A DNA stretch of 64,000 nt, taken from NCBI GenBank assembly GCA_000806115.1, contig JWKQ01000001.1, positions 304,915 through 368,914 on the forward strand, read 5' to 3'. The position numbers were made by a program, and so were the translations under genes. Numbering within the stretch: the stretch's first letter is position 1; the number at the start of each line of letters is the position of its first letter. Positions 1 to 64,000 of this stretch are shown here, piece by piece. This DNA comes from an archaeon GW2011_AR5. GTDB lineage: Archaea > Aenigmatarchaeota > Aenigmatarchaeia > GW2011-AR5. The notes beneath the pieces were generated by a model. The model did no database searches. It had not been told where the DNA came from and saw only the letters and a list, made by a program, of their open reading frames with translations.

Positions 1-3000
1 CAGGTCAAGGCATCTGCAAGCACGCTTGATGCATTCCCGAATGGCACGTCCAAGACGACATTCCTGGCGGCGCAGCCCCTTGTTATAAAGTTCACTGCGA
101 GTAACGCGTCGGGTTCTGTTACAGTTAACTCAGTCAGCACTTATACCATAAGGGATGAGAACGGCGACGACAAGACTGCTCTGTTCGGCACGGGCGTGAA
201 TTTCACCTCGGGCGGAGCCGGCTATATCAATCTGAGCACGCCTAACAGGGGCGGAGACTACAGAATAAAGGGGAGGATAAACACCAGCGCCGGAATGGCA
301 GATGCTGAGGGTTCCATATTCGTGGATGTTCTTGACATCGAGGCAAAACCCGCCAGCATAGGCGGAGGTGGTGGAGGTCCCGGCGGGTTCATGCCTTTCG
401 GCGGCCCGGGTTTCATGTTTGCTTTCAGGCCAAATGATACTATAGCCCTGAATGTCACTGTCAACACTGCAAGCGAGAAACAGGAAGGCGACGAGTTCAT
501 GGGGAGCTTCGGCGGCGCTTCCGGCTCGGGCACGTCAGGCGGAATCGGACTCTTCGGAATAGGCGGCGGCTCGGCTGTCCAGGGAGCCCAGGTCCAGGTT
601 GTGAAGGTTATCAACATCAACACCGACGAGGACATGACATCATCTGTTTCAGGAACGCTTTCATGTGTGACAGCAACAGACGGCAAGTGCACAGTCAAGC
701 TGCAGCCGACCACAAACGGCAACAACTGGACAGGCGGCTTTTATGTGGTGTTCCTTAACGCTTCAACCAACAACAACCAGTCTGACAACGGGCAGGGATT
801 CTTCGAAGTGAGAAGATATTTCGTTGACGTGCGCACCACATCGGCAGTCACCGACAACGCGAGCTCGCTTGGATTTGCCAGCTTCAGCAGCTGGAACATA
901 GGGCCGAACGACAACGTCAACGTGACAGTGTCAATAAGAGAACCGGGGACGTGGAATACCATATCCTCGACGTTCAACGTAACCGTCCTTGGCATGTATT
1001 ACGGCGGCAAGATCGGTGAATTCATATTCCCACCCAAGCTCATCGATGGCACGACCAAGAGCTACCTCACCAGCCAGGCAGGCAGCGTAATAATAAATGC
1101 GCCAAGCGGCGGCTGGAAGTCAGGCTTCTATGAAGTAAAGGTCTCCGTCAATACGACCGGCCAGGTGGACAGCGGACAGGGCTTCATGATGTCTCGCATA
1201 TACGAAGGGTTCGGGATGCCCGTCAATCCGACGACACTGCAGCAGGACTTCACCTCACAGTCGTCTGAGAACGTCACCCTGAGGATAAGCGTCTACGACG
1301 TCCAGCAGCACAGACCCGCAGCCAACCTCACAGTTACCAAGAACAAGATAATGTCTTTTTCATCGTTCCCGCCTTCCGACCTGTCGAGCTACGACAAGAA
1401 CGTCACGCAGGGCACAACCGACGCGAACGGAGTTGTGCTAATGACACTGCCGGTGCCTACAGGCGGCTGGCCGAAGGGTAGCTATCTTGCAGTCTTTGAT
1501 GTTACGAACGGCTCAGCAACAGACAGCGTCGAGGGATTCTTCCAGGTAAAGAATTTCTTTGCTGAACTCAGCAGTGGTAAGTGGTCGTTCGCGGCAAACG
1601 AATCTGTCGCCTTCAACGTAACGATTTCCTCTGACCCTTCGTGGATGAGAAACATGTTTGGAGGCTGCCCGGCAGGCGATCCCGGATGCACCGGAGGTGG
1701 AGGAGGGGGAGGTGGACCTGGTCCTGGTTCTGGCGGCAGCGGAGGCGGAGGATTTGCCGAACCAAACAATTTGGTTGTGGACTATGGCACTCCTAACAGC
1801 ATAGACGGTGACAGCATACCTGATTTGGTTGTCACAGCCAATCCGGACGGCACTGTCAATCTGACGCTTGCAGGAAACCTGACCCTTGGTAACTTGTCCG
1901 GCGACACTGTAGGCGGAGGCGGCGAACTTTCAACGAGAAACCTTTCCGTTTCCAGAACAGTATGGTGCAGCGGCAGCGGCTGCTCCAGCAGCGCAACCAA
2001 CGCACCCAGCTGGTTTGAGAGCGTTTCCTGCTCAGGGCAGCTCAACCAGAGCGATTTCAACTACAGAAACATAACTGTCAACTTTAGCGGCCCTGCCATA
2101 GCTTGCGTACAGACATCCAGGAACCTTACATACAAAGTGGGCGCCGGGCCAAGCACCGCCTCGAATTTCACGCTTCAATATATTCAGGAAGTTGCGGGCT
2201 CGATAGGCGGCTCGAGCGGAGTGAGCGTCAGCAACAGCAGCGGGCTGTCTTACCTTAACGCGACTCTCAAGTCCATCAGGGTTTCGCGCGTTGACTTTGC
2301 TTCCGGTGAAACTGTGCTGACTCATGGCGTCAATTACAACGTTACCAGCGCGAACGGCGTTGTCGTGGGTGCAGGCAACATAACAATTCCCGGCATCGGC
2401 GGCATAAAGCTGAAGCCGATTGGCACATGGTCCAACGGATTCTACCGTGTGGTTGCCGATTTCAACAACAGCCAGGGTACTGAAACGGCACAAAGCGGAT
2501 TCCAGGTTGACACTTATATAGCAAACTGCTACAGGCTCGTTTACAGCTCGCTCCAGTCCAGCGGTGCACTTTCAATGATGTGCTACGTCAACAGTCCCAG
2601 CGGAGGTATATACCCCAACAGGGTTGACATAGCGGTTGAAAGAATCAAAAACACCGCAACGCAGACCGACATGGACACGTCCCTGTGGTCGTCAAGCGGG
2701 AACTATACGAGGTCTGATTCCAACGGCATTGGGGTACTTGTAAACCAGACGCTGCCGACAGGCTTTTATGAGGCGGTTATCAAGCTCAACGAGAGCACAG
2801 ACATCAAGAGGCAATCCGTCTGGTTCGACGTAAAAGACTTCGATGCGCAATTCTACACGTCCAAGTGGTCGTACTCTTCAAGCGAAACAGTGTCCCTGAT
2901 TTCCAGGGGCACGCTGGACTCCCAGCAGGTCAGGGTCAACGTTTCGGGCACGCCGACAGTCTACAGGTACGACAAGGGAACGTGGGCGCAAAGCACAGTA

Positions 3001-4884
3001 TCCGGCGTCACAGTAACCACACAGATTGTAAACGTTTCTGAAATCAACAACTTCACCCTGATAAACCTGTCCAAATCAGGCGGCTGGGACGAGGGACAAT
3101 ACCAGGTTGTCCTCAACCTTACACGGATAAACGCAACCAACGCACCCCAGGGCGGCAACACAACGGTTTCCGCATGGTTCAACGTCGAGCTTTTCAATGT
3201 TTATGCTTATACGAGCCAGTGGTCTTACCATCCGAAGGACAACGTGACAGTAAATGTCTTTGTCGGGACTTCCGGAGGATACAACCAGCTTTATGGAAGC
3301 AGTGTTGACGTAAACGTAACGGAGGTAAAGAACACGGTTACAGGAGCTGTGCTGACGAAAAACACTCATTACACTGTCGTGGACAACACCACCGTTCCTT
3401 CCTCTTCAGGCACGCCCATTGCGAAAATCATTCCCGTGACTACGCTCCCCACAGGAAACTACAGGGCGACAATTAATGTAAAAGACTCGGTGAGCGGCAG
3501 GACAGTGAAAGCCGAGGCGTATTTCCAGGTCATCGCGTTCTACCTGTCTTCATGGGCTGACCCGTATGAGGTAGGAGCAGGCGAGAACGTTTCAATTTCC
3601 ATTTACACGTCGTCCCCGAGCGGCAGCGGCGTGAACGTGTCCGATGCGGTCATAACTTCGATGACATTTTGCAATGTCAATTATACATGCACAGCCAAGG
3701 CTCTTGCTTCTTTCAACTACACTTTCAACAAGGCGCCTTCGAAAATTGCCCTGAATACGACGGGCTTCGGAGAAGGATACTACAATGCCGTACTGACGGT
3801 AAATGATACGCAAAATTCGAATGCATCTTCCACAGCGTATTTCAGAGTCAAGTCTTTCGCAATGTCGGGCTTCATACCTTCAACAACGGGAAGCAGGAGC
3901 GGCTACGGCTACCAGATAAATGAAACGATGCCGCTAAATGTTACGGCAACTACCGGCGTCAACATAACCAATGCAACTTTCGCTTATTACGACTGTACGA
4001 GCTCGGGATGCACTTACAAGTCGTTCGTTGTCCAGATCGGCTACAATATGACAGCGAAGAACGCTGTGTTGAACCTGAGATCTGCTAACATAACGCCTGC
4101 GGCGCTTAACAACACATGGCCCGTCAACGAATATGCCTTCTACAGCGTCCTCGTCAAGGGTATCAAGGACGGAGCAGAGGCATCGTTCTACACATACGTT
4201 AATACTTACTTCCCGAGAGCCAGCGTGTCAGGACCTTCGTCAGTTTCCACAGGCGGCAGCATAGGCGCCAACATAACAACCTATGTTGAACCGCTCACCA
4301 GCCAGAACCTGTCCGGTGCCAATATAACAGTCACTGACGTCCTTCAGGACACGGGATTCAGTCTTACCTCGCTCAGTGGCTGGAATGTCTCTTCCAAGAT
4401 AACGAACTCATCCGGTATTGCTGAAATCAATGTGACACGGACATCTAACTGGCCTTCCGGCAACCTGAGGGTGAGATACAGCGTAGTTTACGGCAACGCA
4501 TCCACAAAGGCAGAATTCACGACAAGTGCGTCATCGCCGTCGCTCGGTGTGAGCAAGTCGCTGATAAACCGCACCGGCGGAACGGCGGCTAACGCAACGC
4601 TCGGAGAACAGTTCAATCTTTCAATTGTGCTGCAGAATACTCAGTCAAGCAACGCCGACGACACTGTTGTAACTCTTACTCTGCCGCTTATGTCCAACGG
4701 CACCGCAGCGACTAATCTCAGTGCACTGAGCCGGACCGTTAGCATCGCTGCTGGAAGCGTAGCCAACCTTAATTATACTTTCAACGCAGCCGGAGGGCGC
4801 GGCAACTACACAACCCAGATAAGCGTAACGCCTCCATCTCCATTCTTGTCCGTGGCGACGTCACATACGATAACAGTCAGCTGA
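1..4884 (+). CDS. Giant secreted/surface protein with repeated Ig-like modules and Gly-rich linkers; 5' end outside window
   Basis: Frame 1 is open from base 1 (QVKASASTLDAFPNGTSK...), so the listed GTG at 196 is probably not the true start. Asn/Ser/Thr-rich beta-sandwich-like repeats and GGGGGGGGPGPGSGG linkers. Confidence 0.85.
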   Translation, partial: QVKASASTLDAFPNGTSKTTFLAAQPLVIKFTASNASGSVTVNSVSTYTIRDENGDDKTALFGTGVNFTSGGAGYINLSTPNRGGDYRIKGRINTSAGMADAEGSIFVDVLDIEAKPASIGGGGGGPGGFMPFGGPGFMFAFRPNDTIALNVTVNTASEKQEGDEFMGSFGGASGSGTSGGIGLFGIGGGSAVQGAQVQVVKVININTDEDMTSSVSGTLSCVTATDGKCTVKLQPTTNGNNWTGGFYVVFLNASTNNNQSDNGQGFFEVRRYFVDVRTTSAVTDNASSLGFASFSSWNIGPNDNVNVTVSIREPGTWNTISSTFNVTVLGMYYGGKIGEFIFPPKLIDGTTKSYLTSQAGSVIINAPSGGWKSGFYEVKVSVNTTGQVDSGQGFMMSRIYEGFGMPVNPTTLQQDFTSQSSENVTLRISVYDVQQHRPAANLTVTKNKIMSFSSFPPSDLSSYDKNVTQGTTDANGVVLMTLPVPTGGWPKGSYLAVFDVTNGSATDSVEGFFQVKNFFAELSSGKWSFAANESVAFNVTISSDPSWMRNMFGGCPAGDPGCTGGGGGGGGPGPGSGGSGGGGFAEPNNLVVDYGTPNSIDGDSIPDLVVTANPDGTVNLTLAGNLTLGNLSGDTVGGGGELSTRNLSVSRTVWCSGSGCSSSATNAPSWFESVSCSGQLNQSDFNYRNITVNFSGPAIACVQTSRNLTYKVGAGPSTASNFTLQYIQEVAGSIGGSSGVSVSNSSGLSYLNATLKSIRVSRVDFASGETVLTHGVNYNVTSANGVVVGAGNITIPGIGGIKLKPIGTWSNGFYRVVADFNNSQGTETAQSGFQVDTYIANCYRLVYSSLQSSGALSMMCYVNSPSGGIYPNRVDIAVERIKNTATQTDMDTSLWSSSGNYTRSDSNGIGVLVNQTLPTGFYEAVIKLNESTDIKRQSVWFDVKDFDAQFYTSKWSYSSSETVSLISRGTLDSQQVRVNVSGTPTVYRYDKGTWAQSTVSGVTVTTQIVNVSEINNFTLINLSKSGGWDEGQYQVVLNLTRINATNAPQGGNTTVSAWFNVELFNVYAYTSQWSYHPKDNVTVNVFVGTSGGYNQLYGSSVDVNVTEVKNTVTGAVLTKNTHYTVVDNTTVPSSSGTPIAKIIPVTTLPTGNYRATINVKDSVSGRTVKAEAYFQVIAFYLSSWADPYEVGAGENVSISIYTSSPSGSGVNVSDAVITSMTFCNVNYTCTAKALASFNYTFNKAPSKIALNTTGFGEGYYNAVLTVNDTQNSNASSTAYFRVKSFAMSGFIPSTTGSRSGYGYQINETMPLNVTATTGVNITNATFAYYDCTSSGCTYKSFVVQIGYNMTAKNAVLNLRSANITPAALNNTWPVNEYAFYSVLVKGIKDGAEASFYTYVNTYFPRASVSGPSSVSTGGSIGANITTYVEPLTSQNLSGANITVTDVLQDTGFSLTSLSGWNVSSKITNSSGIAEINVTRTSNWPSGNLRVRYSVVYGNASTKAEFTTSASSPSLGVSKSLINRTGGTAANATLGEQFNLSIVLQNTQSSNADDTVVTLTLPLMSNGTAATNLSALSRTVSIAAGSVANLNYTFNAAGGRGNYTTQISVTPPSPFLSVATSHTITVS

Positions 4885-4909
4885 CCAAAAAACCCAGAGG
4901 AACAAAAAT

Positions 4910-6445
4910 ATGAAGAAATTAAAATGCCTGCCTTTGATGGCTTTCGTAGCAACATTACTTCTGCTCCCCATGACCGGGTTTGCGGCATGCAGTTCTGCGT
5001 GTAGCAGCGACCAGTACACGTGCAGTCTTACGACATCTACCATGGCAAAGAGCACAAGCGGGACGCTTACGGTGTCGGTGACGAACCAGCAGTCAAATTC
5101 GCAGTCAAGCGTTGCCACCACCCTTCAGGACTTGGGCTGGTTTACCGGCACGACAACAACTTCAACCATCTCCAGCATCAATGCCGGCGCATCAGCTTCT
5201 CTTGATTACAGCATAACACCAACAAGCGACGGAGCACAGGATGTCTGTGTAAGAATGGGCAGCACATGCACTGCAGACTGCGGGTCGATAACAATAACAT
5301 CGCCTGCGGCGCTCAGCATAACTTCGCTGACAACGGCGTCAAGCAGCATTTCTACCAGCGCAACCACAACTGCGTCCGCGAGCATATACAATTCCGGCAC
5401 TGAGACGGCGGGAAGCACAACAGGCGTTACTGCGACGCTGTCGAGCAGTAGCGGCTGCACGGTTTCTTCCGGGACAAAGACAGTCGGCACAATCTCGGGC
5501 AAGGAGACCAATTCACAGAGCTGGACGGTGACAGCGGGCTCTTCCGCCGCCACATGCACGCTGACTTTGTCTGTCAGCGGCACTGACGGAGGCTCCGACA
5601 GCACGACAACGACATTGACTGTGAGCGCTTCCTCGTCATCAAACAGCTCGTCAAGCAGCTCGAGCGGCGGCTCGGGCAGCAACAGCACTAGCAACGCCAC
5701 CAAGGAAACAAAGCTTTTCTCCACGTCAGCGGGAGTTAGCAAGCTTCTTACATTTACACAGACGACAACCGGCATCACTGACATAGAATTGAAAACGGTG
5801 ACTGCGAAAACAAGCATACAGGTTGTCGTGGATACGGCAAACAAGCCGTCGGGCGCGTCCAACCCGGCAGTTTCTGTCTACAAATACATGGAGATAACGT
5901 CAACTGCAGGCAACAGCGACTTCTCCATGATAAAGATAAAATTCAAGGTGCCGAAGAGCTGGGTAACATCGAACAGCGTGGACGCCTCAACAATTGCCCT
6001 TTACAGGTACGTTAACGGATGGAACAAGCTTACGACTGCCGAGGCATCTGCACCGGACGGTTTATATTATTATTTCGAGGCGACCTCGCCCGGATTCTCC
6101 ACGTTCGCAGTTGCGGCTGATAAAGGAAACGCGACCGTCCCGTCTGAAACGCCTTCGACACCCTCGACGCCGTCAACGCCTAGCACACCATCAACACTCG
6201 ACAACGAAACAGGCAGCTCACCGGAAACAGCTCCAAGCACGCCTTCAGTGCCCGGCGGTTCAACCGATTCCAACGTCATTGTCGGTATAGCTGTGCTCAT
6301 ACTGGCAATAGGGTTTGCAGCCGTGTATTATTTCTTCCTCAAGGGCGGCAAGTACAGGCACACGCCGCTCAGGGAAGTCTATTCTTCAAGCCCCAGAAAA
6401 AAGGAAGAAAAACCGAAATATGAATACAGGTCAGGCAGGAAATAA
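4910..6445 (+). CDS. Secreted, membrane-anchored surface protein with PGF-pre-PGF-type domain, TM helix and basic cytoplasmic tail
   Basis: Signal peptide at N-term; IKFKVPKSWV...ALYRYVNGWNKL...SPGFSTFAVAA signature; Pro/Thr/Ser linker; C-terminal TM. Confidence 0.85.
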   Translation: MKKLKCLPLMAFVATLLLLPMTGFAACSSACSSDQYTCSLTTSTMAKSTSGTLTVSVTNQQSNSQSSVATTLQDLGWFTGTTTTSTISSINAGASASLDYSITPTSDGAQDVCVRMGSTCTADCGSITITSPAALSITSLTTASSSISTSATTTASASIYNSGTETAGSTTGVTATLSSSSGCTVSSGTKTVGTISGKETNSQSWTVTAGSSAATCTLTLSVSGTDGGSDSTTTTLTVSASSSSNSSSSSSSGGSGSNSTSNATKETKLFSTSAGVSKLLTFTQTTTGITDIELKTVTAKTSIQVVVDTANKPSGASNPAVSVYKYMEITSTAGNSDFSMIKIKFKVPKSWVTSNSVDASTIALYRYVNGWNKLTTAEASAPDGLYYYFEATSPGFSTFAVAADKGNATVPSETPSTPSTPSTPSTPSTLDNETGSSPETAPSTPSVPGGSTDSNVIVGIAVLILAIGFAAVYYFFLKGGKYRHTPLREVYSSSPRKKEEKPKYEYRSGRK

Positions 6446-6522
6446 TACACTCTTTTTCTAATGTACCGGGAGCGCACATGCTCTTTTTGGCAGGAAACTA
6501 AAAGCGCGAAGGAGTTTATCTA

Positions 6523-6573
6523 AGAATGCATTGAACACTGACTTCAGGAATCAGATGAAACCCAATGCATTCT
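6523..6573. repeat. Palindromic repeat B, copy 1 (AGAATGCATTG...CAATGCATTCT)
   Basis: 11-bp perfect inverted arms with an inner hairpin; second copy at 12198-12251. Confidence 0.7.
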
Positions 6574-6604
6574 GGATACTATGTTTCCATAATACACTGG
6601 GCTT

Positions 6605-6659
6605 TACGAGGAGAATCAAAGATTCTCCTGTACAGGTAAAGCTTTGCTTTACCTTGTAG
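6605..6659 (-). repeat. Two-arm hairpin repeat A, copy 1
   Basis: Reverse complement reads CTACAAGG-arm-CCTGTACAGG-arm-CCTCGTA; same hinges as 13084-13138. Confidence 0.75.
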
Positions 6660-6710
6660 CCTAGAGATATTAGAAACATATTATTTAAGCGCTGCAACCA
6701 AAGAAAAATA

Positions 6711-8180
6711 ATGTTCATCCTGTACAACACGCTCGCGCGAAAAAAACAGGTATTCAAGCCCATTGGCAACACTGTTACCATGTATACATGCGGGCTCACC
6801 GTGTACGACTACGCTCACATCGGAAACCTGCGCTCGTTTCTCTTTGAGGACCTCCTGAAGAGAACCCTACTCCTCAACGGCTTCAAGGTGAAGCACGTTC
6901 AAAACTTTACGGACGTGGGGCATCTTGTCTCGGACAGTGACGAAGGCGAGGACAAGATGGAGGTCGGCGCAACAAGAGAGAAGAAAACAGCCTGGGAGAT
7001 AGCTGATTTTTACATAAACGCGTTCAAGGAGGACTTCAAGGCGCTCAGAATGAAGGAGCCTGACCATTGGGTAAGGGCAACCGACCACATCCGGGAAATG
7101 ATAGAACTCGTGAAGAAGATAGAGGAAAAAGGCTACACTTACCTTACGGAAGACGGGGTTTATTTCAACACGCTGCGGATGAAGGGCTACGGGAAGCTTG
7201 CAAGGCTCAAGGCAAAGGGGCTGAAAGCAGGCGCAAGGGTGGAGATGAAAGGAAAGCGCGCGCCGACTGACTTTGCCTTGTGGAAGTGCTCGCCGCTTGA
7301 CCGCAAACGCGACATGGAGTGGGCGTCGCCATGGTGCACGGGATTTCCTGGCTGGCACATAGAATGCAGTGCGATGGCAATCAAATATCTCGGGGAGACA
7401 ATAGACATACACTGCGGCGGCGTGGACCACATACCAGTGCATCATACGAATGAAATAGCCCAAAGCGAGACAGCCACCGGCAAGAAGTTTGCCAACTATT
7501 GGATGCACAACGAGTTCATGCTTGTTGACGGGAAGAAGATGTCAAAGTCCCTTGGAAACTTCTACACCCTCAAGGACATCACGTCCAAAGGTTTCCCGCC
7601 CACCGCGTTCCGATACTTGTGCCTTTCCGTTCATTACCGCAGCCAGATGAACTTTACCCTTGACTCGCTCAGGGATGCCGAGAATGCCGTGAAGTCTATC
7701 AACGACTTTGTCTTCAGGCTTGGACAGACAAGGCAGGAAAACGGCACGACGCATGAAATGCGTCATTCTATCCCAAGAAGCAAAAAAATAGAGTCCGCGC
7801 TCAAAAACGCAAAGGAGGATTTCATGAAATCCATCAATAACGACCTGGACACACCGAACGCGCTGGCGGCCCTGTTCAAACTGATGAAAACCGTTAACAA
7901 GGAGATTGATTCGGGGAAAGCCGACAGGAAGAGCGCTGACGCCGTGCGCGAGTTCTTCAACGACGTGAACGAAATTTTTGACATATTTGAAAAGGAAGAA
8001 AAACCCCTCACGCCCGAGGAGAAGAAGCTCATAGATTTGCGGGAATCGTTCCGTCACCAAAAAGATTTCAAGGCAGCCGACGAGATCCGCGAACAGCTAA
8101 AGGGAAAAGGCATAATACTTGAGGACACGCCCGAAGGAATCAGGTGGCGGAGAATCATGAAAGATGGAGCGAAGGTTTGA
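6711..8180 (+). CDS. cysS: Cysteinyl-tRNA synthetase
   Basis: [43 protein letters not shown] and KMSKSLGN motifs. Confidence 0.97.
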
Positions 8181-8361
8181 ACCTTTCCCCCGACATGTGC
8201 TCAATCAGTCCGATCCTTATTTTCTCGCGTTCATAGCCCATTCTTTTTCCGGCGGCATACACATCAGGTATCTGCGGGGACGAACCGCCCTTCCTATAGC
8301 TCTCTATAAACTCCCTGACGAATGTTCTCGGTTCTTTCAAATAAACATGTTTTCTTGGCAT
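8155..8361 (-). CDS. Small hypothetical protein
   Basis: 68-aa ORF overlapping the 3' end of cysS; plausible composition only. Confidence 0.35.
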   Translation of the reverse strand: MPRKHVYLKEPRTFVREFIESYRKGGSSPQIPDVYAAGKRMGYEREKIRIGLIEHMSGERFKPSLHLS

Positions 8362-8440
8362 CGGCTAGAATTTTTCTCAAACCTTCTTAAGCAGGATTTT
8401 TTACCGCCTGTTTAAATATGTCAGATGCTTAGCTTTTTTA

Positions 8441-9559
8441 ATGCACATCAATTATTCACTGAAAACAAGAGCCGGCGGGAGAAGAACAGAGCAATTCAGA
8501 CCAACAGATGCAATTCCTTTCGGAAAATTAAGGTCCGATCACATGTTCCTGATGGACTATGCCGACGGAGAATGGTCCCATGCCAGGATTGTCCCTTACG
8601 GATCTTTGCATAATCTTATGCCGGGCGCAATATGCCTCCATTACGGGCAAGGAATATTCGAAGGACTGAAAGCTCACAAGCACCCAGATGGAGAATTGTA
8701 CACTTTCAGGGCTGACCAGAACGCGTCCAGGCTGAACAGGTCCGCTGACATAATGTGCATGCCTCATGTCCCGGAAGATGCTTTTCTAGAGTCAATTGAT
8801 GCCCTTCTAGACATTGACAGGCTGTGGTATCCAGAACAAGAGGAAGCTTCCATGTATGTAAGGCCCTGTATGATAGGAACTGAGGATTCAATTGGCGTTC
8901 ATCCAAGCGCGAAATACACTTTTTGCTTATTTCTTTCTCCAAGCGGTCCATATTATCCTGGAGGCTTCACAAAACCTATCGATCTTCTGATAAGCAAAAA
9001 GTTCCACAGAGCAGCCCCGGGTGGCACGGGCTCTGCAAAGGCAGCCGGAAACTACGGCGGCTCCCTTCGCGCAGGAAAATTTGCTGAAAACCTCCACTGC
9101 AAGCAGGTATTGTATCTTGACGTTTATAACGAACATGTTGAAGAAGCAGGCGCGATGAACCATTTTCATGTGACAAAAGACGGGAAAATAGTCATACCGG
9201 AATTCACAGATACGATACTGCGCTCTATTACTGCTATGTCTTTGTTGGAGACTGAAAAAGGACGCGTATGTCAAGAACCTGTTCCGATTCAGGCTTTCAT
9301 TGACGATGTGCGCGACGGAAGAATAACTGAGGCAGGCGGATGCGGAACTGCGGCAGTCATAACAGCCGTAGGCAGCTATCATTTTGACGACTGCACGCCG
9401 CCATTGCGAATCGGCAATGGGGAAATTGGTCCCGTGACAAGAGAGATGTATGAAAAACTTACTGCAATTCAGACAGGAAGAGCTGAAGCCCCATCGGGGT
9501 GGCTTCGGAAGGTGCAGAGAAGAAGCCCTGCGCACCCTTTGCAAGTGTCGGTTTCTTAA
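8441..9559 (+). CDS. ilvE: Branched-chain amino acid aminotransferase (class IV PLP)
   Basis: GQGIFEGLKAHKHPDG, KAAGNYGGSL, YLDVYNEHVEEAGAMNHF, ITEAGGCGTAAVI. Confidence 0.93.
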   Translation: MHINYSLKTRAGGRRTEQFRPTDAIPFGKLRSDHMFLMDYADGEWSHARIVPYGSLHNLMPGAICLHYGQGIFEGLKAHKHPDGELYTFRADQNASRLNRSADIMCMPHVPEDAFLESIDALLDIDRLWYPEQEEASMYVRPCMIGTEDSIGVHPSAKYTFCLFLSPSGPYYPGGFTKPIDLLISKKFHRAAPGGTGSAKAAGNYGGSLRAGKFAENLHCKQVLYLDVYNEHVEEAGAMNHFHVTKDGKIVIPEFTDTILRSITAMSLLETEKGRVCQEPVPIQAFIDDVRDGRITEAGGCGTAAVITAVGSYHFDDCTPPLRIGNGEIGPVTREMYEKLTAIQTGRAEAPSGWLRKVQRRSPAHPLQVSVS

Positions 9560-9583
9560 GCCCTGTAAGATTAATAAATATTC

Positions 9584-9880
9584 ATGCCCGAGCGCTCAAG
9601 AAACAAGCCCGAGTGGCAGATAAGGATTGCAAAGGAACGGATAGACATACTGTTCAGCGAGGCTGTAAAGACAAAAGATACACATCTCCGGAAACGCTAC
9701 ATGAGACTTGCAAAGAAAATAGGCATGCGGTACAACGTGCGGCTGGGCGAAAAGAAAAGACTTTTCTGCAGTCACTGCTTCCACTACTTTGGCGCCGAAG
9801 CGAAGCGCAGGCTGAAGAACGGAAAAATAGTCATTGCATGTCCCGGGTGCAAGCGCATTGCGCGGCAGGTTTATAAATAA
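9584..9880 (+). CDS. rnp4: Ribonuclease P protein component 4 (Rpp21/Rpr2 family)
   Basis: LRKRYMRLAKKIGMRYNVRL plus Zn-ribbon LFCSHC...ACPGCKR. Confidence 0.88.
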   Translation: MPERSRNKPEWQIRIAKERIDILFSEAVKTKDTHLRKRYMRLAKKIGMRYNVRLGEKKRLFCSHCFHYFGAEAKRRLKNGKIVIACPGCKRIARQVYK

Positions 9881-10085
9881 TAAGAAATGACGAAGCCACA
9901 ACTACACTAACCCGACATTAACAGGAAAAACAACGCAGTCAATCAAGGTTCTATAATATTTTTACAATTTTAAGTTTTTTGTCCTTCGTAACAGGACTCG
10001 TTTCCGCGCCTGTTACTTGTGTTTACATAAATATAGACATATATCAGTGTATGAATATATAAAGTTTGTTAACATTAATGTTTAC

Positions 10086-10229
10086 ATGGTAAGTACAGAA
10101 AAACCAAAGACAATAACTATTACATTAGGTGACAGGAAAGAAGGGAGATATAAGAGTTTTGTTGTTTATGGAGAAACACTGGAAGATTTAGAAAAGAAGA
10201 TTAAAAAATCTCTAAAAGAATTAGAATAA
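10086..10229 (+). CDS. 47-aa hypothetical protein upstream of fic
   Basis: MVSTEKPKTITITLGDRKEGRYKSFVVYGETLEDLEKKIKKSLKELE; the ATG at 10086 is preferred over the listed 10017 start. Confidence 0.55.
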   Translation: MVSTEKPKTITITLGDRKEGRYKSFVVYGETLEDLEKKIKKSLKELE

Positions 10230-10286
10230 GAAAATCCTTATTCTAAAAGAAACATAAATATTAGAATAAGAAAATCCTTATTCTAA
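10221..10286. promoter_or_regulatory. Two direct copies of the palindrome TTAGAATAAG-AAAATC-CTTATTCTAA between the small ORF and fic
   Basis: Identical 26-mers at 10221-10246 and 10261-10286, 40 bp apart; each has a perfect 10-bp inverted repeat. Confidence 0.7.
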
Positions 10287-10315
10287 AATGGTATGATGTT
10301 ATTGAGTGTGTGACA

Positions 10316-11494
10316 ATGAACATTAAGCGCTTCAAAAATCCAAGTGGAAAGCTAGTGGATAGTAAAGATGTTTACAATGGAGAGTGTTATCATTGCTTTA
10401 TTCCAAATTCCTTGCCGCCTACAAAATTAGAAAATTTCGACAGGTCTTTGGTGGCTTTACTATCGGAAGCTGATACTAATTTTAATCGACTTGTAGGTAT
10501 GGGCGAACAATTACCAAATCCTTACATATTGCTTCATTCGTACATTAAAAAAGAGGCTGTATTGAGTTCCAAAATAGAAGGCACTCAGGCATCTTTAACT
10601 GACTTATTCCTTTACGAATTGGAGAAAAATAAATCAAAAGATGATAGACTTGGGCTAAAAGAAATATCTAATTATGTAATTGCTACAGAACGTGCCATGA
10701 AACATATTAGGAAAAAGAGGAAAATATCTCTAGTATTGATTAAGCATATTCATAAGATATTACTTACAGGAGTTAGAGGCGAAGATAAAAATCCTGGCAC
10801 TTTTCGCGTAACCCAAAATGCTATTGTACCTTACAAGAATTGTCCATTAGATGAAATTAGACTTATACCACCACCGCCAAAATATGTGAATAATTTAATG
10901 CTCAATTTACAATCGTTTATTGATAATCCACCAAAAGATATTCCCATCTTAATTCAAGCAGCAATTATTCACTATCAATTTGAAACTATACACCCATTTA
11001 ACGATGGAAATGGAAGAATAGGAAGATTACTAATTCCACTTTATTTGTGCGAAAAAGGTAATATTCGTCATGCTCTTATTTATCTGAGCGCATTCTTTGA
11101 AAAATACGATAAGGAATATAGAGAACGTCTTTTACAAGTTAGCCAGAATAGCGATTGGAATAGATGGTTCAAGTATTTTTTAACTGCAATTTCAGAACAA
11201 TCAAAAGCATCGATGCAAAGTGTTGAAAATTTAATTAGGTTAAAAAGGAGCTACGATACTACATTAAGGAGAACTAAGGCAAGTAAGAACGTTGAAAGAG
11301 TTATGGAATCTCTTTTTGTAAATCCATACACAACTCCTAATAACATTATGACATATTTGAATGTTAGTTATCAAACAGCCGTTAATGTCATAAATACACT
11401 AGCAAAACTGGAAATAATTAAAAAATATGATGAAAGAAAGAGAAATAAGGTGTATATTGCACCCAGAATATTGAAAATTATAGATAATGCTTAA
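10316..11494 (+). CDS. Fic family protein (probable AMPylase, class II architecture) with C-terminal wHTH
   Basis: HPFNDGNGRIGRL catalytic motif; inhibitory-helix-like SSKIEG; C-terminal helix-turn-helix region. Confidence 0.92.
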   Translation: MNIKRFKNPSGKLVDSKDVYNGECYHCFIPNSLPPTKLENFDRSLVALLSEADTNFNRLVGMGEQLPNPYILLHSYIKKEAVLSSKIEGTQASLTDLFLYELEKNKSKDDRLGLKEISNYVIATERAMKHIRKKRKISLVLIKHIHKILLTGVRGEDKNPGTFRVTQNAIVPYKNCPLDEIRLIPPPPKYVNNLMLNLQSFIDNPPKDIPILIQAAIIHYQFETIHPFNDGNGRIGRLLIPLYLCEKGNIRHALIYLSAFFEKYDKEYRERLLQVSQNSDWNRWFKYFLTAISEQSKASMQSVENLIRLKRSYDTTLRRTKASKNVERVMESLFVNPYTTPNNIMTYLNVSYQTAVNVINTLAKLEIIKKYDERKRNKVYIAPRILKIIDNA

Positions 11495-11621
11495 ATTCTG
11501 TAATGACATTTTAAAGCCCTTTGTTTTACAACCTTTCTAAGGCCCGTAAATGTTATAATACCAGATTCAGGTCATGCTTGAAAGGTTTATAAGTGTAGTT
11601 TTCCAATGAAATTTGATACTT

Positions 11622-12026
11622 ATGGTTTCGGCAAGAGAAGCAGACCAGCAGAAGCTTGTAACAAAGATGTCTGTCCAGATAAAGGACCATGTTCAGATGC
11701 CTGAATGGGCAAAATTCGTCAAGACAGGCATGTCCCGCGAAAGGCAGCCGGAACAGGCAGACTGGTATTACCTGCGCTCTGCCAGCGTGCTCCGTAAGAT
11801 ATACAACGACGGGCCTGTTGGTGTTGAAAAACTTCGCAGCTATTACGGCGGACTGCACCGAAGAGGACACAAACCGGCGAGGTTCGCGAAGGGCGGCGGA
11901 AAGCTGCTTCGTACCATACTCCAGCAGCTCGAGACGGCAGGATATGTGACAAAGGAAAAGAAGGGACGCCTGATAACGCCGAAGGGGCAGAAATTCGTTG
12001 ACGGCGCTGCAAAACTTACAAAATAA
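11622..12026 (+). CDS. rps19e: Ribosomal protein S19e
   Basis: WYYLRSASVLRKIYNDGPVGVEKLRSYYGG, RRGHKPARFAKGGGKLLRTILQQLE. Confidence 0.95.
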   Translation: MVSAREADQQKLVTKMSVQIKDHVQMPEWAKFVKTGMSRERQPEQADWYYLRSASVLRKIYNDGPVGVEKLRSYYGGLHRRGHKPARFAKGGGKLLRTILQQLETAGYVTKEKKGRLITPKGQKFVDGAAKLTK

Positions 12027-12197
12027 TTTTTTCTCAGAATGTTTTGATAATTTGTCCATGCCTAGAAAATAACATGAGGGGATTATGATAAAGGTTCGGG
12101 ATATACTGTCAAGATATGAAAGCGCCAGAGTATCCTACCAGGGCGGAACGACACCAGAAAGCGCCCATACATATGGTTCAGAAGAATTTTTTATCCG

Positions 12198-12251
12198 AGA
12201 ATGCATTGAAAACTGTCGCATGAATGCGGAAGTTGAAACTCAATGCATTCT
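12198..12251. repeat. Palindromic repeat B, copy 2, followed by a CCCGCACCTTTAGGTGCGGG hairpin
   Basis: Same 11-bp arms and right flank (CTGGAT[A/G]CTATG) as 6523-6573. Confidence 0.7.
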
Positions 12252-12444
12252 GGATGCTATGCTCTCATGAAACCCGCACCTTTAGGTGCGGGATATTAGG
12301 AGCATTTCATAACTGCCGGTTCAAACCTGAATGATTTTACAAAAGGGTATTCGGAACATCTAAAAATCGGCGTTTCAAGATTCGGCAATCCGCCGGTTGC
12401 GAAAAGGCTTTTTATAGACAATAACAGAGCTAAGAAATGATAAC

Positions 12445-12777
12445 ATGGCTTCAGAAGAAGAAATCAAGAAACGACTGCAGCAGAGAATGCAGGCGCAGAT
12501 GCAGTCCTCCATGCAGGAGCAGGCACAGTCGCAGGCACAGCAGCAGCAAATGGAAGAGATGCTGAAAACTGTCATGAGCCAGATTCTTGACAGGAAGGCA
12601 CAGGAAAGACTTTCCAACCTGAAGCTTGTGAAGCCGGAGCTTGCAATGCAGCTCGGTGTTTATCTTGCCCAGCTCTTCCAGTCGGGACAGCTGCGCGAGC
12701 GCATAACAGACGAACAGCTAGTGACTATACTTCGCAAGCTGACGGAAAAGCGGGAAACCAAGATACGGAGAAAATAA
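12445..12777 (+). CDS. DNA-binding protein, PDCD5 family
   Basis: Q-rich helix, LKTVMSQILDRKAQERLSNLKLVKPELA, C-terminal KRETKIRRK. Confidence 0.92.
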   Translation: MASEEEIKKRLQQRMQAQMQSSMQEQAQSQAQQQQMEEMLKTVMSQILDRKAQERLSNLKLVKPELAMQLGVYLAQLFQSGQLRERITDEQLVTILRKLTEKRETKIRRK

Positions 12778-12891
12778 AACCAGAGTCGCTAAAACAAACA
12801 CTTTAATACCTAACCGTCCAAGATAACAAAGGTATCAATCCATGGCGGCTTTCTCAGGAAGAAACCTGCACCAAAGAAATGTGAATTGAAT

Positions 12892-13056
12892 ATGGCATCA
12901 AGAAAACCACTTGGGAAAAAAATAAAGCTCATCGCCTGTCGCACGCAGAGCGCGCCGCGCTGGGCTGACATCAAGAAATTCTCGCTGAAAAGGGCCAGGA
13001 CCCGCAGGATACGCGTCACTACGAAGCACTGGAGACGCGGCAGAAACAAGGTGTAA
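12892..13056 (+). CDS. rpl39e: Ribosomal protein L39e (absent from the supplied ORF track)
   Basis: MASRKPLGKKIKLIACRTQSAPRWADIKKFSLKRARTRRIRVTTKHWRRGRNKV, 54 aa. Confidence 0.93.
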   Translation: MASRKPLGKKIKLIACRTQSAPRWADIKKFSLKRARTRRIRVTTKHWRRGRNKV

Positions 13057-13083
13057 CCCTTTTCTTTTGGGAAAAGAAAAGCC

Positions 13084-13138
13084 CTACAAGGTTAAGCTTG
13101 CTTAACCTGTACAGGTGAAATGAAATTTCACCTCGTAC
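13084..13138 (+). repeat. Two-arm hairpin repeat A, copy 2
   Basis: CTACAAGG-TTAAGC/GCTTAA-CCTGTACAGG-TGAAAT/ATTTCA-CCTCGTAC. Confidence 0.75.
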
Positions 13139-13172
13139 TGGAAAAGAAAAATATTATAAAAGGTGAAAAGTA

Positions 13173-13604
13173 ATGGCAGAAGAAAAGATATTTACAATCC
13201 CGCTGAGGGAGGCGTACAAGAAGGCGGAAGAGAAGAGAGTGCCTTACGCCGCGCGACTTGTAAGGAGCTACCTGCAGACGCACATGAAATCGGACAACGT
13301 AAAGCTGGGAAACAAACTTAATGAACAGCTGTGGAACCGCAGCATCTCGCGCCCGCCGAGGCAGATACGTGTAAAGGCGTTCAAGGAAGACGGCGTAGTG
13401 AAAGCCGAGCTTATGGGATATGATTATGTTGACTTCAAGGCAGCGCCGAAAAAAGAGCGCAAAGACATGAAGGAAAAGCTCATGGAAAGGCTCGGGCCAA
13501 AGGCTCTCAAGAACGAGGAAGAGGAGCAGAAAGTCGAATCTGCCGGAAAGGCGCCCGAAAAAGCGAAGCCGGTGGAAAGGCACGAAGTCGGCGAGAACGC
13601 TTAA
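13173..13604 (+). CDS. rpl31e: Ribosomal protein L31e
   Basis: FTIPLREAYKKAEEKRVPYAARLVRSYLQTHMKSDNVKLGNKLNEQLW. Confidence 0.93.
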   Translation: MAEEKIFTIPLREAYKKAEEKRVPYAARLVRSYLQTHMKSDNVKLGNKLNEQLWNRSISRPPRQIRVKAFKEDGVVKAELMGYDYVDFKAAPKKERKDMKEKLMERLGPKALKNEEEEQKVESAGKAPEKAKPVERHEVGENA

Positions 13605-13997
13605 TTACAGAATTATTTTTTTAAGTTCTTCTATTTCATTGAATTGTTTGTCTACAGTGACCAGCGTCAAGTTATTTTCTATTGCATGACTCGCTATCAA
13701 AAGATCAGCCAGAGAGAAAGAATTTCCTTTTTTGTCGTAATTATGCTTGAGGTCGCTTAATATGTGAGCCGTTTCTTTCGTCGTATGAATGCACTGGAAT
13801 TTGTTGAGAAATATCAGTGCGCTTTCCTTGTTCTTTGGTGATTTCGCTTCCAGTCCGTGATAGAATTCAAAATAACTCATGAATGGTATCACAGCAGGCG
13901 CCGAATCCTTTTTTGTTATCTCAGAAATGCGTCTCATGACAGCTTTATCTTTTTTTTCCAAACGTATCAGAATGGATGTGTCAAAAGCAAGCGTCAT
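13605..13997 (-). CDS. vapC: PIN-domain toxin (VapC-like)
   Basis: MTLAFDTSILIRLEKKDK..., SLADLLIASHAIENNLTLVTVDKQF; overlaps the upstream RHH gene. Confidence 0.87.
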   Translation of the reverse strand: MTLAFDTSILIRLEKKDKAVMRRISEITKKDSAPAVIPFMSYFEFYHGLEAKSPKNKESALIFLNKFQCIHTTKETAHILSDLKHNYDKKGNSFSLADLLIASHAIENNLTLVTVDKQFNEIEELKKIIL

Positions 13998-14233
13998 CTG
14001 AATCCTTTCTCCTTCCTAAGTTTTTTTACGAAAGACTCCATTTCGTCGGCTTCTTTGTCGCTTAGTATTTTTTCCCCATGAAGTATATCGTCCCAGAATC
14101 GTCTGTTCCTTTCTTCGTAATCATCAGTGATTTTTTTGATGATCTTTCCCATGGTTGCGTCATGTTCTGCGGAAAGCATCTTCAGTTTCCTCCACGTTTC
14201 TTCGTCAACATCCTTTATTGTTTTTGTAGCCAT
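13994..14233 (-). CDS. vapB: RHH antitoxin (VapB-like)
   Basis: MATKTIKDVDEETWRKLKMLSAEHDATMGKIIKKITDDYEE...; ATG at 14233, 4-nt overlap with vapC. Confidence 0.82.
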   Translation of the reverse strand: MATKTIKDVDEETWRKLKMLSAEHDATMGKIIKKITDDYEERNRRFWDDILHGEKILSDKEADEMESFVKKLRKEKGFR

Positions 14234-14237
14234 ATGG

Positions 14238-14252
14238 GTATTATAGTAATAC
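14238..14252. promoter_or_regulatory. Palindrome GTATTA-TAG-TAATAC upstream of vapB
   Basis: Perfect inverted repeat 4 nt upstream of the vapB ATG, next to a TATA-like TACTTAAATA on the minus strand. Confidence 0.5.
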
Positions 14253-14317
14253 AAGTATTTAAGTATTACTTTTGTGAAAATCATGATTCTTAACCCTTGA
14301 TTTCCAAGTATATTCCA

Positions 14318-14902
14318 ATGCGCGTCAGGGGAGAGGTGTTCTCTGGCGCACTTCGCGGGACCCCTCTCATAGAAAAATACTACCCGAGACTCGTCGGCCT
14401 GGTCGGGTTTCGGCCGTTCAAGGGAACCATGGACGTGAAGCTTGAACGAAGTATCGATATCAGGCCGTTTAGTTCTAAGACTATGGAACATGTGCTGACC
14501 AACGGCAGGAAAATAATAACGGCGCACCTGGCGCATGTGAGGATACGAAAATTCTCGGCTGTTTACCAGATAATGGAGCTGCGCACAAAACAGAAGGAAA
14601 TGATCGAGCACGCCAAAAAGATGGAGGATTCCGCGGAGCGCTTTTCAATAAAAACCTCCCACGAGATTGACGAGCCTTTCTACGACTGCTGGGCAATGCA
14701 GTTCATGAACGGCATATACGGCAAAGACATCGTGGAGCTGATTGCGCCGGAAATGATAAAGGAAAAACTGGAGCTCGGCGACAACGACACCGTTGAAATA
14801 GAATTCACAGAAATAAAGGAGCCTCATACAAACAGGCTGCCGGAGCCCGGGGGCATAAAGGAGTCCTCTGAATCGTCCCCCGCAAACCGCGGCAATGTCT
14901 GA
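14318..14902 (+). CDS. DUF120 family protein (CTP-dependent riboflavin kinase-like), paralogue 1
   Basis: RGEVFSGALRGTPLIEKYYPRLVGLVGFRPFKGTMDVKLER. Confidence 0.82.
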   Translation: MRVRGEVFSGALRGTPLIEKYYPRLVGLVGFRPFKGTMDVKLERSIDIRPFSSKTMEHVLTNGRKIITAHLAHVRIRKFSAVYQIMELRTKQKEMIEHAKKMEDSAERFSIKTSHEIDEPFYDCWAMQFMNGIYGKDIVELIAPEMIKEKLELGDNDTVEIEFTEIKEPHTNRLPEPGGIKESSESSPANRGNV

Positions 14903-14921
14903 ATTCTAGGATTCAATATCA

Positions 14922-15200
14922 ATGAAACTTAGCGGAAATAGGATTGCTCTAGTCGCAACAGTAATTATGCTATTTGCTCTTCTGCCGAGCTATGCAATGT
15001 CTAACGTATCCTGTGATACTGATCTTGAAGACGCCCCAAACTACCGCCTTCAGGCGGTATGTATTAAGGGCGTCTTCGGGATCCCATCTTCCAACAAACC
15101 CACGACTTCAGTCGTGGGTATACAAGGAAGATGTGATTTCAATATATATTCTGTGGCAAGCTATTGCGCTTCAAATTCTGACATGAATTTCTCTATTTAA
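14922..15200 (+). pseudogene. Small secreted-protein ORF largely occupied by repeat C
   Basis: Signal peptide MKLSGNRIALVATVIMLFALLPSYAMSNVSCDTDLED runs straight into repeat C at about 15021. Confidence 0.45.
15021..15141. repeat. IS200/IS605-end-like palindromic element C, copy 1
   Basis: Nested stems GAAGACGCCC/GGGCGTCTTC, TACCGCC/GGCGGTA, CATCTTCC/GGAAGATG and CCCACGAC/GTCGTGGG; copy 2 at 48145-48266. Confidence 0.75.
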
Positions 15201-15224
15201 GTCATTTTATCAAAAAGATGATTC

Positions 15225-15887
15225 ATGCAAAACATACTCAGGACGAACTTCGACGGCGACCCCAACATCGGGCTGTACGGCTTCGCATCGGACAGCTACT
15301 GCTTCACCGGCGCCGGCAGGTACGTAACAAAGCTGAAGGACACCCTTAAAGTGCCCGTGCACGTCGTTCACTTCCTCAATATGGACCTTGCCAAGATATT
15401 CTGCGCCGGAAATTCAAGCGGCGTTGCGGTGCCGAAGATAATAGATGATTTTGACAGGGAAGAAACCGAAAAGCTCAGGGAGCACACAAGGGTGATTTCA
15501 ATCGACACGAACTACTCATCGCTCGGCAACCTCATACTCATGAATAACAACGGAATCGTGCTGTCCCCGCTGCTCAAAAAGCACAGGAAACAGCTGGAAA
15601 GCTTTTTTGGCGTGCCCTGCGAGATTTCAAAGATAGCGGGCATGAGCATAGTGGGCAGCCTCGGCTTCGCCACAAACAAGGGATGCCTGCTGCACCCGAA
15701 AGTTCGCGAAAAGGAGAAGCGGATGATAGAAAAAATCCTTCAGGTTGACGCGGACATAACAACGGTGAATTTCGGCTCGCCGTACCCCGGAGCCGGACTC
15801 ATCGCCAACAGCAACGGCTTTGCAGTTTCCGAAGTCACCAGCGGACCCGAACTCGGGCGCGTGACCGACGTTCTTGGATTTCTTTAG
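15225..15887 (+). CDS. eif6: Translation initiation factor aIF6
   Basis: NPNIGLYGFASDSY-like start, DTNYSSLGNLILMNNNGIVLSPLL, SLGFATNKGCLLHP. Confidence 0.95.
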   Translation: MQNILRTNFDGDPNIGLYGFASDSYCFTGAGRYVTKLKDTLKVPVHVVHFLNMDLAKIFCAGNSSGVAVPKIIDDFDREETEKLREHTRVISIDTNYSSLGNLILMNNNGIVLSPLLKKHRKQLESFFGVPCEISKIAGMSIVGSLGFATNKGCLLHPKVREKEKRMIEKILQVDADITTVNFGSPYPGAGLIANSNGFAVSEVTSGPELGRVTDVLGFL

Positions 15888-15894
15888 AATGAGG

Positions 15895-15980
15895 TATTGA
15901 GAACTTTGATTAAGCCTTTGGTTGTCAAAGTTCACAATAAGGACTTTGTACGAAAGACATATTATTCAAAGTCCTCTATT
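15895..15980. repeat. Double-hairpin repeat D, copy 1
   Basis: 86 nt; GAACTTTGA.../TCAAAGTTC and AGGACTTTG.../CAAAGTCCT; copy 2 at 53849-53934. Confidence 0.75.
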
Positions 15981-16006
15981 TATTTCAGGAAGCCTGAATA
16001 TAATCA

Positions 16007-16567
16007 ATGATTCTTGAAGGCAAGGTATTTTCAGGCGTGAACCGCGGGAAAGAGCTCATCAAAAAATACGAGCCGAGAATCATAGGCATACTTGGCTTGC
16101 GCCCTTTTCCCGGCACGCTGAACGTGAAGATGGAACGGGAGACTGACGTAAAAAGCCATTCAACAAAGACAATAGATTTTCTACTCACGGACGGGAAGAG
16201 GAAAATCGATGCTTATCTCGCTCCCGTTGCCATGAAACCTTCCCAGAAAACCCTGAGGGGCGTGCTGATAGAAGGGGACGAGACCGTTTCCACTTACAAA
16301 TGGAAGGGCAAGGACGCGTTTTCCCTGAGAAAATCGGGAAAGATTGCAACATGGGACATAATACGAAGCGACGCAGACCGCGAACTTATCGAATACCTGA
16401 AAAACCGCAAAGAGAATGCGCAAAAGCCTGAATGCAAGGGCTGGGCAATCCAGTTCGTTTCAGGCCCGCACAATTACGCGCACCTTGAAATCATTTCCGG
16501 CGTTAACATAAAAGAGAGCCTGAAAATAAAAGACGATGACAAGATTCGTATAGAATTTTTGGCGTGA
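16007..16567 (+). CDS. DUF120 family protein (CTP-dependent riboflavin kinase-like), paralogue 2
   Basis: GKVFSGVNRGKELIKKYEPRIIGILGLRPFPGTLNVKMER. Confidence 0.85.
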   Translation: MILEGKVFSGVNRGKELIKKYEPRIIGILGLRPFPGTLNVKMERETDVKSHSTKTIDFLLTDGKRKIDAYLAPVAMKPSQKTLRGVLIEGDETVSTYKWKGKDAFSLRKSGKIATWDIIRSDADRELIEYLKNRKENAQKPECKGWAIQFVSGPHNYAHLEIISGVNIKESLKIKDDDKIRIEFLA

Positions 16568-17025
16568 ACCGAATGAAAAGACTGAACGACAGGGAGTGGA
16601 AGCGGCTCTGGAAAGCAAAGCCGACCGCCTCGTCAGACTGCGTTGTCGTCAGGGGAGACGAGGTGGCTCTTGTAAAAAGAGACACAAAACCGTTCAGGGG
16701 ATACTGGACGCTGCCCGGCGGACTGATGGACAACGGAGAGTCAATAGAACAAACCGCCCTGAGGGAAGTGAAGGAAGAAACCGGAATTAAAGGAAGAATA
16801 ATCAGTCTCATAGGCGTTTATTCCTCACCCGGCAGGGATCCAAGAGGCACTTCTCTGTCTGTCGCGTTCCTGATAAAATTTGTCAAGTTTGCAGGCAAGC
16901 CTGATCTGGAAAACTCTGAAGTAAGATTCTTTCCCATGAACAAGATTCCGAAGAAGCTTGGGTTCGACCATTTGTTGATTGTTAAAGATGCCTTACGGTG
17001 CTACAAGAAAATGAAGAATAAGTAG
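16564..17025 (+). CDS. NUDIX hydrolase
   Basis: GGLMDNGESIEQTALREVKEETGI Nudix box. Confidence 0.93.
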   Translation: MNRMKRLNDREWKRLWKAKPTASSDCVVVRGDEVALVKRDTKPFRGYWTLPGGLMDNGESIEQTALREVKEETGIKGRIISLIGVYSSPGRDPRGTSLSVAFLIKFVKFAGKPDLENSEVRFFPMNKIPKKLGFDHLLIVKDALRCYKKMKNK

Positions 17026-17112
17026 TTTTCTTGCGCACAGTGCTGTTATCCAAGCCCGTTTTTCCATTTAGATAACATTAAAGCTCTTGCGGAAAAGTAA
17101 GAAGAGATAATC

Positions 17113-17568
17113 ATGCCAAAACCAGCAAAGGAAAAAAAGTCCGCCTCAAAGAAGCAGGACAGGCAGGAACTCCAGGAGAAGTACCTGGAACTGCAGGTTC
17201 TCAAGCAGCAGATATCCAATTATGTCGAGCAGAAGCAGGCTGTTGACGCGAAAATCAACGAGCTCAACGCCAGCATAGAGGCGCTTAAGGCGCTGCCGAA
17301 CGTCAAGAAAGGCGAGGAGATGTGGTCCTCCCTGGGCAGCGGCACGTTCGTAAGGAGCGACATAAAGGACGTGGAAAAGGTTCTCGTGGCAATAGGCGCC
17401 GGCGTGGTAACGAAGGAAACGCTGCCAAAAGCGATAGAAATACTCGAATCACGCGTGAAGGAGTTCAGCGACATCAACGATGAAATCATAAGGCAGGCAA
17501 ACACCATGGTTGAGCGGATAAACCAGCTTGAGCCTGAAGTCGAGGAGTTCGCCGAACAGGAAAATTAG
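17113..17568 (+). CDS. pfdA: Prefoldin alpha subunit
   Basis: Coiled coil around the SLGSGTFVRSDIKDVEKVLVAIGAGVVTKE core. Confidence 0.85.
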   Translation: MPKPAKEKKSASKKQDRQELQEKYLELQVLKQQISNYVEQKQAVDAKINELNASIEALKALPNVKKGEEMWSSLGSGTFVRSDIKDVEKVLVAIGAGVVTKETLPKAIEILESRVKEFSDINDEIIRQANTMVERINQLEPEVEEFAEQEN

Positions 17569-17924
17569 GCAGTTGCCGGTATGTTCATGTCATAGTAGTT
17601 TATGTGGAACCTGTCGTATTTGCACCTGCTGCAGAAAAATCCCCCGCCGGCTTCCCTGTCGTATTCTGTTGTGATTTTATCCCATACATCCCTGCTGAGC
17701 TGAACATAAATTTTTGTGCTTCTCCTCAATCCCGCATTCGGCGGCCAGCACTGCATATGGAACCCGGATTCTTCCATGAAACCTCTTTTTTCAACATTTT
17801 TCACGACCCTTAGAAACAGGCGGGGCTTCTTGTACTGGCCAATTGTGCATTCGTGACGGACGTTTTCCCTGTCGTTAGAGCCAGCTACGACGCTCAAGCC
17901 GGTCGCGCCGATGTAAGCTCTCAT
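17565..17924 (-). CDS. Hypothetical protein
   Basis: 119-aa ORF ending convergently with pfdA; FFCSRCKYDRFHINYYDMN. Confidence 0.55.
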   Translation of the reverse strand: MRAYIGATGLSVVAGSNDRENVRHECTIGQYKKPRLFLRVVKNVEKRGFMEESGFHMQCWPPNAGLRRSTKIYVQLSRDVWDKITTEYDREAGGGFFCSRCKYDRFHINYYDMNIPATA

Positions 17925-17992
17925 GAAAAAAATATCGCAGGTGCTTTCTTATAGGAATAAAAACCCCGAATACAATCTACTAAGTGATAATC

Positions 17993-19318
17993 ATGTTTGG
18001 TTCTCTAAAGAAAAAACTCCAGGAAGCTGTCGAAAAGGTTTCGAAGTCCATAAAGGACGAGCCGAAACCGCAGGAAATGCCTGCATACGTCGAGGAACCC
18101 CGTGTACGAACGGATACGGAAAAGCCCAAAGAAGGGCTTCCTGAACCGGAGCTAGCCGCAGACGAAATGCACGAACAGCAAAAAATGGAAAAGCCAAAGG
18201 AGACTGCGGAGGCGATAGAGACGCCTATAAAACATACCGCAAGAGCCGCATCTGAAACCAAAACCGAACCTGAAGAATCCCGAGCCGCCGTTCAAAGCCT
18301 TGATAAAATAATAGAGGAGACAAAACCGGATTTCGAATCCCAGATACAGAAGAAAATCGAGGAGCTCGAGGATCTCAGGGAAAAGGTTGCAGAGGAAAAA
18401 CTGCCTGCCGAAATCGCCGAGAGCAGGGTGGAGACGGAGCAAATAGTCCGCGAGGAGAAGCGCTCGCTGCTTGGGAAGATAACAGAGAAAAAGCTCACCG
18501 AAGGCGAGATAGAGAAGATACTCAGGGAGATTAGCATCGCGCTGCTGGAAAACGACGTCGCGGTGGAGGTTGCCGAGAGGATATCAGACGACGTGAAGCG
18601 GGAACTTGCAGGCGCCGTCGTGAAACGCGGGCGCGTAGAGGATACGATAAATGATGCGCTGAGGCACGCGATGCTCGGCGTGATGAAGCAGGAAGAAATT
18701 GACATTGACGAACGGATAAGGAACAAGGACGGGCCTTTCACGATAATGATGGTGGGATTCAACGGAACCGGCAAAACAACCACGCTCGCCAAGCTTGCGC
18801 ACAGGCTGAAAGAATACAATCCCATACTAGCGGCGGCAGACACGTTCCGCGCGGCGAGCATAGAACAGCTCGAGGAGCACGGAAAGAGGCTCGGGCTCCG
18901 CGTTGTCAAGCACACTTACGGCGCGGATTCGGCTGCTGTAATATTCGATGCAAAAAAGCACGCGGCTGCCGCGGGCAGCAGGCTCGTGCTTGCGGACACC
19001 GCCGGCAGGAGCCACAGCAACGTCAACCTGATGGACGAGCTGAAAAAAGTGGCGCGGGTGAACAATCCAGACCTGAAAATCCTTGTCCTTGACTCGGTAA
19101 CCGGCAACGACATATACGACCAGTGCAACCTCTTCAATGAGGCGGTAGGAGTAGACGCGATAATACTCACGAAGGCGGACGTCTATGAGAAAGGCGGCGC
19201 GGCGCTCAGCGCAGCGTACACGCTCAAGAAGCCTATATTATTTATCGGAACTGGTCAGGAATACGACGATTTGAAAGAATTCAAGCCTGACGAGATCGTG
19301 AAGAATCTTCTTGGATGA
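17993..19318 (+). CDS. ftsY: Signal recognition particle receptor FtsY
   Basis: GFNGTGKTTTLAKLA, AADTFRAASIEQLE, DTAGRSHSNVNLMDEL; acidic N-domain. Confidence 0.95.
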   Translation: MFGSLKKKLQEAVEKVSKSIKDEPKPQEMPAYVEEPRVRTDTEKPKEGLPEPELAADEMHEQQKMEKPKETAEAIETPIKHTARAASETKTEPEESRAAVQSLDKIIEETKPDFESQIQKKIEELEDLREKVAEEKLPAEIAESRVETEQIVREEKRSLLGKITEKKLTEGEIEKILREISIALLENDVAVEVAERISDDVKRELAGAVVKRGRVEDTINDALRHAMLGVMKQEEIDIDERIRNKDGPFTIMMVGFNGTGKTTTLAKLAHRLKEYNPILAAADTFRAASIEQLEEHGKRLGLRVVKHTYGADSAAVIFDAKKHAAAAGSRLVLADTAGRSHSNVNLMDELKKVARVNNPDLKILVLDSVTGNDIYDQCNLFNEAVGVDAIILTKADVYEKGGAALSAAYTLKKPILFIGTGQEYDDLKEFKPDEIVKNLLG

Positions 19319-19337
19319 ATTCAAATTCCTCGGGCTC

Positions 19338-19808
19338 CTACCGGGCATTAAGTCCCGCGGCATTGAGTTGTGAAGCGTATTCATGGTAGTTGTCCCAAGC
19401 GATCGCGTCGTTGATCACCACTGACTTCAATTTTTTCCTGAAAATTCTTGACAGATAAAGCCCGAGTGCCGTGCTTATAAAATCAGACGAACTGTCCAAG
19501 CCGCTGTACCATGCATATGCAAAAGGCATGATGACTGCAATCAATGCGGGGGGCGCGTAATCTGACAGACTTGGCATACTGACATGCGTTTCTGAAAGCG
19601 CTCTCATGGTTCTTGCGCTAAAAACAGTCTTGTCAACAGCCCTGTAACTGTCGGTAAAATAGAAGTCAAAAGAATGAAGCTCATTGTCCGCGTACCTCTC
19701 TACTACATGGAGAACGTGTTTTCCCTGCCGTTCAAGCTCCCCGGTGATGCTTTGCTTTTTCCATTCCGCCTGGCGACGTGACTCAAATTCTTGCACAAAA
19801 TCACCCAA
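19338..19808 (-). CDS. Hypothetical protein
   Basis: 156-aa ORF, no recognised family. Confidence 0.5.
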   Translation of the reverse strand: MGDFVQEFESRRQAEWKKQSITGELERQGKHVLHVVERYADNELHSFDFYFTDSYRAVDKTVFSARTMRALSETHVSMPSLSDYAPPALIAVIMPFAYAWYSGLDSSSDFISTALGLYLSRIFRKKLKSVVINDAIAWDNYHEYASQLNAAGLNAR

Positions 19809-19841
19809 AACCGGCGCAGTTATTCAAAAAATAGAATAAAT

Positions 19842-19985
19842 TTATTCTGCCGCTTCTTCAACAAGGCGTCTGACAGCATCACGAACAGCTTCGCTCCTGT
19901 TGGGATAAACCCCTTTCTTGACGAGAGTCTCGATGTTCCTTATCTGCTTGTCTGTCAGCCTTATCTGCACTGTTTCCATTACCAT
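19842..19985 (-). CDS. Small RHH DNA-binding protein (absent from ORF track)
   Basis: MVMETVQIRLTDKQIRNIETLVKKGVYPNRSEAVRDAVRRLVEEAAE, 47 aa, CopG-like RHH. Confidence 0.8.
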   Translation of the reverse strand: MVMETVQIRLTDKQIRNIETLVKKGVYPNRSEAVRDAVRRLVEEAAE

Positions 19986-20162
19986 TTTTCGCACCTCATT
20001 TTGTTCTAACAACAAAGTATTAATTGTCGTACGCGACGTGCATTACCCTTGTTGCACGTGGAGCGTTCAATCACTTAACAGTAGTACTACAAACGAAGCC
20101 TTTAAAAAGCTTTTAACTACGCTGCAGTCACGAAAATTTAAACAGTAAACCCTATTATTTTT

Positions 20163-20930
20163 ATGAAAGTCCTGAAAATGCATACTGACGGCCTCGGAAC
20201 CCGAACCCTGCATTACTCTCCGGGGCTTGCGAGAGTCGTCGACCGCCTGCCGGACGGCTACCATTATGCGGGCGATTTTTACGACGCTGTTAAGGCGGTT
20301 TGCTGCATGGAAAACGGGGTATCACTCACGGATTCAGACGAGGAGCACCACATATATCTTCAGGAAAGCCGGGGCGCCGGCAGCCTCCGGGAAGCCGAGG
20401 CTCTGGGGGATTATTTGTGCGCCGGAGGATGGTACGCATTCGGCGTGACGCGGACCGCATTGCGATTCTCCCGTGCGGATTTGATGAAGCCCTATCAAAC
20501 CGGGGACGAGATACCTGTGGAAATCATAGTGACGGAAATTCCGGAAGACGTCAGAAGACAGATAGCCGATCCCAAATTCACGCGCGACAATTTCAGGGAT
20601 GTCGTAGGCAGGATAAACAGGAAAGTTGCGGAAAGGACAATAAAATATGCAAGGGGAGAGGTAATAGCCGAGGTCGACCGGCTCGGCATTTGGACGGAGA
20701 TAATGCCCGGAACCGCGCATGAAGAGCCGTACGCCCTGCACGCGTGGCTGAGGGAGGGCCTCAGCATCTCGAAAGATCCGATTTCCGGCGAATATGACGT
20801 CGTTGTCGGGCGCAGGCATCGCACGCATCGGATGTACCCGGACAAAAAATGCCTCAGCATCGATGCTACATCCAGGCGAACACATTCGGAATTATGGGTT
20901 GGCTTTCGTCCTGTGATTCGCTCCGTATAA
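20163..20930 (+). CDS. Hypothetical protein
   Basis: 255-aa ORF between ftsY and srp54; no recognised motif. Confidence 0.6.
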   Translation: MKVLKMHTDGLGTRTLHYSPGLARVVDRLPDGYHYAGDFYDAVKAVCCMENGVSLTDSDEEHHIYLQESRGAGSLREAEALGDYLCAGGWYAFGVTRTALRFSRADLMKPYQTGDEIPVEIIVTEIPEDVRRQIADPKFTRDNFRDVVGRINRKVAERTIKYARGEVIAEVDRLGIWTEIMPGTAHEEPYALHAWLREGLSISKDPISGEYDVVVGRRHRTHRMYPDKKCLSIDATSRRTHSELWVGFRPVIRSV

Positions 20931-20958
20931 TTCCGAATAAATATCTTCTCCTTCAATT

Positions 20959-22275
20959 ATGCGCATGCTAGGAGCACTTTCCAATAAACTGCGCGACGCG
21001 ATGGACAAGCTCACGGGAAAAGGAAACATCGACAAGGCTGCCATTGACGACCTTACAAGGGATATACAGCGCGCCATGCTCAGCGCGGACGTAGATGTTG
21101 CCTTAGTCCTGGAACTGACTGAGCGCATCCGCAAGCGCGCGTCCGGCGAACTTCCCCCGGGGCTCACAAGAAAGGAGCACATCGTCAAGGTTGTATACGA
21201 GGAACTGACGGATATAATGGGGAAAGCCAAGTCGATAATTGAACTGAAGCCCAAGAAGATACTCCTGTGCGGACTCTACGGCTCCGGAAAAACCAGCACA
21301 GCCGCGAAGCTCGCTAGATTCTACCAGAAGAAAGGGCTCAAGCCGTTCCTTATATGCTGCGACACCGTGAGACCTGCCGCATACGAACAGCTGGAACAGC
21401 TGGCAAAGAAGATAGACGTGCCGTTCTACGGGGAGAAGGGCGAGAAAGACCCTTCCCGCGTGCTGAAGAACGCGCTAAAGAAAGCCGGCGGGGACGTGAT
21501 AATTGTCGACTCTTCGGGGAGGAACGCGCTTGACAGCGGGCTTATAGACGAGATAAAGGACATCAACAAGATCCTCGGCGCTGACGAGAGAATACTTGTC
21601 ATACCTTCAGACATAGGACAGGCGGCGAAGCAGCAGGCAACCGCTTTCCACGAGGCTCTCGGAATAAGCGACGTGATAGTCACAAAGCTTGACGCGACGG
21701 CGAAGGGCGGCGGCGCGCTCACCGCGTGCTACCTGACAGGAGCCCGTGTTAAATTCATCGGCGTGGGCGAGACGCCGGAAGACCTCCAGCAATATGATCC
21801 GGAAAAATTCGTCTCGCGCCTGATAGGGTTCGCGGATTTGGAGACGCTGCTGGAAAAAGCAAGGAGTGTAGTGGACGAAAAATCGGCAAAGAACATCATG
21901 AAGGGCGACTTCACAATGGACGATTTTCTGATGCAGCTGGAGTCCATAAACAAGATGGGCTCGATGTCGCAGATACTTGACATGGCGGGACTCGGGAAGA
22001 CCGTGGCAAAGAAGGGCAACGTCAACGAGCAGGAAGCGAAGATGAAAAAATGGAAGTTCGCCATACAGTCAATGACGCGCGCCGAGCGCAGCGACCCTGA
22101 AATGATAAATTCGTCGCGGGTGAGGCGGATTGCGGCGGGCTCGGGACTGAAAGAAAGCGACGTGCGCGAGCTGCTCGCGAACTACTCCAAGATAAAGAAG
22201 ATGATGAAGCAGTTCTCGCCCGGCAAGATGAAGCGCGGCGGATTCGGCGCGCTCTTCAAGCAGTTCGGGATGTAG
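20959..22275 (+). CDS. srp54: Signal recognition particle 54 kDa protein
   Basis: GLYGSGKTSTAAKLARFYQKKG, CCDTVRPAAYEQLEQLA, DSSGRNALD; Met-rich C-terminal M domain. Confidence 0.97.
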   Translation: MRMLGALSNKLRDAMDKLTGKGNIDKAAIDDLTRDIQRAMLSADVDVALVLELTERIRKRASGELPPGLTRKEHIVKVVYEELTDIMGKAKSIIELKPKKILLCGLYGSGKTSTAAKLARFYQKKGLKPFLICCDTVRPAAYEQLEQLAKKIDVPFYGEKGEKDPSRVLKNALKKAGGDVIIVDSSGRNALDSGLIDEIKDINKILGADERILVIPSDIGQAAKQQATAFHEALGISDVIVTKLDATAKGGGALTACYLTGARVKFIGVGETPEDLQQYDPEKFVSRLIGFADLETLLEKARSVVDEKSAKNIMKGDFTMDDFLMQLESINKMGSMSQILDMAGLGKTVAKKGNVNEQEAKMKKWKFAIQSMTRAERSDPEMINSSRVRRIAAGSGLKESDVRELLANYSKIKKMMKQFSPGKMKRGGFGALFKQFGM

Positions 22276-22326
22276 CAACGGTGGCTTCTTTTAAGCTTTT
22301 TCATTACTATAAGGTTGTGAGTTAAT

Positions 22327-23649
22327 ACGACAAAAAAATCCCATACCACCAGAGACGTTGCTGCAGTCGTTCCAATAGGCGGCGACGGAACGAGGTTCTA
22401 CCCGGCAAGCCTTGACACAAGGAAGCATCTGATTTACATTGCGAACCACCCCGTTCTGGGCGCATCTCTTCACCACTGGATATACGAAGGCGTCAGGGAC
22501 ATAGTTTTCGGCGCAACCGGCTATGAGAACAGGGTCCAGACCAAGCGATTCTTCGGCGGCGGCGGAAGATATTCAAAACTCTCCGCAGACGTGACGCTGT
22601 CTTTTTGCAACTATGACGACCGCGAGTTCCTGAAAAAAGGCAGCGCAGATGTCTTCATGTGGGCAATTGATGAATACGCGGAAATGATGGGTGAGAGGGA
22701 TATACTTCTGATAAACGGTGACAACCTGTCAACCACGAACCTTGACGAGTTCTACCAGGCGCATCATGAGAGGAATGCAATAATGACACTTGGCGTCAAG
22801 GGTTTCAACATCAACGACCCGAGAATACGCCAGCTCGGAACAGTTGTGTTCGACGGGCAGAGGAGGATAACTGATTTTGCAGAAAAGGCTGAGACACCCA
22901 TATCAAAATACGTGAACACTGCGATATGCCTTTTCTCTCCCAAGATACGCGACTTATTGAAGTCTCATGATTTTCGCAAGATGCTGGAAGAAAGGCGCGC
23001 AGGCGGAAGGCTTGACGTCGGCGGACATCTGCTCCCTGCGCTTGTAGAGCATCAGGCTCCCGCATATGCCCACGTTCTCACAGGTCCATGGGCGGACATA
23101 GGAACACCCGACAGCTTCACAGAAACTACGAGCGATATACTGCACGGTAAATATCCCAACCTCAGGTATCCTGATCATCATCATGCAGGCAATTCACAAG
23201 TACACAGCGAAACATTTTCAAGAATAAGGGGTAAGAATGTTGCGTTTGAGGGATATTCAATTGTTGACCGCCAGACAAGATTCGGAGAATGTGTTAGGGT
23301 GAAGGATTCCGTGGTGGGAGAAAACGTCGTCATCGGGGACAATGTTGCCATAGATGACACAACTACGCTATTTCCGTTCTCGCGCGTTGATGACGGCGCC
23401 GAGCTCAGACAGGCAATAGTAGGCAGCTATACGACGATTGGCAGGGATTGCGTCATCGAGCCCGGCGCATTCCTTGGCGACAACCTTCACCTGCCTCAGG
23501 GAACAGTCATAACTGCGGACATGAGAGTGGCAGGCAATCACCACAGGAAAAAAGTAGAGGACGCCAGAATAAATGAAAAACCTATGTACCAGATTGTTGC
23601 AGATTTCGACTTTGACGCTTTCGGCTTCAAGGAAGTCCCCAGCGAGTAA
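22327..23649 (+). CDS. Sugar-phosphate nucleotidyltransferase with left-handed beta-helix domain; start codon unclear
   Basis: AVVPIGGDGTRFYPASLDTRKHLIYIANHPVLG lies upstream of the listed ORF start at 22591; hexapeptide-like repeats at the C-terminus. Confidence 0.8.
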   Translation, partial: TTKKSHTTRDVAAVVPIGGDGTRFYPASLDTRKHLIYIANHPVLGASLHHWIYEGVRDIVFGATGYENRVQTKRFFGGGGRYSKLSADVTLSFCNYDDREFLKKGSADVFMWAIDEYAEMMGERDILLINGDNLSTTNLDEFYQAHHERNAIMTLGVKGFNINDPRIRQLGTVVFDGQRRITDFAEKAETPISKYVNTAICLFSPKIRDLLKSHDFRKMLEERRAGGRLDVGGHLLPALVEHQAPAYAHVLTGPWADIGTPDSFTETTSDILHGKYPNLRYPDHHHAGNSQVHSETFSRIRGKNVAFEGYSIVDRQTRFGECVRVKDSVVGENVVIGDNVAIDDTTTLFPFSRVDDGAELRQAIVGSYTTIGRDCVIEPGAFLGDNLHLPQGTVITADMRVAGNHHRKKVEDARINEKPMYQIVADFDFDAFGFKEVPSE

Positions 23650-23682
23650 ATGTTTTTAAGAATTCCGCACAATCAGTAGCCT

Positions 23683-24009
23683 ATGATATCATATCAGGAT
23701 TTTGACAAGGTGGACATACGCGTCGGCAAAATAATAAGCGTTGAGAACTTCCCGGAGGCAAAAAAACCGGCGTACAAGCTCACAATCGACATGGGGCCTC
23801 TTGGCTTGAAGCGCAGCAGCGCGCAGATTTCTCACTACAGCAAAGAAGAGCTGCCGGGCAAACTTGTGCTTTGCGTCGTAAACTTCCCGCCGAAGCAGGT
23901 TGCAAACTTCGTCTCGGAAGTCCTCACGCTCGGCGTCCCGGACGAGAAAGGCAGATGGACGCTCATTCAGCCCGACTCTGATGTGCCGCCGGGCGGGCGG
24001 ATGGCGTAG
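23683..24009 (+). CDS. csaA: CsaA-like tRNA-binding domain protein
   Basis: FDKVDIRVGKIISVENFPEAKKPAYKLTIDMGPLGLKRSSAQI; PPKQVANFVSEVLTLG. Confidence 0.9.
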   Translation: MISYQDFDKVDIRVGKIISVENFPEAKKPAYKLTIDMGPLGLKRSSAQISHYSKEELPGKLVLCVVNFPPKQVANFVSEVLTLGVPDEKGRWTLIQPDSDVPPGGRMA

Positions 24010-24304
24010 ATGCTTTGATCCTGCGGATTCTATAGCTTACCGATACGTTTCTCATTTCAAACGGTCCGAATCTGTATACTCTTTCAGAGGTCATAGTTTC
24101 AAGCGAACCGTCCGGATTTGTTCTTGCGTCGAAAACGAACGGCATCAGGAGGAACCTAATGTCTTTTGTAGGTACGCCTGTGATCTCGCCGAGCAGCCTG
24201 TCGCTGTAGTAGTGCCTATCAGGCGAATAAGAAACAAGCCTTGAGATTGCCGCATCCTGTATCCTGAATGCCCCGAACAGCGTATAATGCGACACCACCA
24301 TCAT
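23963..24304 (-). CDS. Hypothetical protein
   Basis: 113-aa ORF convergent with csaA; no known motif. Confidence 0.45.
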   Translation of the reverse strand: MMVVSHYTLFGAFRIQDAAISRLVSYSPDRHYYSDRLLGEITGVPTKDIRFLLMPFVFDARTNPDGSLETMTSERVYRFGPFEMRNVSVSYRIRRIKASTPSARPAAHQSRAE

Positions 24305-24484
24305 AAAATTTTCAAGTTAACGCTTATAAACTCTTTGCGACAATACAGGGATAGAAAAAATGCTCAATGACGCTTCAGTTCGTCAGGGAGCGACTTTCTG
24401 CGACGCCATCCCATTGCGGAGCATCGCACACTCGAATTGCAAACCGCATACTTGCGATCGTTGTTTTCGAAAAAGGTGATAAAA

Positions 24485-25198
24485 ATGGAAATACAGCCTC
24501 CAATGAAACAAATGGGTTACGACCGAGCTATAGTTGTGTTCTCTCCAGAGGGGAGAATGTACCAGGTGGAATACGCGAGGAAAGCGGTTGAAAAAGCATC
24601 CACCGTGGTGGGCGCCACGTTTACAAATGGAGTCGTGCTTACGGCAGCGCGCTCTATCCAGAAGCTTCTCGTGCCGGAAAGCGTCGAGAAAATATCCAAG
24701 GTGGACGACCACATCGGCATAGCGTCATGCGGAATCCTTGCAGACAGCAGGATTCTTGTTGATTACGCAAGGGTCAAGAGTCAGGTGAACCGCATCACTT
24801 ACAGCGAACCGATAGAGATATCCGCGCTGGTAAAGGACATCTGCGACAGGAAGCAAAGATTTACGCAGATGGGCGGCATAAGGCCGTACGGTGTCACGCT
24901 CCTGGTTGCGGGAATGGACGGAACGCCTCATTTATATGAGACAGATCCGTCCGGCACCATGCGCGAGTGGAGGGCACACGCAGTTGGCAGGGGCAGCAAG
25001 GACGCGAGGAAAGTCCTCATGGAAGAATACAAAGACGGGCTGACAAAGGAAAAAGCCACCGAACTCGCGCTCAAGGCATTAAAGTCAGGAGAAAAGAAGC
25101 TGACGCTCCGCTCTGTCGAGGTCGGGTTTGTCGAGAACGGCAAGTTCAAGCTGATGGACAAGAACGAGCTGAAAGAGGTTATGAAGAAGTTCATTTAA
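24485..25198 (+). CDS. psmA: Proteasome subunit alpha
   Basis: GYDRAIVVFSPEGRMYQVEYARKAVEKASTVVG; GGIRPYGVTLLVAGMDG. Confidence 0.97.
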   Translation: MEIQPPMKQMGYDRAIVVFSPEGRMYQVEYARKAVEKASTVVGATFTNGVVLTAARSIQKLLVPESVEKISKVDDHIGIASCGILADSRILVDYARVKSQVNRITYSEPIEISALVKDICDRKQRFTQMGGIRPYGVTLLVAGMDGTPHLYETDPSGTMREWRAHAVGRGSKDARKVLMEEYKDGLTKEKATELALKALKSGEKKLTLRSVEVGFVENGKFKLMDKNELKEVMKKFI

Positions 25199-25307
25199 CC
25201 CTTTTTCTTTGAAAAAGAAAAAGCGCTACCGGAAAAAGAAAATATTATTGGGCGGCTCGCTGGCGCTTCGCTCTTTCTTTAAGAACTTTTTTATTTTATC
25301 TTTGAGA

Positions 25308-25631
25308 ATGCCTGAAGAAGTAGCGATCCAAATGACGCTCGTAGAGAACGGACTTGGGCAAAGGGCTGTTCCTATTTATTTTGCCTCCTTTCACGTCCCG
25401 CTAGAATTATATAACGACGACGCTGCCAACAGGGGAGCTTTTTCACGAATGAGTGACGCACAAAACGCCGACGTTGAAAGCTCTTTCGTTTACCACTTTA
25501 CTGACAAGAACTACGGCAGAGAAGTCTTCTACGTATCGTCACCTGATGAGTTGCATACTGCCAGCATTGCAGGCGCGATTCTCCAAGGATTCGGCGTTGA
25601 GCATAGGATTGCGCCAAAAACTGCTCACTGA
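25308..25631 (+). CDS. Hypothetical protein
   Basis: MPEEVAIQMTLVENGLGQRAVPIYFASFHVPLEL...; ATG internal to the listed ORF. Confidence 0.5.
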   Translation: MPEEVAIQMTLVENGLGQRAVPIYFASFHVPLELYNDDAANRGAFSRMSDAQNADVESSFVYHFTDKNYGREVFYVSSPDELHTASIAGAILQGFGVEHRIAPKTAH

Positions 25632-25689
25632 TGTTCAACCTTGCCTTTGACCTTCATTAAACCTTGTTTTTTATTTTGGCTAAATCCAT

Positions 25690-26388
25690 TTAGACTTTTT
25701 GCGCTACAAAGAAATCACGCTTATAATAGCTGTCATCAGGCAGCCTGAATTCATGTTCCCTGTACCCAAGAGCTTCAAAGCTCCTTTGACTTGGAGAAAA
25801 ATCTGAAGGTAAATCCTCACAATTGTTGCTGCATGCGAAAAAAACACCGTCGGGCTTGAGGACTTTCAGCATTTCTCGTCCTACGTACTGGATGAACCTT
25901 GCCTTGTCTTCCCGGCGCATTGAAACCGCAGGTTCTTCGTGATATGATGTTCCAAAAGGGTGAGCCCGACAAAACTGTCCGCCTTCCTGTGGGTTTGGAT
26001 ACATAAATTGAATATAAATCACATCGGCGCTATTTTCAGGGAGATACGCCGCTATATTTTCCCATTTATCTTGCAAAAACCTGACTCCGCTTTTCTCAAT
26101 CACATGCCTTGGCGGCGTCATTGTATGATCAATAGCTGTAGTTCTTACACCTTTCGAACCCATGTATGAAAGGGCTGCTATCCCATATATGCCTGTTCCA
26201 ACTTCAACTACTTGCGCGCCTCTTGGTTCAACAAATGTGGAAAGGAATGAAATTACCGGAGCGTAAAATCCTATTGGAAGCCACGGATTATCAGACTGCC
26301 AGTCAAGATACCTGTTCATTTTCAGGAAACATTCTATTTCATGTTCATAGTGCTCCCTGGTTTCCCGATCGAGACCTAGCGTTTTCAT
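25690..26388 (-). pseudogene. SAM-dependent methyltransferase-like protein, main fragment (N-terminus separated by the 26389-32142 insertion)
   Basis: VVEVGTGIYGIAALSY motif I-like; its first codons ATGAAAACG are the target duplication. Confidence 0.75.
26380..26388. repeat. 9-bp target-site duplication, left copy (CGTTTTCAT)
   Basis: Identical to 32143-32151. Confidence 0.85.
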
Positions 26389-26495
26389 GGCTTTGTTTAA
26401 AAAGTAGCTCTTGTTTAATAAGTAGGAAAAGTGTTTAAAAAGTCAGTTGTAGGTTATCGATTCTAATTTTTAAAGGCTATATACAATCTGTCAAT

Positions 26496-27995
26496 ATGGT
26501 CACAAAGGATGAGGCAAAAAAGGAAATTAGGCGTTTAGTTGAACTATATCTTAAGGATAAGGAAAAGTGGCAAAGAATAAAGGAAACCGAAACCCGTTCT
26601 AAATTCATAGACCAGATGTTAAAGGCGTTGGGATGGGATTTTGATTCTTTAGATGAAGTCCAGATGGAAGAAAGTGTATCTAATGAGTCAACAAAAAAGA
26701 GGGCAGATTATACTTTCAGACTTAATGGAGTTATTCGACTTATAGTAGAAGCAAAGGCAATCAGAGAAGATTTATCGAAGAAAGACTACATAGACCAAGC
26801 GATTGGTTACGCTTACAATAAATCATGTTCGTGGGCTGTTCTAACGCATTTTGAAGGCATAAAGATTTTCTTTGTAGATGAGGAAGGTGTACCATTTAGA
26901 GACATTGTTTTAGACGATATTAGCAGATTTGACGAGAACTTTGATAATTTATGGCTCATTTCAAGAGAGAGTTTTGTATCAAATACCATAGATAAAAAAG
27001 CCGAAGACGAGGGCAGGAAAAAGAGAAAAATAAGAATAGATGAGCAACTTTTTCAAGACTTGAATGTCTGGAGAGGACATCTATACAAGGATATTAAAGC
27101 GAATCATGGCACAAAGTATAAAGATGAAGAAATAGAGGAAATTGTCCAGAAAATCATAGACCGACTTATTTTCATACGTAAGATTGAAGACTTGCAAATA
27201 ACAGAACCAATATTGAAAAGTTTGGTAAGGCAAAACAGACCAAATACTTACAAGGAATTAAAGCTCATTTTCAAAAAATTCAACGAAGATTACAACAGCA
27301 AACTATTTGGCGAATCAGAAAAAGACGAACATGAAGCAGATAAAATAGAAGTCGGAAATAAGGCAATCTCACAAGTCATTGAAGGGATGTATAAGCCGTC
27401 TGGAAGAACAGTAGAATACAATTTTGCCGTTATTGATGCTGATATTTTGGGTAACATTTATGAGAGGTATCTTGGTTACATTCTGAAAAAACATAAGATA
27501 GTAGAAGGTCAAGCACACAGAAAAGAGCAAGGAATTTACTATACGCCAACCTATATTGTTAATTACATTGTAAAGAATACATTGGGCGAATTGCTTAAAG
27601 ACAAGAAATTAAATCCAGAAAAAATTAGAATTTTAGACCCTGCTTGTGGTTCTGGTTCATTTTTGATTAAGTCGTTTGATTATCTGAATAATTATTGGAC
27701 AAAGAAAGAAGGCAAAATAGCTCAAACTACGCTGGACTTGGAAGCTGGTATTACATTCACAAGAAAGGCACAGATTGTGAAAGAAAACATATTTGGCGTA
27801 GATTTAGATTCAAAGGCTGTGGAAATTGCACAGTTGAATCTTTTGCTTAAACTTGCTGAAAAAAAGCATAGGCTTCCTACATTAAGAAATAATATCAAAA
27901 TTGGCAATAGCTTGATAGATGATGAGAAAATCTCAAACAAGGCTTTTAAATGGGAAAGCGAATTCAAAGAAATTATAGCGGGGGGGGGGCTTTGA
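26496..27995 (+). CDS. Type IIG-like restriction-modification protein, N-terminal part (HsdR_N-like nuclease + MTase motif I)
   Basis: RSKFIDQMLKALGWD...KRADYTFRLNGVIRLIVEAKA nuclease-like region; GIYYTPTYIVNYIV; ILDPACGSGSFLIKSF. Ends by frameshift after the G10 tract. Confidence 0.88.
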   Translation: MVTKDEAKKEIRRLVELYLKDKEKWQRIKETETRSKFIDQMLKALGWDFDSLDEVQMEESVSNESTKKRADYTFRLNGVIRLIVEAKAIREDLSKKDYIDQAIGYAYNKSCSWAVLTHFEGIKIFFVDEEGVPFRDIVLDDISRFDENFDNLWLISRESFVSNTIDKKAEDEGRKKRKIRIDEQLFQDLNVWRGHLYKDIKANHGTKYKDEEIEEIVQKIIDRLIFIRKIEDLQITEPILKSLVRQNRPNTYKELKLIFKKFNEDYNSKLFGESEKDEHEADKIEVGNKAISQVIEGMYKPSGRTVEYNFAVIDADILGNIYERYLGYILKKHKIVEGQAHRKEQGIYYTPTYIVNYIVKNTLGELLKDKKLNPEKIRILDPACGSGSFLIKSFDYLNNYWTKKEGKIAQTTLDLEAGITFTRKAQIVKENIFGVDLDSKAVEIAQLNLLLKLAEKKHRLPTLRNNIKIGNSLIDDEKISNKAFKWESEFKEIIAGGGL

Positions 27996-29250
27996 TGTCG
28001 TTATTGGTAATCCTCCTTGGAGTGCAAAGATATCCTCTGACCTCAATAAAACATTAGCTAAAAAGTATGGAATAAGCGAAAAAAACATCAATATATGTGC
28101 ATTGTTCGTTTTGGAGGCTCTAAAGAAAGTTAAACCAAATGGCTATTTTGGATTTCTTTTGCCAAAAGTTTTGATTAAAAACGGAGCATACTATCACGTT
28201 AGAAAGGAGATTTTAGAAAACTACAAAATAAAACAGATAATTGATTTTGGTCAATTCCCTGAAGTTGCTTCTGATGCAATAGGATTAATTATTAAGAAGA
28301 CAAAAGACAAATCTGAAACAGATATATTTTTGTTTGAAGATAATTCAATTAAAAAAGAAAATACAATAAATCAAGATATCTTTACCAAAAGCCAATCTCT
28401 TGTTTTTTCGTTAGGTATTAATTCAAATATACAGAAAATCATTGACAAGATAAAAAATAACACAAAAGCACTTGGAGAGATTTTTGAAATTAAAAGAGGT
28501 ATAGAATTGGGTCAAAAAGCCCTAATAATAGAATGTAATAAATGTGGAACTTACAATGAAGCGCAAACAAAATATTATGGGTCTATAGAAAAGAAATGTA
28601 AAAAGTGTAAAAATAAGCTTGTAATTACAGAGCAAAATACAATACAAATCAGCTCAGATAAAAAGGACAATAAATACACACAAGAATGCATTTCGGGGAA
28701 TCAACTTAAAAGATATTCAATAGTGGATTCATACTTCATCAGAGCAGGACTGAAAGGTATAGATTACAAAGAAGAGGCTTTTAATTGTCCAAAGATTTTG
28801 ATAAAGAGAATTTCAACAAAAATTGAAGGAACATTTATAGATAAGAAACTCTTGGCATTTAATACTGTATATTCTATTTACAACAAAAACTTCAAAAGGA
28901 ATTATTTACTTTATACGTTAGGTATATTGAATTCTAAACTAATACATTTCTTTTATGAACACTCATACAACGTAGGCATGAACTTAACAACACAAGTAAC
29001 TATAGACTTCTTGTCAAAAATTCCAATAATGACTGTTACAGAGTCTCAACAACAAAATTTAATTAATCTTGTAGGAAAAAATATTTTGTTACAAGAGCAA
29101 TTAAATCAAATTAGGGACAAAGACACAGATGAAAAGAAGAATTTAGAACAAAAAACTATGGAAGTAAGTAAGGAAATAGACAATATAGTGTATGCCATTT
29201 ATAAAATAACAAATGAAGAAAAAAATATAATAGAAGATAGTTTGAAGTGA
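27988..29250 (+). CDS. Type IIG-like restriction-modification protein, C-terminal part (NPPW motif + target-recognition domain)
   Basis: GFDVVIGNPPWSAKISSDL directly follows the G tract in the shifted frame; inserted Zn-ribbon CNKCGTYNEAQ...CKKCKNK; the listed ORF starts at 28102. Confidence 0.85.
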   Translation, partial: GFDVVIGNPPWSAKISSDLNKTLAKKYGISEKNINICALFVLEALKKVKPNGYFGFLLPKVLIKNGAYYHVRKEILENYKIKQIIDFGQFPEVASDAIGLIIKKTKDKSETDIFLFEDNSIKKENTINQDIFTKSQSLVFSLGINSNIQKIIDKIKNNTKALGEIFEIKRGIELGQKALIIECNKCGTYNEAQTKYYGSIEKKCKKCKNKLVITEQNTIQISSDKKDNKYTQECISGNQLKRYSIVDSYFIRAGLKGIDYKEEAFNCPKILIKRISTKIEGTFIDKKLLAFNTVYSIYNKNFKRNYLLYTLGILNSKLIHFFYEHSYNVGMNLTTQVTIDFLSKIPIMTVTESQQQNLINLVGKNILLQEQLNQIRDKDTDEKKNLEQKTMEVSKEIDNIVYAIYKITNEEKNIIEDSLK

Positions 29251-29255
29251 TATTC

Positions 29256-29450
29256 ATGGGAAGAGCGAGAATGTATGCAAAAACAAGAGAAAAATATATA
29301 CGCAAAATGTCTGATAAATCCTTAATTGAAAAGCAATATCAAGAAGTTCCTAACAAGAATATAACAACTTCTGAAGTGATTTGTAAAAAATGCGGATTCA
29401 AAGCAAGATATAAATTCTTCAGATGTCCAGAATGTAATGAGCCTCAATAG
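29256..29450 (+). CDS. Small Zn-ribbon protein downstream of the RM gene
   Basis: MGRARMYAKTREKYIRKMSDKSLIEKQYQEVPNKNITTSEVICKKCGFKARYKFFRCPECNEPQ; starts 5 nt after the RM stop. Confidence 0.7.
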   Translation: MGRARMYAKTREKYIRKMSDKSLIEKQYQEVPNKNITTSEVICKKCGFKARYKFFRCPECNEPQ

Positions 29451-29452
29451 AA

Positions 29453-30271
29453 CTATTCATTTACATCATCGGATTCTTTGCTTTCAGGATGGTGTTTCTT
29501 TTTTTCTGTTTCTGGTCTATGCTTTTCTGGGGACTCAAGAGATAGTTTTTTCATAACTCTATTGACCAGTCCAATTAATTCATCTTTTTGTCCTTTTTTT
29601 TCTAAAATAAATTCTGAAAGAAGCTTTAATGATTCATCATTTGTGGCATTTAGTTTTTCCGCTACTGTTTCGGCTAATGTTTCTATCTCATTATGCGAAG
29701 CTGGATGAAGGGCATATTTTAATTGAAATAAATGTAGTGCAATATCTTTCGATGGTTCTATTATTGGTTTATCATGATACGTTACTTTTCCTTGCGTTTT
29801 TATAATTTGTAGACCTTCAAAATATCTTTTTGTAGCCTCTTTTGAATTGACGCCTTTGAAGTGTTTTTTGACGTAATTTTGAATAACGCTTTCCGTTACA
29901 TTTCTATTTCCAAAATGCGTATGTAATTCTTTAAACATAGAGTTTGATATAAACATTTCTTTTAAAGATTCTGAATTATTAACTGCTACGCCTTTTCCAA
30001 TATTTGTTAATATCCATTCTCCAGAATCGGTCTTTTCAACCAATTTATAAGCATCTCTAAGGGCATTTAAAATTCTGACAACTTTCTTTTCATGAAATCC
30101 TGTATATTGAACAATATCATCAAAAGACATATCACTACCCTGTGCCTCTTTCCAGAATTTCTTTGCGTAATCTAATGCCTGTGTAAATGTAGTAAAAGGT
30201 AACTTATTCTTAGTGCCTTTTGGTCTCCCTGTTTTTCTTTTTTTCTCTTTAACTTTTTGTTTATCTTTCAT
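29453..30271 (-). CDS. Putative wHTH DNA-binding protein with AT-hook-like N-terminus
   Basis: KRKTGRPKGTKNK AT-hook-like; MSFDDIVQYTGFHEKKVVRILNALRDAYKLVEKTDSGEWILTNIGKGVAV winged-helix-like. Confidence 0.65.
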   Translation of the reverse strand: MKDKQKVKEKKRKTGRPKGTKNKLPFTTFTQALDYAKKFWKEAQGSDMSFDDIVQYTGFHEKKVVRILNALRDAYKLVEKTDSGEWILTNIGKGVAVNNSESLKEMFISNSMFKELHTHFGNRNVTESVIQNYVKKHFKGVNSKEATKRYFEGLQIIKTQGKVTYHDKPIIEPSKDIALHLFQLKYALHPASHNEIETLAETVAEKLNATNDESLKLLSEFILEKKGQKDELIGLVNRVMKKLSLESPEKHRPETEKKKHHPESKESDDVNE

Positions 30272-30445
30272 ATCAATTCTTTATTATAGTAGAGTTTTTA
30301 AACGTATCGTTGCCATCTTCATTCATGGGAAATCTATAGAGTTCCATATAGCAAAATGGAAGTAAATACTATTCCCATATATTCACATGGGAATTGAGAA
30401 AGGCTTAAAAAGACTTGTGTCATATATTTAGAAGTAGAAAATGAG

Positions 30446-30559
30446 GGTGGCGTTACCCGCAACCTACACGAGTTCCCAAGAAGTTGATATCAGCAGGCTA
30501 CAACCTGCACGACAACCGATAGGATGGCTTGAGGTGACTGTGAATAGGAAGCCGCCACC
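30446..30559. other. GC-rich structured segment inside the AT-rich element (candidate RNA or relic of an IS end)
   Basis: Closing stem GGTGGCG (30446-30452) / CGCCACC (30553-30559); inner hairpin GCAGG-ctacaa-CCTGC. Confidence 0.4.
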
Positions 30560-30601
30560 TGATTCTACTATTATTATACTCACAAAATTATTAATTCTTT
30601 C

Positions 30602-30781
30602 TCAGGCTGATGAAGGCTGTTTTCCCTTAGCCGTTTTAAGCTCTTTTCTGAGCAGATTTTCAAGCATATCAGATATGTCCATGTCCTTGTCAATGCAGTA
30701 TTTCTTTACCTCTTTCCATAAGTCTGGGTTAATTTTGATGCTTGTGGTCTTCCTGACTACTTTTGTCTTTTCTTCTGTCAT
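30602..30781 (-). CDS. RHH family small DNA-binding protein (absent from ORF track)
   Basis: MTEEKTKVVRKTTSIKINPDLWKEVKKYCIDKDMDISDMLENLLRKELKTAKGKQPSSA, 59 aa, divergent from the transposase. Confidence 0.75.
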   Translation of the reverse strand: MTEEKTKVVRKTTSIKINPDLWKEVKKYCIDKDMDISDMLENLLRKELKTAKGKQPSSA

Positions 30782-30855
30782 ATATCAGTATTATAGTATT
30801 ATAGCTTTAAATACTTTTGCAGGGACATATAGTATTACATAATACAATAATACTT

Positions 30856-32106
30856 ATGAAGGTGATAAACGTGAAACAAGAAAATGAAATAAGGAAACAG
30901 AAGGGCTTGGAAATACTACAAACGTGCCGAATAATGCACAGAGATAAAGGCGGATATGTAGTCCCTTCGCAAAGTGGTAGCGGAGCTTATATAGTCCAAT
31001 ACAAAGACTTCAAGCCTGTCTGTGAATGTCCTGACTTTGAGAAGCATGGAACTTTAGGAATTAAATGCAAACATATCTGGGCTGTTGAACTCACGATAAA
31101 TAAGCAGAAAAACCCTGACGGCTCAACGACAATAACAAAGTCAGTAAGAGTGACATATGGTCAGGATTGGTCTTCTTACAATCAAGCCCAGACCAATGAA
31201 AAGCACTTATTTCAAAGATTCCTTTATGATTTGTGCGGAGAAGTAAGAAATCCTGTTCATACATTTGGAAGACCTTCTCTGCCTTTAGCTGATATGGTTT
31301 TTGCCTCTGCTTTGAAAGTCTATACGACCTTTTCATGCAGACGCTTTGTTTCGGATATGAGAGAAGCGAAAGAAAACAACCTCATAGACAAGGTATGCAG
31401 TTATTCAAGCGTAAGCAATTACATGCGGAACGAAGAATTAACGCCTGTTCTTTTAGACCTCATAGAGAAGTCAGCAAAGCCATTGAAAGCCATAGAAACA
31501 GATTTTGCCATAGACAGCTCTGGATTCGGAACTTCAAGATTTGACAGATGGTTTTCCTTCAAGTATGGTAAAAATCTTGAAAGCCGAATATGGATTAAGG
31601 CTCATATAATAAATGGCGTGAAGACGCATATAATTTCTGGAATAAAGATAACAGAAGCATATTCGCATGACAGCAAAGAGTTCATAGAACTTGTAGATAA
31701 AACAGCAAAAACTTTCCAGATAAACGAAGTTTCAGCCGACAAAGCCTATTCTTCAAGAGCCAACATAGAAGCCGTGGAAAGCGTAGGCGGGACAGCCTTT
31801 ATCCCGTTCAAATCAAACACAAGCGGAAAGCAGAGAGGCTCTATGCTCTGGAAGAAAATGTATCACTACTTCATGTATAACAAGGAAGACTTCTTACAGC
31901 ATTACCACAAAAGAAGTAATGCCGAAACAGTCTTTCACATGATAAAGGCAAAATTTGGAGATTTCGTAAGAAGCAAAGAGTGGACTGCACAGGTAAACGA
32001 AGTTCTTTTGAAAGTGCTTTGTCATAACGTCTGTGTAGTCATACAGGAAACTTACGAACTTGGAATACAGCCAAATTTCTGTTTAGAAAGTAAGGAGAGT
32101 GTTTAA
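30856..32106 (+). CDS. DDE transposase with N-terminal SWIM zinc finger (IS4/IS5-like fold; exact family not determined)
   Basis: VCECPDFEKHGTLGIKCKHIWAV SWIM; DFAIDSSGFG, EVSADKAYSSRANIEAV and RSNAETVFHMIKAKFGD as DDE positions. Confidence 0.9.
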   Translation: MKVINVKQENEIRKQKGLEILQTCRIMHRDKGGYVVPSQSGSGAYIVQYKDFKPVCECPDFEKHGTLGIKCKHIWAVELTINKQKNPDGSTTITKSVRVTYGQDWSSYNQAQTNEKHLFQRFLYDLCGEVRNPVHTFGRPSLPLADMVFASALKVYTTFSCRRFVSDMREAKENNLIDKVCSYSSVSNYMRNEELTPVLLDLIEKSAKPLKAIETDFAIDSSGFGTSRFDRWFSFKYGKNLESRIWIKAHIINGVKTHIISGIKITEAYSHDSKEFIELVDKTAKTFQINEVSADKAYSSRANIEAVESVGGTAFIPFKSNTSGKQRGSMLWKKMYHYFMYNKEDFLQHYHKRSNAETVFHMIKAKFGDFVRSKEWTAQVNEVLLKVLCHNVCVVIQETYELGIQPNFCLESKESV

Positions 32107-32142
32107 TATGTCAGCATGAAAATTGATTATTTAAACAAAGCT

Positions 32143-32232
32143 CGTTTTCATTGCATCTTCATATGCCTTTTCACGAATATCCCTGGGAATTTCGTCTTCC
32201 CAATATCCGGGCACATGCGGGATATCTTTCAT
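32143..32232 (-). pseudogene. Detached N-terminal fragment of the split methyltransferase gene
   Basis: MKDIPHVPGYWEDEIPRDIREKAYEDAMKT, which continues in frame as ...MKTLGLDRETREHYEHEIE at 26388. Confidence 0.75.
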
Positions 32233-32261
32233 CTTTAGAGAATAGAAACTGTCTTTAAAAG

Positions 32262-32684
32262 TCAGATTTTCCGCAATATCTCAACCATCTTGACCGCAGC
32301 CTCGACGGCAGCGGCGCCGCAGTCCAGCCTTTTGAGGGCCTGTTCCTCCGTGGCGCCCGGTCCTATTATTCCCATGCCTACCGGCTTGCTGTACTGCAGC
32401 TCGAGCTTTTTGAGGGCTTTGCTCACTACCAGCCCCATCTGCTCGCCGTGGAGCGTTTCGCCCTTCTCTATGAAGCCTGACACTGCAACGCAATCAACAT
32501 CGGCACGCCCGAGAAGCTTCTTCACGACAACCGGCGCCTCGTAGCTTCCCGGAACCTCGACAACCTCTGCGATGTCAGCGTCCAGCTCCTCGGCTTTCTC
32601 TCTCACCCTCGCGAGCATTTCCTCTGCTATCTGCCTGTGGAACTTACCAATCACAATTGCGATGCGAATTTTTTGCATATCCAT
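32262..32684 (-). CDS. ribH: 6,7-dimethyl-8-ribityllumazine synthase
   Basis: IAIVIGKFHRQIAEEML, EVPGSYEAPVVVKKLLGRADVDCVAVSGFIEKGETLHGE. Confidence 0.93.
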   Translation of the reverse strand: MDMQKIRIAIVIGKFHRQIAEEMLARVREKAEELDADIAEVVEVPGSYEAPVVVKKLLGRADVDCVAVSGFIEKGETLHGEQMGLVVSKALKKLELQYSKPVGMGIIGPGATEEQALKRLDCGAAAVEAAVKMVEILRKI

Positions 32685-32755
32685 GTCAAATACCATACTT
32701 TATCATGATATAGACGTATTTATCCCTTCATGACCGAAGAATATTCGGTGCAGAC

Positions 32756-33706
32756 GTGGAAGTTATATTCTTCATTCTTACGCTGGTCGGACTCGCCCTT
32801 TTCGAGATAGTAAGCAGCATCGACAATGCCGTGATAAATGCCGATGTGCTCTCCACGATGTCCAAGAGGGCTCGGCGATGGTTCCTTCTCTGGGGAATAC
32901 TTTTCGCCGTTTTCGTGGTGCGCGGGCTTCTGCCGTTCATTATAGTCTACTCGCTCAACCCGTCGCTCGGCTTCTGGGGCGTCATCAACGCGACAATAAG
33001 CGGCGACACAGCCGTGATACAGGCTATAGAAGCGTCAGCCCCGCCGCTCCTTGTTGGTGGAGGCGTTTTCCTGATTTTCCTTTTCTTCCACTGGATTTTC
33101 ATGGAGCCGAAGAACTACGGGCTTTTCGGCGAAAGTTACATACACAAGAGGGGCGTATGGTTCTACGCAATCGTCTCCATAATACTTTCAGTAATTATCT
33201 GGCTTTCGATTCATGTCAACCCGACAATGGCTTTCGGCGCGGCAATGGGTTCCACCGCTTTTTTCATCACTCACGGCTTCAAGCAGAATGCAGAACAGAA
33301 AGAAAAGGAAATGCTGTCAAAGGAAAGCCACATGAGCGACTGGGCGAAGATAGCATACCTCGAGGTCATTGACACCACATTCTCCATAGACGGCGTGCTC
33401 GGCGCGTTCGCGTTCACGCTGTTCGTTCCGCTCATACTGCTGGGCAACGGCGTAGGGGCGGTTGTGGTGCGGCAAATCACCGTGAGCAACATCGAGAACG
33501 TCAAGAAGTACAAGTACCTGAAGAACGGCGCGATGTACTCCGTTGCTTTCCTCGGCATCATAATGGTGCTTGACGCGTTCGGCGCGCACATCCCGTCGTA
33601 CGTGTCGCCAATAATTACAGTCCTGATAATTGCATACTTCTTCCTTAAGTCAAAGAGGGCGCTTGCTATCGAGAACAAGGTGCGGATCGTGACAATCAAG
33701 AAATAG
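32756..33706 (+). CDS. Multi-TM membrane protein, DUF475/TerC-like
   Basis: FEIVSSIDNAVINADVL and EVIDTTFSIDGVLGAFAFT duplicated acidic TM motifs. Confidence 0.88.
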   Translation: MEVIFFILTLVGLALFEIVSSIDNAVINADVLSTMSKRARRWFLLWGILFAVFVVRGLLPFIIVYSLNPSLGFWGVINATISGDTAVIQAIEASAPPLLVGGGVFLIFLFFHWIFMEPKNYGLFGESYIHKRGVWFYAIVSIILSVIIWLSIHVNPTMAFGAAMGSTAFFITHGFKQNAEQKEKEMLSKESHMSDWAKIAYLEVIDTTFSIDGVLGAFAFTLFVPLILLGNGVGAVVVRQITVSNIENVKKYKYLKNGAMYSVAFLGIIMVLDAFGAHIPSYVSPIITVLIIAYFFLKSKRALAIENKVRIVTIKK

Positions 33707-34003
33707 TTACAGCACTTTCCTCATTATCTCTATCGTATGGCTGCAGAGGCTGATTACCCTTATAGTGCGGAAGGATATGTCACCTTCCCTGTGCTCATAC
33801 AAACCCGGATTTTCCGAGCACACTGCACGCATCGCAGCTTCTGCTTCTGTCCTGGCTTTGTACGACGGCAGCAGCCCCGGACTGTCAAAGGTTGTCCCAT
33901 TTGGATATACGAAAGCCTCGTGCTCCGGTCTCTGTTCCCTGCCGTCTACTACCCTGCAGACGCTCTGCTGAACGTAAAAGCCGGGCTCCAATTCATGCTT
34001 CAT
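33707..34003 (-). CDS. Hypothetical protein
   Basis: 98-aa ORF convergent with the DUF475 gene. Confidence 0.5.
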   Translation of the reverse strand: MKHELEPGFYVQQSVCRVVDGREQRPEHEAFVYPNGTTFDSPGLLPSYKARTEAEAAMRAVCSENPGLYEHREGDISFRTIRVISLCSHTIEIMRKVL

Positions 34004-34135
34004 CAGGAAAAAATGCGCTGAGATTATTTAAGATTGATTTTCGCTTAAATACTTTCCCCTCCAAATTTGCAGTAATACAACTGTTCAATGCACGATACGA
34101 TTACTTGCAGAGGACAGTATTTACAAGGTGAACAG

Positions 34136-34828
34136 ATGGTTACAGTCGATGAGGCGATTATCGCCAAACTGGGAAAAGACGGAAAACATTTCGAGATTCT
34201 GGTTGATTCTGACATAGCTTACGACCTGAAGGAAGGCAAAACTGTTTCTGTTTCAAGAATGCTTGCCGTCAATGAAGTGTTTGTAGACGCAAAGAAAGCA
34301 AACCGCGCCGCGCCGTCGGACGTCCAGAAGGCTTTCGGCACAAATGACATTGAAAAAATAGCCGTGGAAATGGTCAGGCACGGAGAAATACAGCTGACTA
34401 CTGAATTCAGAAGGCGCAAGATAGAGGAAAAGAAGAAGCAGATTGCCGCGTTCATAAGCAAGAACGCAATCAACCCGCAAACCAAGCTGCCCCACCCGCC
34501 CGAGCGCGTGATGGCGGCGATGGAACAGGCTCATATTTCCATAGACCCTTTCAAGCCCACAGACCAGCAGGTCGAGGACGTGATAAAGGCGGTGAAGACG
34601 GTGATGCCGATTTCTGTTGAAGAGACATCGCTGACGGTGGAGATCCCCGCAAAGCACAGCGCCCGCGCTTACGGAGTGCTGAAGGAATTCGGGATGCAGC
34701 AGGAGAAGTGGCTGTCTGACGGAAGCCTTGTGGCGAAGATAACCATACCGGCGGGCGCAAGGGAGAGCGTGTTCAGGCGGCTGGGCGCGGCGACTGAAGG
34801 AAGCGCGAAGATAGAAGAGGGAAAATAA
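34136..34828 (+). CDS. Ribosome maturation protein SBDS homologue
   Basis: FEILVDSDIAYDLKEGK, FGTNDIEKIAVEMVRHGEIQLTTEFRR, INPQTKLPHPPERVMAAMEQA. Confidence 0.95.
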   Translation: MVTVDEAIIAKLGKDGKHFEILVDSDIAYDLKEGKTVSVSRMLAVNEVFVDAKKANRAAPSDVQKAFGTNDIEKIAVEMVRHGEIQLTTEFRRRKIEEKKKQIAAFISKNAINPQTKLPHPPERVMAAMEQAHISIDPFKPTDQQVEDVIKAVKTVMPISVEETSLTVEIPAKHSARAYGVLKEFGMQQEKWLSDGSLVAKITIPAGARESVFRRLGAATEGSAKIEEGK

Positions 34829-34912
34829 TATTTACAAAATTGGAGTGATAAAACATGAGAAACAAAATAAATTTTGTTTGTATATCGAAAACAAAAAACG
34901 CGGGTGTTTTCA

Positions 34913-35656
34913 ATGAGTGAAAGAAAACTTGCGATACCGGGCGATTTCCTCGGCGAGGGACGCGCCGGACACGGGGCGTACGAGGAAGACTCGAAGGTGT
35001 TTTCCTGCTGCATAGGACTTGCAGAGGAGAAGAACGGGATGCATTTCGTAATCCCGCTCAGCGGAATATACAACCCGAAGCGCGGCGACGGAGTCATAGG
35101 CAAGATTGAGGATGTCGCTTTTTCAAGATGGATTGTCGACGTCAACTCGCCTTATGAGGCTGTTTTGCCGCTGGCGGAGGCTACCGAGGAGTTCATAGAT
35201 TTGACGAAGAATGACATGACGAAATACTTCAATTTTGGCGACCTTATATTCGTCGAGATTTCTTCCGTCTCGCAGACCAAGAACGTCCAGCTTTCCATGA
35301 GGAACAGGAAATGCCGAAAACTTCGCGGAGGCAGGCTGATCAAGGTCACCCCGGCGAAAGTGCCGCGCATCATAGGAAAAGCGGGCTCGATGGTCGAGAT
35401 GGTGAAGCAGATGACCAACACGCAGATAGTGGTCGGACAGAACGGCATAGTCTGGGTAAAGGGCGACCACGAGGACATCGCCATGGACGTAATCTCGATG
35501 ATAGAAAGAAAATCGCATGTTCACGGGCTCACCGACCATGTGCGGGCTTACCTGGAGGATAAGATGAAGGACGCCCCGAAGGTTGAAAGGAGAAAATACC
35601 AAGAAGACGAAGAGGAAGAGCATTTTGACGAAGGCGGCGGCGAATTCCAGCCATAA
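34913..35656 (+). CDS. rrp4: Exosome complex RNA-binding protein Rrp4
   Basis: S1-like GDGVIGKIEDVAFSRWIVDVNSPYEA; KH-like KVPRIIGKAGSMVEMVKQMT. Confidence 0.93.
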   Translation: MSERKLAIPGDFLGEGRAGHGAYEEDSKVFSCCIGLAEEKNGMHFVIPLSGIYNPKRGDGVIGKIEDVAFSRWIVDVNSPYEAVLPLAEATEEFIDLTKNDMTKYFNFGDLIFVEISSVSQTKNVQLSMRNRKCRKLRGGRLIKVTPAKVPRIIGKAGSMVEMVKQMTNTQIVVGQNGIVWVKGDHEDIAMDVISMIERKSHVHGLTDHVRAYLEDKMKDAPKVERRKYQEDEEEEHFDEGGGEFQP

Positions 35657-35673
35657 TTACAGGAGATGAAAAA

Positions 35674-36384
35674 ATGGAACTAATAACAAACGGAATAAGA
35701 ATTGACGGGCGCAAACTAGACGAACTGAGACCGATATACGCAGCCGTGGGCGTCCTGAAGAATGCCAACGGCTCTGCAATGTTCAAGCTCGGGAACACGA
35801 CAGCAATAGCCGGCGTTTTCGGGCCAAGAAAGGTCTTCCCGAAGCACCAGGAAGAGGCTGAAAGGGCAATAATACGAACCAAGTACAACATGGCGCCTTT
35901 CGCAACAACCGAACGCAACAGGCCCGGCACGAACAGGCGAAGCACGGAAATATCCATGGTAACCAGGCAGGCTCTCAGGCCGCTGCTGTTCCTGGACGAA
36001 TTTCCGAAGACGGCAATAGACGTGCACATAGAGGTTCTCCAGGCTGACGCGTCAACCAGATGCGTCGGAATCAACGCGGCGGCGCTGGCGCTGGCTGATG
36101 CCGGCATACCGATGCGCGACCTCGTATCTAGCTGTTCTGCAGGAAAAGTCGGCGAAAACGTCGTCCTTGACGTGGCAGGAAAAGAGGACACCGAAGGCGA
36201 GCTTGACCTTCCGATAGCCTACTACCCGAAGAAGAAGCAGATAACGCTTCTTCAGATGGACGGGGTTACCGACAGCAAAGAGGTAAAGGAAATCATAAAA
36301 CTTGCCATGAAGGGCTGCGAAAAAATATACGAGGAGCAAAAACGTGCCCTCAGAAACAAGTACAAGCTCGAGGAGGGCGAATAA
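35674..36384 (+). CDS. rrp41: Exosome complex exonuclease Rrp41
   Basis: RIDGRKLDELRPIYAAVGVLKNANGSAMFKLGNTTAIAGVFGPRKV; RPLLFLDEFPKTAIDVHIEVLQADAS. Confidence 0.96.
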   Translation: MELITNGIRIDGRKLDELRPIYAAVGVLKNANGSAMFKLGNTTAIAGVFGPRKVFPKHQEEAERAIIRTKYNMAPFATTERNRPGTNRRSTEISMVTRQALRPLLFLDEFPKTAIDVHIEVLQADASTRCVGINAAALALADAGIPMRDLVSSCSAGKVGENVVLDVAGKEDTEGELDLPIAYYPKKKQITLLQMDGVTDSKEVKEIIKLAMKGCEKIYEEQKRALRNKYKLEEGE

Positions 36385-36438
36385 TATGAAGCAAGAAAAT
36401 CTTGAAATAGCTTCTTTCGAAAACCGGAGGTTTTCAAA

Positions 36439-37224
36439 ATGATAGAAATAGACCCATTATTGGTAAGAGAAGTGATAGAAGGCGGAAAGCGCGTGGATTC
36501 GCGGCAGCATGATCAATACAGGGAAATCAGCGTTGAAACTAACGTTGTTCCCTCCGCCGAAGGCTCGGCAAGAGTGCGCCTTGGCGACACCGAAGTGCTC
36601 GCAGGCGTCAAGATTGACGTAGGCACGCCCTTTGGAGACACTCCCGACGAGGGCGTTCTCATGGTGGGCACGGAATTCGTGCCTCTCGCTTCGCCGGAAT
36701 TCGAGAGCGGACCTCCGGGCGAGGAAGCCATAGAAGTGGCACGGGTGGTTGACCGCGCAATTCGCGAGTCGAAATCCATAGACGTGAAGAAGCTTTGCAT
36801 CACGCCAAAGGAAAAGGTGTGGATGGTGTACGTGGACATAGACGTGCTGGACGACCACGGCAACCTTATCGATGCGTGCTCGCTGGCTGCTCTGGCTGCG
36901 CTCATGACGTCGAAGCTGCCTGTGCTTGATGAGGACGGACGCGTAGACCACGACAAGAAAGGCACTGAGCCGCTTCCCATTGAGGGCAAGCCGATTTGCA
37001 CGACTTTCGTCAAGATAGGCGACCAGATAATAGCCGACCCTTCGCTGTCGGAAATCCGCGCGATGGACGCGAGGCTGACTGTCGGAACGTTCGAGAAGGC
37101 CGGGCAAGTAAAGCTTTGCTCGATGCAGAAGGGCGGGACGGCAGGCATGACGCTCGACGAGATTGACAGAATAATCCATCTTGCCGAGCAGAAGGGCGCA
37201 GAGCTGAGAAAGCACATCAAGTAG
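36439..37224 (+). CDS. rrp42: Exosome complex component Rrp42
   Basis: RVDSRQHDQYREISVETNVVPSAEGSARVRLGDTEVLAGVKIDVG. Confidence 0.95.
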   Translation: MIEIDPLLVREVIEGGKRVDSRQHDQYREISVETNVVPSAEGSARVRLGDTEVLAGVKIDVGTPFGDTPDEGVLMVGTEFVPLASPEFESGPPGEEAIEVARVVDRAIRESKSIDVKKLCITPKEKVWMVYVDIDVLDDHGNLIDACSLAALAALMTSKLPVLDEDGRVDHDKKGTEPLPIEGKPICTTFVKIGDQIIADPSLSEIRAMDARLTVGTFEKAGQVKLCSMQKGGTAGMTLDEIDRIIHLAEQKGAELRKHIK

Positions 37225-37324
37225 CCCTTTCACCTATTTCTTTCTTTTTTATCATCTATTTTCCAGAATATACTGGGTTAATAAACGGTACAACCTAATA
37301 AGGCTGCCGCCCTAAGAGACAGCC

Positions 37325-38500
37325 ATGAGAGTTTTCATGGCGGGAACGGGCGCCGTCGCTTCTGTAATGCTGCGTTTTCTGGCCAGGGAGCGCTATATTG
37401 ACGAGATTATATGCGCCTCCAACAGGCCCCAGGAGGCAAAATTCCTCCCAAAAAGCGCCAAAATAAAGGTAAGGGCGGTCAACCTTGCAAACAGGCGCGA
37501 GATACTGGAACACGCGAAGGGTGCAGAGTGCATAATAAACGCGAGCCTGCCTGATTTCAACGAGGCGCTGATGGAAGCCGCCCTGAAAATTGGCTCGAAC
37601 TACCAGGATCTCTGCTCCTTCCTTTATGACCTGAAAACCACGGAGCAGCTCAGGTTCCACAAGAGGTTCGCGAAGAAAGGGCTTGTGGGCATGATAAACA
37701 CGGGCGTGTCGCCTGGCGTCACGAACGTCCTTGTTGCGAATGCCGCCGACAGGCTGGATTCCGTGTCTGAAGTAAAAATACGGGTTTTCGAGGACCAGCA
37801 GTCGGAAGAGATACTGTTCTCATGGTCGCCCCATGTAATAATAAACGAGGCGATATCCCCGCCGCTCGTGTACCGCAACAGGAAGCTGGCTTTCGAGAAG
37901 CCGTTCGGGGCTGTCGAAACCTACGAGTTTCCCAAGCCGATAGGCAAGAGAAAGGTTGTTGCGCTTTATGGCGACGAGGTGTCAACATTGTGCACGAACA
38001 TAGGAGCGAGGAACATAAACTACAAGGCGGCAGGCTCGGACATCGAGGTGCTGAAGGCATTCTACAAGCTCGGGATGTTCAAAACCGAATACGTCAGGGT
38101 GAAGAAGAAAAAAGTGGTGCCTGCCGACGTTTTTCAGAAGCTGGCGCCGGCAATTCCCGACCCGACAATGATGATCAAGCTTCTCAAGGAAGGCACCATA
38201 GAGAACGCCGTGCTTGCGTGCTCCACCGAAGTGAGCGGCAGGAAGGACGGCAGGAAAGTGAGCATAAGGAGCAGCATAGTCTACCCGACAATAAGGCAGA
38301 TATCGAAGGAGTTTCCGGGCGCCACCTACGTGTCATATCCCACCGCAATATCAGCATTTGCGTTCTACAAGTCAATGCACCTTGTCGACAGCAACGGAGT
38401 TTTTGCCCCTGAATCGCTGTCAAAATCCGTGAGAGAGAACATCCTGCAGGAACTGAAGAATGCCAGGATAAACGTACTGAACAGCCTTAGAAAAGGCTAG
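37325..38500 (+). CDS. Saccharopine dehydrogenase-like oxidoreductase
   Basis: N-terminal Rossmann GTGAVASVMLRFLA; INASLPDFNEALMEAALKIGSNYQDLC. Confidence 0.85.
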   Translation: MRVFMAGTGAVASVMLRFLARERYIDEIICASNRPQEAKFLPKSAKIKVRAVNLANRREILEHAKGAECIINASLPDFNEALMEAALKIGSNYQDLCSFLYDLKTTEQLRFHKRFAKKGLVGMINTGVSPGVTNVLVANAADRLDSVSEVKIRVFEDQQSEEILFSWSPHVIINEAISPPLVYRNRKLAFEKPFGAVETYEFPKPIGKRKVVALYGDEVSTLCTNIGARNINYKAAGSDIEVLKAFYKLGMFKTEYVRVKKKKVVPADVFQKLAPAIPDPTMMIKLLKEGTIENAVLACSTEVSGRKDGRKVSIRSSIVYPTIRQISKEFPGATYVSYPTAISAFAFYKSMHLVDSNGVFAPESLSKSVRENILQELKNARINVLNSLRKG

Positions 38501-38501
38501 A

Positions 38502-39722
38502 CTACTTTTTTGCGGCAAGCGACACTGCCTTCTTTTCGTTTCTATACGGCAGAGACGTTTGCCTTTGTGCACGCAAGGAGTTTCGCTCCCTGCCGTACAA
38601 TATGTTAAGCATGAACGGCGTGGCAATTGTCGTAAGGAATGCCATGAAAACTATCGCCGAATAGACACTGTTTGTTATCACGCCAAGCGTTATGCCGTAC
38701 AAGCCTATGATGAGAGCAACTTCTCCGCGCGGCATCATTCCCACGCCGACTATCTTTGCGTCGCCCGACGAGAAGCCGAGCCTCTTCGCAACGTACCCGC
38801 AGCCGATTATTTTTGACAGCGCAGCCACGACAGTCAGCGCTATTATGAAGGGCCAGACGGCGAGGGCGTCGGACAGGCTGACTATTATTCCCAGCGAAAC
38901 GAAGAATATCGACGTGAAGATTGCCTCAAGATACTCCGTGCCGGCGTAAAACAGTTTCACGTTCCTGCTGCGCGCCAGCGACACGCCCGCGAGGAACGCG
39001 CCGACTATTGCCGACAAGCCGATGTACTCTGCAATAAAGCTGTAGGCGAAAGCCAGTCCCATTGCGAGCATGAATGTTGTCTTGGGAGAATGAACTCCTA
39101 TTACATGATAATCGAAGAAATCGACAAGGCGGGACAGCAGCTTGTCTCCCACAAGTATTGCCACAATCACGAAGACAAGCGCCTTTATCACAGTCAGCGC
39201 CACGCCTGCAACCTGCAAGCCTCCCGGCACAGAAGCAACCACCGACAGCACTATCAAGCCTAATATGTCGTCTATGACAGCCGCGCCGATGATGAGTTTC
39301 GCGGTTTCGCTGTTGATTTTGCCGAGCTCCTTCAATACCGCGGCGGTTATGCCTATGCTTGTTGCCGAGATTGCCGCGGCGATGAAAAGAGACGACACTG
39401 AATCGAGGCCGAATGCCAGCGCGGTGAGATAACCTGCAACAAAAGGCACGGCAACGCCGGCGAGCGCGACCTGGAACGCTTTTCTTGTATAAATCTCGCG
39501 AAAATTGGATTCCAGCCCCACCAGGAAAAGCAGTATTATGCCGCCGATTTGGGCGAGTATGGAAACGTCCGCATAATCAACAAGGGAGAATACGCTCGGC
39601 CCGATGGCGATGCCGACGATTATGAGCCCGATGCTCACGGGCTGCCTGATGCTGCGGGAGAAAAGGTAGCCGACAAGCGCGGCAAACAGCACTATGGAAA
39701 GTTCGAACCAGATGAGTTCCAT
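38502..39722 (-). CDS. Cation:proton antiporter, CPA2 family
   Basis: 13-TM-like; IGPSVFSLV, AAISATSIGITAAVLKELG, GAAVIDDILGLIVLSV, GMMPRGEVALII. Confidence 0.93.
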   Translation of the reverse strand: MELIWFELSIVLFAALVGYLFSRSIRQPVSIGLIIVGIAIGPSVFSLVDYADVSILAQIGGIILLFLVGLESNFREIYTRKAFQVALAGVAVPFVAGYLTALAFGLDSVSSLFIAAAISATSIGITAAVLKELGKINSETAKLIIGAAVIDDILGLIVLSVVASVPGGLQVAGVALTVIKALVFVIVAILVGDKLLSRLVDFFDYHVIGVHSPKTTFMLAMGLAFAYSFIAEYIGLSAIVGAFLAGVSLARSRNVKLFYAGTEYLEAIFTSIFFVSLGIIVSLSDALAVWPFIIALTVVAALSKIIGCGYVAKRLGFSSGDAKIVGVGMMPRGEVALIIGLYGITLGVITNSVYSAIVFMAFLTTIATPFMLNILYGRERNSLRAQRQTSLPYRNEKKAVSLAAKK

Positions 39723-39731
39723 AAACAGGAA

Positions 39732-40004
39732 TTATTCTTTGGGTGCATAAAAAGATGCCGCATCCGGATAGTCAGGCGACGCCTCTATGTCGTATCTCAA
39801 ATCTTTTGCCTTGCGTCCAATGAAATCCCTGAATTCCGGAAGATGCTTCTCGTCTCCAAGCTCGAAGTCAAAATTGATGTGTCTTCTGTCGTGTATCACA
39901 TGCGTATGACGGCCGTATTTGTTGTGTTGAAAAGAATGAACAAGGTGTGTGACGCGGTTAGAGTCGTTCTCCGCCCTTCTCAAAGTTAACCTGTATATCG
40001 GCAT
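39732..40004 (-). CDS. Small hypothetical protein
   Basis: 90-aa ORF, plausible start and spacing. Confidence 0.5.
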   Translation of the reverse strand: MPIYRLTLRRAENDSNRVTHLVHSFQHNKYGRHTHVIHDRRHINFDFELGDEKHLPEFRDFIGRKAKDLRYDIEASPDYPDAASFYAPKE

Positions 40005-40024
40005 GAATAGAAATTATCATGACT

Positions 40025-40324
40025 TTACTTATATTCGCGCCAGGTGTGCTTGCATTTTACGCACTTGAAGAACTGGGTTGGCGGTTCATCAGCAGAGCGC
40101 GTCTGGATTAGCCAGTAGTACGCCTCCTTTCCGCCGCACTTCTTGCATTCCTTCGTCGTCGTCGGGAGGTCGGGCGTGTTGTCCTCTATGACAGCCATGC
40201 CTTCTTTCTCGGATTTTGTGGTTATCTTTATGTTAACCTTGCTAGAGCTCTTCTTTCCGCATTTCCTGCAGACAGAACCCGAAGAAGACGGCACGAGCAG
40301 CCCGCCGCATTCGCAAAATTGCAT
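40025..40324 (-). CDS. Transcription factor S (TFIIS/RPB9-like), paralogue 1
   Basis: MQFCECGGLLVPSSSGSVCRKCGKK...CKKCGGKEAYYWLIQTRSADEPPTQFFKCVKCKHTWREYK. Confidence 0.92.
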   Translation of the reverse strand: MQFCECGGLLVPSSSGSVCRKCGKKSSSKVNIKITTKSEKEGMAVIEDNTPDLPTTTKECKKCGGKEAYYWLIQTRSADEPPTQFFKCVKCKHTWREYK

Positions 40325-40375
40325 CTCAAACAATTGCAAAGTTAAGCTTAAAAGGATAGGCGCGTTCCATCTGTA

Positions 40376-41266
40376 ATGCAAATCGAACAACTTGTTGCAG
40401 AAATAAAGAAATCGGGCGCAAAGAAAGTTATGGTGCAGCTGCCGATGGGACTGAGGACAAGGACTGCAGAGATGGCGGGTGCGCTTGAAAAAGAAAACAT
40501 ATCTGCGATTTTCTCGCTCAACCCGTGCTACGGTGCGTGCGACACGGCTGACGAGGAGGCAAAGCAGGCGGGCTGCGAGCTGCTGATACACGTCGGGCAC
40601 AGCAAGTTCTACAGAAACTTCGACACGGCGGTTCCGGTTATATATTTTCCGTGGACTTCTGAAATCGCCTTCGGCAGCATAGATTTCTCGCCGATGAAAG
40701 AGAAACGAATCGGGCTGCTTACGACTATACAACACCTTTCCGCGCTCTCAGGCGTGAAAGAAATGCTTGAGAAGGAAGGAAAAGAGGCTGTCATTGGCGG
40801 GCAGGTTCTCGGATGCTGGTTTGCGAACGCGGACAAGATAGCGGACCGCGTGGACGCGTTCCTGTACGTCGGCTCGGGAAGATTTCACCCGCTTGGCATA
40901 GGAAACCGGAAGATTTATGCGCTTGACATAGAAACGATGAAGGTTGAGGAAGTTGATACGATGCACCTCGAAAAGAGGAGGTATGCGAACATCTACAATG
41001 CAAAGGATGCAAAAACTTTTGCAATACTTGTGACAACGAAGAAGGGGCAGAACAACCTCCTCGGCGCGGCGGAAACAGTCAGGGAAAGGCTCGAACAGGC
41101 GGGAAAGAGAGCCTTCGTCGTTGTGATGAACGAGATTAACGACGCGGCGCTGACGGGAATAAAGGCGGACGCTTTCATCAATACAGCCTGCCCGAGAATC
41201 GTAGAAGACAGCTTTTCAAAGCCGATAATAAACGTGGAAGACGTCGAGAAGATTTTTGAGTGCTAA
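40376..41266 (+). CDS. dph2: Diphthamide biosynthesis protein Dph2
   Basis: VMVQLPMGLRTR, NPCYGACDTADEEAKQAGCELLIHVGHSKFY, NTACPRIVEDSF. Confidence 0.94.
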   Translation: MQIEQLVAEIKKSGAKKVMVQLPMGLRTRTAEMAGALEKENISAIFSLNPCYGACDTADEEAKQAGCELLIHVGHSKFYRNFDTAVPVIYFPWTSEIAFGSIDFSPMKEKRIGLLTTIQHLSALSGVKEMLEKEGKEAVIGGQVLGCWFANADKIADRVDAFLYVGSGRFHPLGIGNRKIYALDIETMKVEEVDTMHLEKRRYANIYNAKDAKTFAILVTTKKGQNNLLGAAETVRERLEQAGKRAFVVVMNEINDAALTGIKADAFINTACPRIVEDSFSKPIINVEDVEKIFEC

Positions 41267-41362
41267 CCGATTTTTTTCTTTCGAAAAGAAAAAACTAGGT
41301 ATTCAAAAAAGAAACATATTACAAATATAGATATTCTTAAAGTTTATCCCTCTACTTCTTCT

Positions 41363-41962
41363 ATGTTTTCAGGAATCGTGCAGGCGTGCGTGTCCATAAC
41401 AAAGATTGAGAAGAAGAAAGGATTGTCAAGGATGACTCTTGACATTGGCAGCCTGGCAAAAGGCGTCAGGAAAGGCACCAGCGTATCCGTGGCGGGCGTC
41501 TGCCTCACTGCAGTCGAAGTGAGCGGCAAAAAGATTTCTTTTGAACTCATGAACGAGACACTTGACAGGACTACTCTTGGTGCAGCAAGGGAGGGAAATA
41601 GAGTCAACGTTGAACGCTCCGTGCGCCTGGGTGACGAGATTGGCGGGCACATAGTATCCGGACACGTCGACGGTACGGCTGCAATCACCAAGATAGAAAA
41701 GCCGGAGAACAACCACATAATCACTTTCGAGTGTCCCGACTTACTGGGCTACATATTTCCCAAAGGGTTCATAGCGCTTGACGGCACCAGCCTTACGGTG
41801 GTTGACGTTAACAGGAAAACAGGCACGTTCACGGTGCATTTCATACCAGAGACGCTGAAAGTCACAACATTCGGCTCCAGGAAAGAAGGAGACAGGGTCA
41901 ACGTGGAAGTTGACAGGATGACTATGGCTGTCGTTGAGACGATTCGCGCTACCCAAAAGTGA
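41363..41962 (+). CDS. ribE: Riboflavin synthase, bacterial-type lumazine-binding duplicated fold
   Basis: MFSGIVQA start; SVSVAGVCLTAVEV and IALDGTSLTVVDVN; LGDEIGGHIVSGHVDG. Confidence 0.93.
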   Translation: MFSGIVQACVSITKIEKKKGLSRMTLDIGSLAKGVRKGTSVSVAGVCLTAVEVSGKKISFELMNETLDRTTLGAAREGNRVNVERSVRLGDEIGGHIVSGHVDGTAAITKIEKPENNHIITFECPDLLGYIFPKGFIALDGTSLTVVDVNRKTGTFTVHFIPETLKVTTFGSRKEGDRVNVEVDRMTMAVVETIRATQK

Positions 41963-42854
41963 ACGTGTAAAGCTCGAAGCCCGGTTCCGCGTCTATCTCC
42001 AGCGTGTGCACCTCATAATCGTTTCCTTCCGCTATGTTGTACAGGCGGTGGCTGCTTATACTTCCGCTGCCGTCTTTCACATCCACGCCATTCGAAGGCA
42101 CTCCGTCAACAAACACGTCTATAGTGGAATTACCCCCCGCTACAATGTTCACATTCTTTGCCTTGTAAACTAAGAAAAGGCGCGACGGGCCGTATGCTAC
42201 CATTCTGTCCTGTTCGTTCTTCCATACTCCCGACAGGTAGATTGTGTTTGCCCGGGTTATATTTGCTATCCTGTAGTTCACCACGTTGCCCGGCTGGAAG
42301 CCTTCGGGATTTCCGAGAGGGGCGCGCGCGAACAGGTAGCCGAGATAAAGCTCCGGAGTTCCGATGCCTGAAAAGTCAACGGATGAAACGTTCGACATTT
42401 CCCTTGAGACACCAAGCAGCGACTGGATTGCTTTCTCCGTTTCCTCGTAGCTGCCCTCGCCGATATGGTCGTATCTTATGTTTCCTTCCCTGTCAATGAG
42501 ATATTTCCTCGGCCAGTAGAGGTTTCCAAAAGCTTTCCATGTTTCGCGGTCATTATCCTGCGCTATCGCGTACTTCAAGCCATATTTTTCCACGGCCGAT
42601 TTCACGTTATTGTAATCCTTCTCAAATTCAAACTCGGGCGTGTGCACCCCTATTATAACAAGTTCGGGATACTTCTCGTGCCATTCCTCAAGGTATGGCA
42701 GTGTGCGAATGCAATTTATGCAGCTGTATGTCCAAAAATCAATCAAAACCACTTTGCCTCTCTGGCTAGATATGTTCGTGGGCACGGAATTTATCCATCC
42801 TGAAATGCCGGCGAGCTCGGGCGCGGCGCCAAGATTCTGCAGGGTTGAATTCAC
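41949..42854 (-). CDS. Thioredoxin-like (DipZ C-terminal type) extracytoplasmic protein
   Basis: KVVLIDFWTYSCINCIRTLPYLEEWHEKYPELVIIGVHTPEFEFE. Confidence 0.87.
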   Translation of the reverse strand: MNSTLQNLGAAPELAGISGWINSVPTNISSQRGKVVLIDFWTYSCINCIRTLPYLEEWHEKYPELVIIGVHTPEFEFEKDYNNVKSAVEKYGLKYAIAQDNDRETWKAFGNLYWPRKYLIDREGNIRYDHIGEGSYEETEKAIQSLLGVSREMSNVSSVDFSGIGTPELYLGYLFARAPLGNPEGFQPGNVVNYRIANITRANTIYLSGVWKNEQDRMVAYGPSRLFLVYKAKNVNIVAGGNSTIDVFVDGVPSNGVDVKDGSGSISSHRLYNIAEGNDYEVHTLEIDAEPGFELYTFTFG

Positions 42855-42945
42855 CTGATTGACTGCGGGAACAGCTACGAACAGGCTGGCAGTATGACGA
42901 TGAACGCTATTATCCCGAATACGACGAGTTCAACCTTGATGCAAA

Positions 42946-43665
42946 TCAATCCTTTTTCACTTCATTAGCAGTGGTTCCTGCCATGTAAGAGAAGAATGCC
43001 GGCAGAAGCGGCAGTATGCACGGCGAAACAAACGTGACTATCCCGGCAATGAAGGCGATGAAGAAGTTAAGCTGCCCGGCAACCATCACGCTTTCGCTGC
43101 CAACAAGGAAGCTCGCAAGAATTCCTATGTAGTTGAACAAAACCAGCGCGCCTATTGCCATGAGCAGCAACCCGCCTATGATATTGAAGTACTTCAGGAA
43201 TCTTCCGGACTTTTCGAGGAAGCCGGATATGCGGCTTGTAAATAACCCCGCAATCAGGAAAGGAACGCCGATGCCGAGCGAGTATGCAAAGAGCAGTATG
43301 AAGCCGAGCCCGGGCGAGACTGCCGCGAGCGTGTATATCGCGCCCAGGATGGCGCCCACGCAGGGAGTCCAGCCGATTGCAAAAGCGACGCCGAAGACAA
43401 AGGAGGATATGTAGCTGCTGCTGAATCTCCTCACTTTTATCTTGTGCTCGCGCGCAAAGAAAGGTATGCTGTACTTGAGCGAGGCTATCAGCAGGAGCCC
43501 GAACAGCAGTATTATCACGCCGCCCGCAGAGCGGAGTATGTTCACAGCGTCGAACGCAACGCCTGAAAGAAGAGTCTGCAGGAGCACACCAACAAGCGAA
43601 AACACGAGAGTGAACCCTATTACGAACGCCACTGAATTAAGAAATATTGTTGTTCTCCTGTTCAC
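42946..43665 (-). CDS. CcdA/DsbD-like membrane protein with apparently permuted order
   Basis: GWTPCVGAILGAIYTLA is central, whereas NFFIAFIAGIVTFVSPCILPLLPAFFSYMAG, normally TM1, is at the C-terminus. Confidence 0.87.
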   Translation of the reverse strand: MNRRTTIFLNSVAFVIGFTLVFSLVGVLLQTLLSGVAFDAVNILRSAGGVIILLFGLLLIASLKYSIPFFAREHKIKVRRFSSSYISSFVFGVAFAIGWTPCVGAILGAIYTLAAVSPGLGFILLFAYSLGIGVPFLIAGLFTSRISGFLEKSGRFLKYFNIIGGLLLMAIGALVLFNYIGILASFLVGSESVMVAGQLNFFIAFIAGIVTFVSPCILPLLPAFFSYMAGTTANEVKKD

Positions 43666-43674
43666 TGAAATCCC

Positions 43675-44211
43675 TCACGGCATGCTCAATGCCTTGTTAA
43701 TCTCGAACAGGTAGCGGTTCTTGTTCCAGGACTCCGTTGACTTCAGCTGCACCTGCCCGTTCTTTACAATCACTTTTGTGTGCTGGTACGGCACGCCGAA
43801 TAACCTTGCCATTTCAACCTCGTTTGAGTCTGTCTGGTCGTCATTGAAATTCACCCTGAATGCAATCGCACGGGCGTCATTAACCTCGCTAAACGCAGAG
43901 TACATCTCAGGCACCTCCGCGCGGCACACGGGACACCAGTTTGCGTAGAAATACAGCAGTATTATCTTATTGGAGCCGGCTGCTGCCTGGTAATCGTTCA
44001 TGTTGAATTCAATCACCGGCGAGACTGAACCTGCAAGCACCGTTCCTGAATAGCCGCTTTCCAGGATGTCAGGCCGGCTTGCACCTGTAGCGACATTAGC
44101 GCTCTGGTTGGTATAGTCGTTCCGGACCGTTTCATTGGACTGATTGGCAGTCTGCATTGACGCGCATCCTGATATCAACACAACAAGAAAAAGCGCTGCC
44201 GCAAGCTTCAT
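43675..44211 (-). CDS. Thioredoxin-like lipoprotein
   Basis: Lipobox-like LVVLISGCAS; ILLYFYANWCPVCRAEVPEM. Confidence 0.87.
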   Translation of the reverse strand: MKLAAALFLVVLISGCASMQTANQSNETVRNDYTNQSANVATGASRPDILESGYSGTVLAGSVSPVIEFNMNDYQAAAGSNKIILLYFYANWCPVCRAEVPEMYSAFSEVNDARAIAFRVNFNDDQTDSNEVEMARLFGVPYQHTKVIVKNGQVQLKSTESWNKNRYLFEINKALSMP

Positions 44212-44262
44212 GCTAAAATCTGGCTACAACTGTATTAAAGCCTTTCTGTGCAAATTAATCGA

Positions 44263-44526
44263 ATGAAAATCGAAGTTCTTGAAAACGAGAAGGACAAGCT
44301 GAAAGTTGAAATCCACGACAATGTAACGCTCGTGGGCGTGATTAACGAGAACCTGTGGCAGCAGAAGGTTGACGCGGCGGCATTCAAGCTGGATCATCCT
44401 TACCTGTCCAAGCCTGTGCTGATGGTGAGATCAAAGAACCCAAAGAAGTCGCTGATTGACGCCACCGAGCAGGTTGTTGTGGACGTAAAGGACCTTCGCA
44501 AGAAGTTCCAGGCAGAGTTAAAATAG
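44263..44526 (+). CDS. rpoL: DNA-directed RNA polymerase subunit L (Rpo11)
   Basis: NENLWQQKVDAAAFKLDHPYLSKPVLMVRSKNPKKSLIDA. Confidence 0.9.
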   Translation: MKIEVLENEKDKLKVEIHDNVTLVGVINENLWQQKVDAAAFKLDHPYLSKPVLMVRSKNPKKSLIDATEQVVVDVKDLRKKFQAELK

Positions 44527-44609
44527 ATTTTTTCTGAATCCTTCCCCTGAAATCTTTAATTATTGCACAAGTCAACACTTAGGATAGACGTTGTTTTTGC
44601 GGTGAATAA

Positions 44610-45161
44610 ATGCCAAAGAAGAAAAAAAGCTTCAGACGCGAAGTAATAGAGGTGATAGCCGCGTTCTTCATAGCGTGGCTTGCCTACCAGGTTATTTCAG
44701 CCGTCGCGGGCACGCCGCTCCCGATTGTATCCGTGGTTTCCGACTCAATGTATCACGGGCCGAACAACTACGGAACGATGTGCGGCACAACGCCCGGCGC
44801 GGTGAGCGGATTTGAAGACTACTGGAGCATATGCGGCGGCTATTATGACAACATCGGCATAACCGGCGACGAGTTCAGGCGATTCACAAATCCAAACGGG
44901 CTCTCGCGGGGAGACCTGCTTTTCGTGATGAGACCTGACAATCCAAGAACAGGAGACATACTGATTTACAGAAAATCCGGCTCGGATTTCACAATAGTCC
45001 ACAGACTGATCGAGACTAACGACGGCTTCTACATAACAAAAGGCGACAACAACAACGTTGCCGATCCGCCCGTTGCAAAGAACTACGTGGTAGGAAAAGT
45101 GGTGTTCGCGGTGCCAATCCTCGGCTATCCGCGGCTTCTGCTGCATCTGATTGGAATCTAG
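44610..45161 (+). CDS. Signal peptidase I (S26B, Sec11-like)
   Basis: PIVSVVSDSMYHG; GDILIYRKSGSDFTIVHRLI; FYITKGDNNNVAD. Confidence 0.92.
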   Translation: MPKKKKSFRREVIEVIAAFFIAWLAYQVISAVAGTPLPIVSVVSDSMYHGPNNYGTMCGTTPGAVSGFEDYWSICGGYYDNIGITGDEFRRFTNPNGLSRGDLLFVMRPDNPRTGDILIYRKSGSDFTIVHRLIETNDGFYITKGDNNNVADPPVAKNYVVGKVVFAVPILGYPRLLLHLIGI

Positions 45162-45208
45162 CTTTATAAAAACCGGTTATATTTTCAGCTCAAATTCGGA
45201 CAGTTGCC

Positions 45209-45676
45209 TTATTGGGGAGGCGCGTCCTCCAATGGCATTTCTCTGCGTTCATGCAGATTCTGTAAAATCTCATCCGCGGTCAGCATGGTGAATGTGTCGG
45301 CAATGAGGAGTCTGAAATCATCCGGAGATATATACCCTCTCCTAATTGCTTCCTCAGCGGCTTCCCCCACCTGAAGAATTCCGTTTGTCAGTGCACTCTC
45401 CTTTACAGCCAATACTTTACGCTGATAAATATTTCTTTTATTGAGGCGATCGCCTGACCTGTATGTGTAGGAAGTCACATCCCTGCCTATGCCGGTGAGG
45501 TACGCACCTATTATGTTTGCCGGGCCTACACCTGCCGGATATATGCCGTATATAGCTATGCCTATTTCCGGACTTGCATAAGCCCTTAATTTTTCCAGAT
45601 TTTCGGGGCGCTTGATTGACATCAGCGCGTCCGCTCTTGCTTTTGCAATAGGATCTAACATGGGCATTTCATTCAC
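45209..45676 (-). CDS. Hypothetical protein, third gene of a three-gene operon
   Basis: Overlaps the upstream gene by 8 nt. Confidence 0.6.
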   Translation of the reverse strand: MNEMPMLDPIAKARADALMSIKRPENLEKLRAYASPEIGIAIYGIYPAGVGPANIIGAYLTGIGRDVTSYTYRSGDRLNKRNIYQRKVLAVKESALTNGILQVGEAAEEAIRRGYISPDDFRLLIADTFTMLTADEILQNLHERREMPLEDAPPQ

Positions 45677-46406
45677 CGCTTGCTATCTCTTCAATAAGAT
45701 TTTCATCCGTTGTTGCCGGCCGTCTTTGTGGTACTCTCGATGCTTTTAACATTCTTAAGCCTAATTTCCGGCCGATTTTTGCAAGATAGCCTGCACTTTC
45801 CGGCCCGATTTCACGATCACCGACCGGATACTCTATCTCGGTGTCCGGTTCATGCTCACTTATCTGCTCAAGCATACCGAGTTCTTGGAGGTCCAGAAAT
45901 GTGGCGGGTGTTATGCTTCTTGCATGATTCCTGACACCGACGTATCTCTTAAACTGCCGCCTGGCTGCAAAGTTTGATAATCCCAGTGTATCGCCTTCTG
46001 TTGTTATCAGATAAACAATTGCATGTCCTTTTCCCGGAATTCGCATGTTAGCCATTCCATATAAGATTCCTATTGGTCCGCTTATTGCACTCCTTCCGGT
46101 GTGAATTGCCGTATTTTCTACAGCTATGAAAGCATCAACCTGGTTGCCGCCGTTATAATGCCTAAGACCCCTGATAGGCCTGAATTCTCCAAATTTTCTG
46201 TCATGCCTGTCATCCATGCCTACGCCGCTGGAAGTGAGTCTGAAGCTGGGTTCTGTATATTTATGCAAGGCTTCAATAAATTTGTTCATCTCTCTTTGTC
46301 CGCTATAATCTATCCCAAAAAGATGGACTGTTTGACCTTTAAAATACTCGTTCACTTCAAAAGACAGGTTTTTCATTTGATACGAATTATTTTTCATACA
46401 GTTCAC
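45669..46406 (-). CDS. Hypothetical protein, second gene of a three-gene operon
   Basis: Overlaps the upstream wHTH gene by 4 nt. Confidence 0.6.
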   Translation of the reverse strand: MNCMKNNSYQMKNLSFEVNEYFKGQTVHLFGIDYSGQREMNKFIEALHKYTEPSFRLTSSGVGMDDRHDRKFGEFRPIRGLRHYNGGNQVDAFIAVENTAIHTGRSAISGPIGILYGMANMRIPGKGHAIVYLITTEGDTLGLSNFAARRQFKRYVGVRNHARSITPATFLDLQELGMLEQISEHEPDTEIEYPVGDREIGPESAGYLAKIGRKLGLRMLKASRVPQRRPATTDENLIEEIASGE

Positions 46407-47326
46407 TCTAAAAATCTTATATCATCTATTATTCCATCGCCGTCCTTATCCAGGCCTTCCACAATTTTTGTTATTGAGCTTCCGTTTTCTTGCAGCTTAT
46501 TCGTATATTGCGTAATTGCTATCACCGATGCCTGAACACCCCTAATTCCTATCCCGGAAATTATGAGTATTTTCTTGTTTTTATTCCATGGATTCTCGCA
46601 TTTGATGACAATTCCTGTGCGCGGGGCGTCGTATGCCGAACCTGTTGCATTAGAAACAATTTCATAACCCTTTTCGTAATCAAAGTAAACGGGGAGTTTT
46701 GGATTTATTTTGTCTATTATAGTATTCACTTTTGGCTCCCCGAATAGAATAAGGTTCTCCTTCAACTCGCTCGTATCGATGTTTGTATCAAATTTATAAC
46801 TTATAAGACTCTTATCGTTAACGAATTTTCCCATCAAAAAAATGAGGTCTATGATGTGTGCTCCATCCCGGGCTCCCATATCGAATTTTCCGTGAGGATA
46901 CGGGTCGCCGACTATTATTTTTGCATTTAGCTTTCCATCAACTACAAACGGTTTCAGAAATTCTTCGATTTTTGGATCTTTTATGTGATTCAATAAATTA
47001 GCATCATATCCTTCGTCATACAGCTTTGTGGCGATGACAGGCGAAACAAGCTGAAATATCTTCGCCGTCATGCCATAGCGTTGTTCAGTGCCGTTCAGCT
47101 TCACTATGCCCGCAGCCTTCATTTTCCTGAGGTGATAATAGATTTTCTGCTCGTTTTCCTTGAGACGCTTGGATACGTCCATTGCGCACAGCGGCTGCTT
47201 TGCCAGCTCGCGTATTATCCTGACTGCAAGGTCGCTTGAGAATATACCCAGATGGCGCGGGTTAAGCAGCAGGGAGTCGTAAACCCTCTGCTTGTTCTCT
47301 ATGTTTTCCACGAAAACTGTTTTCAT
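46403..47326 (-). CDS. wHTH transcriptional regulator with large C-terminal domain
   Basis: AVRIIRELAKQPLCAMDVSKRLKENEQKIYYHLRKMKAAGIVKL ArsR-like wHTH; C-terminal NLILFGEPKVNTIID resembles S-layer-associated GGPxVN domains. Confidence 0.78.
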   Translation of the reverse strand: MKTVFVENIENKQRVYDSLLLNPRHLGIFSSDLAVRIIRELAKQPLCAMDVSKRLKENEQKIYYHLRKMKAAGIVKLNGTEQRYGMTAKIFQLVSPVIATKLYDEGYDANLLNHIKDPKIEEFLKPFVVDGKLNAKIIVGDPYPHGKFDMGARDGAHIIDLIFLMGKFVNDKSLISYKFDTNIDTSELKENLILFGEPKVNTIIDKINPKLPVYFDYEKGYEIVSNATGSAYDAPRTGIVIKCENPWNKNKKILIISGIGIRGVQASVIAITQYTNKLQENGSSITKIVEGLDKDGDGIIDDIRFLE

Positions 47327-47613
47327 GCGCTCACACCCTAAATTGCGAGGCGTCATTCAAACGCCTTCCCTTTACAGAAGCTCCACTTTTCCCTGAAGGA
47401 CTATAATGCTGCAAACTTCTTAAAGTCTATTTTGATTGAATTTTTAATATAACGAAAATAACCTCAATAATACTTATAAACAAAATCGAAACCCTCGCTG
47501 TTTTTTGGCTCATTTTCAACGGAATTTTGCAAAGTTCCTTATAAGGTTTGTTTCTTCTAGAGTACTCAACCGGCGGAAACCGCTTCGGAGAACCTGCTTC
47601 CGGGTGAGCGCCC

Positions 47614-47814
47614 ATGGAGAACGAAAAATTCAGCGAAATGCTAAGGAATGCGAGGCTTATGAGGACAACTGATTCCAATTTTGCCGTTGAAAAACTGATA
47701 GATTTCAACGAACTGGACGACGAGCAGAAATCTCAGGTGGAAAAGGAGTTCAAAAAGAAGATATGGATGGAGAACTCGCTTTTCTACAATTATTACGAGA
47801 ACGATTCATTTTGA
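47614..47814 (+). CDS. Small hypothetical protein
   Basis: 66-aa ORF MENEKFSEMLRNARLMRTTDSNFAVEKLIDF.... Confidence 0.55.
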   Translation: MENEKFSEMLRNARLMRTTDSNFAVEKLIDFNELDDEQKSQVEKEFKKKIWMENSLFYNYYENDSF

Positions 47815-47881
47815 GCCGGCTGAGCGAAAGAAAAAATTTCATTGGCTGAACAGAAAGAAAAATATAACGGGGTGAAATTGA

Positions 47882-47974
47882 ATGAAACATGGAACATGTC
47901 CAGAGTGCGGGTCGGAGAAGTTTTCAAAAGTTAGCAACCGATCGTACTGCAACGGATGTGGCTACTACGAATAA
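47882..47974 (+). CDS. 30-aa Zn-ribbon microprotein (absent from ORF track)
   Basis: MKHGTCPECGSEKFSKVSNRSYCNGCGYYE, CxxC...CxxC. Confidence 0.6.
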   Translation: MKHGTCPECGSEKFSKVSNRSYCNGCGYYE

Positions 47975-47978
47975 GGGC

Positions 47979-48146
47979 GTGACAGAAATGACGACTACTC
48001 ATACGAAGGCGCCGGAGTGCTGCGGGCAGCAGATGACTGTCAGGACTGACATGGGAAAATTTTTGGAGGTTTTCTGCGAAGCCTGCAAGGATTCGATATA
48101 CGTAAAGAAGCAGGACACAACCAAGCCGCAGATGATTGACGACTGA
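47979..48146 (+). CDS. Small Zn-ribbon protein
   Basis: KAPECCGQQMTVRTDMGKFLEVFCEACKDSIYVK; starts 4 nt after the previous stop. Confidence 0.6.
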   Translation: MTEMTTTHTKAPECCGQQMTVRTDMGKFLEVFCEACKDSIYVKKQDTTKPQMIDD

Positions 48147-48266
48147 TCTTGAATGCGCCCCAAAATACCGTCTTTAGTCAGTATGTATTAAGGGCGCATT
48201 CGGGATCCCATCTTCCCTACAAACCCACGACTGAAGTCGTGGGTATATCGGAAGATGTGATTTTCA
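48145..48266. repeat. IS200/IS605-end-like palindromic element C, copy 2
   Basis: GATCTTGAATGCGCCCC...GGGCGCATTCGGGATCCCATCTTCC...CCCACGACTGAAGTCGTGGG...GGAAGATGTGATTT. Confidence 0.75.
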
Positions 48267-48392
48267 TAACCCGATAAAAATCTATTAAAAGATGATTTCA
48301 CATGAATATTGAGAACTTTGCATACAACGGTTACAAAATTTGCAATTTGCACGAACCAAAGATTCAATACACCATAATCAGGAGCTGAACGA

Positions 48393-48809
48393 ATGGCAAA
48401 GAAAAAACTGCAAAAGAAAACAAAAAACCCCCGGAAGAAAGCAAACAGCCAGGAAAAGTTCAGAAGCGAGAAGAAGCAAAAGTCGTCCATCGAGTTCTGC
48501 GAGAAATGCGGCTCCATAATGGTTCCAATAAAGAAGGGAAAAACCTCGTATGTCAAGTGCAGGCACTGCGGGAAGGAAATGAAGAAAGAAATGAAGGGCA
48601 TGAAGATAGTCGAGGAGAAAATCAACCACAAAGGCGTGGTGGTTATTGAGAAAGATACGACTCTGCTCCCGCTGACTGACAAGGAATGCCCGAAATGCGA
48701 GTACGGCAGGGCATACTGGTGGATGCAGCAGACCAGGAGCGCGGATGAGCCGCCGACCCAGTTCTTCCGCTGCGAGAAATGCAAGCATACCTGGCGCGAA
48801 TACAAGTGA
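48393..48809 (+). CDS. Transcription factor S-like paralogue 2 with Lys-rich N-terminal extension
   Basis: CEKCGSIMVPIKKGKTSYVKCRHCGKE...CPKCEYGRAYWWMQQTRSADEPPTQFFRCEKCKHTWREYK. Confidence 0.9.
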   Translation: MAKKKLQKKTKNPRKKANSQEKFRSEKKQKSSIEFCEKCGSIMVPIKKGKTSYVKCRHCGKEMKKEMKGMKIVEEKINHKGVVVIEKDTTLLPLTDKECPKCEYGRAYWWMQQTRSADEPPTQFFRCEKCKHTWREYK

Positions 48810-48867
48810 GCCTTTCTTCTTGTTCTTGGACGGACTGGCGTCCTATCATATAGACAAGAAGAAATCC

Positions 48868-48922
48868 TCACAAGCAAGAGCTTTGCTCTTGCTGTGCAGC
48901 ATTTCGAACGAAATGCTTGCAA
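48868..48922. repeat. Two-arm hairpin repeat A, divergent copy 3
   Basis: CACAAGC-AAGAGC/GCTCTT-GCTGTGCAGC-ATTTC/GAAAT-GCTTGCAA. Confidence 0.6.
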
Positions 48923-48939
48923 GGGAAAGAAGAAAAATA

Positions 48940-49167
48940 TTATTGCCTTCGCTTTTTCTTCGTTTTTCTGACAGGTTTCTTCGCTTTCCTTGCTCTTTTC
49001 TTATTTTTCAGCTCGCTTCGGAAGCCCTCAATGAATGCGCCGCTGAACGCTCCCGCTTCCTTTGCAGTCATCTGGGCTGTTTCGATGATTTCCCGCGTGG
49101 TTTTGCCCATCGCTCTTCCCATGTCCGTCCCTGTTTTTCTTGAATTCCTTCTTGTCATAGGCATCAT
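48940..49167 (-). CDS. Small basic hypothetical protein
   Basis: MMPMTRRNSRKTGTDMGRAMGKTTREIIETAQMTAKEAGAFSGAFIEGF...KKKRRQ; internal start preferred over the listed 49311. Confidence 0.5.
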   Translation of the reverse strand: MMPMTRRNSRKTGTDMGRAMGKTTREIIETAQMTAKEAGAFSGAFIEGFRSELKNKKRARKAKKPVRKTKKKRRQ

Positions 49168-49223
49168 CAGATAATATGTATGCGCTGGAAAGATACTTAA
49201 TTGCTGGAATCTAATATTTATGA

Positions 49224-49712
49224 ATGAGGTTGAGACTGGAAAAACTTTCGCGTAAGAACAAGACACAAATAATAAAAATTTCCCTGCTTTGCTTCGGAAA
49301 AGCTTACACAAATAAGGAAGTTAACAAATGGCTTGAAATAAGACTTGGCAAGCGCTACGAATCAATAGACGATGTTCTGGAATATTTCTTGGTGTTCAGC
49401 GAAAAAAAGGTGGTTGGAATAACAGGATTTTACAGAATTAAAGGTGAATCCACTTTCTGGCTTGGCTATTTTGCCGTTGTCAAGCAGGCACGCAGGAGAG
49501 GCTTGGGTTCTATGATGCTTCAGCAAACTCTCGCCAGAGCAAAATCTCTCGGATGTGAAAAATTCGGAGTCTGGACAACAAGCAAGCGCGCATCAGAATT
49601 CTACAGAAAAAACGAATTCAACAAGGGTAAAAAAGAGAGAACCATTGTAGCTGACGGAAAAGTCACCTACAGGTATCCCAAGGATTCTGTTTTCTATTAC
49701 AAGAATATTTAA
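49224..49712 (+). CDS. GNAT family N-acetyltransferase
   Basis: YFAVVKQARRRGLGSMMLQQTLARAKSLGC. Confidence 0.87.
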   Translation: MRLRLEKLSRKNKTQIIKISLLCFGKAYTNKEVNKWLEIRLGKRYESIDDVLEYFLVFSEKKVVGITGFYRIKGESTFWLGYFAVVKQARRRGLGSMMLQQTLARAKSLGCEKFGVWTTSKRASEFYRKNEFNKGKKERTIVADGKVTYRYPKDSVFYYKNI

Positions 49713-50908
49713 TACCGTCTTCGAGGCGGACCCCTGCCGTAGCCACTTCTTTGCGGGCGCCTGAAGCCGCCTCTTTCCTGCCTTTGGGCGCGCAGCGGTA
49801 TGAATTTCGGCGTGAAACCCTCGGGCGTTAGTTTTTCTATTTCAAACCTTCCGAAGATTTTCCTGAACGGCTCATGGTCGTGGCTCGCGAGAAGCGAGAT
49901 TGCTTTTCCTTCTTTTCCAATGCGGGCGGTTCTCCCTATCCTGTGCGTGTATTCGTCGACAGTTTTGGGGATGTCAAAATTGAAAACGTGGCTGACGTTC
50001 TTTATGTCCAGGCCCCGCGCAGCCACGTCCGTCGCCACAAGTATGTGAGGGCGCCCGCGATGGAAACCTTCCAAAACATTGGTGCGGCGGCTTTGAGTCA
50101 GGCCCCCGTGGATTGCCTTTGCCTCTACCCCGTTCTGCTCAAGATGGTTCGCCACTATGTCAGTTGTCGTCCTTGTCGAGCAGAATATTATCGCAAGGCT
50201 CGGTTTTTCCTTTTCAATCAGGTGGAGCATCAGCGACACCTTGTACTCGCTCTTCACATCGTAATATACCTGCTTCAGCTTGTGCTTCTCCACATGCCTC
50301 TGCGCCATTATTTTCACCGGTTCGTTCATGTACCGCTTCGCTATGTACATAATTTCGTCCGGCATCGTGGCAGAAAACAGCATCGTCTGGCGCCTTTTCG
50401 GGAGCGCGTGTATGATGTCCTTGATGTCGTCGATGAACCCCATGTCCAGCATGCGGTCCGCCTCGTCAAGAACAAGCATCTTCAGCCCGGCAAAGTTTAT
50501 AGTGCCGCGTCTCATGTGGTCGAGTATCCTGCCCGGCGTGCCTATTACAATCTCTGCTGTCCTGAGGTCGCGGATCTGCGGCTCGATTGAAACCCCGCCA
50601 AACACCTCACAGACGCGGATTTTCCTGTATTTTGACAGCTTCCTGAACTCGGTGGATATCTGATTCGCGAGTTCGCGGGTTGGTGCAAGCACAAGTGCCT
50701 GTACCCCTTTCCCGTGCTGCATGTACTGTATGATAGGAATTGCAAACACGACTGTCTTGCCGGAGCCCGTCATGGACATGGCTATAATGTCCTTGCCAAG
50801 CAGCGCCGGCGGCAGCGCTTTCTGCTGTATTTCCGTGGGCTCGCTGAACTTCATGTCCCTTATAGCTTCCAATATCTCCTTGTCTATTTTCATTTCTTCA
50901 AAACTCAT
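49709..50908 (-). CDS. DEAD-box RNA helicase
   Basis: Q motif [48 protein letters not shown] at 50908 internal to the listed ORF. Confidence 0.95.
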
Positions 50909-51114
50909 TCTATGCACCTCTATGGCAAAATGGAGAACCAGCAATGCCGAACCTTTGGAATGGCAGAAAGAACAACAAACACCAGCGCTTGTGCGCTGCG
51001 ACAATTCTTCTTTCAATGCGGGTGCTCCGCTTATAGTATACAACCGTTTTACGCCTGTATCTGTATTATCTATAAATGTGAGCTTTAAAAATGCGAAACC
51101 CTTAGACGTATAGT

Positions 51115-52026
51115 ATGCTTCATATGACCGTAGGAATCTTTGGCAACAATGAGCCCGCGCAAGCGCTGCTCAAAAAGCTCGGCAAGTCGGGCACAGTCAA
51201 CGACCTTGCCATTTACAACCACGGAAGCTCCGAAGGGGTTTTCACTTATGTTTCGCCCAATTCCGACAAGATACAGACGCTTCTCCAGGCTCTCAACATG
51301 GCTGAAATCCCTGCAATAGTGATAAGCGAGATAACGGCGGCCCTCGGCGAACAACTGATAGCCATAAGCGAATTCGGGTTCGAAACCGGCTTCATGATAC
51401 TTGACGGGACGTCACGCGAACAAATCATGCCGCTTGTGAAGGACACGTGCATCGAGAAATTCGCGATAGTGAAGGACGGCACGGAACTTGTGGAACAGCT
51501 GAAGAAGCTTAGCCTGAAAAGAGGCGACAGCCCGCTGGTTCAGATTGACAACTATTTCAACGTCAAGAGCGTCGGAACGGTGATACTTGGCATAATGAAA
51601 TCCGGCTCGCTGAAGAAATACGACAAAGTAATGATACAGCCGCTTGAAAAGGAAGTCATGATAAAGGGCATACAGTCCCAGGACAAGGACTTCGAACAGA
51701 CGGAGCCCGGCATGCGGGTGGGACTGAACCTGAAGGGCATAGAAGCCGACGAACTCAGGCGCGGATATGTGATAGGCGGCCTGGACAAGTCGAAAACCTT
51801 CAGGCTGAACCTGCAAAAGAGCAGATACTCGAAAGAGCAACTCAGGGAGAACGACACGGTTTTCCTCTCGGCAGGGCTCCAGGTTGCCGCCGCAAGGGTC
51901 AAAAAAACAAATCCGCTGGAACTTGAATGCGAGCAGCCGCTGTGCTATTCCCGCGACACGAAATTCCTCGTTGCGACAACCAAGCAGGCTCCGCCGCGCA
52001 TAATCGGGCACGCAACATTGCTTTAG
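51115..52026 (+). CDS. EF-Tu/EF-1A-like protein lacking recognisable GTPase motifs
   Basis: Domain-2-like VKSVGTVILGIMKSGSLKKYDKVMIQPLEKEVMIKGIQSQDKDFEQTEPGMRVGLNLKGI; no P-loop or DxPGH. Confidence 0.72.
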   Translation: MLHMTVGIFGNNEPAQALLKKLGKSGTVNDLAIYNHGSSEGVFTYVSPNSDKIQTLLQALNMAEIPAIVISEITAALGEQLIAISEFGFETGFMILDGTSREQIMPLVKDTCIEKFAIVKDGTELVEQLKKLSLKRGDSPLVQIDNYFNVKSVGTVILGIMKSGSLKKYDKVMIQPLEKEVMIKGIQSQDKDFEQTEPGMRVGLNLKGIEADELRRGYVIGGLDKSKTFRLNLQKSRYSKEQLRENDTVFLSAGLQVAAARVKKTNPLELECEQPLCYSRDTKFLVATTKQAPPRIIGHATLL

Positions 52027-52039
52027 AAAATTCCGCCGC

Positions 52040-52906
52040 TCAGAGCGACTTCTCAAGCCCTTCCTCAAACGAAATTGGGTTCACGCCGAGTTCTCTTATC
52101 ATTGGGGTTACGTCCTCTATCCTGTCCTGCGCGATGCCGAGAATCACCGTTTGTGTAAGCTTTGGGTTCTTCTTCAGCTTCATCGCTTTCGCCGCAAGAA
52201 GCAGTAACCATACCGGCAAATGAACTTTTCGCTTGCTGATTCCAAGCTTTGCCATTATCATGTCAACCATGCGGTTGAACTCTATCGGTTCGCGGCTCGC
52301 AACCACGTAGGTTTTGCCTATTGCTTTCTCAGACAGCGCGCGAAAAAAAACCCTACAGACATCGTCAATATGCACCGGCTGGCGCCTGTATGCGCCGTCT
52401 CCCGGAATTGGAATCATTTTGCCGCCCCTTATGACATTAACAAGCGTGTTGAAGCCCCTGCCGTCTTTGCCGTAAATGAAATCCGGCTTTAGTATGGTCA
52501 CGTCAAGCCCTGACTGCGCGAAAATCTCGTCAGCCATGGCTTTTGTAGTTCCGTAATCGCTCTTCCTTTCTGCAAGCGTCGCCACGGTGCTTGCAACGAC
52601 AATGCGCCTCACCCCGTTTGACTTGCATGCGGCAACAAGATTTTTCGCGCCGCTTACGTGAACGTCGTAGTTCTCCCTGTACGTGGAGGCGCCGAACGCG
52701 GCAACAAGATGTATAACAGCTTCGACGCCTTTTGTCGCCTCCAGAAGGGAGCCGGGATCGGTTATATCACCCTCAACCAGCTCGCACCCTTCCAAGCCTG
52801 CCGTGTCGCTTGATTTCCTCACAAGGCACCTCACGTTGCTCCTTGGGTTAAGGCGTCTAACGAGATTTCTTCCGACGAAGCCGCTTGCTCCGGTAATCAG
52901 TATCAT
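52040..52906 (-). CDS. NAD-dependent epimerase/dehydratase (extended SDR)
   Basis: MILITGASGFVGRNLVRRL; VIHLVAAFGAS; YGTTKAMADE. Confidence 0.92.
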   Translation of the reverse strand: MILITGASGFVGRNLVRRLNPRSNVRCLVRKSSDTAGLEGCELVEGDITDPGSLLEATKGVEAVIHLVAAFGASTYRENYDVHVSGAKNLVAACKSNGVRRIVVASTVATLAERKSDYGTTKAMADEIFAQSGLDVTILKPDFIYGKDGRGFNTLVNVIRGGKMIPIPGDGAYRRQPVHIDDVCRVFFRALSEKAIGKTYVVASREPIEFNRMVDMIMAKLGISKRKVHLPVWLLLLAAKAMKLKKNPKLTQTVILGIAQDRIEDVTPMIRELGVNPISFEEGLEKSL

Positions 52907-52936
52907 GCTACTGGTTAGTTATCTAATATTCTTATA

Positions 52937-53022
52937 GTGAACCCAAAAAATATGTGCATGCTGGGTTCACAGATAGCTCACAAGGAAGTATATATATCCA
53001 GATTGTTTCCTTGTAGAGCTAT
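52937..53022. repeat. Tandem double inverted repeat (E)
   Basis: GTGAACCCA/TGGGTTCAC followed by ATAGCTCACAAGGAA/TTCCTTGTaGAGCTAT. Confidence 0.65.
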
Positions 53023-53160
53023 AAAATCTTGGACGACAGCTACGCCTGACATTCACTTGAGAAAGTCCGCCCGCCCGAACCCGTAACTCAGCTGCCATGT
53101 GTCTCCTGATTCCCTGACATCGAACCAGAACGCATTTGCATCGCCATGGCAGGCAGACTC

Positions 53161-53325
53161 CTACTTCTTTCGTATAAGCCTTAATGCCTCTTCCCTTTCA
53201 GGCTCTCTTTCTAAAGTATCCCTGTAGTTCATGACAAGCCTGTAATTTATCATCGGGGCGCTGTCTGAGGCGCGAAACCTGCACCCGGAACAGAATACGA
53301 CTTCAGATAGGTGGTCAAAACCCAT
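53161..53325 (-). CDS. Small Cys-containing hypothetical protein (absent from ORF track)
   Basis: MGFDHLSEVVFCSGCRFRASDSAPMINYRLVMNYRDTLEREPEREEALRLIRKK. Confidence 0.45.
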   Translation of the reverse strand: MGFDHLSEVVFCSGCRFRASDSAPMINYRLVMNYRDTLEREPEREEALRLIRKK

Positions 53326-53524
53326 GATAACTAATGGATGCTAGAAATAAAAGAGTCTGTGCAAAGCGCAGCGCCATGCCGTCCAATAACGCATGTAATG
53401 CGGCGTGGAAGTCCCTGATTTTTCCTTGCCTTATATTTAAAAATTCTCGATGCCTCCAGGACCAGTATTGCTTAAATTCCGGGAAAGCAAACTCTACTTA
53501 TCAATCAAAAAGAGGTGTGAGAAC

Positions 53525-53638
53525 ATGGCGAAGAAAAAAGCAAAAGCTAAACCCAAGACAAAAGTTTCAAAGCCCAAGGCAAAGGGCATGTGCTCCTGCG
53601 GCTCCGGAATGAAGTCTTCTGACTGCTGCGGATGCTGA
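53525..53638 (+). CDS. 37-aa Lys-rich + SEC-C-like Cys motif microprotein
   Basis: MAKKKAKAKPKTKVSKPKAKGMCSCGSGMKSSDCCGC with upstream GAGGTG. Confidence 0.6.
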   Translation: MAKKKAKAKPKTKVSKPKAKGMCSCGSGMKSSDCCGC

Positions 53639-53710
53639 ACTGAACCAAAAGGTTCATTAGCACTGAGACATTTTTTCCTTTTTAATAAATTACACAGGCT
53701 CTACTTAGAT

Positions 53711-53836
53711 ATGACGGAATTGTTCTGCCCGTTCTGCAAGAAGCCGGTGAAACGCGATTACGAGGCTACTGCCGGATGCGAGAATTGCGCCGAAGACTGG
53801 CGTGTTAACGAACAGGTTGACCATCAGGCTGGTTAA
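53711..53836 (+). CDS. 41-aa Zn-ribbon microprotein (absent from ORF track)
   Basis: MTELFCPFCKKPVKRDYEATAGCENCAEDWRVNEQVDHQAG. Confidence 0.6.
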   Translation: MTELFCPFCKKPVKRDYEATAGCENCAEDWRVNEQVDHQAG

Positions 53837-53848
53837 TCGAGAGATGCC

Positions 53849-53934
53849 TATTGAGAACTTTGATTGACCATTTTACTATCAAAGTTCACAATAAGGACTT
53901 TGTACAAAAGACATATTATTCAAAGTCCTCTATT
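53849..53934. repeat. Double-hairpin repeat D, copy 2
   Basis: 86 nt, same length and mostly same sequence as 15895-15980. Confidence 0.75.
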
Positions 53935-54178
53935 CCTGCTCTTCATTGTCCTGCTCGGAAAGCTTTTCTTCTTCCGTGACAAGATCCGGCTCGCTTTTTG
54001 TGACAACCTCGACTGTCATGCCCTCGCCTTCGGGGCTTTTTGCCACAAGGTATTCGGTGCCGCACGTCTCGCAGGAAACAGGGCGCGGCTCGCTCTGCAC
54101 TTTCTCCACCTTTATGCGCTCGTTGCACTCGACGCAGCGAAAGGCGTTATCGTCAGTCTCAAAGGAATAGTTTTGCAT
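53930..54178 (-). CDS. Small Zn-ribbon protein
   Basis: FRCVECNERIKVEKVQSEPRPVSCETCGTEYLVA. Confidence 0.65.
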   Translation of the reverse strand: MQNYSFETDDNAFRCVECNERIKVEKVQSEPRPVSCETCGTEYLVAKSPEGEGMTVEVVTKSEPDLVTEEEKLSEQDNEEQE

Positions 54179-54245
54179 TATAGTAATTGCCTGGAAATCT
54201 TATATATAAGTGGGGTACGAGAAAAGTTTTCGGCACGGCGCAGAA

Positions 54246-54482
54246 CTACCAATCCGGTCCGTCCCTAGAAGTTTCAGGAGGTCGCTGTCTGTTCCTTTCA
54301 AGAACTTGCTGGAAGACCCAGCTGTCCTGGCGCCCTGTCAATTCCCTGCCATTGACATAAGCCTTGAAATCGATTCCGCCATCGCTGCTTCTTATTTCAT
54401 AACTTACAAAAAACTTGCGGCCCCTGTAAGGCTCGTCTACCCTGCTGTCGCTGGGAAAGTGAATATCTATCCATTCCATCAA
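54246..54482 (-). CDS. Small hypothetical protein
   Basis: 78-aa ORF, no known motif. Confidence 0.45.
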   Translation of the reverse strand: MMEWIDIHFPSDSRVDEPYRGRKFFVSYEIRSSDGGIDFKAYVNGRELTGRQDSWVFQQVLERNRQRPPETSRDGPDW

Positions 54483-54542
54483 AAATCTATGGCAGGAATG
54501 CTAAAAAGCTTATATGGTTCTTAAAAAACTTCGCTACAAGAT

Positions 54543-55256
54543 ATGCTGATGACAGAAGCGCTCTACATGACGGACAGCTACCTGAAGGAATTTGACGCCA
54601 AAGTGATAGAAGTCGAAGGCGACTCGGTAATACTTGACAGGACCGCTTTCTACCCCCAGGGCGGCGGGGTGCTTTGCGACACAGGCGCGCTTGAAAAAGA
54701 CGGGAAGAGCACAGAGGTCGTTGAAGTAACAAAATCGGCCGGACGCATACTGCATAAAGCACCGAACCACGCTCTTTCAGTCGGCGACAGCGTGTGCGGA
54801 AAGATAGACTGGGAGAGGCGCTACGCGCTCATGCGCAACCACACCAGCGCGCACCTCCTTTCATCCATTTTTTACACCCGGCTCGGCGTCCTTGTGACAG
54901 GAAACCAGATAGGAACGGAACAGAGCCGGATAGACTATTCGATGGAAACCATGGACATGGACGCGATAAACAAGGCGTTCGAAAATGCGAACGAGGAAAT
55001 CAAAAAGGACAAAGCCGTGAAAATCTATTCGCTTGCAAGGGAAGAGGCGATGAAGATACCGGGCGTGGTAAAGCTGGCGAACGCGCTCCCGCCAAGCGTT
55101 GACATGCTCCGCATAGTGGAGATAGACGGAGTGGATATACAGGCGGACGGCGGATGCCATGTAAGGAGCCTGAAGGAAATAGGAGAAATATGTTTTCTCA
55201 AGGCAGAGAACAAGGGAAAGAACAACAGGCGGATTTATTATACCCTTAGGAACTGA
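54543..55256 (+). CDS. alaX: Alanyl-tRNA editing protein AlaX
   Basis: RTAFYPQGGGVLCDTG; RNHTSAHLLSSI; QADGGCHVRSLKEIGEI. Confidence 0.95.
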   Translation: MLMTEALYMTDSYLKEFDAKVIEVEGDSVILDRTAFYPQGGGVLCDTGALEKDGKSTEVVEVTKSAGRILHKAPNHALSVGDSVCGKIDWERRYALMRNHTSAHLLSSIFYTRLGVLVTGNQIGTEQSRIDYSMETMDMDAINKAFENANEEIKKDKAVKIYSLAREEAMKIPGVVKLANALPPSVDMLRIVEIDGVDIQADGGCHVRSLKEIGEICFLKAENKGKNNRRIYYTLRN

Positions 55257-55471
55257 GCTGCAAAAGGAAGAAACCGCCCTTCTTAAGAAAATTTTTGATT
55301 AACAGAAGGGCAAATCATGTCAAATAAGGATGTGTTTAAGAATTACTTCTTCTTCTTTTTCTTTGCTGCCATTTTTCACACCTCCGGTTTCTATAGTATA
55401 TATAGATGTTCCCTATTAATAAAGTTTTTTGACATAGTTCTACAAGAAAATAAAAATTTTTCGGCGATTCC

Positions 55472-55978
55472 ATGAAGAAAATCCACACAATTTTGCTCGT
55501 TTTTCTCGCATTTTTCATCGGCGTGAATGCCGGCGGATATTTCTACCAGCCTCCGTACATCCAGGAGATTTTCAGCGCGTCAAACTACGCGTCCACTGAA
55601 GGGCTTGTGGAGATAGAGGCAAGCATCAATTCAACAACCATACATCTGACGGGCGAATGCTATGAAATCACCTTCGACGTCACGCAGGACCAGGCTTACT
55701 CGATCGGGCGTGGGCTGGAGAAGTCTATTGGGGAACGTCCTCTTACCCATGACATAATGAAAGACATGCTTGACATTTTCGGAATCCAGGTGCTTCAGGT
55801 AAAGGTAGACAGGTACATCAGCGACATCTACTATGCCACCATAATATTGAACCAGGGTAACCGCATCCTTGAGCTGGACGCGCGTCCGAGCGACTCGATC
55901 GCGCTGGCTGCAAGAACCGGAAGCAAGCTCTACATCAAGCGGAACATACTCGAGATGAACGGGGACTATCTCTGTTAA
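55472..55978 (+). CDS. Membrane-anchored bifunctional nuclease-domain protein (DUF151-like)
   Basis: N-terminal TM; IYYATIILNQGNRILELDARPSDSIALAARTGSKLYI. Confidence 0.88.
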   Translation: MKKIHTILLVFLAFFIGVNAGGYFYQPPYIQEIFSASNYASTEGLVEIEASINSTTIHLTGECYEITFDVTQDQAYSIGRGLEKSIGERPLTHDIMKDMLDIFGIQVLQVKVDRYISDIYYATIILNQGNRILELDARPSDSIALAARTGSKLYIKRNILEMNGDYLC

Positions 55979-56136
55979 GCCCCTTTCTTTTTGCGGAAGA
56001 CATGAAGTCTTCCGAGAAATCCAAGAAGCAAAGCTTCTTCGGATTTGAAAAAAGAAAGTCCCTTGGGTTCAAAGAAAGCATATTATGAAAGGCGGCTTGC
56101 TTGCGCAAGCTGAAAAACAAGAACGAAGGAATCAAC

Positions 56137-56883
56137 ATGGCAAAAACAATCAAGGTAAAGAAAAGCGAGATTGCATTCACTATAGCCGTCATGTTCCTTG
56201 TAGGCTTCATCGCAGGCATGCAGTTTGTGCCTCGCGAAGTCCAACTCAACCAGCCCAACCTTGATGGCGAGGTTGTTGTTAGCATGACGCTGCCGGCGGT
56301 TGACAATGAAGGAAGCGGAGTGGCAGGAATGCTGTACACGACGGTAAAGCCGGGTACGGGCAAGATACTTGTCGACACTAGCAGGGTGCTGAACTACATA
56401 GACACCCAGCTCTCTGCGCGCACAGCCGCAAAAGCCGCAAGCAACTATGCAAAGGTGGACTTGAACGGGCTTGACATAATCTACGTCATAAAGGTGAACG
56501 CATCAATCATCGAAGGGCCGTCTGCAGGCGCCTCGATGGCGCTGTCCGTGCTGCTTGCCCTCGAGAACAAAACCAGCGGCAACATAACCATCACGGGCAC
56601 AATCAGCCCCGACGGCACCATAGGCAAGGTGGGCTCAATACTCGAGAAGGGGCTTGCGGCAAAGGCCAACGGCGCAAGAACCTTCCTTGTGCCGAAAGGA
56701 CAGGCAACAGCGGAAAAAACCACAAGGAACACAACATGCAGCAGGCTCGGCAGCATGGACGTATGCAAAGTCAACTATCTGGCGGAAAACATCAACATAG
56801 AGTCATATCTTGGCATAGAAGTGCACGAAGTGGCGAACCTCGAAGAGGCGTACCGCTACTTCAACCAGAGCAGTTTGCCTTAA
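56137..56883 (+). CDS. Membrane-anchored Lon-like (S16) protease
   Basis: N-terminal TM; IEGPSAGASMALSVLLAL (catalytic Ser); ITGTISPDGTIGKVGSILEKGLAAKANGARTFLVPKG. Confidence 0.88.
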   Translation: MAKTIKVKKSEIAFTIAVMFLVGFIAGMQFVPREVQLNQPNLDGEVVVSMTLPAVDNEGSGVAGMLYTTVKPGTGKILVDTSRVLNYIDTQLSARTAAKAASNYAKVDLNGLDIIYVIKVNASIIEGPSAGASMALSVLLALENKTSGNITITGTISPDGTIGKVGSILEKGLAAKANGARTFLVPKGQATAEKTTRNTTCSRLGSMDVCKVNYLAENINIESYLGIEVHEVANLEEAYRYFNQSSLP

Positions 56884-56907
56884 ATATTTAGATTACAAGC
56901 CAAAAGA

Positions 56908-57255
56908 ATGCTGGAAGGAATTGAAGGCGTCAATGATTATGTCATTCAGTCAAGAAAGGTAAACGGCTATCAAATAACAAGACCTGTCAGGACAATCGGG
57001 TTCAGAATGGAAAGCTGGAATCCCGGGTTTCATCTTCAGTATGAATTCAGGGCGCTAGGGCAGTCAATGGGCGTTGTCGGCTGCGATTATGCAGACGCAG
57101 AACAGAAGTTATGCGATGCTTTGGTTGCCTTGTATTCAGACCTGACCAGAATAGATGACAGTCATGCCAGCGAAAAGCAGCGGATATTCAATTCAATAGG
57201 CAGAGCGGACCTAAGCACATTTATAATGCCTGTCTGCCTGCCTTCGCATCACTGA
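56908..57255 (+). CDS. Hypothetical protein
   Basis: 115-aa ORF, no known motif. Confidence 0.5.
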   Translation: MLEGIEGVNDYVIQSRKVNGYQITRPVRTIGFRMESWNPGFHLQYEFRALGQSMGVVGCDYADAEQKLCDALVALYSDLTRIDDSHASEKQRIFNSIGRADLSTFIMPVCLPSHH

Positions 57256-57292
57256 CAGTATTTATTTCTATCGCGTCCTCTATATTAAAGAT

Positions 57293-60200
57293 ATGCGTCT
57301 ACTGCCTGGTATTGCCTTTCTAATTCTTCTAGCTGCCGCTGTCAATGCAGTTTCTATAGATTCCGGAGTGCTGACGGAGCTTCAGGACAGCAACGAAGTC
57401 TCCGTCATTGTCATGCTGGAAGAAGACGCAAGCCTTGCTGACGTGTTAATAGAAAAAGAACACGAGTTCGGCGAGATGAACGGGTTTTCAGGGACTGTTT
57501 CAAGGGAGAGCCTTGGAAACCTGCTTAACAACGTGGATGTTGCAGGCATCCAGCTCAACAAGCCCGTGAGCATACTCATGACACAGGGCGCGCCGCTAAT
57601 CAACGCAACGCAGGCGTGGGCGCTTACATTGAACGGGACAAACATAACAGGCAGGGGAGAAACAGTATGCGTAATCGACACGGGCATAGATTACAACCAT
57701 ACCTCGCTAGGCGGAAGCTGGGGCAGCCGGGTACTGAGCGGATACAACTACTGCGCCAACGACGCATGTTCCCAGGAAAGCGGCGACCCGTACGACAACC
57801 ACGGACACGGCACCCATGTCGCCGGCATAATCGCGTCTAACGACAGCACGAACCGCGGCATAGCACCTGACGCCAACCTGATTGCAATAAAGGCTCTCAA
57901 CAGCGCCGGGAGCGGAACAGACGATGACGTGATTGCAGGTATAAACTGGTGCATAGCAAACGCCACAGCCTACAACATCTCGGTTATCAGCATGAGCATC
58001 GGGAGCGGGTCTTCAACAGGCTACTGTGACAGCAGCGAGTCCGCATACAGCACAGCGATAAACTCTGCTGTTGCCAAGAACATCTCGGTTGTAATAGCTT
58101 CCGGGAACGACGCGAGCAATACCAGCATAAGCGTGCCGGGATGCATAGAAAACGCCACGACTGTCGGGGCGGTTTACGACGCGGACATCGGTGCTTATGG
58201 TTCAGATTCGACCACGTTCGCGGACAAGATTACTTATTACACCAACAGGAACAGCAGGCTTGACTTCCTCGCGCCCGGCTCGCGAATCACCTCAACACTG
58301 GCAACCGTCGAAGGAGGAGGGTTCGGGAACAAGCATGGCACGTCGATGGCAACACCAATGGTTTCAGGGGCGTTCGCACTACTTCACCAATACAAAAAGC
58401 TTGACAACGGCACCATACTCAACCCGAGCCAGATAGAGAACACATTCAGGCTTACGGGAGTGAACGTGAGCGACTCCCGCACCGGGCTGAATTTCACAAG
58501 AATAAGCGCATACGCAGCAATCCGCTCGATAGACACGTTCAGGCCTTTACTTACCATGCTTTCACCGCTCAATGCAACATACAATACTACGAACATCTCG
58601 CTAAGCTATTCTGCAAGCGACAACATAGCCATTGACGCATGCACGTTCACGAACACTACAGGCTCAACAGAAACGCTTTTCGGCTGCTCCAACACGACGT
58701 TCCTTGCGGCTGAAAACCAGCAAAACAACATAACGCTGTCAATAAATGACTCCAACGGAAACACCAACTCCAGCCAGATATTTTTCTTCGTTGACACTGC
58801 ACTGCCGCTGCTTTCCGTCTTCCAGCCCCAGAATGCGACATACAACACGACAAACATATCCCTCCAGTACGGCGCTTCCGACGGCAACAGCATTGACAGG
58901 TGCTGGTTCGTGAACATCACAGGCGCGAGCAGCTTCCTGAACAATCCGCGCGGAACATGTAACAACATAACATTTACCGCACAGCAGAATGCGCTGAACA
59001 ATATAACCGTTTACATGAACGACACGGGAGGAAGCCAGAATTCAACGCAGATATTCTTCACGGTCGACCTCAACATCCCCTCCCTTGCGGTGCAGGAGCC
59101 GAGGAACGCGTCATATACGGTTACCAACATAAGCGTAAACTACACGTCAAACGGTACAGCGTGCTGGCTGGTAAACACGACGGGCGATACAATAACACTT
59201 CCGGGATGCAGCAACGCCACCATACTTGCGGCGCCGGGCGCAAATAACATCACGATTGCGGCGAACAACTCCGCCGGAAACGTCAATTCTACCCGGATAT
59301 TCTTCACAGTGGACACAATATCACCTTTCGTGAATTTCACCGCGTCAACCGCCAACAATGAGACATTTGCTTCAACAAACGACATAATCATCAATGCAAC
59401 CTCTGACGAATTCCTTGACAAAGCCCTTCTCGAGTGGAACGGCGCCAACCTAACAATGAATAAGTCCGACTCGCTTGCCTGGTACAGTCACGCAAATCTC
59501 CCTGACGGCAATTATACGTTCAGAATTTTGTCCAACGACACGGCGGGAAACATCAACGTGACAGCGTTCAGGTGGGTGTACATCAACGCAACGCGCAATT
59601 TCACGTCTTTCGTCAACAGCATGAACACCTCCCTCAGCACAGGCAGCGTGACATTCGTACTGCTCAACACCAGCGGAACCGGCGACGCCTCGCAAGTGTT
59701 TGTGGACGTCAACTACACGTTCAGGTTCAATGCAAGCGGCATAATCGCCGAAATCGCCAACTTCTCATGGCTCGCCGCGAACACCTCAAACATCGTTAAC
59801 GTCACGAGAAACATAACGCTCGACAACATATCCGCCGCGTTCAATTCATCCGGAGGACTCCTGGACAACTATGTCTGGATAGACGTCAACAATTTCACGG
59901 ACAATTATACGCCGCGGGTTACGTTCACGGGGATGTTCAGACTGAATTACTACATCAACGGAACCAGGGAAAGCCCCGACACGCGCGTCATCAACGATAC
60001 CTGCAATAACGGCTTCTCCAATACACCGTGCTACTCGCTCTCCGGCAACACAACAATAATAGCCTTGTTATCATTCTCCGGCGCTGCTGTAGGCAACGAC
60101 ACGCAGCCGCCATCCATCTCCATATCATCACCAACAGGCACATATTCCGGCTCAAACGTCTCGCTAAACTACTCAGCCAGCGACAATGTGGGGCTTGACA

Positions 60201-61144
60201 AATGCTCCTTCAGCCTTAACGGAGCCGCGAATGTCACCCCGGAAAACTGCAGCAACACGACGTTCACAGCCGCATCAGGATCCAACACGCTCACGCTTTA
60301 TGCAAACGATACAAGCGGGAACTCCAACTCAACGTCCGTGACGTTCACATATAGCGCGCCAGCGCAGCAGACAAGCAGTAGCAGTGGAGGAGGTGGGGGA
60401 GGCGGCGGGGGAAGCACTACAACAATATCTTCGGTTTTCAAGAAATCCTGGGACGTAATAAGCGGCTCTGCAAGCTCCAATATCTCGATTAACTCGCTTG
60501 CCGTGAAGTCAATTGTCATCAATGTCAACTCCACTGCAAGAAGCGCCTCCATATCAATCTCGCCGGAAAAAACCGTTCCCGCGCCGCTTGAGAATGCATA
60601 CCAGTACTTCTCGGTCAATACAACAAACCTTGGCGCGCTGCAATCTGCAGAGATAAGATTCGCCGTCAACAAGTCGTGGGTTGACTTTAACGAATATGAC
60701 AAGGGCAAAGTTGCGCTTAACCGCTTCAGCAACGGATGGATGGCGCTGCCTACGCTGCTAATCGCGGAGAACTCGACGCACCTGGAATATGTTTCGACAA
60801 CCACCGGCTTCTCGTATTTCGCGGTAACAGGCGAACGCACTTCGCCTCCCGCCACGAACCAGACAGAACCGGAAGCTGAAGTGCCGGCATGCATACAGAT
60901 GATTCAGCCGGCAACAAAGGACGGCGTTTGCGTGAATTACCCGACGCCCTGCGACGTCCCGGAAGGCTGGACTAAAGTAAGCGAATGTCAATTTGAAACA
61001 AACCGGAATCAAACTACGAGGGATGTCGAGAGAAACGTCTCCTCTTCAATGCTGACGATTATCCTCACCTCAATACTGGCGGTGATACTCGTTATAGCCG
61101 CCTACAAGCTTTTCTTCAAGAAGAAGATGAAAAAGAGAATATAA
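57293..61144 (+). CDS. Subtilisin-like (S8) secreted protease with Ig-like repeats, Gly9 linker, PGF-pre-PGF-type domain and C-terminal TM
   Basis: VCVIDTGIDYNHTSL, NHGHGTHVAGIIAS, KHGTSMATPMVSGAFAL. Confidence 0.95.
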   Translation: MRLLPGIAFLILLAAAVNAVSIDSGVLTELQDSNEVSVIVMLEEDASLADVLIEKEHEFGEMNGFSGTVSRESLGNLLNNVDVAGIQLNKPVSILMTQGAPLINATQAWALTLNGTNITGRGETVCVIDTGIDYNHTSLGGSWGSRVLSGYNYCANDACSQESGDPYDNHGHGTHVAGIIASNDSTNRGIAPDANLIAIKALNSAGSGTDDDVIAGINWCIANATAYNISVISMSIGSGSSTGYCDSSESAYSTAINSAVAKNISVVIASGNDASNTSISVPGCIENATTVGAVYDADIGAYGSDSTTFADKITYYTNRNSRLDFLAPGSRITSTLATVEGGGFGNKHGTSMATPMVSGAFALLHQYKKLDNGTILNPSQIENTFRLTGVNVSDSRTGLNFTRISAYAAIRSIDTFRPLLTMLSPLNATYNTTNISLSYSASDNIAIDACTFTNTTGSTETLFGCSNTTFLAAENQQNNITLSINDSNGNTNSSQIFFFVDTALPLLSVFQPQNATYNTTNISLQYGASDGNSIDRCWFVNITGASSFLNNPRGTCNNITFTAQQNALNNITVYMNDTGGSQNSTQIFFTVDLNIPSLAVQEPRNASYTVTNISVNYTSNGTACWLVNTTGDTITLPGCSNATILAAPGANNITIAANNSAGNVNSTRIFFTVDTISPFVNFTASTANNETFASTNDIIINATSDEFLDKALLEWNGANLTMNKSDSLAWYSHANLPDGNYTFRILSNDTAGNINVTAFRWVYINATRNFTSFVNSMNTSLSTGSVTFVLLNTSGTGDASQVFVDVNYTFRFNASGIIAEIANFSWLAANTSNIVNVTRNITLDNISAAFNSSGGLLDNYVWIDVNNFTDNYTPRVTFTGMFRLNYYINGTRESPDTRVINDTCNNGFSNTPCYSLSGNTTIIALLSFSGAAVGNDTQPPSISISSPTGTYSGSNVSLNYSASDNVGLDKCSFSLNGAANVTPENCSNTTFTAASGSNTLTLYANDTSGNSNSTSVTFTYSAPAQQTSSSSGGGGGGGGGSTTTISSVFKKSWDVISGSASSNISINSLAVKSIVINVNSTARSASISISPEKTVPAPLENAYQYFSVNTTNLGALQSAEIRFAVNKSWVDFNEYDKGKVALNRFSNGWMALPTLLIAENSTHLEYVSTTTGFSYFAVTGERTSPPATNQTEPEAEVPACIQMIQPATKDGVCVNYPTPCDVPEGWTKVSECQFETNRNQTTRDVERNVSSSMLTIILTSILAVILVIAAYKLFFKKKMKKRI

Positions 61145-61166
61145 TGATGAAAATTGATGTATAATT

Positions 61167-61934
61167 ATGAAAATTAACTACAGGAACAAATACTCTCAAG
61201 TTGCGGATTTATACGACTTGTACACTAATACGGATTTTGATATAAACTTCTGGATAAAAGAGTGCAGTAAAGATAAAGAAGTCCTGGAGCTTGCATGCGG
61301 CACCGGCAGAATAACCATACGCCTTGCAAAAGCGGGCATAAAAGTTACTGCAATAGACATTTCAAGAGAATTTATCAAAAAACTCAAAGCTAAATGCAAA
61401 AAAGAAAAATTAGGCATCAATATTCACGAAGCTGACATGAGAAGCTTTTCCCTTAAAAAGAAGTTTCCATTAATTATAATCCCGTTTCAATCGATTCAGG
61501 AACTGGTAGACCCCAAAGATCATGAAGCTACTTTCACCCATGTTTATAATCACCTCGATGATAAAGGGAGATTTATTGTCACTACGCATAATACAGATAT
61601 AGTTGATAAGAAAGCCCTGGGCGTGATAAAATTGATAACGGAATTTGTCAACCCAAGAACTAAAAATAAGATGAAATTCTTGATGTCAAGAAGCTTCAAC
61701 CCTAAAACGCATATTGGGACGGCACATCAAGTTTATGAAGAATATGATAAAAATAACCGCCTGATATCAAAGAAACTTTTCAAGAACTCCCATTATGTGT
61801 TTGAGGACAGGGAAATCGAGGCTCTGGCAAAGAAAACAGGGTTTAATGTCAGAAAAATTTACGGCGATTATTCGCATTCTAAACTTACTAAGAAAAGCCC
61901 GTTCAGGATATATGAATTTGTCAAGAAAGTATAG
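61167..61934 (+). CDS. Class I SAM-dependent methyltransferase
   Basis: VLELACGTGRITIRLAKAGIKVTAIDIS. Confidence 0.9.
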   Translation: MKINYRNKYSQVADLYDLYTNTDFDINFWIKECSKDKEVLELACGTGRITIRLAKAGIKVTAIDISREFIKKLKAKCKKEKLGINIHEADMRSFSLKKKFPLIIIPFQSIQELVDPKDHEATFTHVYNHLDDKGRFIVTTHNTDIVDKKALGVIKLITEFVNPRTKNKMKFLMSRSFNPKTHIGTAHQVYEEYDKNNRLISKKLFKNSHYVFEDREIEALAKKTGFNVRKIYGDYSHSKLTKKSPFRIYEFVKKV

Positions 61935-61943
61935 TCCGAGCTA

Positions 61944-62567
61944 TCACATCCACTCGTCTTCCCAGGCATTAAATTCCTCGTCTTTCAGCATGTTCTGCTT
62001 CTTTTCCCTTTTCTGCGCGGGTTCGCGCAGGGCAAGCCCGATAACTGCGCCGGCTGCGAGCCCCGCTATGTGCGCCGCGTTTGCCACGTTGGACGGAAAG
62101 AAAAGCCCTGCCATGTCGAGAAGGAGATAGAAGCCTGCGGCTGCTATCATCGGCATGGGCACGCCGTATGTCCACACAATCATCCTTGGACGTATGACTG
62201 CGAGCGCGCCAAGAATCCCGTATACCGCGCCGGATGCGCCAAGCGACGCCGGATACATGAACGCGGCGGCTGCGCTTGCTATTACGCCCGCCGTGAAGAA
62301 AATAACCAGGAATTTTTTCGAGCCTACAAACCTTTCCAGCATCAATCCGAACAAAACAAGCGCGAACATGTTGAAAATGAGGTGCGACGCGGAGCCGTGC
62401 AGGAAGATTGAGGTGAGAAGAGTCCATGGGCGTTCCGCGAGGAGCGACGAGTCCAGCAGGAACTCTTCCGTGAAGCCTGGAACCATTGACTGCACTGCAA
62501 ACAGAGCCACTGCTACCGCCGCTATAATCAGCGAATAGTATTTCATCCGAGGTTCCATGCATAACAT
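61944..62567 (-). CDS. Rhomboid family intramembrane serine protease
   Basis: FLHGSASHLIFNMFALVLFG; LGASGAVYGILGALAV; HIAGLAAGAVIG. Confidence 0.93.
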   Translation of the reverse strand: MLCMEPRMKYYSLIIAAVAVALFAVQSMVPGFTEEFLLDSSLLAERPWTLLTSIFLHGSASHLIFNMFALVLFGLMLERFVGSKKFLVIFFTAGVIASAAAAFMYPASLGASGAVYGILGALAVIRPRMIVWTYGVPMPMIAAAGFYLLLDMAGLFFPSNVANAAHIAGLAAGAVIGLALREPAQKREKKQNMLKDEEFNAWEDEWM

Positions 62568-62660
62568 TCGGGGAAAAATCTTTAATAACAGGCTCCTGAC
62601 AAGACATTATTATCTACAACCATCATTGTGTTAGGGTATTACTATGATGATTGGGGATAC

Positions 62661-62722
62661 AAGGATACCACAAATAAGATGGTATCTTGTTATTGAAGAA
62701 TCTAAAAATAGGTGGTATCCTT
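62661..62722. promoter_or_regulatory. Leader inverted repeats upstream of the permease
   Basis: AAGGATACCAC (62661-62671) pairs with GTGGTATCCTT (62712-62722); an intermediate TGGTATC offers an alternative pairing. Confidence 0.55.
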
Positions 62723-62725
62723 AGT

Positions 62726-64000
62726 ATGGTTAACCTCAAGCGGGACCTTACGCTGTTTGACCTGATTTTTTACGGCGTCGGCATAATCCTCGGCGCGGGC
62801 ATTTACGTCCTTGTCGGCCATGCCGCGGCGGAAGCCGGCAACGCCGTGTGGATGTCTTTCGTGATAGCGGCAGTCATAGCATCGTTCACCGGACTGAGCT
62901 ATGCGGAACTCTCGTCGATGTACCCCAAGGACGCTGCGGAGTACACTTTTGTCAAAACCGCGTTCAAGGACACCACGGTAGGATTCGTAGTGGGCTGGCT
63001 GACATTCGTCATGACTATCATCGCCGGCGCCGCCGTGTCGCTCGGCTTCGGACAATACCTGAACAGCCTCACCGGAGTAGGCACGGTGACGGGAGCGGCG
63101 GGGCTGATAATACTGTTCGCCATTCTCAATTATACTGGAATCAAGATTTCATCCAGGATAAACATCGTCCTGACGTCGCTTACTGTTCTCGGGCTTCTGA
63201 TTATAATTGCAATCGGGCTGCCTCATATCGGTTCAGTCGACTATTTTGAAACCCCGACGGGATTCGTGGGAATATTCGGGGCTGCGGCGATAGTCTTCTT
63301 CGCCTATCTTGGCTTTGACGAGATTGTGAACGTTTCCGAGGAGGCAAAGAGCGCCAGGAAGAACGTACCAAAGGCGATAGTCATATCAGTCGTGATAACC
63401 ACCGTCATCTACATCCTTGTAGCGCTTTCCGCCGTAAGCGTGGTCCCGTGGCAGCAGCTGGGACAATCAGGAACGCCCATGGCGCTGGTGGCAGAACAGG
63501 GAGTCGGGGCTTTCGGCGGCATGATGCTTGGGATATTTGCCTTGTTTGCCACGGCAAGCACGGTGCTGATACTCATGATAGCCGCGTCAAGGATGCTTTT
63601 TGGAATGGCTGAGGACAAGGCTATGCCGAAAGCATTGCTAAAGGTTGGCAAGAGAAAAACGCCCTACGTCTGCATACTTCTGATAACAGCCGTCTCGCTC
63701 GTGTTTGTAATGTATACAGGGATAAAAGATATCGCGCTGCTTGTTGACTTCTCGGCGTTCTTCGTGTTTGCGATGATAAACCTTTCGGCACTGATTCTTC
63801 GGTTCACCCAGCCCAACATGAAGAGGCAGTTCAAGGTGCCGCTGAACATAGGACGGGTGCCGCTGCTCCCGCTGCTCGGTTTCCTTATATCATCGTACAT
63901 GATATTCAACTTCGCCATTTCCCTGATATGGTACGGGATAATGGTCATGGTTGCCGGCTATGTCTTCTACAAGTTCCAGGAAAGCGAAAATGGAAAACGT
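62726..64000 (+). CDS. APC family amino acid permease; 3' end outside window
   Basis: MVNLKRDLTLFDLIFYGVGIILGAGIYVLVGHAAAEAGNAVWMSF...; open to the window edge and therefore missing from the ORF track. Confidence 0.93.
   Translation, partial: MVNLKRDLTLFDLIFYGVGIILGAGIYVLVGHAAAEAGNAVWMSFVIAAVIASFTGLSYAELSSMYPKDAAEYTFVKTAFKDTTVGFVVGWLTFVMTIIAGAAVSLGFGQYLNSLTGVGTVTGAAGLIILFAILNYTGIKISSRINIVLTSLTVLGLLIIIAIGLPHIGSVDYFETPTGFVGIFGAAAIVFFAYLGFDEIVNVSEEAKSARKNVPKAIVISVVITTVIYILVALSAVSVVPWQQLGQSGTPMALVAEQGVGAFGGMMLGIFALFATASTVLILMIAASRMLFGMAEDKAMPKALLKVGKRKTPYVCILLITAVSLVFVMYTGIKDIALLVDFSAFFVFAMINLSALILRFTQPNMKRQFKVPLNIGRVPLLPLLGFLISSYMIFNFAISLIWYGIMVMVAGYVFYKFQESENGKR

Follow-up and report, generated by a model that had tools for sequence, protein, structure and literature searches.

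A putative IS903-like transporter insertion sequence with a restriction–modification gene in the archaeon GW2011_AR5, and its relatives

Insertion sequences (IS) with passenger genes are termed transporter IS (tIS), a concept of ISfinder. Restriction–modification (RM) systems can be flanked by two IS copies or moved via IS rearrangements (Takahashi 2011, PMC3031569; Furuta 2010 as cited). Tn7-like transposons (PMC8649781) form a family with diverse defence cargo. Several Tns proteins are used by Tn7-like elements. The text of a survey of archaeal RM systems (PMC10609329) mentions neither transposons nor insertion sequences.

We describe an element from the genome of the archaeon GW2011_AR5 (858 kb, three contigs), found in a stretch of 64,000 nucleotides that was analysed as a whole and is termed the window. 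The element meets the criterion for a transporter IS: it has one transposase, IS-type ends and one target duplication around unrelated passengers. It shares with the IS-flanked RM systems the putative mobilisation of RM genes with IS help, but differs in that its RM gene is a passenger within a single element. Like the Tn7-like transposons it belongs to a transposon family with diverse defence cargo; unlike them it is far smaller, with only one DDE transposase. We consider it very likely to be a complete, single-transposase, cargo-carrying IS from an IS903-like branch of the IS5 family. No description of such a SWIM-bearing, IS903-like branch, or of members of it with RM or DISARM passengers, was found in the literature searched; most subscription papers lay outside that search, and its novelty is therefore provisional. 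In what follows, coordinates are window positions on the forward strand unless stated otherwise.

The element spans 5,754 bp (26389–32142) and consists of cargo and one transposase between one pair of ends. The left terminal inverted repeat GGCTTTGTTTAAA (26389–26401) and the right terminal inverted repeat AGCTTTGTTTAAA (32130–32142, reverse strand, read from 32142) match at 12 of 13 bp. The 9-bp target duplication CGTTTTCAT is exact, with its left copy at 26380–26388 and its right copy at 32143–32151. When all pairs of 9-mers in the region of the transposase were scanned without bias, this pair came out top, and no inner pair of ends scored better. G+C content is 33% in the element versus 49% in the remainder of the window. 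An initial annotation, made from the sequence alone, had claimed 12/13 ends with a 9-bp duplication directly outside both, and a single transposase, at the right end; the first claim held exactly, and the second also held, the gene at 30862–32106 being the sole transposase within the element. No identical second copy of the element was found at another site, and recent movement is therefore not shown.

The element interrupts a host methyltransferase gene (25690–26388, reverse strand), of which 232 aa are left, or about 259 aa once the 27 residues beyond the element are joined. Removal of the element and one duplicate joins the two parts in frame (...KAYEDA|MKTLG...) with a gain of those 27 residues, exactly as the initial annotation had claimed. 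That annotation had also proposed a search for an empty site with the uninterrupted gene, and held that a methyltransferase family never containing the 27-residue N-terminus would refute it. A search of 19 same-family genomes for the uninterrupted version found it in a congener (G001), whose protein MKEIPHVPGWWEDEIPRDVRKKAYENAMKALGL... includes the N-terminal residues cut off by the element in the window. The locus is syntenic, with proteasome alpha on one side of the methyltransferase and ribH-like and TerC-like genes on the other. The refuting outcome was thus tested and did not occur, and the empty site supports the annotation. Its further claim, that the cargo moved as one unit, is supported by the single pair of ends, the single duplication and the empty site in the congener; past insertion as a unit remains an inference, as movement itself has not been demonstrated.

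The transposase (30862–32106) is an IS5-family DDE transposase (Pfam DDE_Tnp_1, 1.1e-19) with an N-terminal SWIM domain. The catalytic residues D218, D293 and E355 and the Y(2)R(3)E(6)K signature are present, and Y348, R351, E355 and K362, together with D218 and D293, are invariant in five members. Its activity is inferred. The best NCBIfam model, NF033579 (IS5_2), scores 133 bits (E=1.4e-38) against a cut-off of 140, missing the IS5 cut-off by 7 bits; we therefore call the transposase IS903-like and related rather than a certified member of the IS5 model. A search of solved structures gave no relative of it. The affiliation rests on a Klebsiella plasmid copy (L129), which we take to be IS903 by its ends, the record naming only an 'IS5 family transposase'. 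This copy has like ends (GGCTTTGTTGAATAAATC), a 9-bp duplication (CCCACAGAG) and a transposase shown to be related by profile comparison (E=1.7e-12, 271 columns), but is only 1,056 bp long and lacks cargo, a SWIM domain and extra end-motif copies. Ends of the GGCTTTGTT type and a 9-bp duplication are common to the window element, its relatives and the plasmid copy, and the family is thus IS903-like, within or beside the IS5 family. SWIM was tested by profile in the window's transposase only. In 18 of 26 elements the transposase alignment includes the SWIM region, and in the other 8 it begins only beyond that region; the domain is thus common in the family, not universal.

Both ends carry repeats of the end motif. 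On the left, the end-motif cores TTGTTTAAAAAGTA, TTGTTTAATAAGTA and GTGTTTAAAAAGTC lie at offsets 4, 22 and 42 (26393–26444), a spacing that recurs in many relatives; on the right, an end-motif search found CTGTTTAGAAAGTA at offset 50 from the tip (32079–32092). Typical family offsets are 4, 22 and 42 on the left, and 4 (inverted), 30 and 50 (both direct) on the right; in the window element the left set is complete and the right set lacks one of its three. In each case it is the inner half of the element's own tip that is repeated near the tips, in element-specific variants. Across the family, the density of extra motif copies is 7.65 per kb in the 200 bp next to the tips versus 0.30 per kb inside. 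The repeats themselves are shown; that they are transposase-binding sites is plausible, but an inference. The initial annotation had missed them, as well as the affinity of the ends to IS903-type elements and the second RM-carrying element described below.

The RM gene of the window element is broken as sequenced. Its N-terminal part (26496–27995) has an HSDR_N nuclease (KRADYTF...IVEAKA) and DNA methyltransferase (MTase) motif I (Pfam N6_Mtase, Eco57I and HSDR_N), and matches the PADLOC type IIG profile PDLC03604 (E=1.5e-84). Its C-terminal part, in a shifted frame (27991–29250), has the FDVVIGNPPW motif and a TaqI-like specificity domain (Eco57I 6.8e-17, TaqI_C 7.6e-15). By Pfam, then, the HSDR_N-type nuclease start, the N6 methyltransferase core and the TaqI-like specificity domain are all present across the frameshift, and the relatives found among solved structures are MTases. 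The frame is broken by a tract of ten G (G10, 27980–27989) between MTase motif I and the NPPW motif; with 9 or 12 G the RM open frame would be 917 or 918 aa. No other G run of at least 8 occurs on either strand of the genome, and RM homologues have mixed Gly codons at this site. The type IIG-like RM cargo of the initial annotation therefore held in part: the domains are there, but the gene is split by the G10 tract, a frameshift that had been missed. Cutting and methylation by RM enzymes in this family are inferred from sequence alone, without methylation data.

The RM gene is followed by a small Zn-ribbon protein (29256–29450), a 272-aa protein with an AT-hook-like N-terminus (GRPKG; 29453–30271, reverse strand) that has no Pfam match above cut-off, and a 59-aa antitoxin-like ribbon-helix-helix (RHH) protein (30602–30781, reverse strand) with weak CcdA/RHH matches. 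Upstream of the transposase is a structured region (30426–30583; -40.3 kcal/mol, z -2.7 for 30441–30575). It is also present in a relative (L031/L038), with only two copies in 156 genomes, and it matches no Rfam family above gathering score.

A transposase search revealed a 67% identical copy in the same genome, belonging to a second element of 6,754 bp (L011:2832-9585) with ends AGCTTTGCACGTA and GGCTTTGCATTTA and its own exact 9-bp duplication, GAAGAGCAG. This element encodes an intact type IIG RM protein of 978 aa in one open frame, which matches PDLC03604 over residues 5–972 (E=2.1e-146). Its identity to the window RM protein is 44% over the first half of the latter and 27% over the second. 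The rest of the element's cargo includes, among other genes, the same Zn-ribbon, located after the RM gene and 80% identical over 30 aa to that of the window. The Zn-ribbon was considered as a usual partner of this RM family and rejected, as it was not found within the 1.5 kb flanks of the other relatives. The second element also has a CPBP-protease-like protein, so named by its sequence alone and without a profile test.

The wider family was surveyed with the transposase alignment alone in 85,462 species genomes. It yielded 42 loci in DPANN archaea, Thermoplasmata, a Euryarchaeota MAG and bacteria including Eremiobacterota, Acidobacteria, Chloroflexi and Actinobacteria. In the host's own phylum the transposase is present in 22 of 156 genomes, and its closest named relatives are from groundwater Ca. 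Aenigmatarchaeota genomes, by which the host itself is inferred to belong to this DPANN phylum. Spread by viruses was rejected, no relative having been found in viral contigs or phage records. Loci were taken as bounded if they had GGCTTTG with at most one mismatch, a 9/13 match between the ends and an exact 9-bp duplication. This rule was met by 25 of the 51 loci tested and by none of 2,550 controls, in which right and left ends were swapped between loci. Chance is therefore excluded as the origin of ends and duplication in this arrangement. About half of the 51 loci gave no detectable end pair, some of these being cut by contig ends, and for the L031/L038 element a further 20 kb of sequence still revealed no left end. 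The 26 elements analysed are the 25 bounded ones and L043, whose duplication matches at 8 of 9 positions; they span 2.3 to 10.9 kb. Other copies with different cargo, a further check put forward in the initial annotation, were thus sought and found, with their own ends and duplications. Since the same transposase family recurs with RM and defence cargo in this way, the window element belongs to a transposon family and is not a one-off.

DNA MTase cargo of several classes is found in 10 of the 26 elements. It comprises type IIG RM (window and L011), a D12 MTase with a PDDEXK nuclease (L041) or an HNH nuclease (L042), a C5 MTase with Vsr (L046 and L051) or listed singly (L066), an N6 MTase with an HSDR_N-like start (L059), an N6/N4 MTase with an Mrr_cat-like part (L112), and the DISARM genes DrmMII, DrmE, DrmA and DrmB with a PLD protein (L043). 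The last of these gave PADLOC matches to DrmA (2.3e-168), DrmB (4.4e-65), DrmE (5.1e-10) and DrmMII (8.9e-63), and Pfam matches to DrmE_C (2.3e-32) and PLDc_2; it meets the DISARM gene set of DrmA, DrmB and DrmC (the PLD protein), and is of class 2 by DrmE and DrmMII. Its transposase is broken. The remaining 16 elements have other or unknown cargo.

DNA MTases lead the Pfam families of the cargo, with 10 of 98 proteins; in the flanks they make up about 2 of 140 (Fisher p = 0.004). Because the family lists cover 25 families, the figure for the flanks is a lower bound, and the sample behind the enrichment is 26 elements. Of the two MTases in the flanks, one adjoins another transposase copy on the same contig. 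The MTase label requires 8 changes on the transposase tree, no fewer than with shuffled labels (mean 8.2), and the tree thus gives no sign of a specialised defence lineage. This scatter favours repeated capture over a single defence-specialised lineage, and MTase and defence cargo has likely been picked up repeatedly. That such cargo is selected, favoured rather than merely frequent, is an inference.

Two other accounts of the element's structure can be weighed against this one. The transposase might belong to an ordinary short IS; the RM cargo would then have arrived beside it in a separate insertion, and the outer ends and the 9-bp repeat would be coincidence. The length of the cargo speaks for this, an ordinary IS being about 1 kb (as in the IS903-type copy). 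Against it stand the exact duplication outside 12/13 ends, the empty site in the congener, the absence of a better-scoring inner end pair, and 24 further loci with the same pattern where the controls gave none; we regard it as all but ruled out. Much the same verdict applies to a composite transposon, in which two IS copies would flank and move the RM genes. RM gene complexes with flanking IS copies are indeed known (PMC3031569), but the element has one transposase, with no second at its left end, and the only other full-length copy in the genome sits in another element about 200 kb away.

The condition of the RM gene leaves more room for doubt. The G10 tract is possibly a phase-variation switch and possibly a homopolymer error of the assembly, and neither is excluded. 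As an on/off switch of the type IIG enzyme, it would make this a transposon carrying a tunable RM system. The sole G run of at least 8 in the genome does sit in the MTase core, at a place where the glycines of relatives are encoded by mixed codons; but there is one assembled genome, without reads and with no length variants seen, and a homopolymer error would look identical. We lean slightly against the switch. A less likely possibility is that the element is a degraded relic, its RM gene a pseudogene without remaining defence function and the tract a product of simple decay. The frame is broken as assembled, and so is the transposase of the DISARM-carrying relative. On the other side, both RM halves are otherwise open and a one-unit change in the run gives 917 aa, the window transposase is intact, and the second element of the genome has an intact 978-aa RM gene.

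Under the preferred reading, that of a cargo-carrying IS, one DDE transposase would recognise, at both ends, tips of the GGCTTTGTTTAAA type and the copies of their inner half that lie close by. It would move everything between the tips into a new site through a 9-bp staggered cut. The passengers moved here would be the type IIG RM gene and the genes for the Zn-ribbon, 272-aa DNA-binding-like and RHH proteins, and the element would have landed in the host methyltransferase gene. Other family members would repeatedly acquire type II and IIG RM systems, C5 MTases with Vsr, and DISARM. A bolder reading is that these compact IS903-like transposons form a widespread family that has gone unrecognised, marked by conserved ends of three sites each, and that the family serves archaea and bacteria as a general carrier of systems for DNA modification and defence. 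One copy here would then carry a G-tract-switchable RM gene that could both help the host and punish loss of the transposon. Taken jointly, these propositions are offered tentatively, as falling a little short of an even chance.

Plasmids, prophages, islands and large Tn7-like elements are the usual explanation for the spread of RM and other defence systems. Elements of 2 to 11 kb with a single transposase, which repeatedly carry such systems and are found in DPANN archaea as well as several phyla of bacteria, offer a simple way of transferring them. Because the end motifs are laid out in a fixed pattern, family members can readily be found and the transposition model readily tested. A simple jumping element thus appears to serve as a carrier for defence genes.

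Upstream of the transposase lies a structured region (window positions 30426-30583) that is also present, on the minus strand, at a related transposase locus (L031, 4930-5090). The region is ~73% identical between these two independent family elements, and one hairpin stem, GCAGG/CCTGC, is kept between them as GCGGG/CCCGC. Only two copies occur among the 156 genomes of the host's own phylum, and Rfam yielded no family for the region. Its 3′ part (GAATAGGAAGCC) is reminiscent of the RNA ends of IS605/TnpB elements.

Separately, an uncharacterized protein of 225 aa (MSKIGNY...) adjoins the transposase both at L031 (5219-5893) and at a further transposase locus, L115 (12943-13620); the two proteins share 46% identity, and the loci are otherwise unlike.

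Another member of the family, an element of 10.9 kb (L043, 366-11253), carries a DISARM operon; its transposase gene is broken and its target duplication matches at 8/9 bp. The same contig bears a second transposase copy (L032, 3339-8966), adjoining genes for a Vsr/C5-MTase fusion and a UvrD/PD-(D/E)XK helicase, for which element ends were not found. In an Acidobacteria MAG (L056), two end pairs are nested (8546-12240 and 8654-12131), with an identical 9-bp sequence, TGTCCTAAA, flanking outer and inner pairs alike; one element may lie inside another.

Within the methyltransferase core of the type IIG gene of the window element is a G10 tract (window 27980-27989), the only G run of ≥8 in the 858-kb genome when both strands were scanned. 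We regard this tract as a candidate for phase variation in an archaeon.
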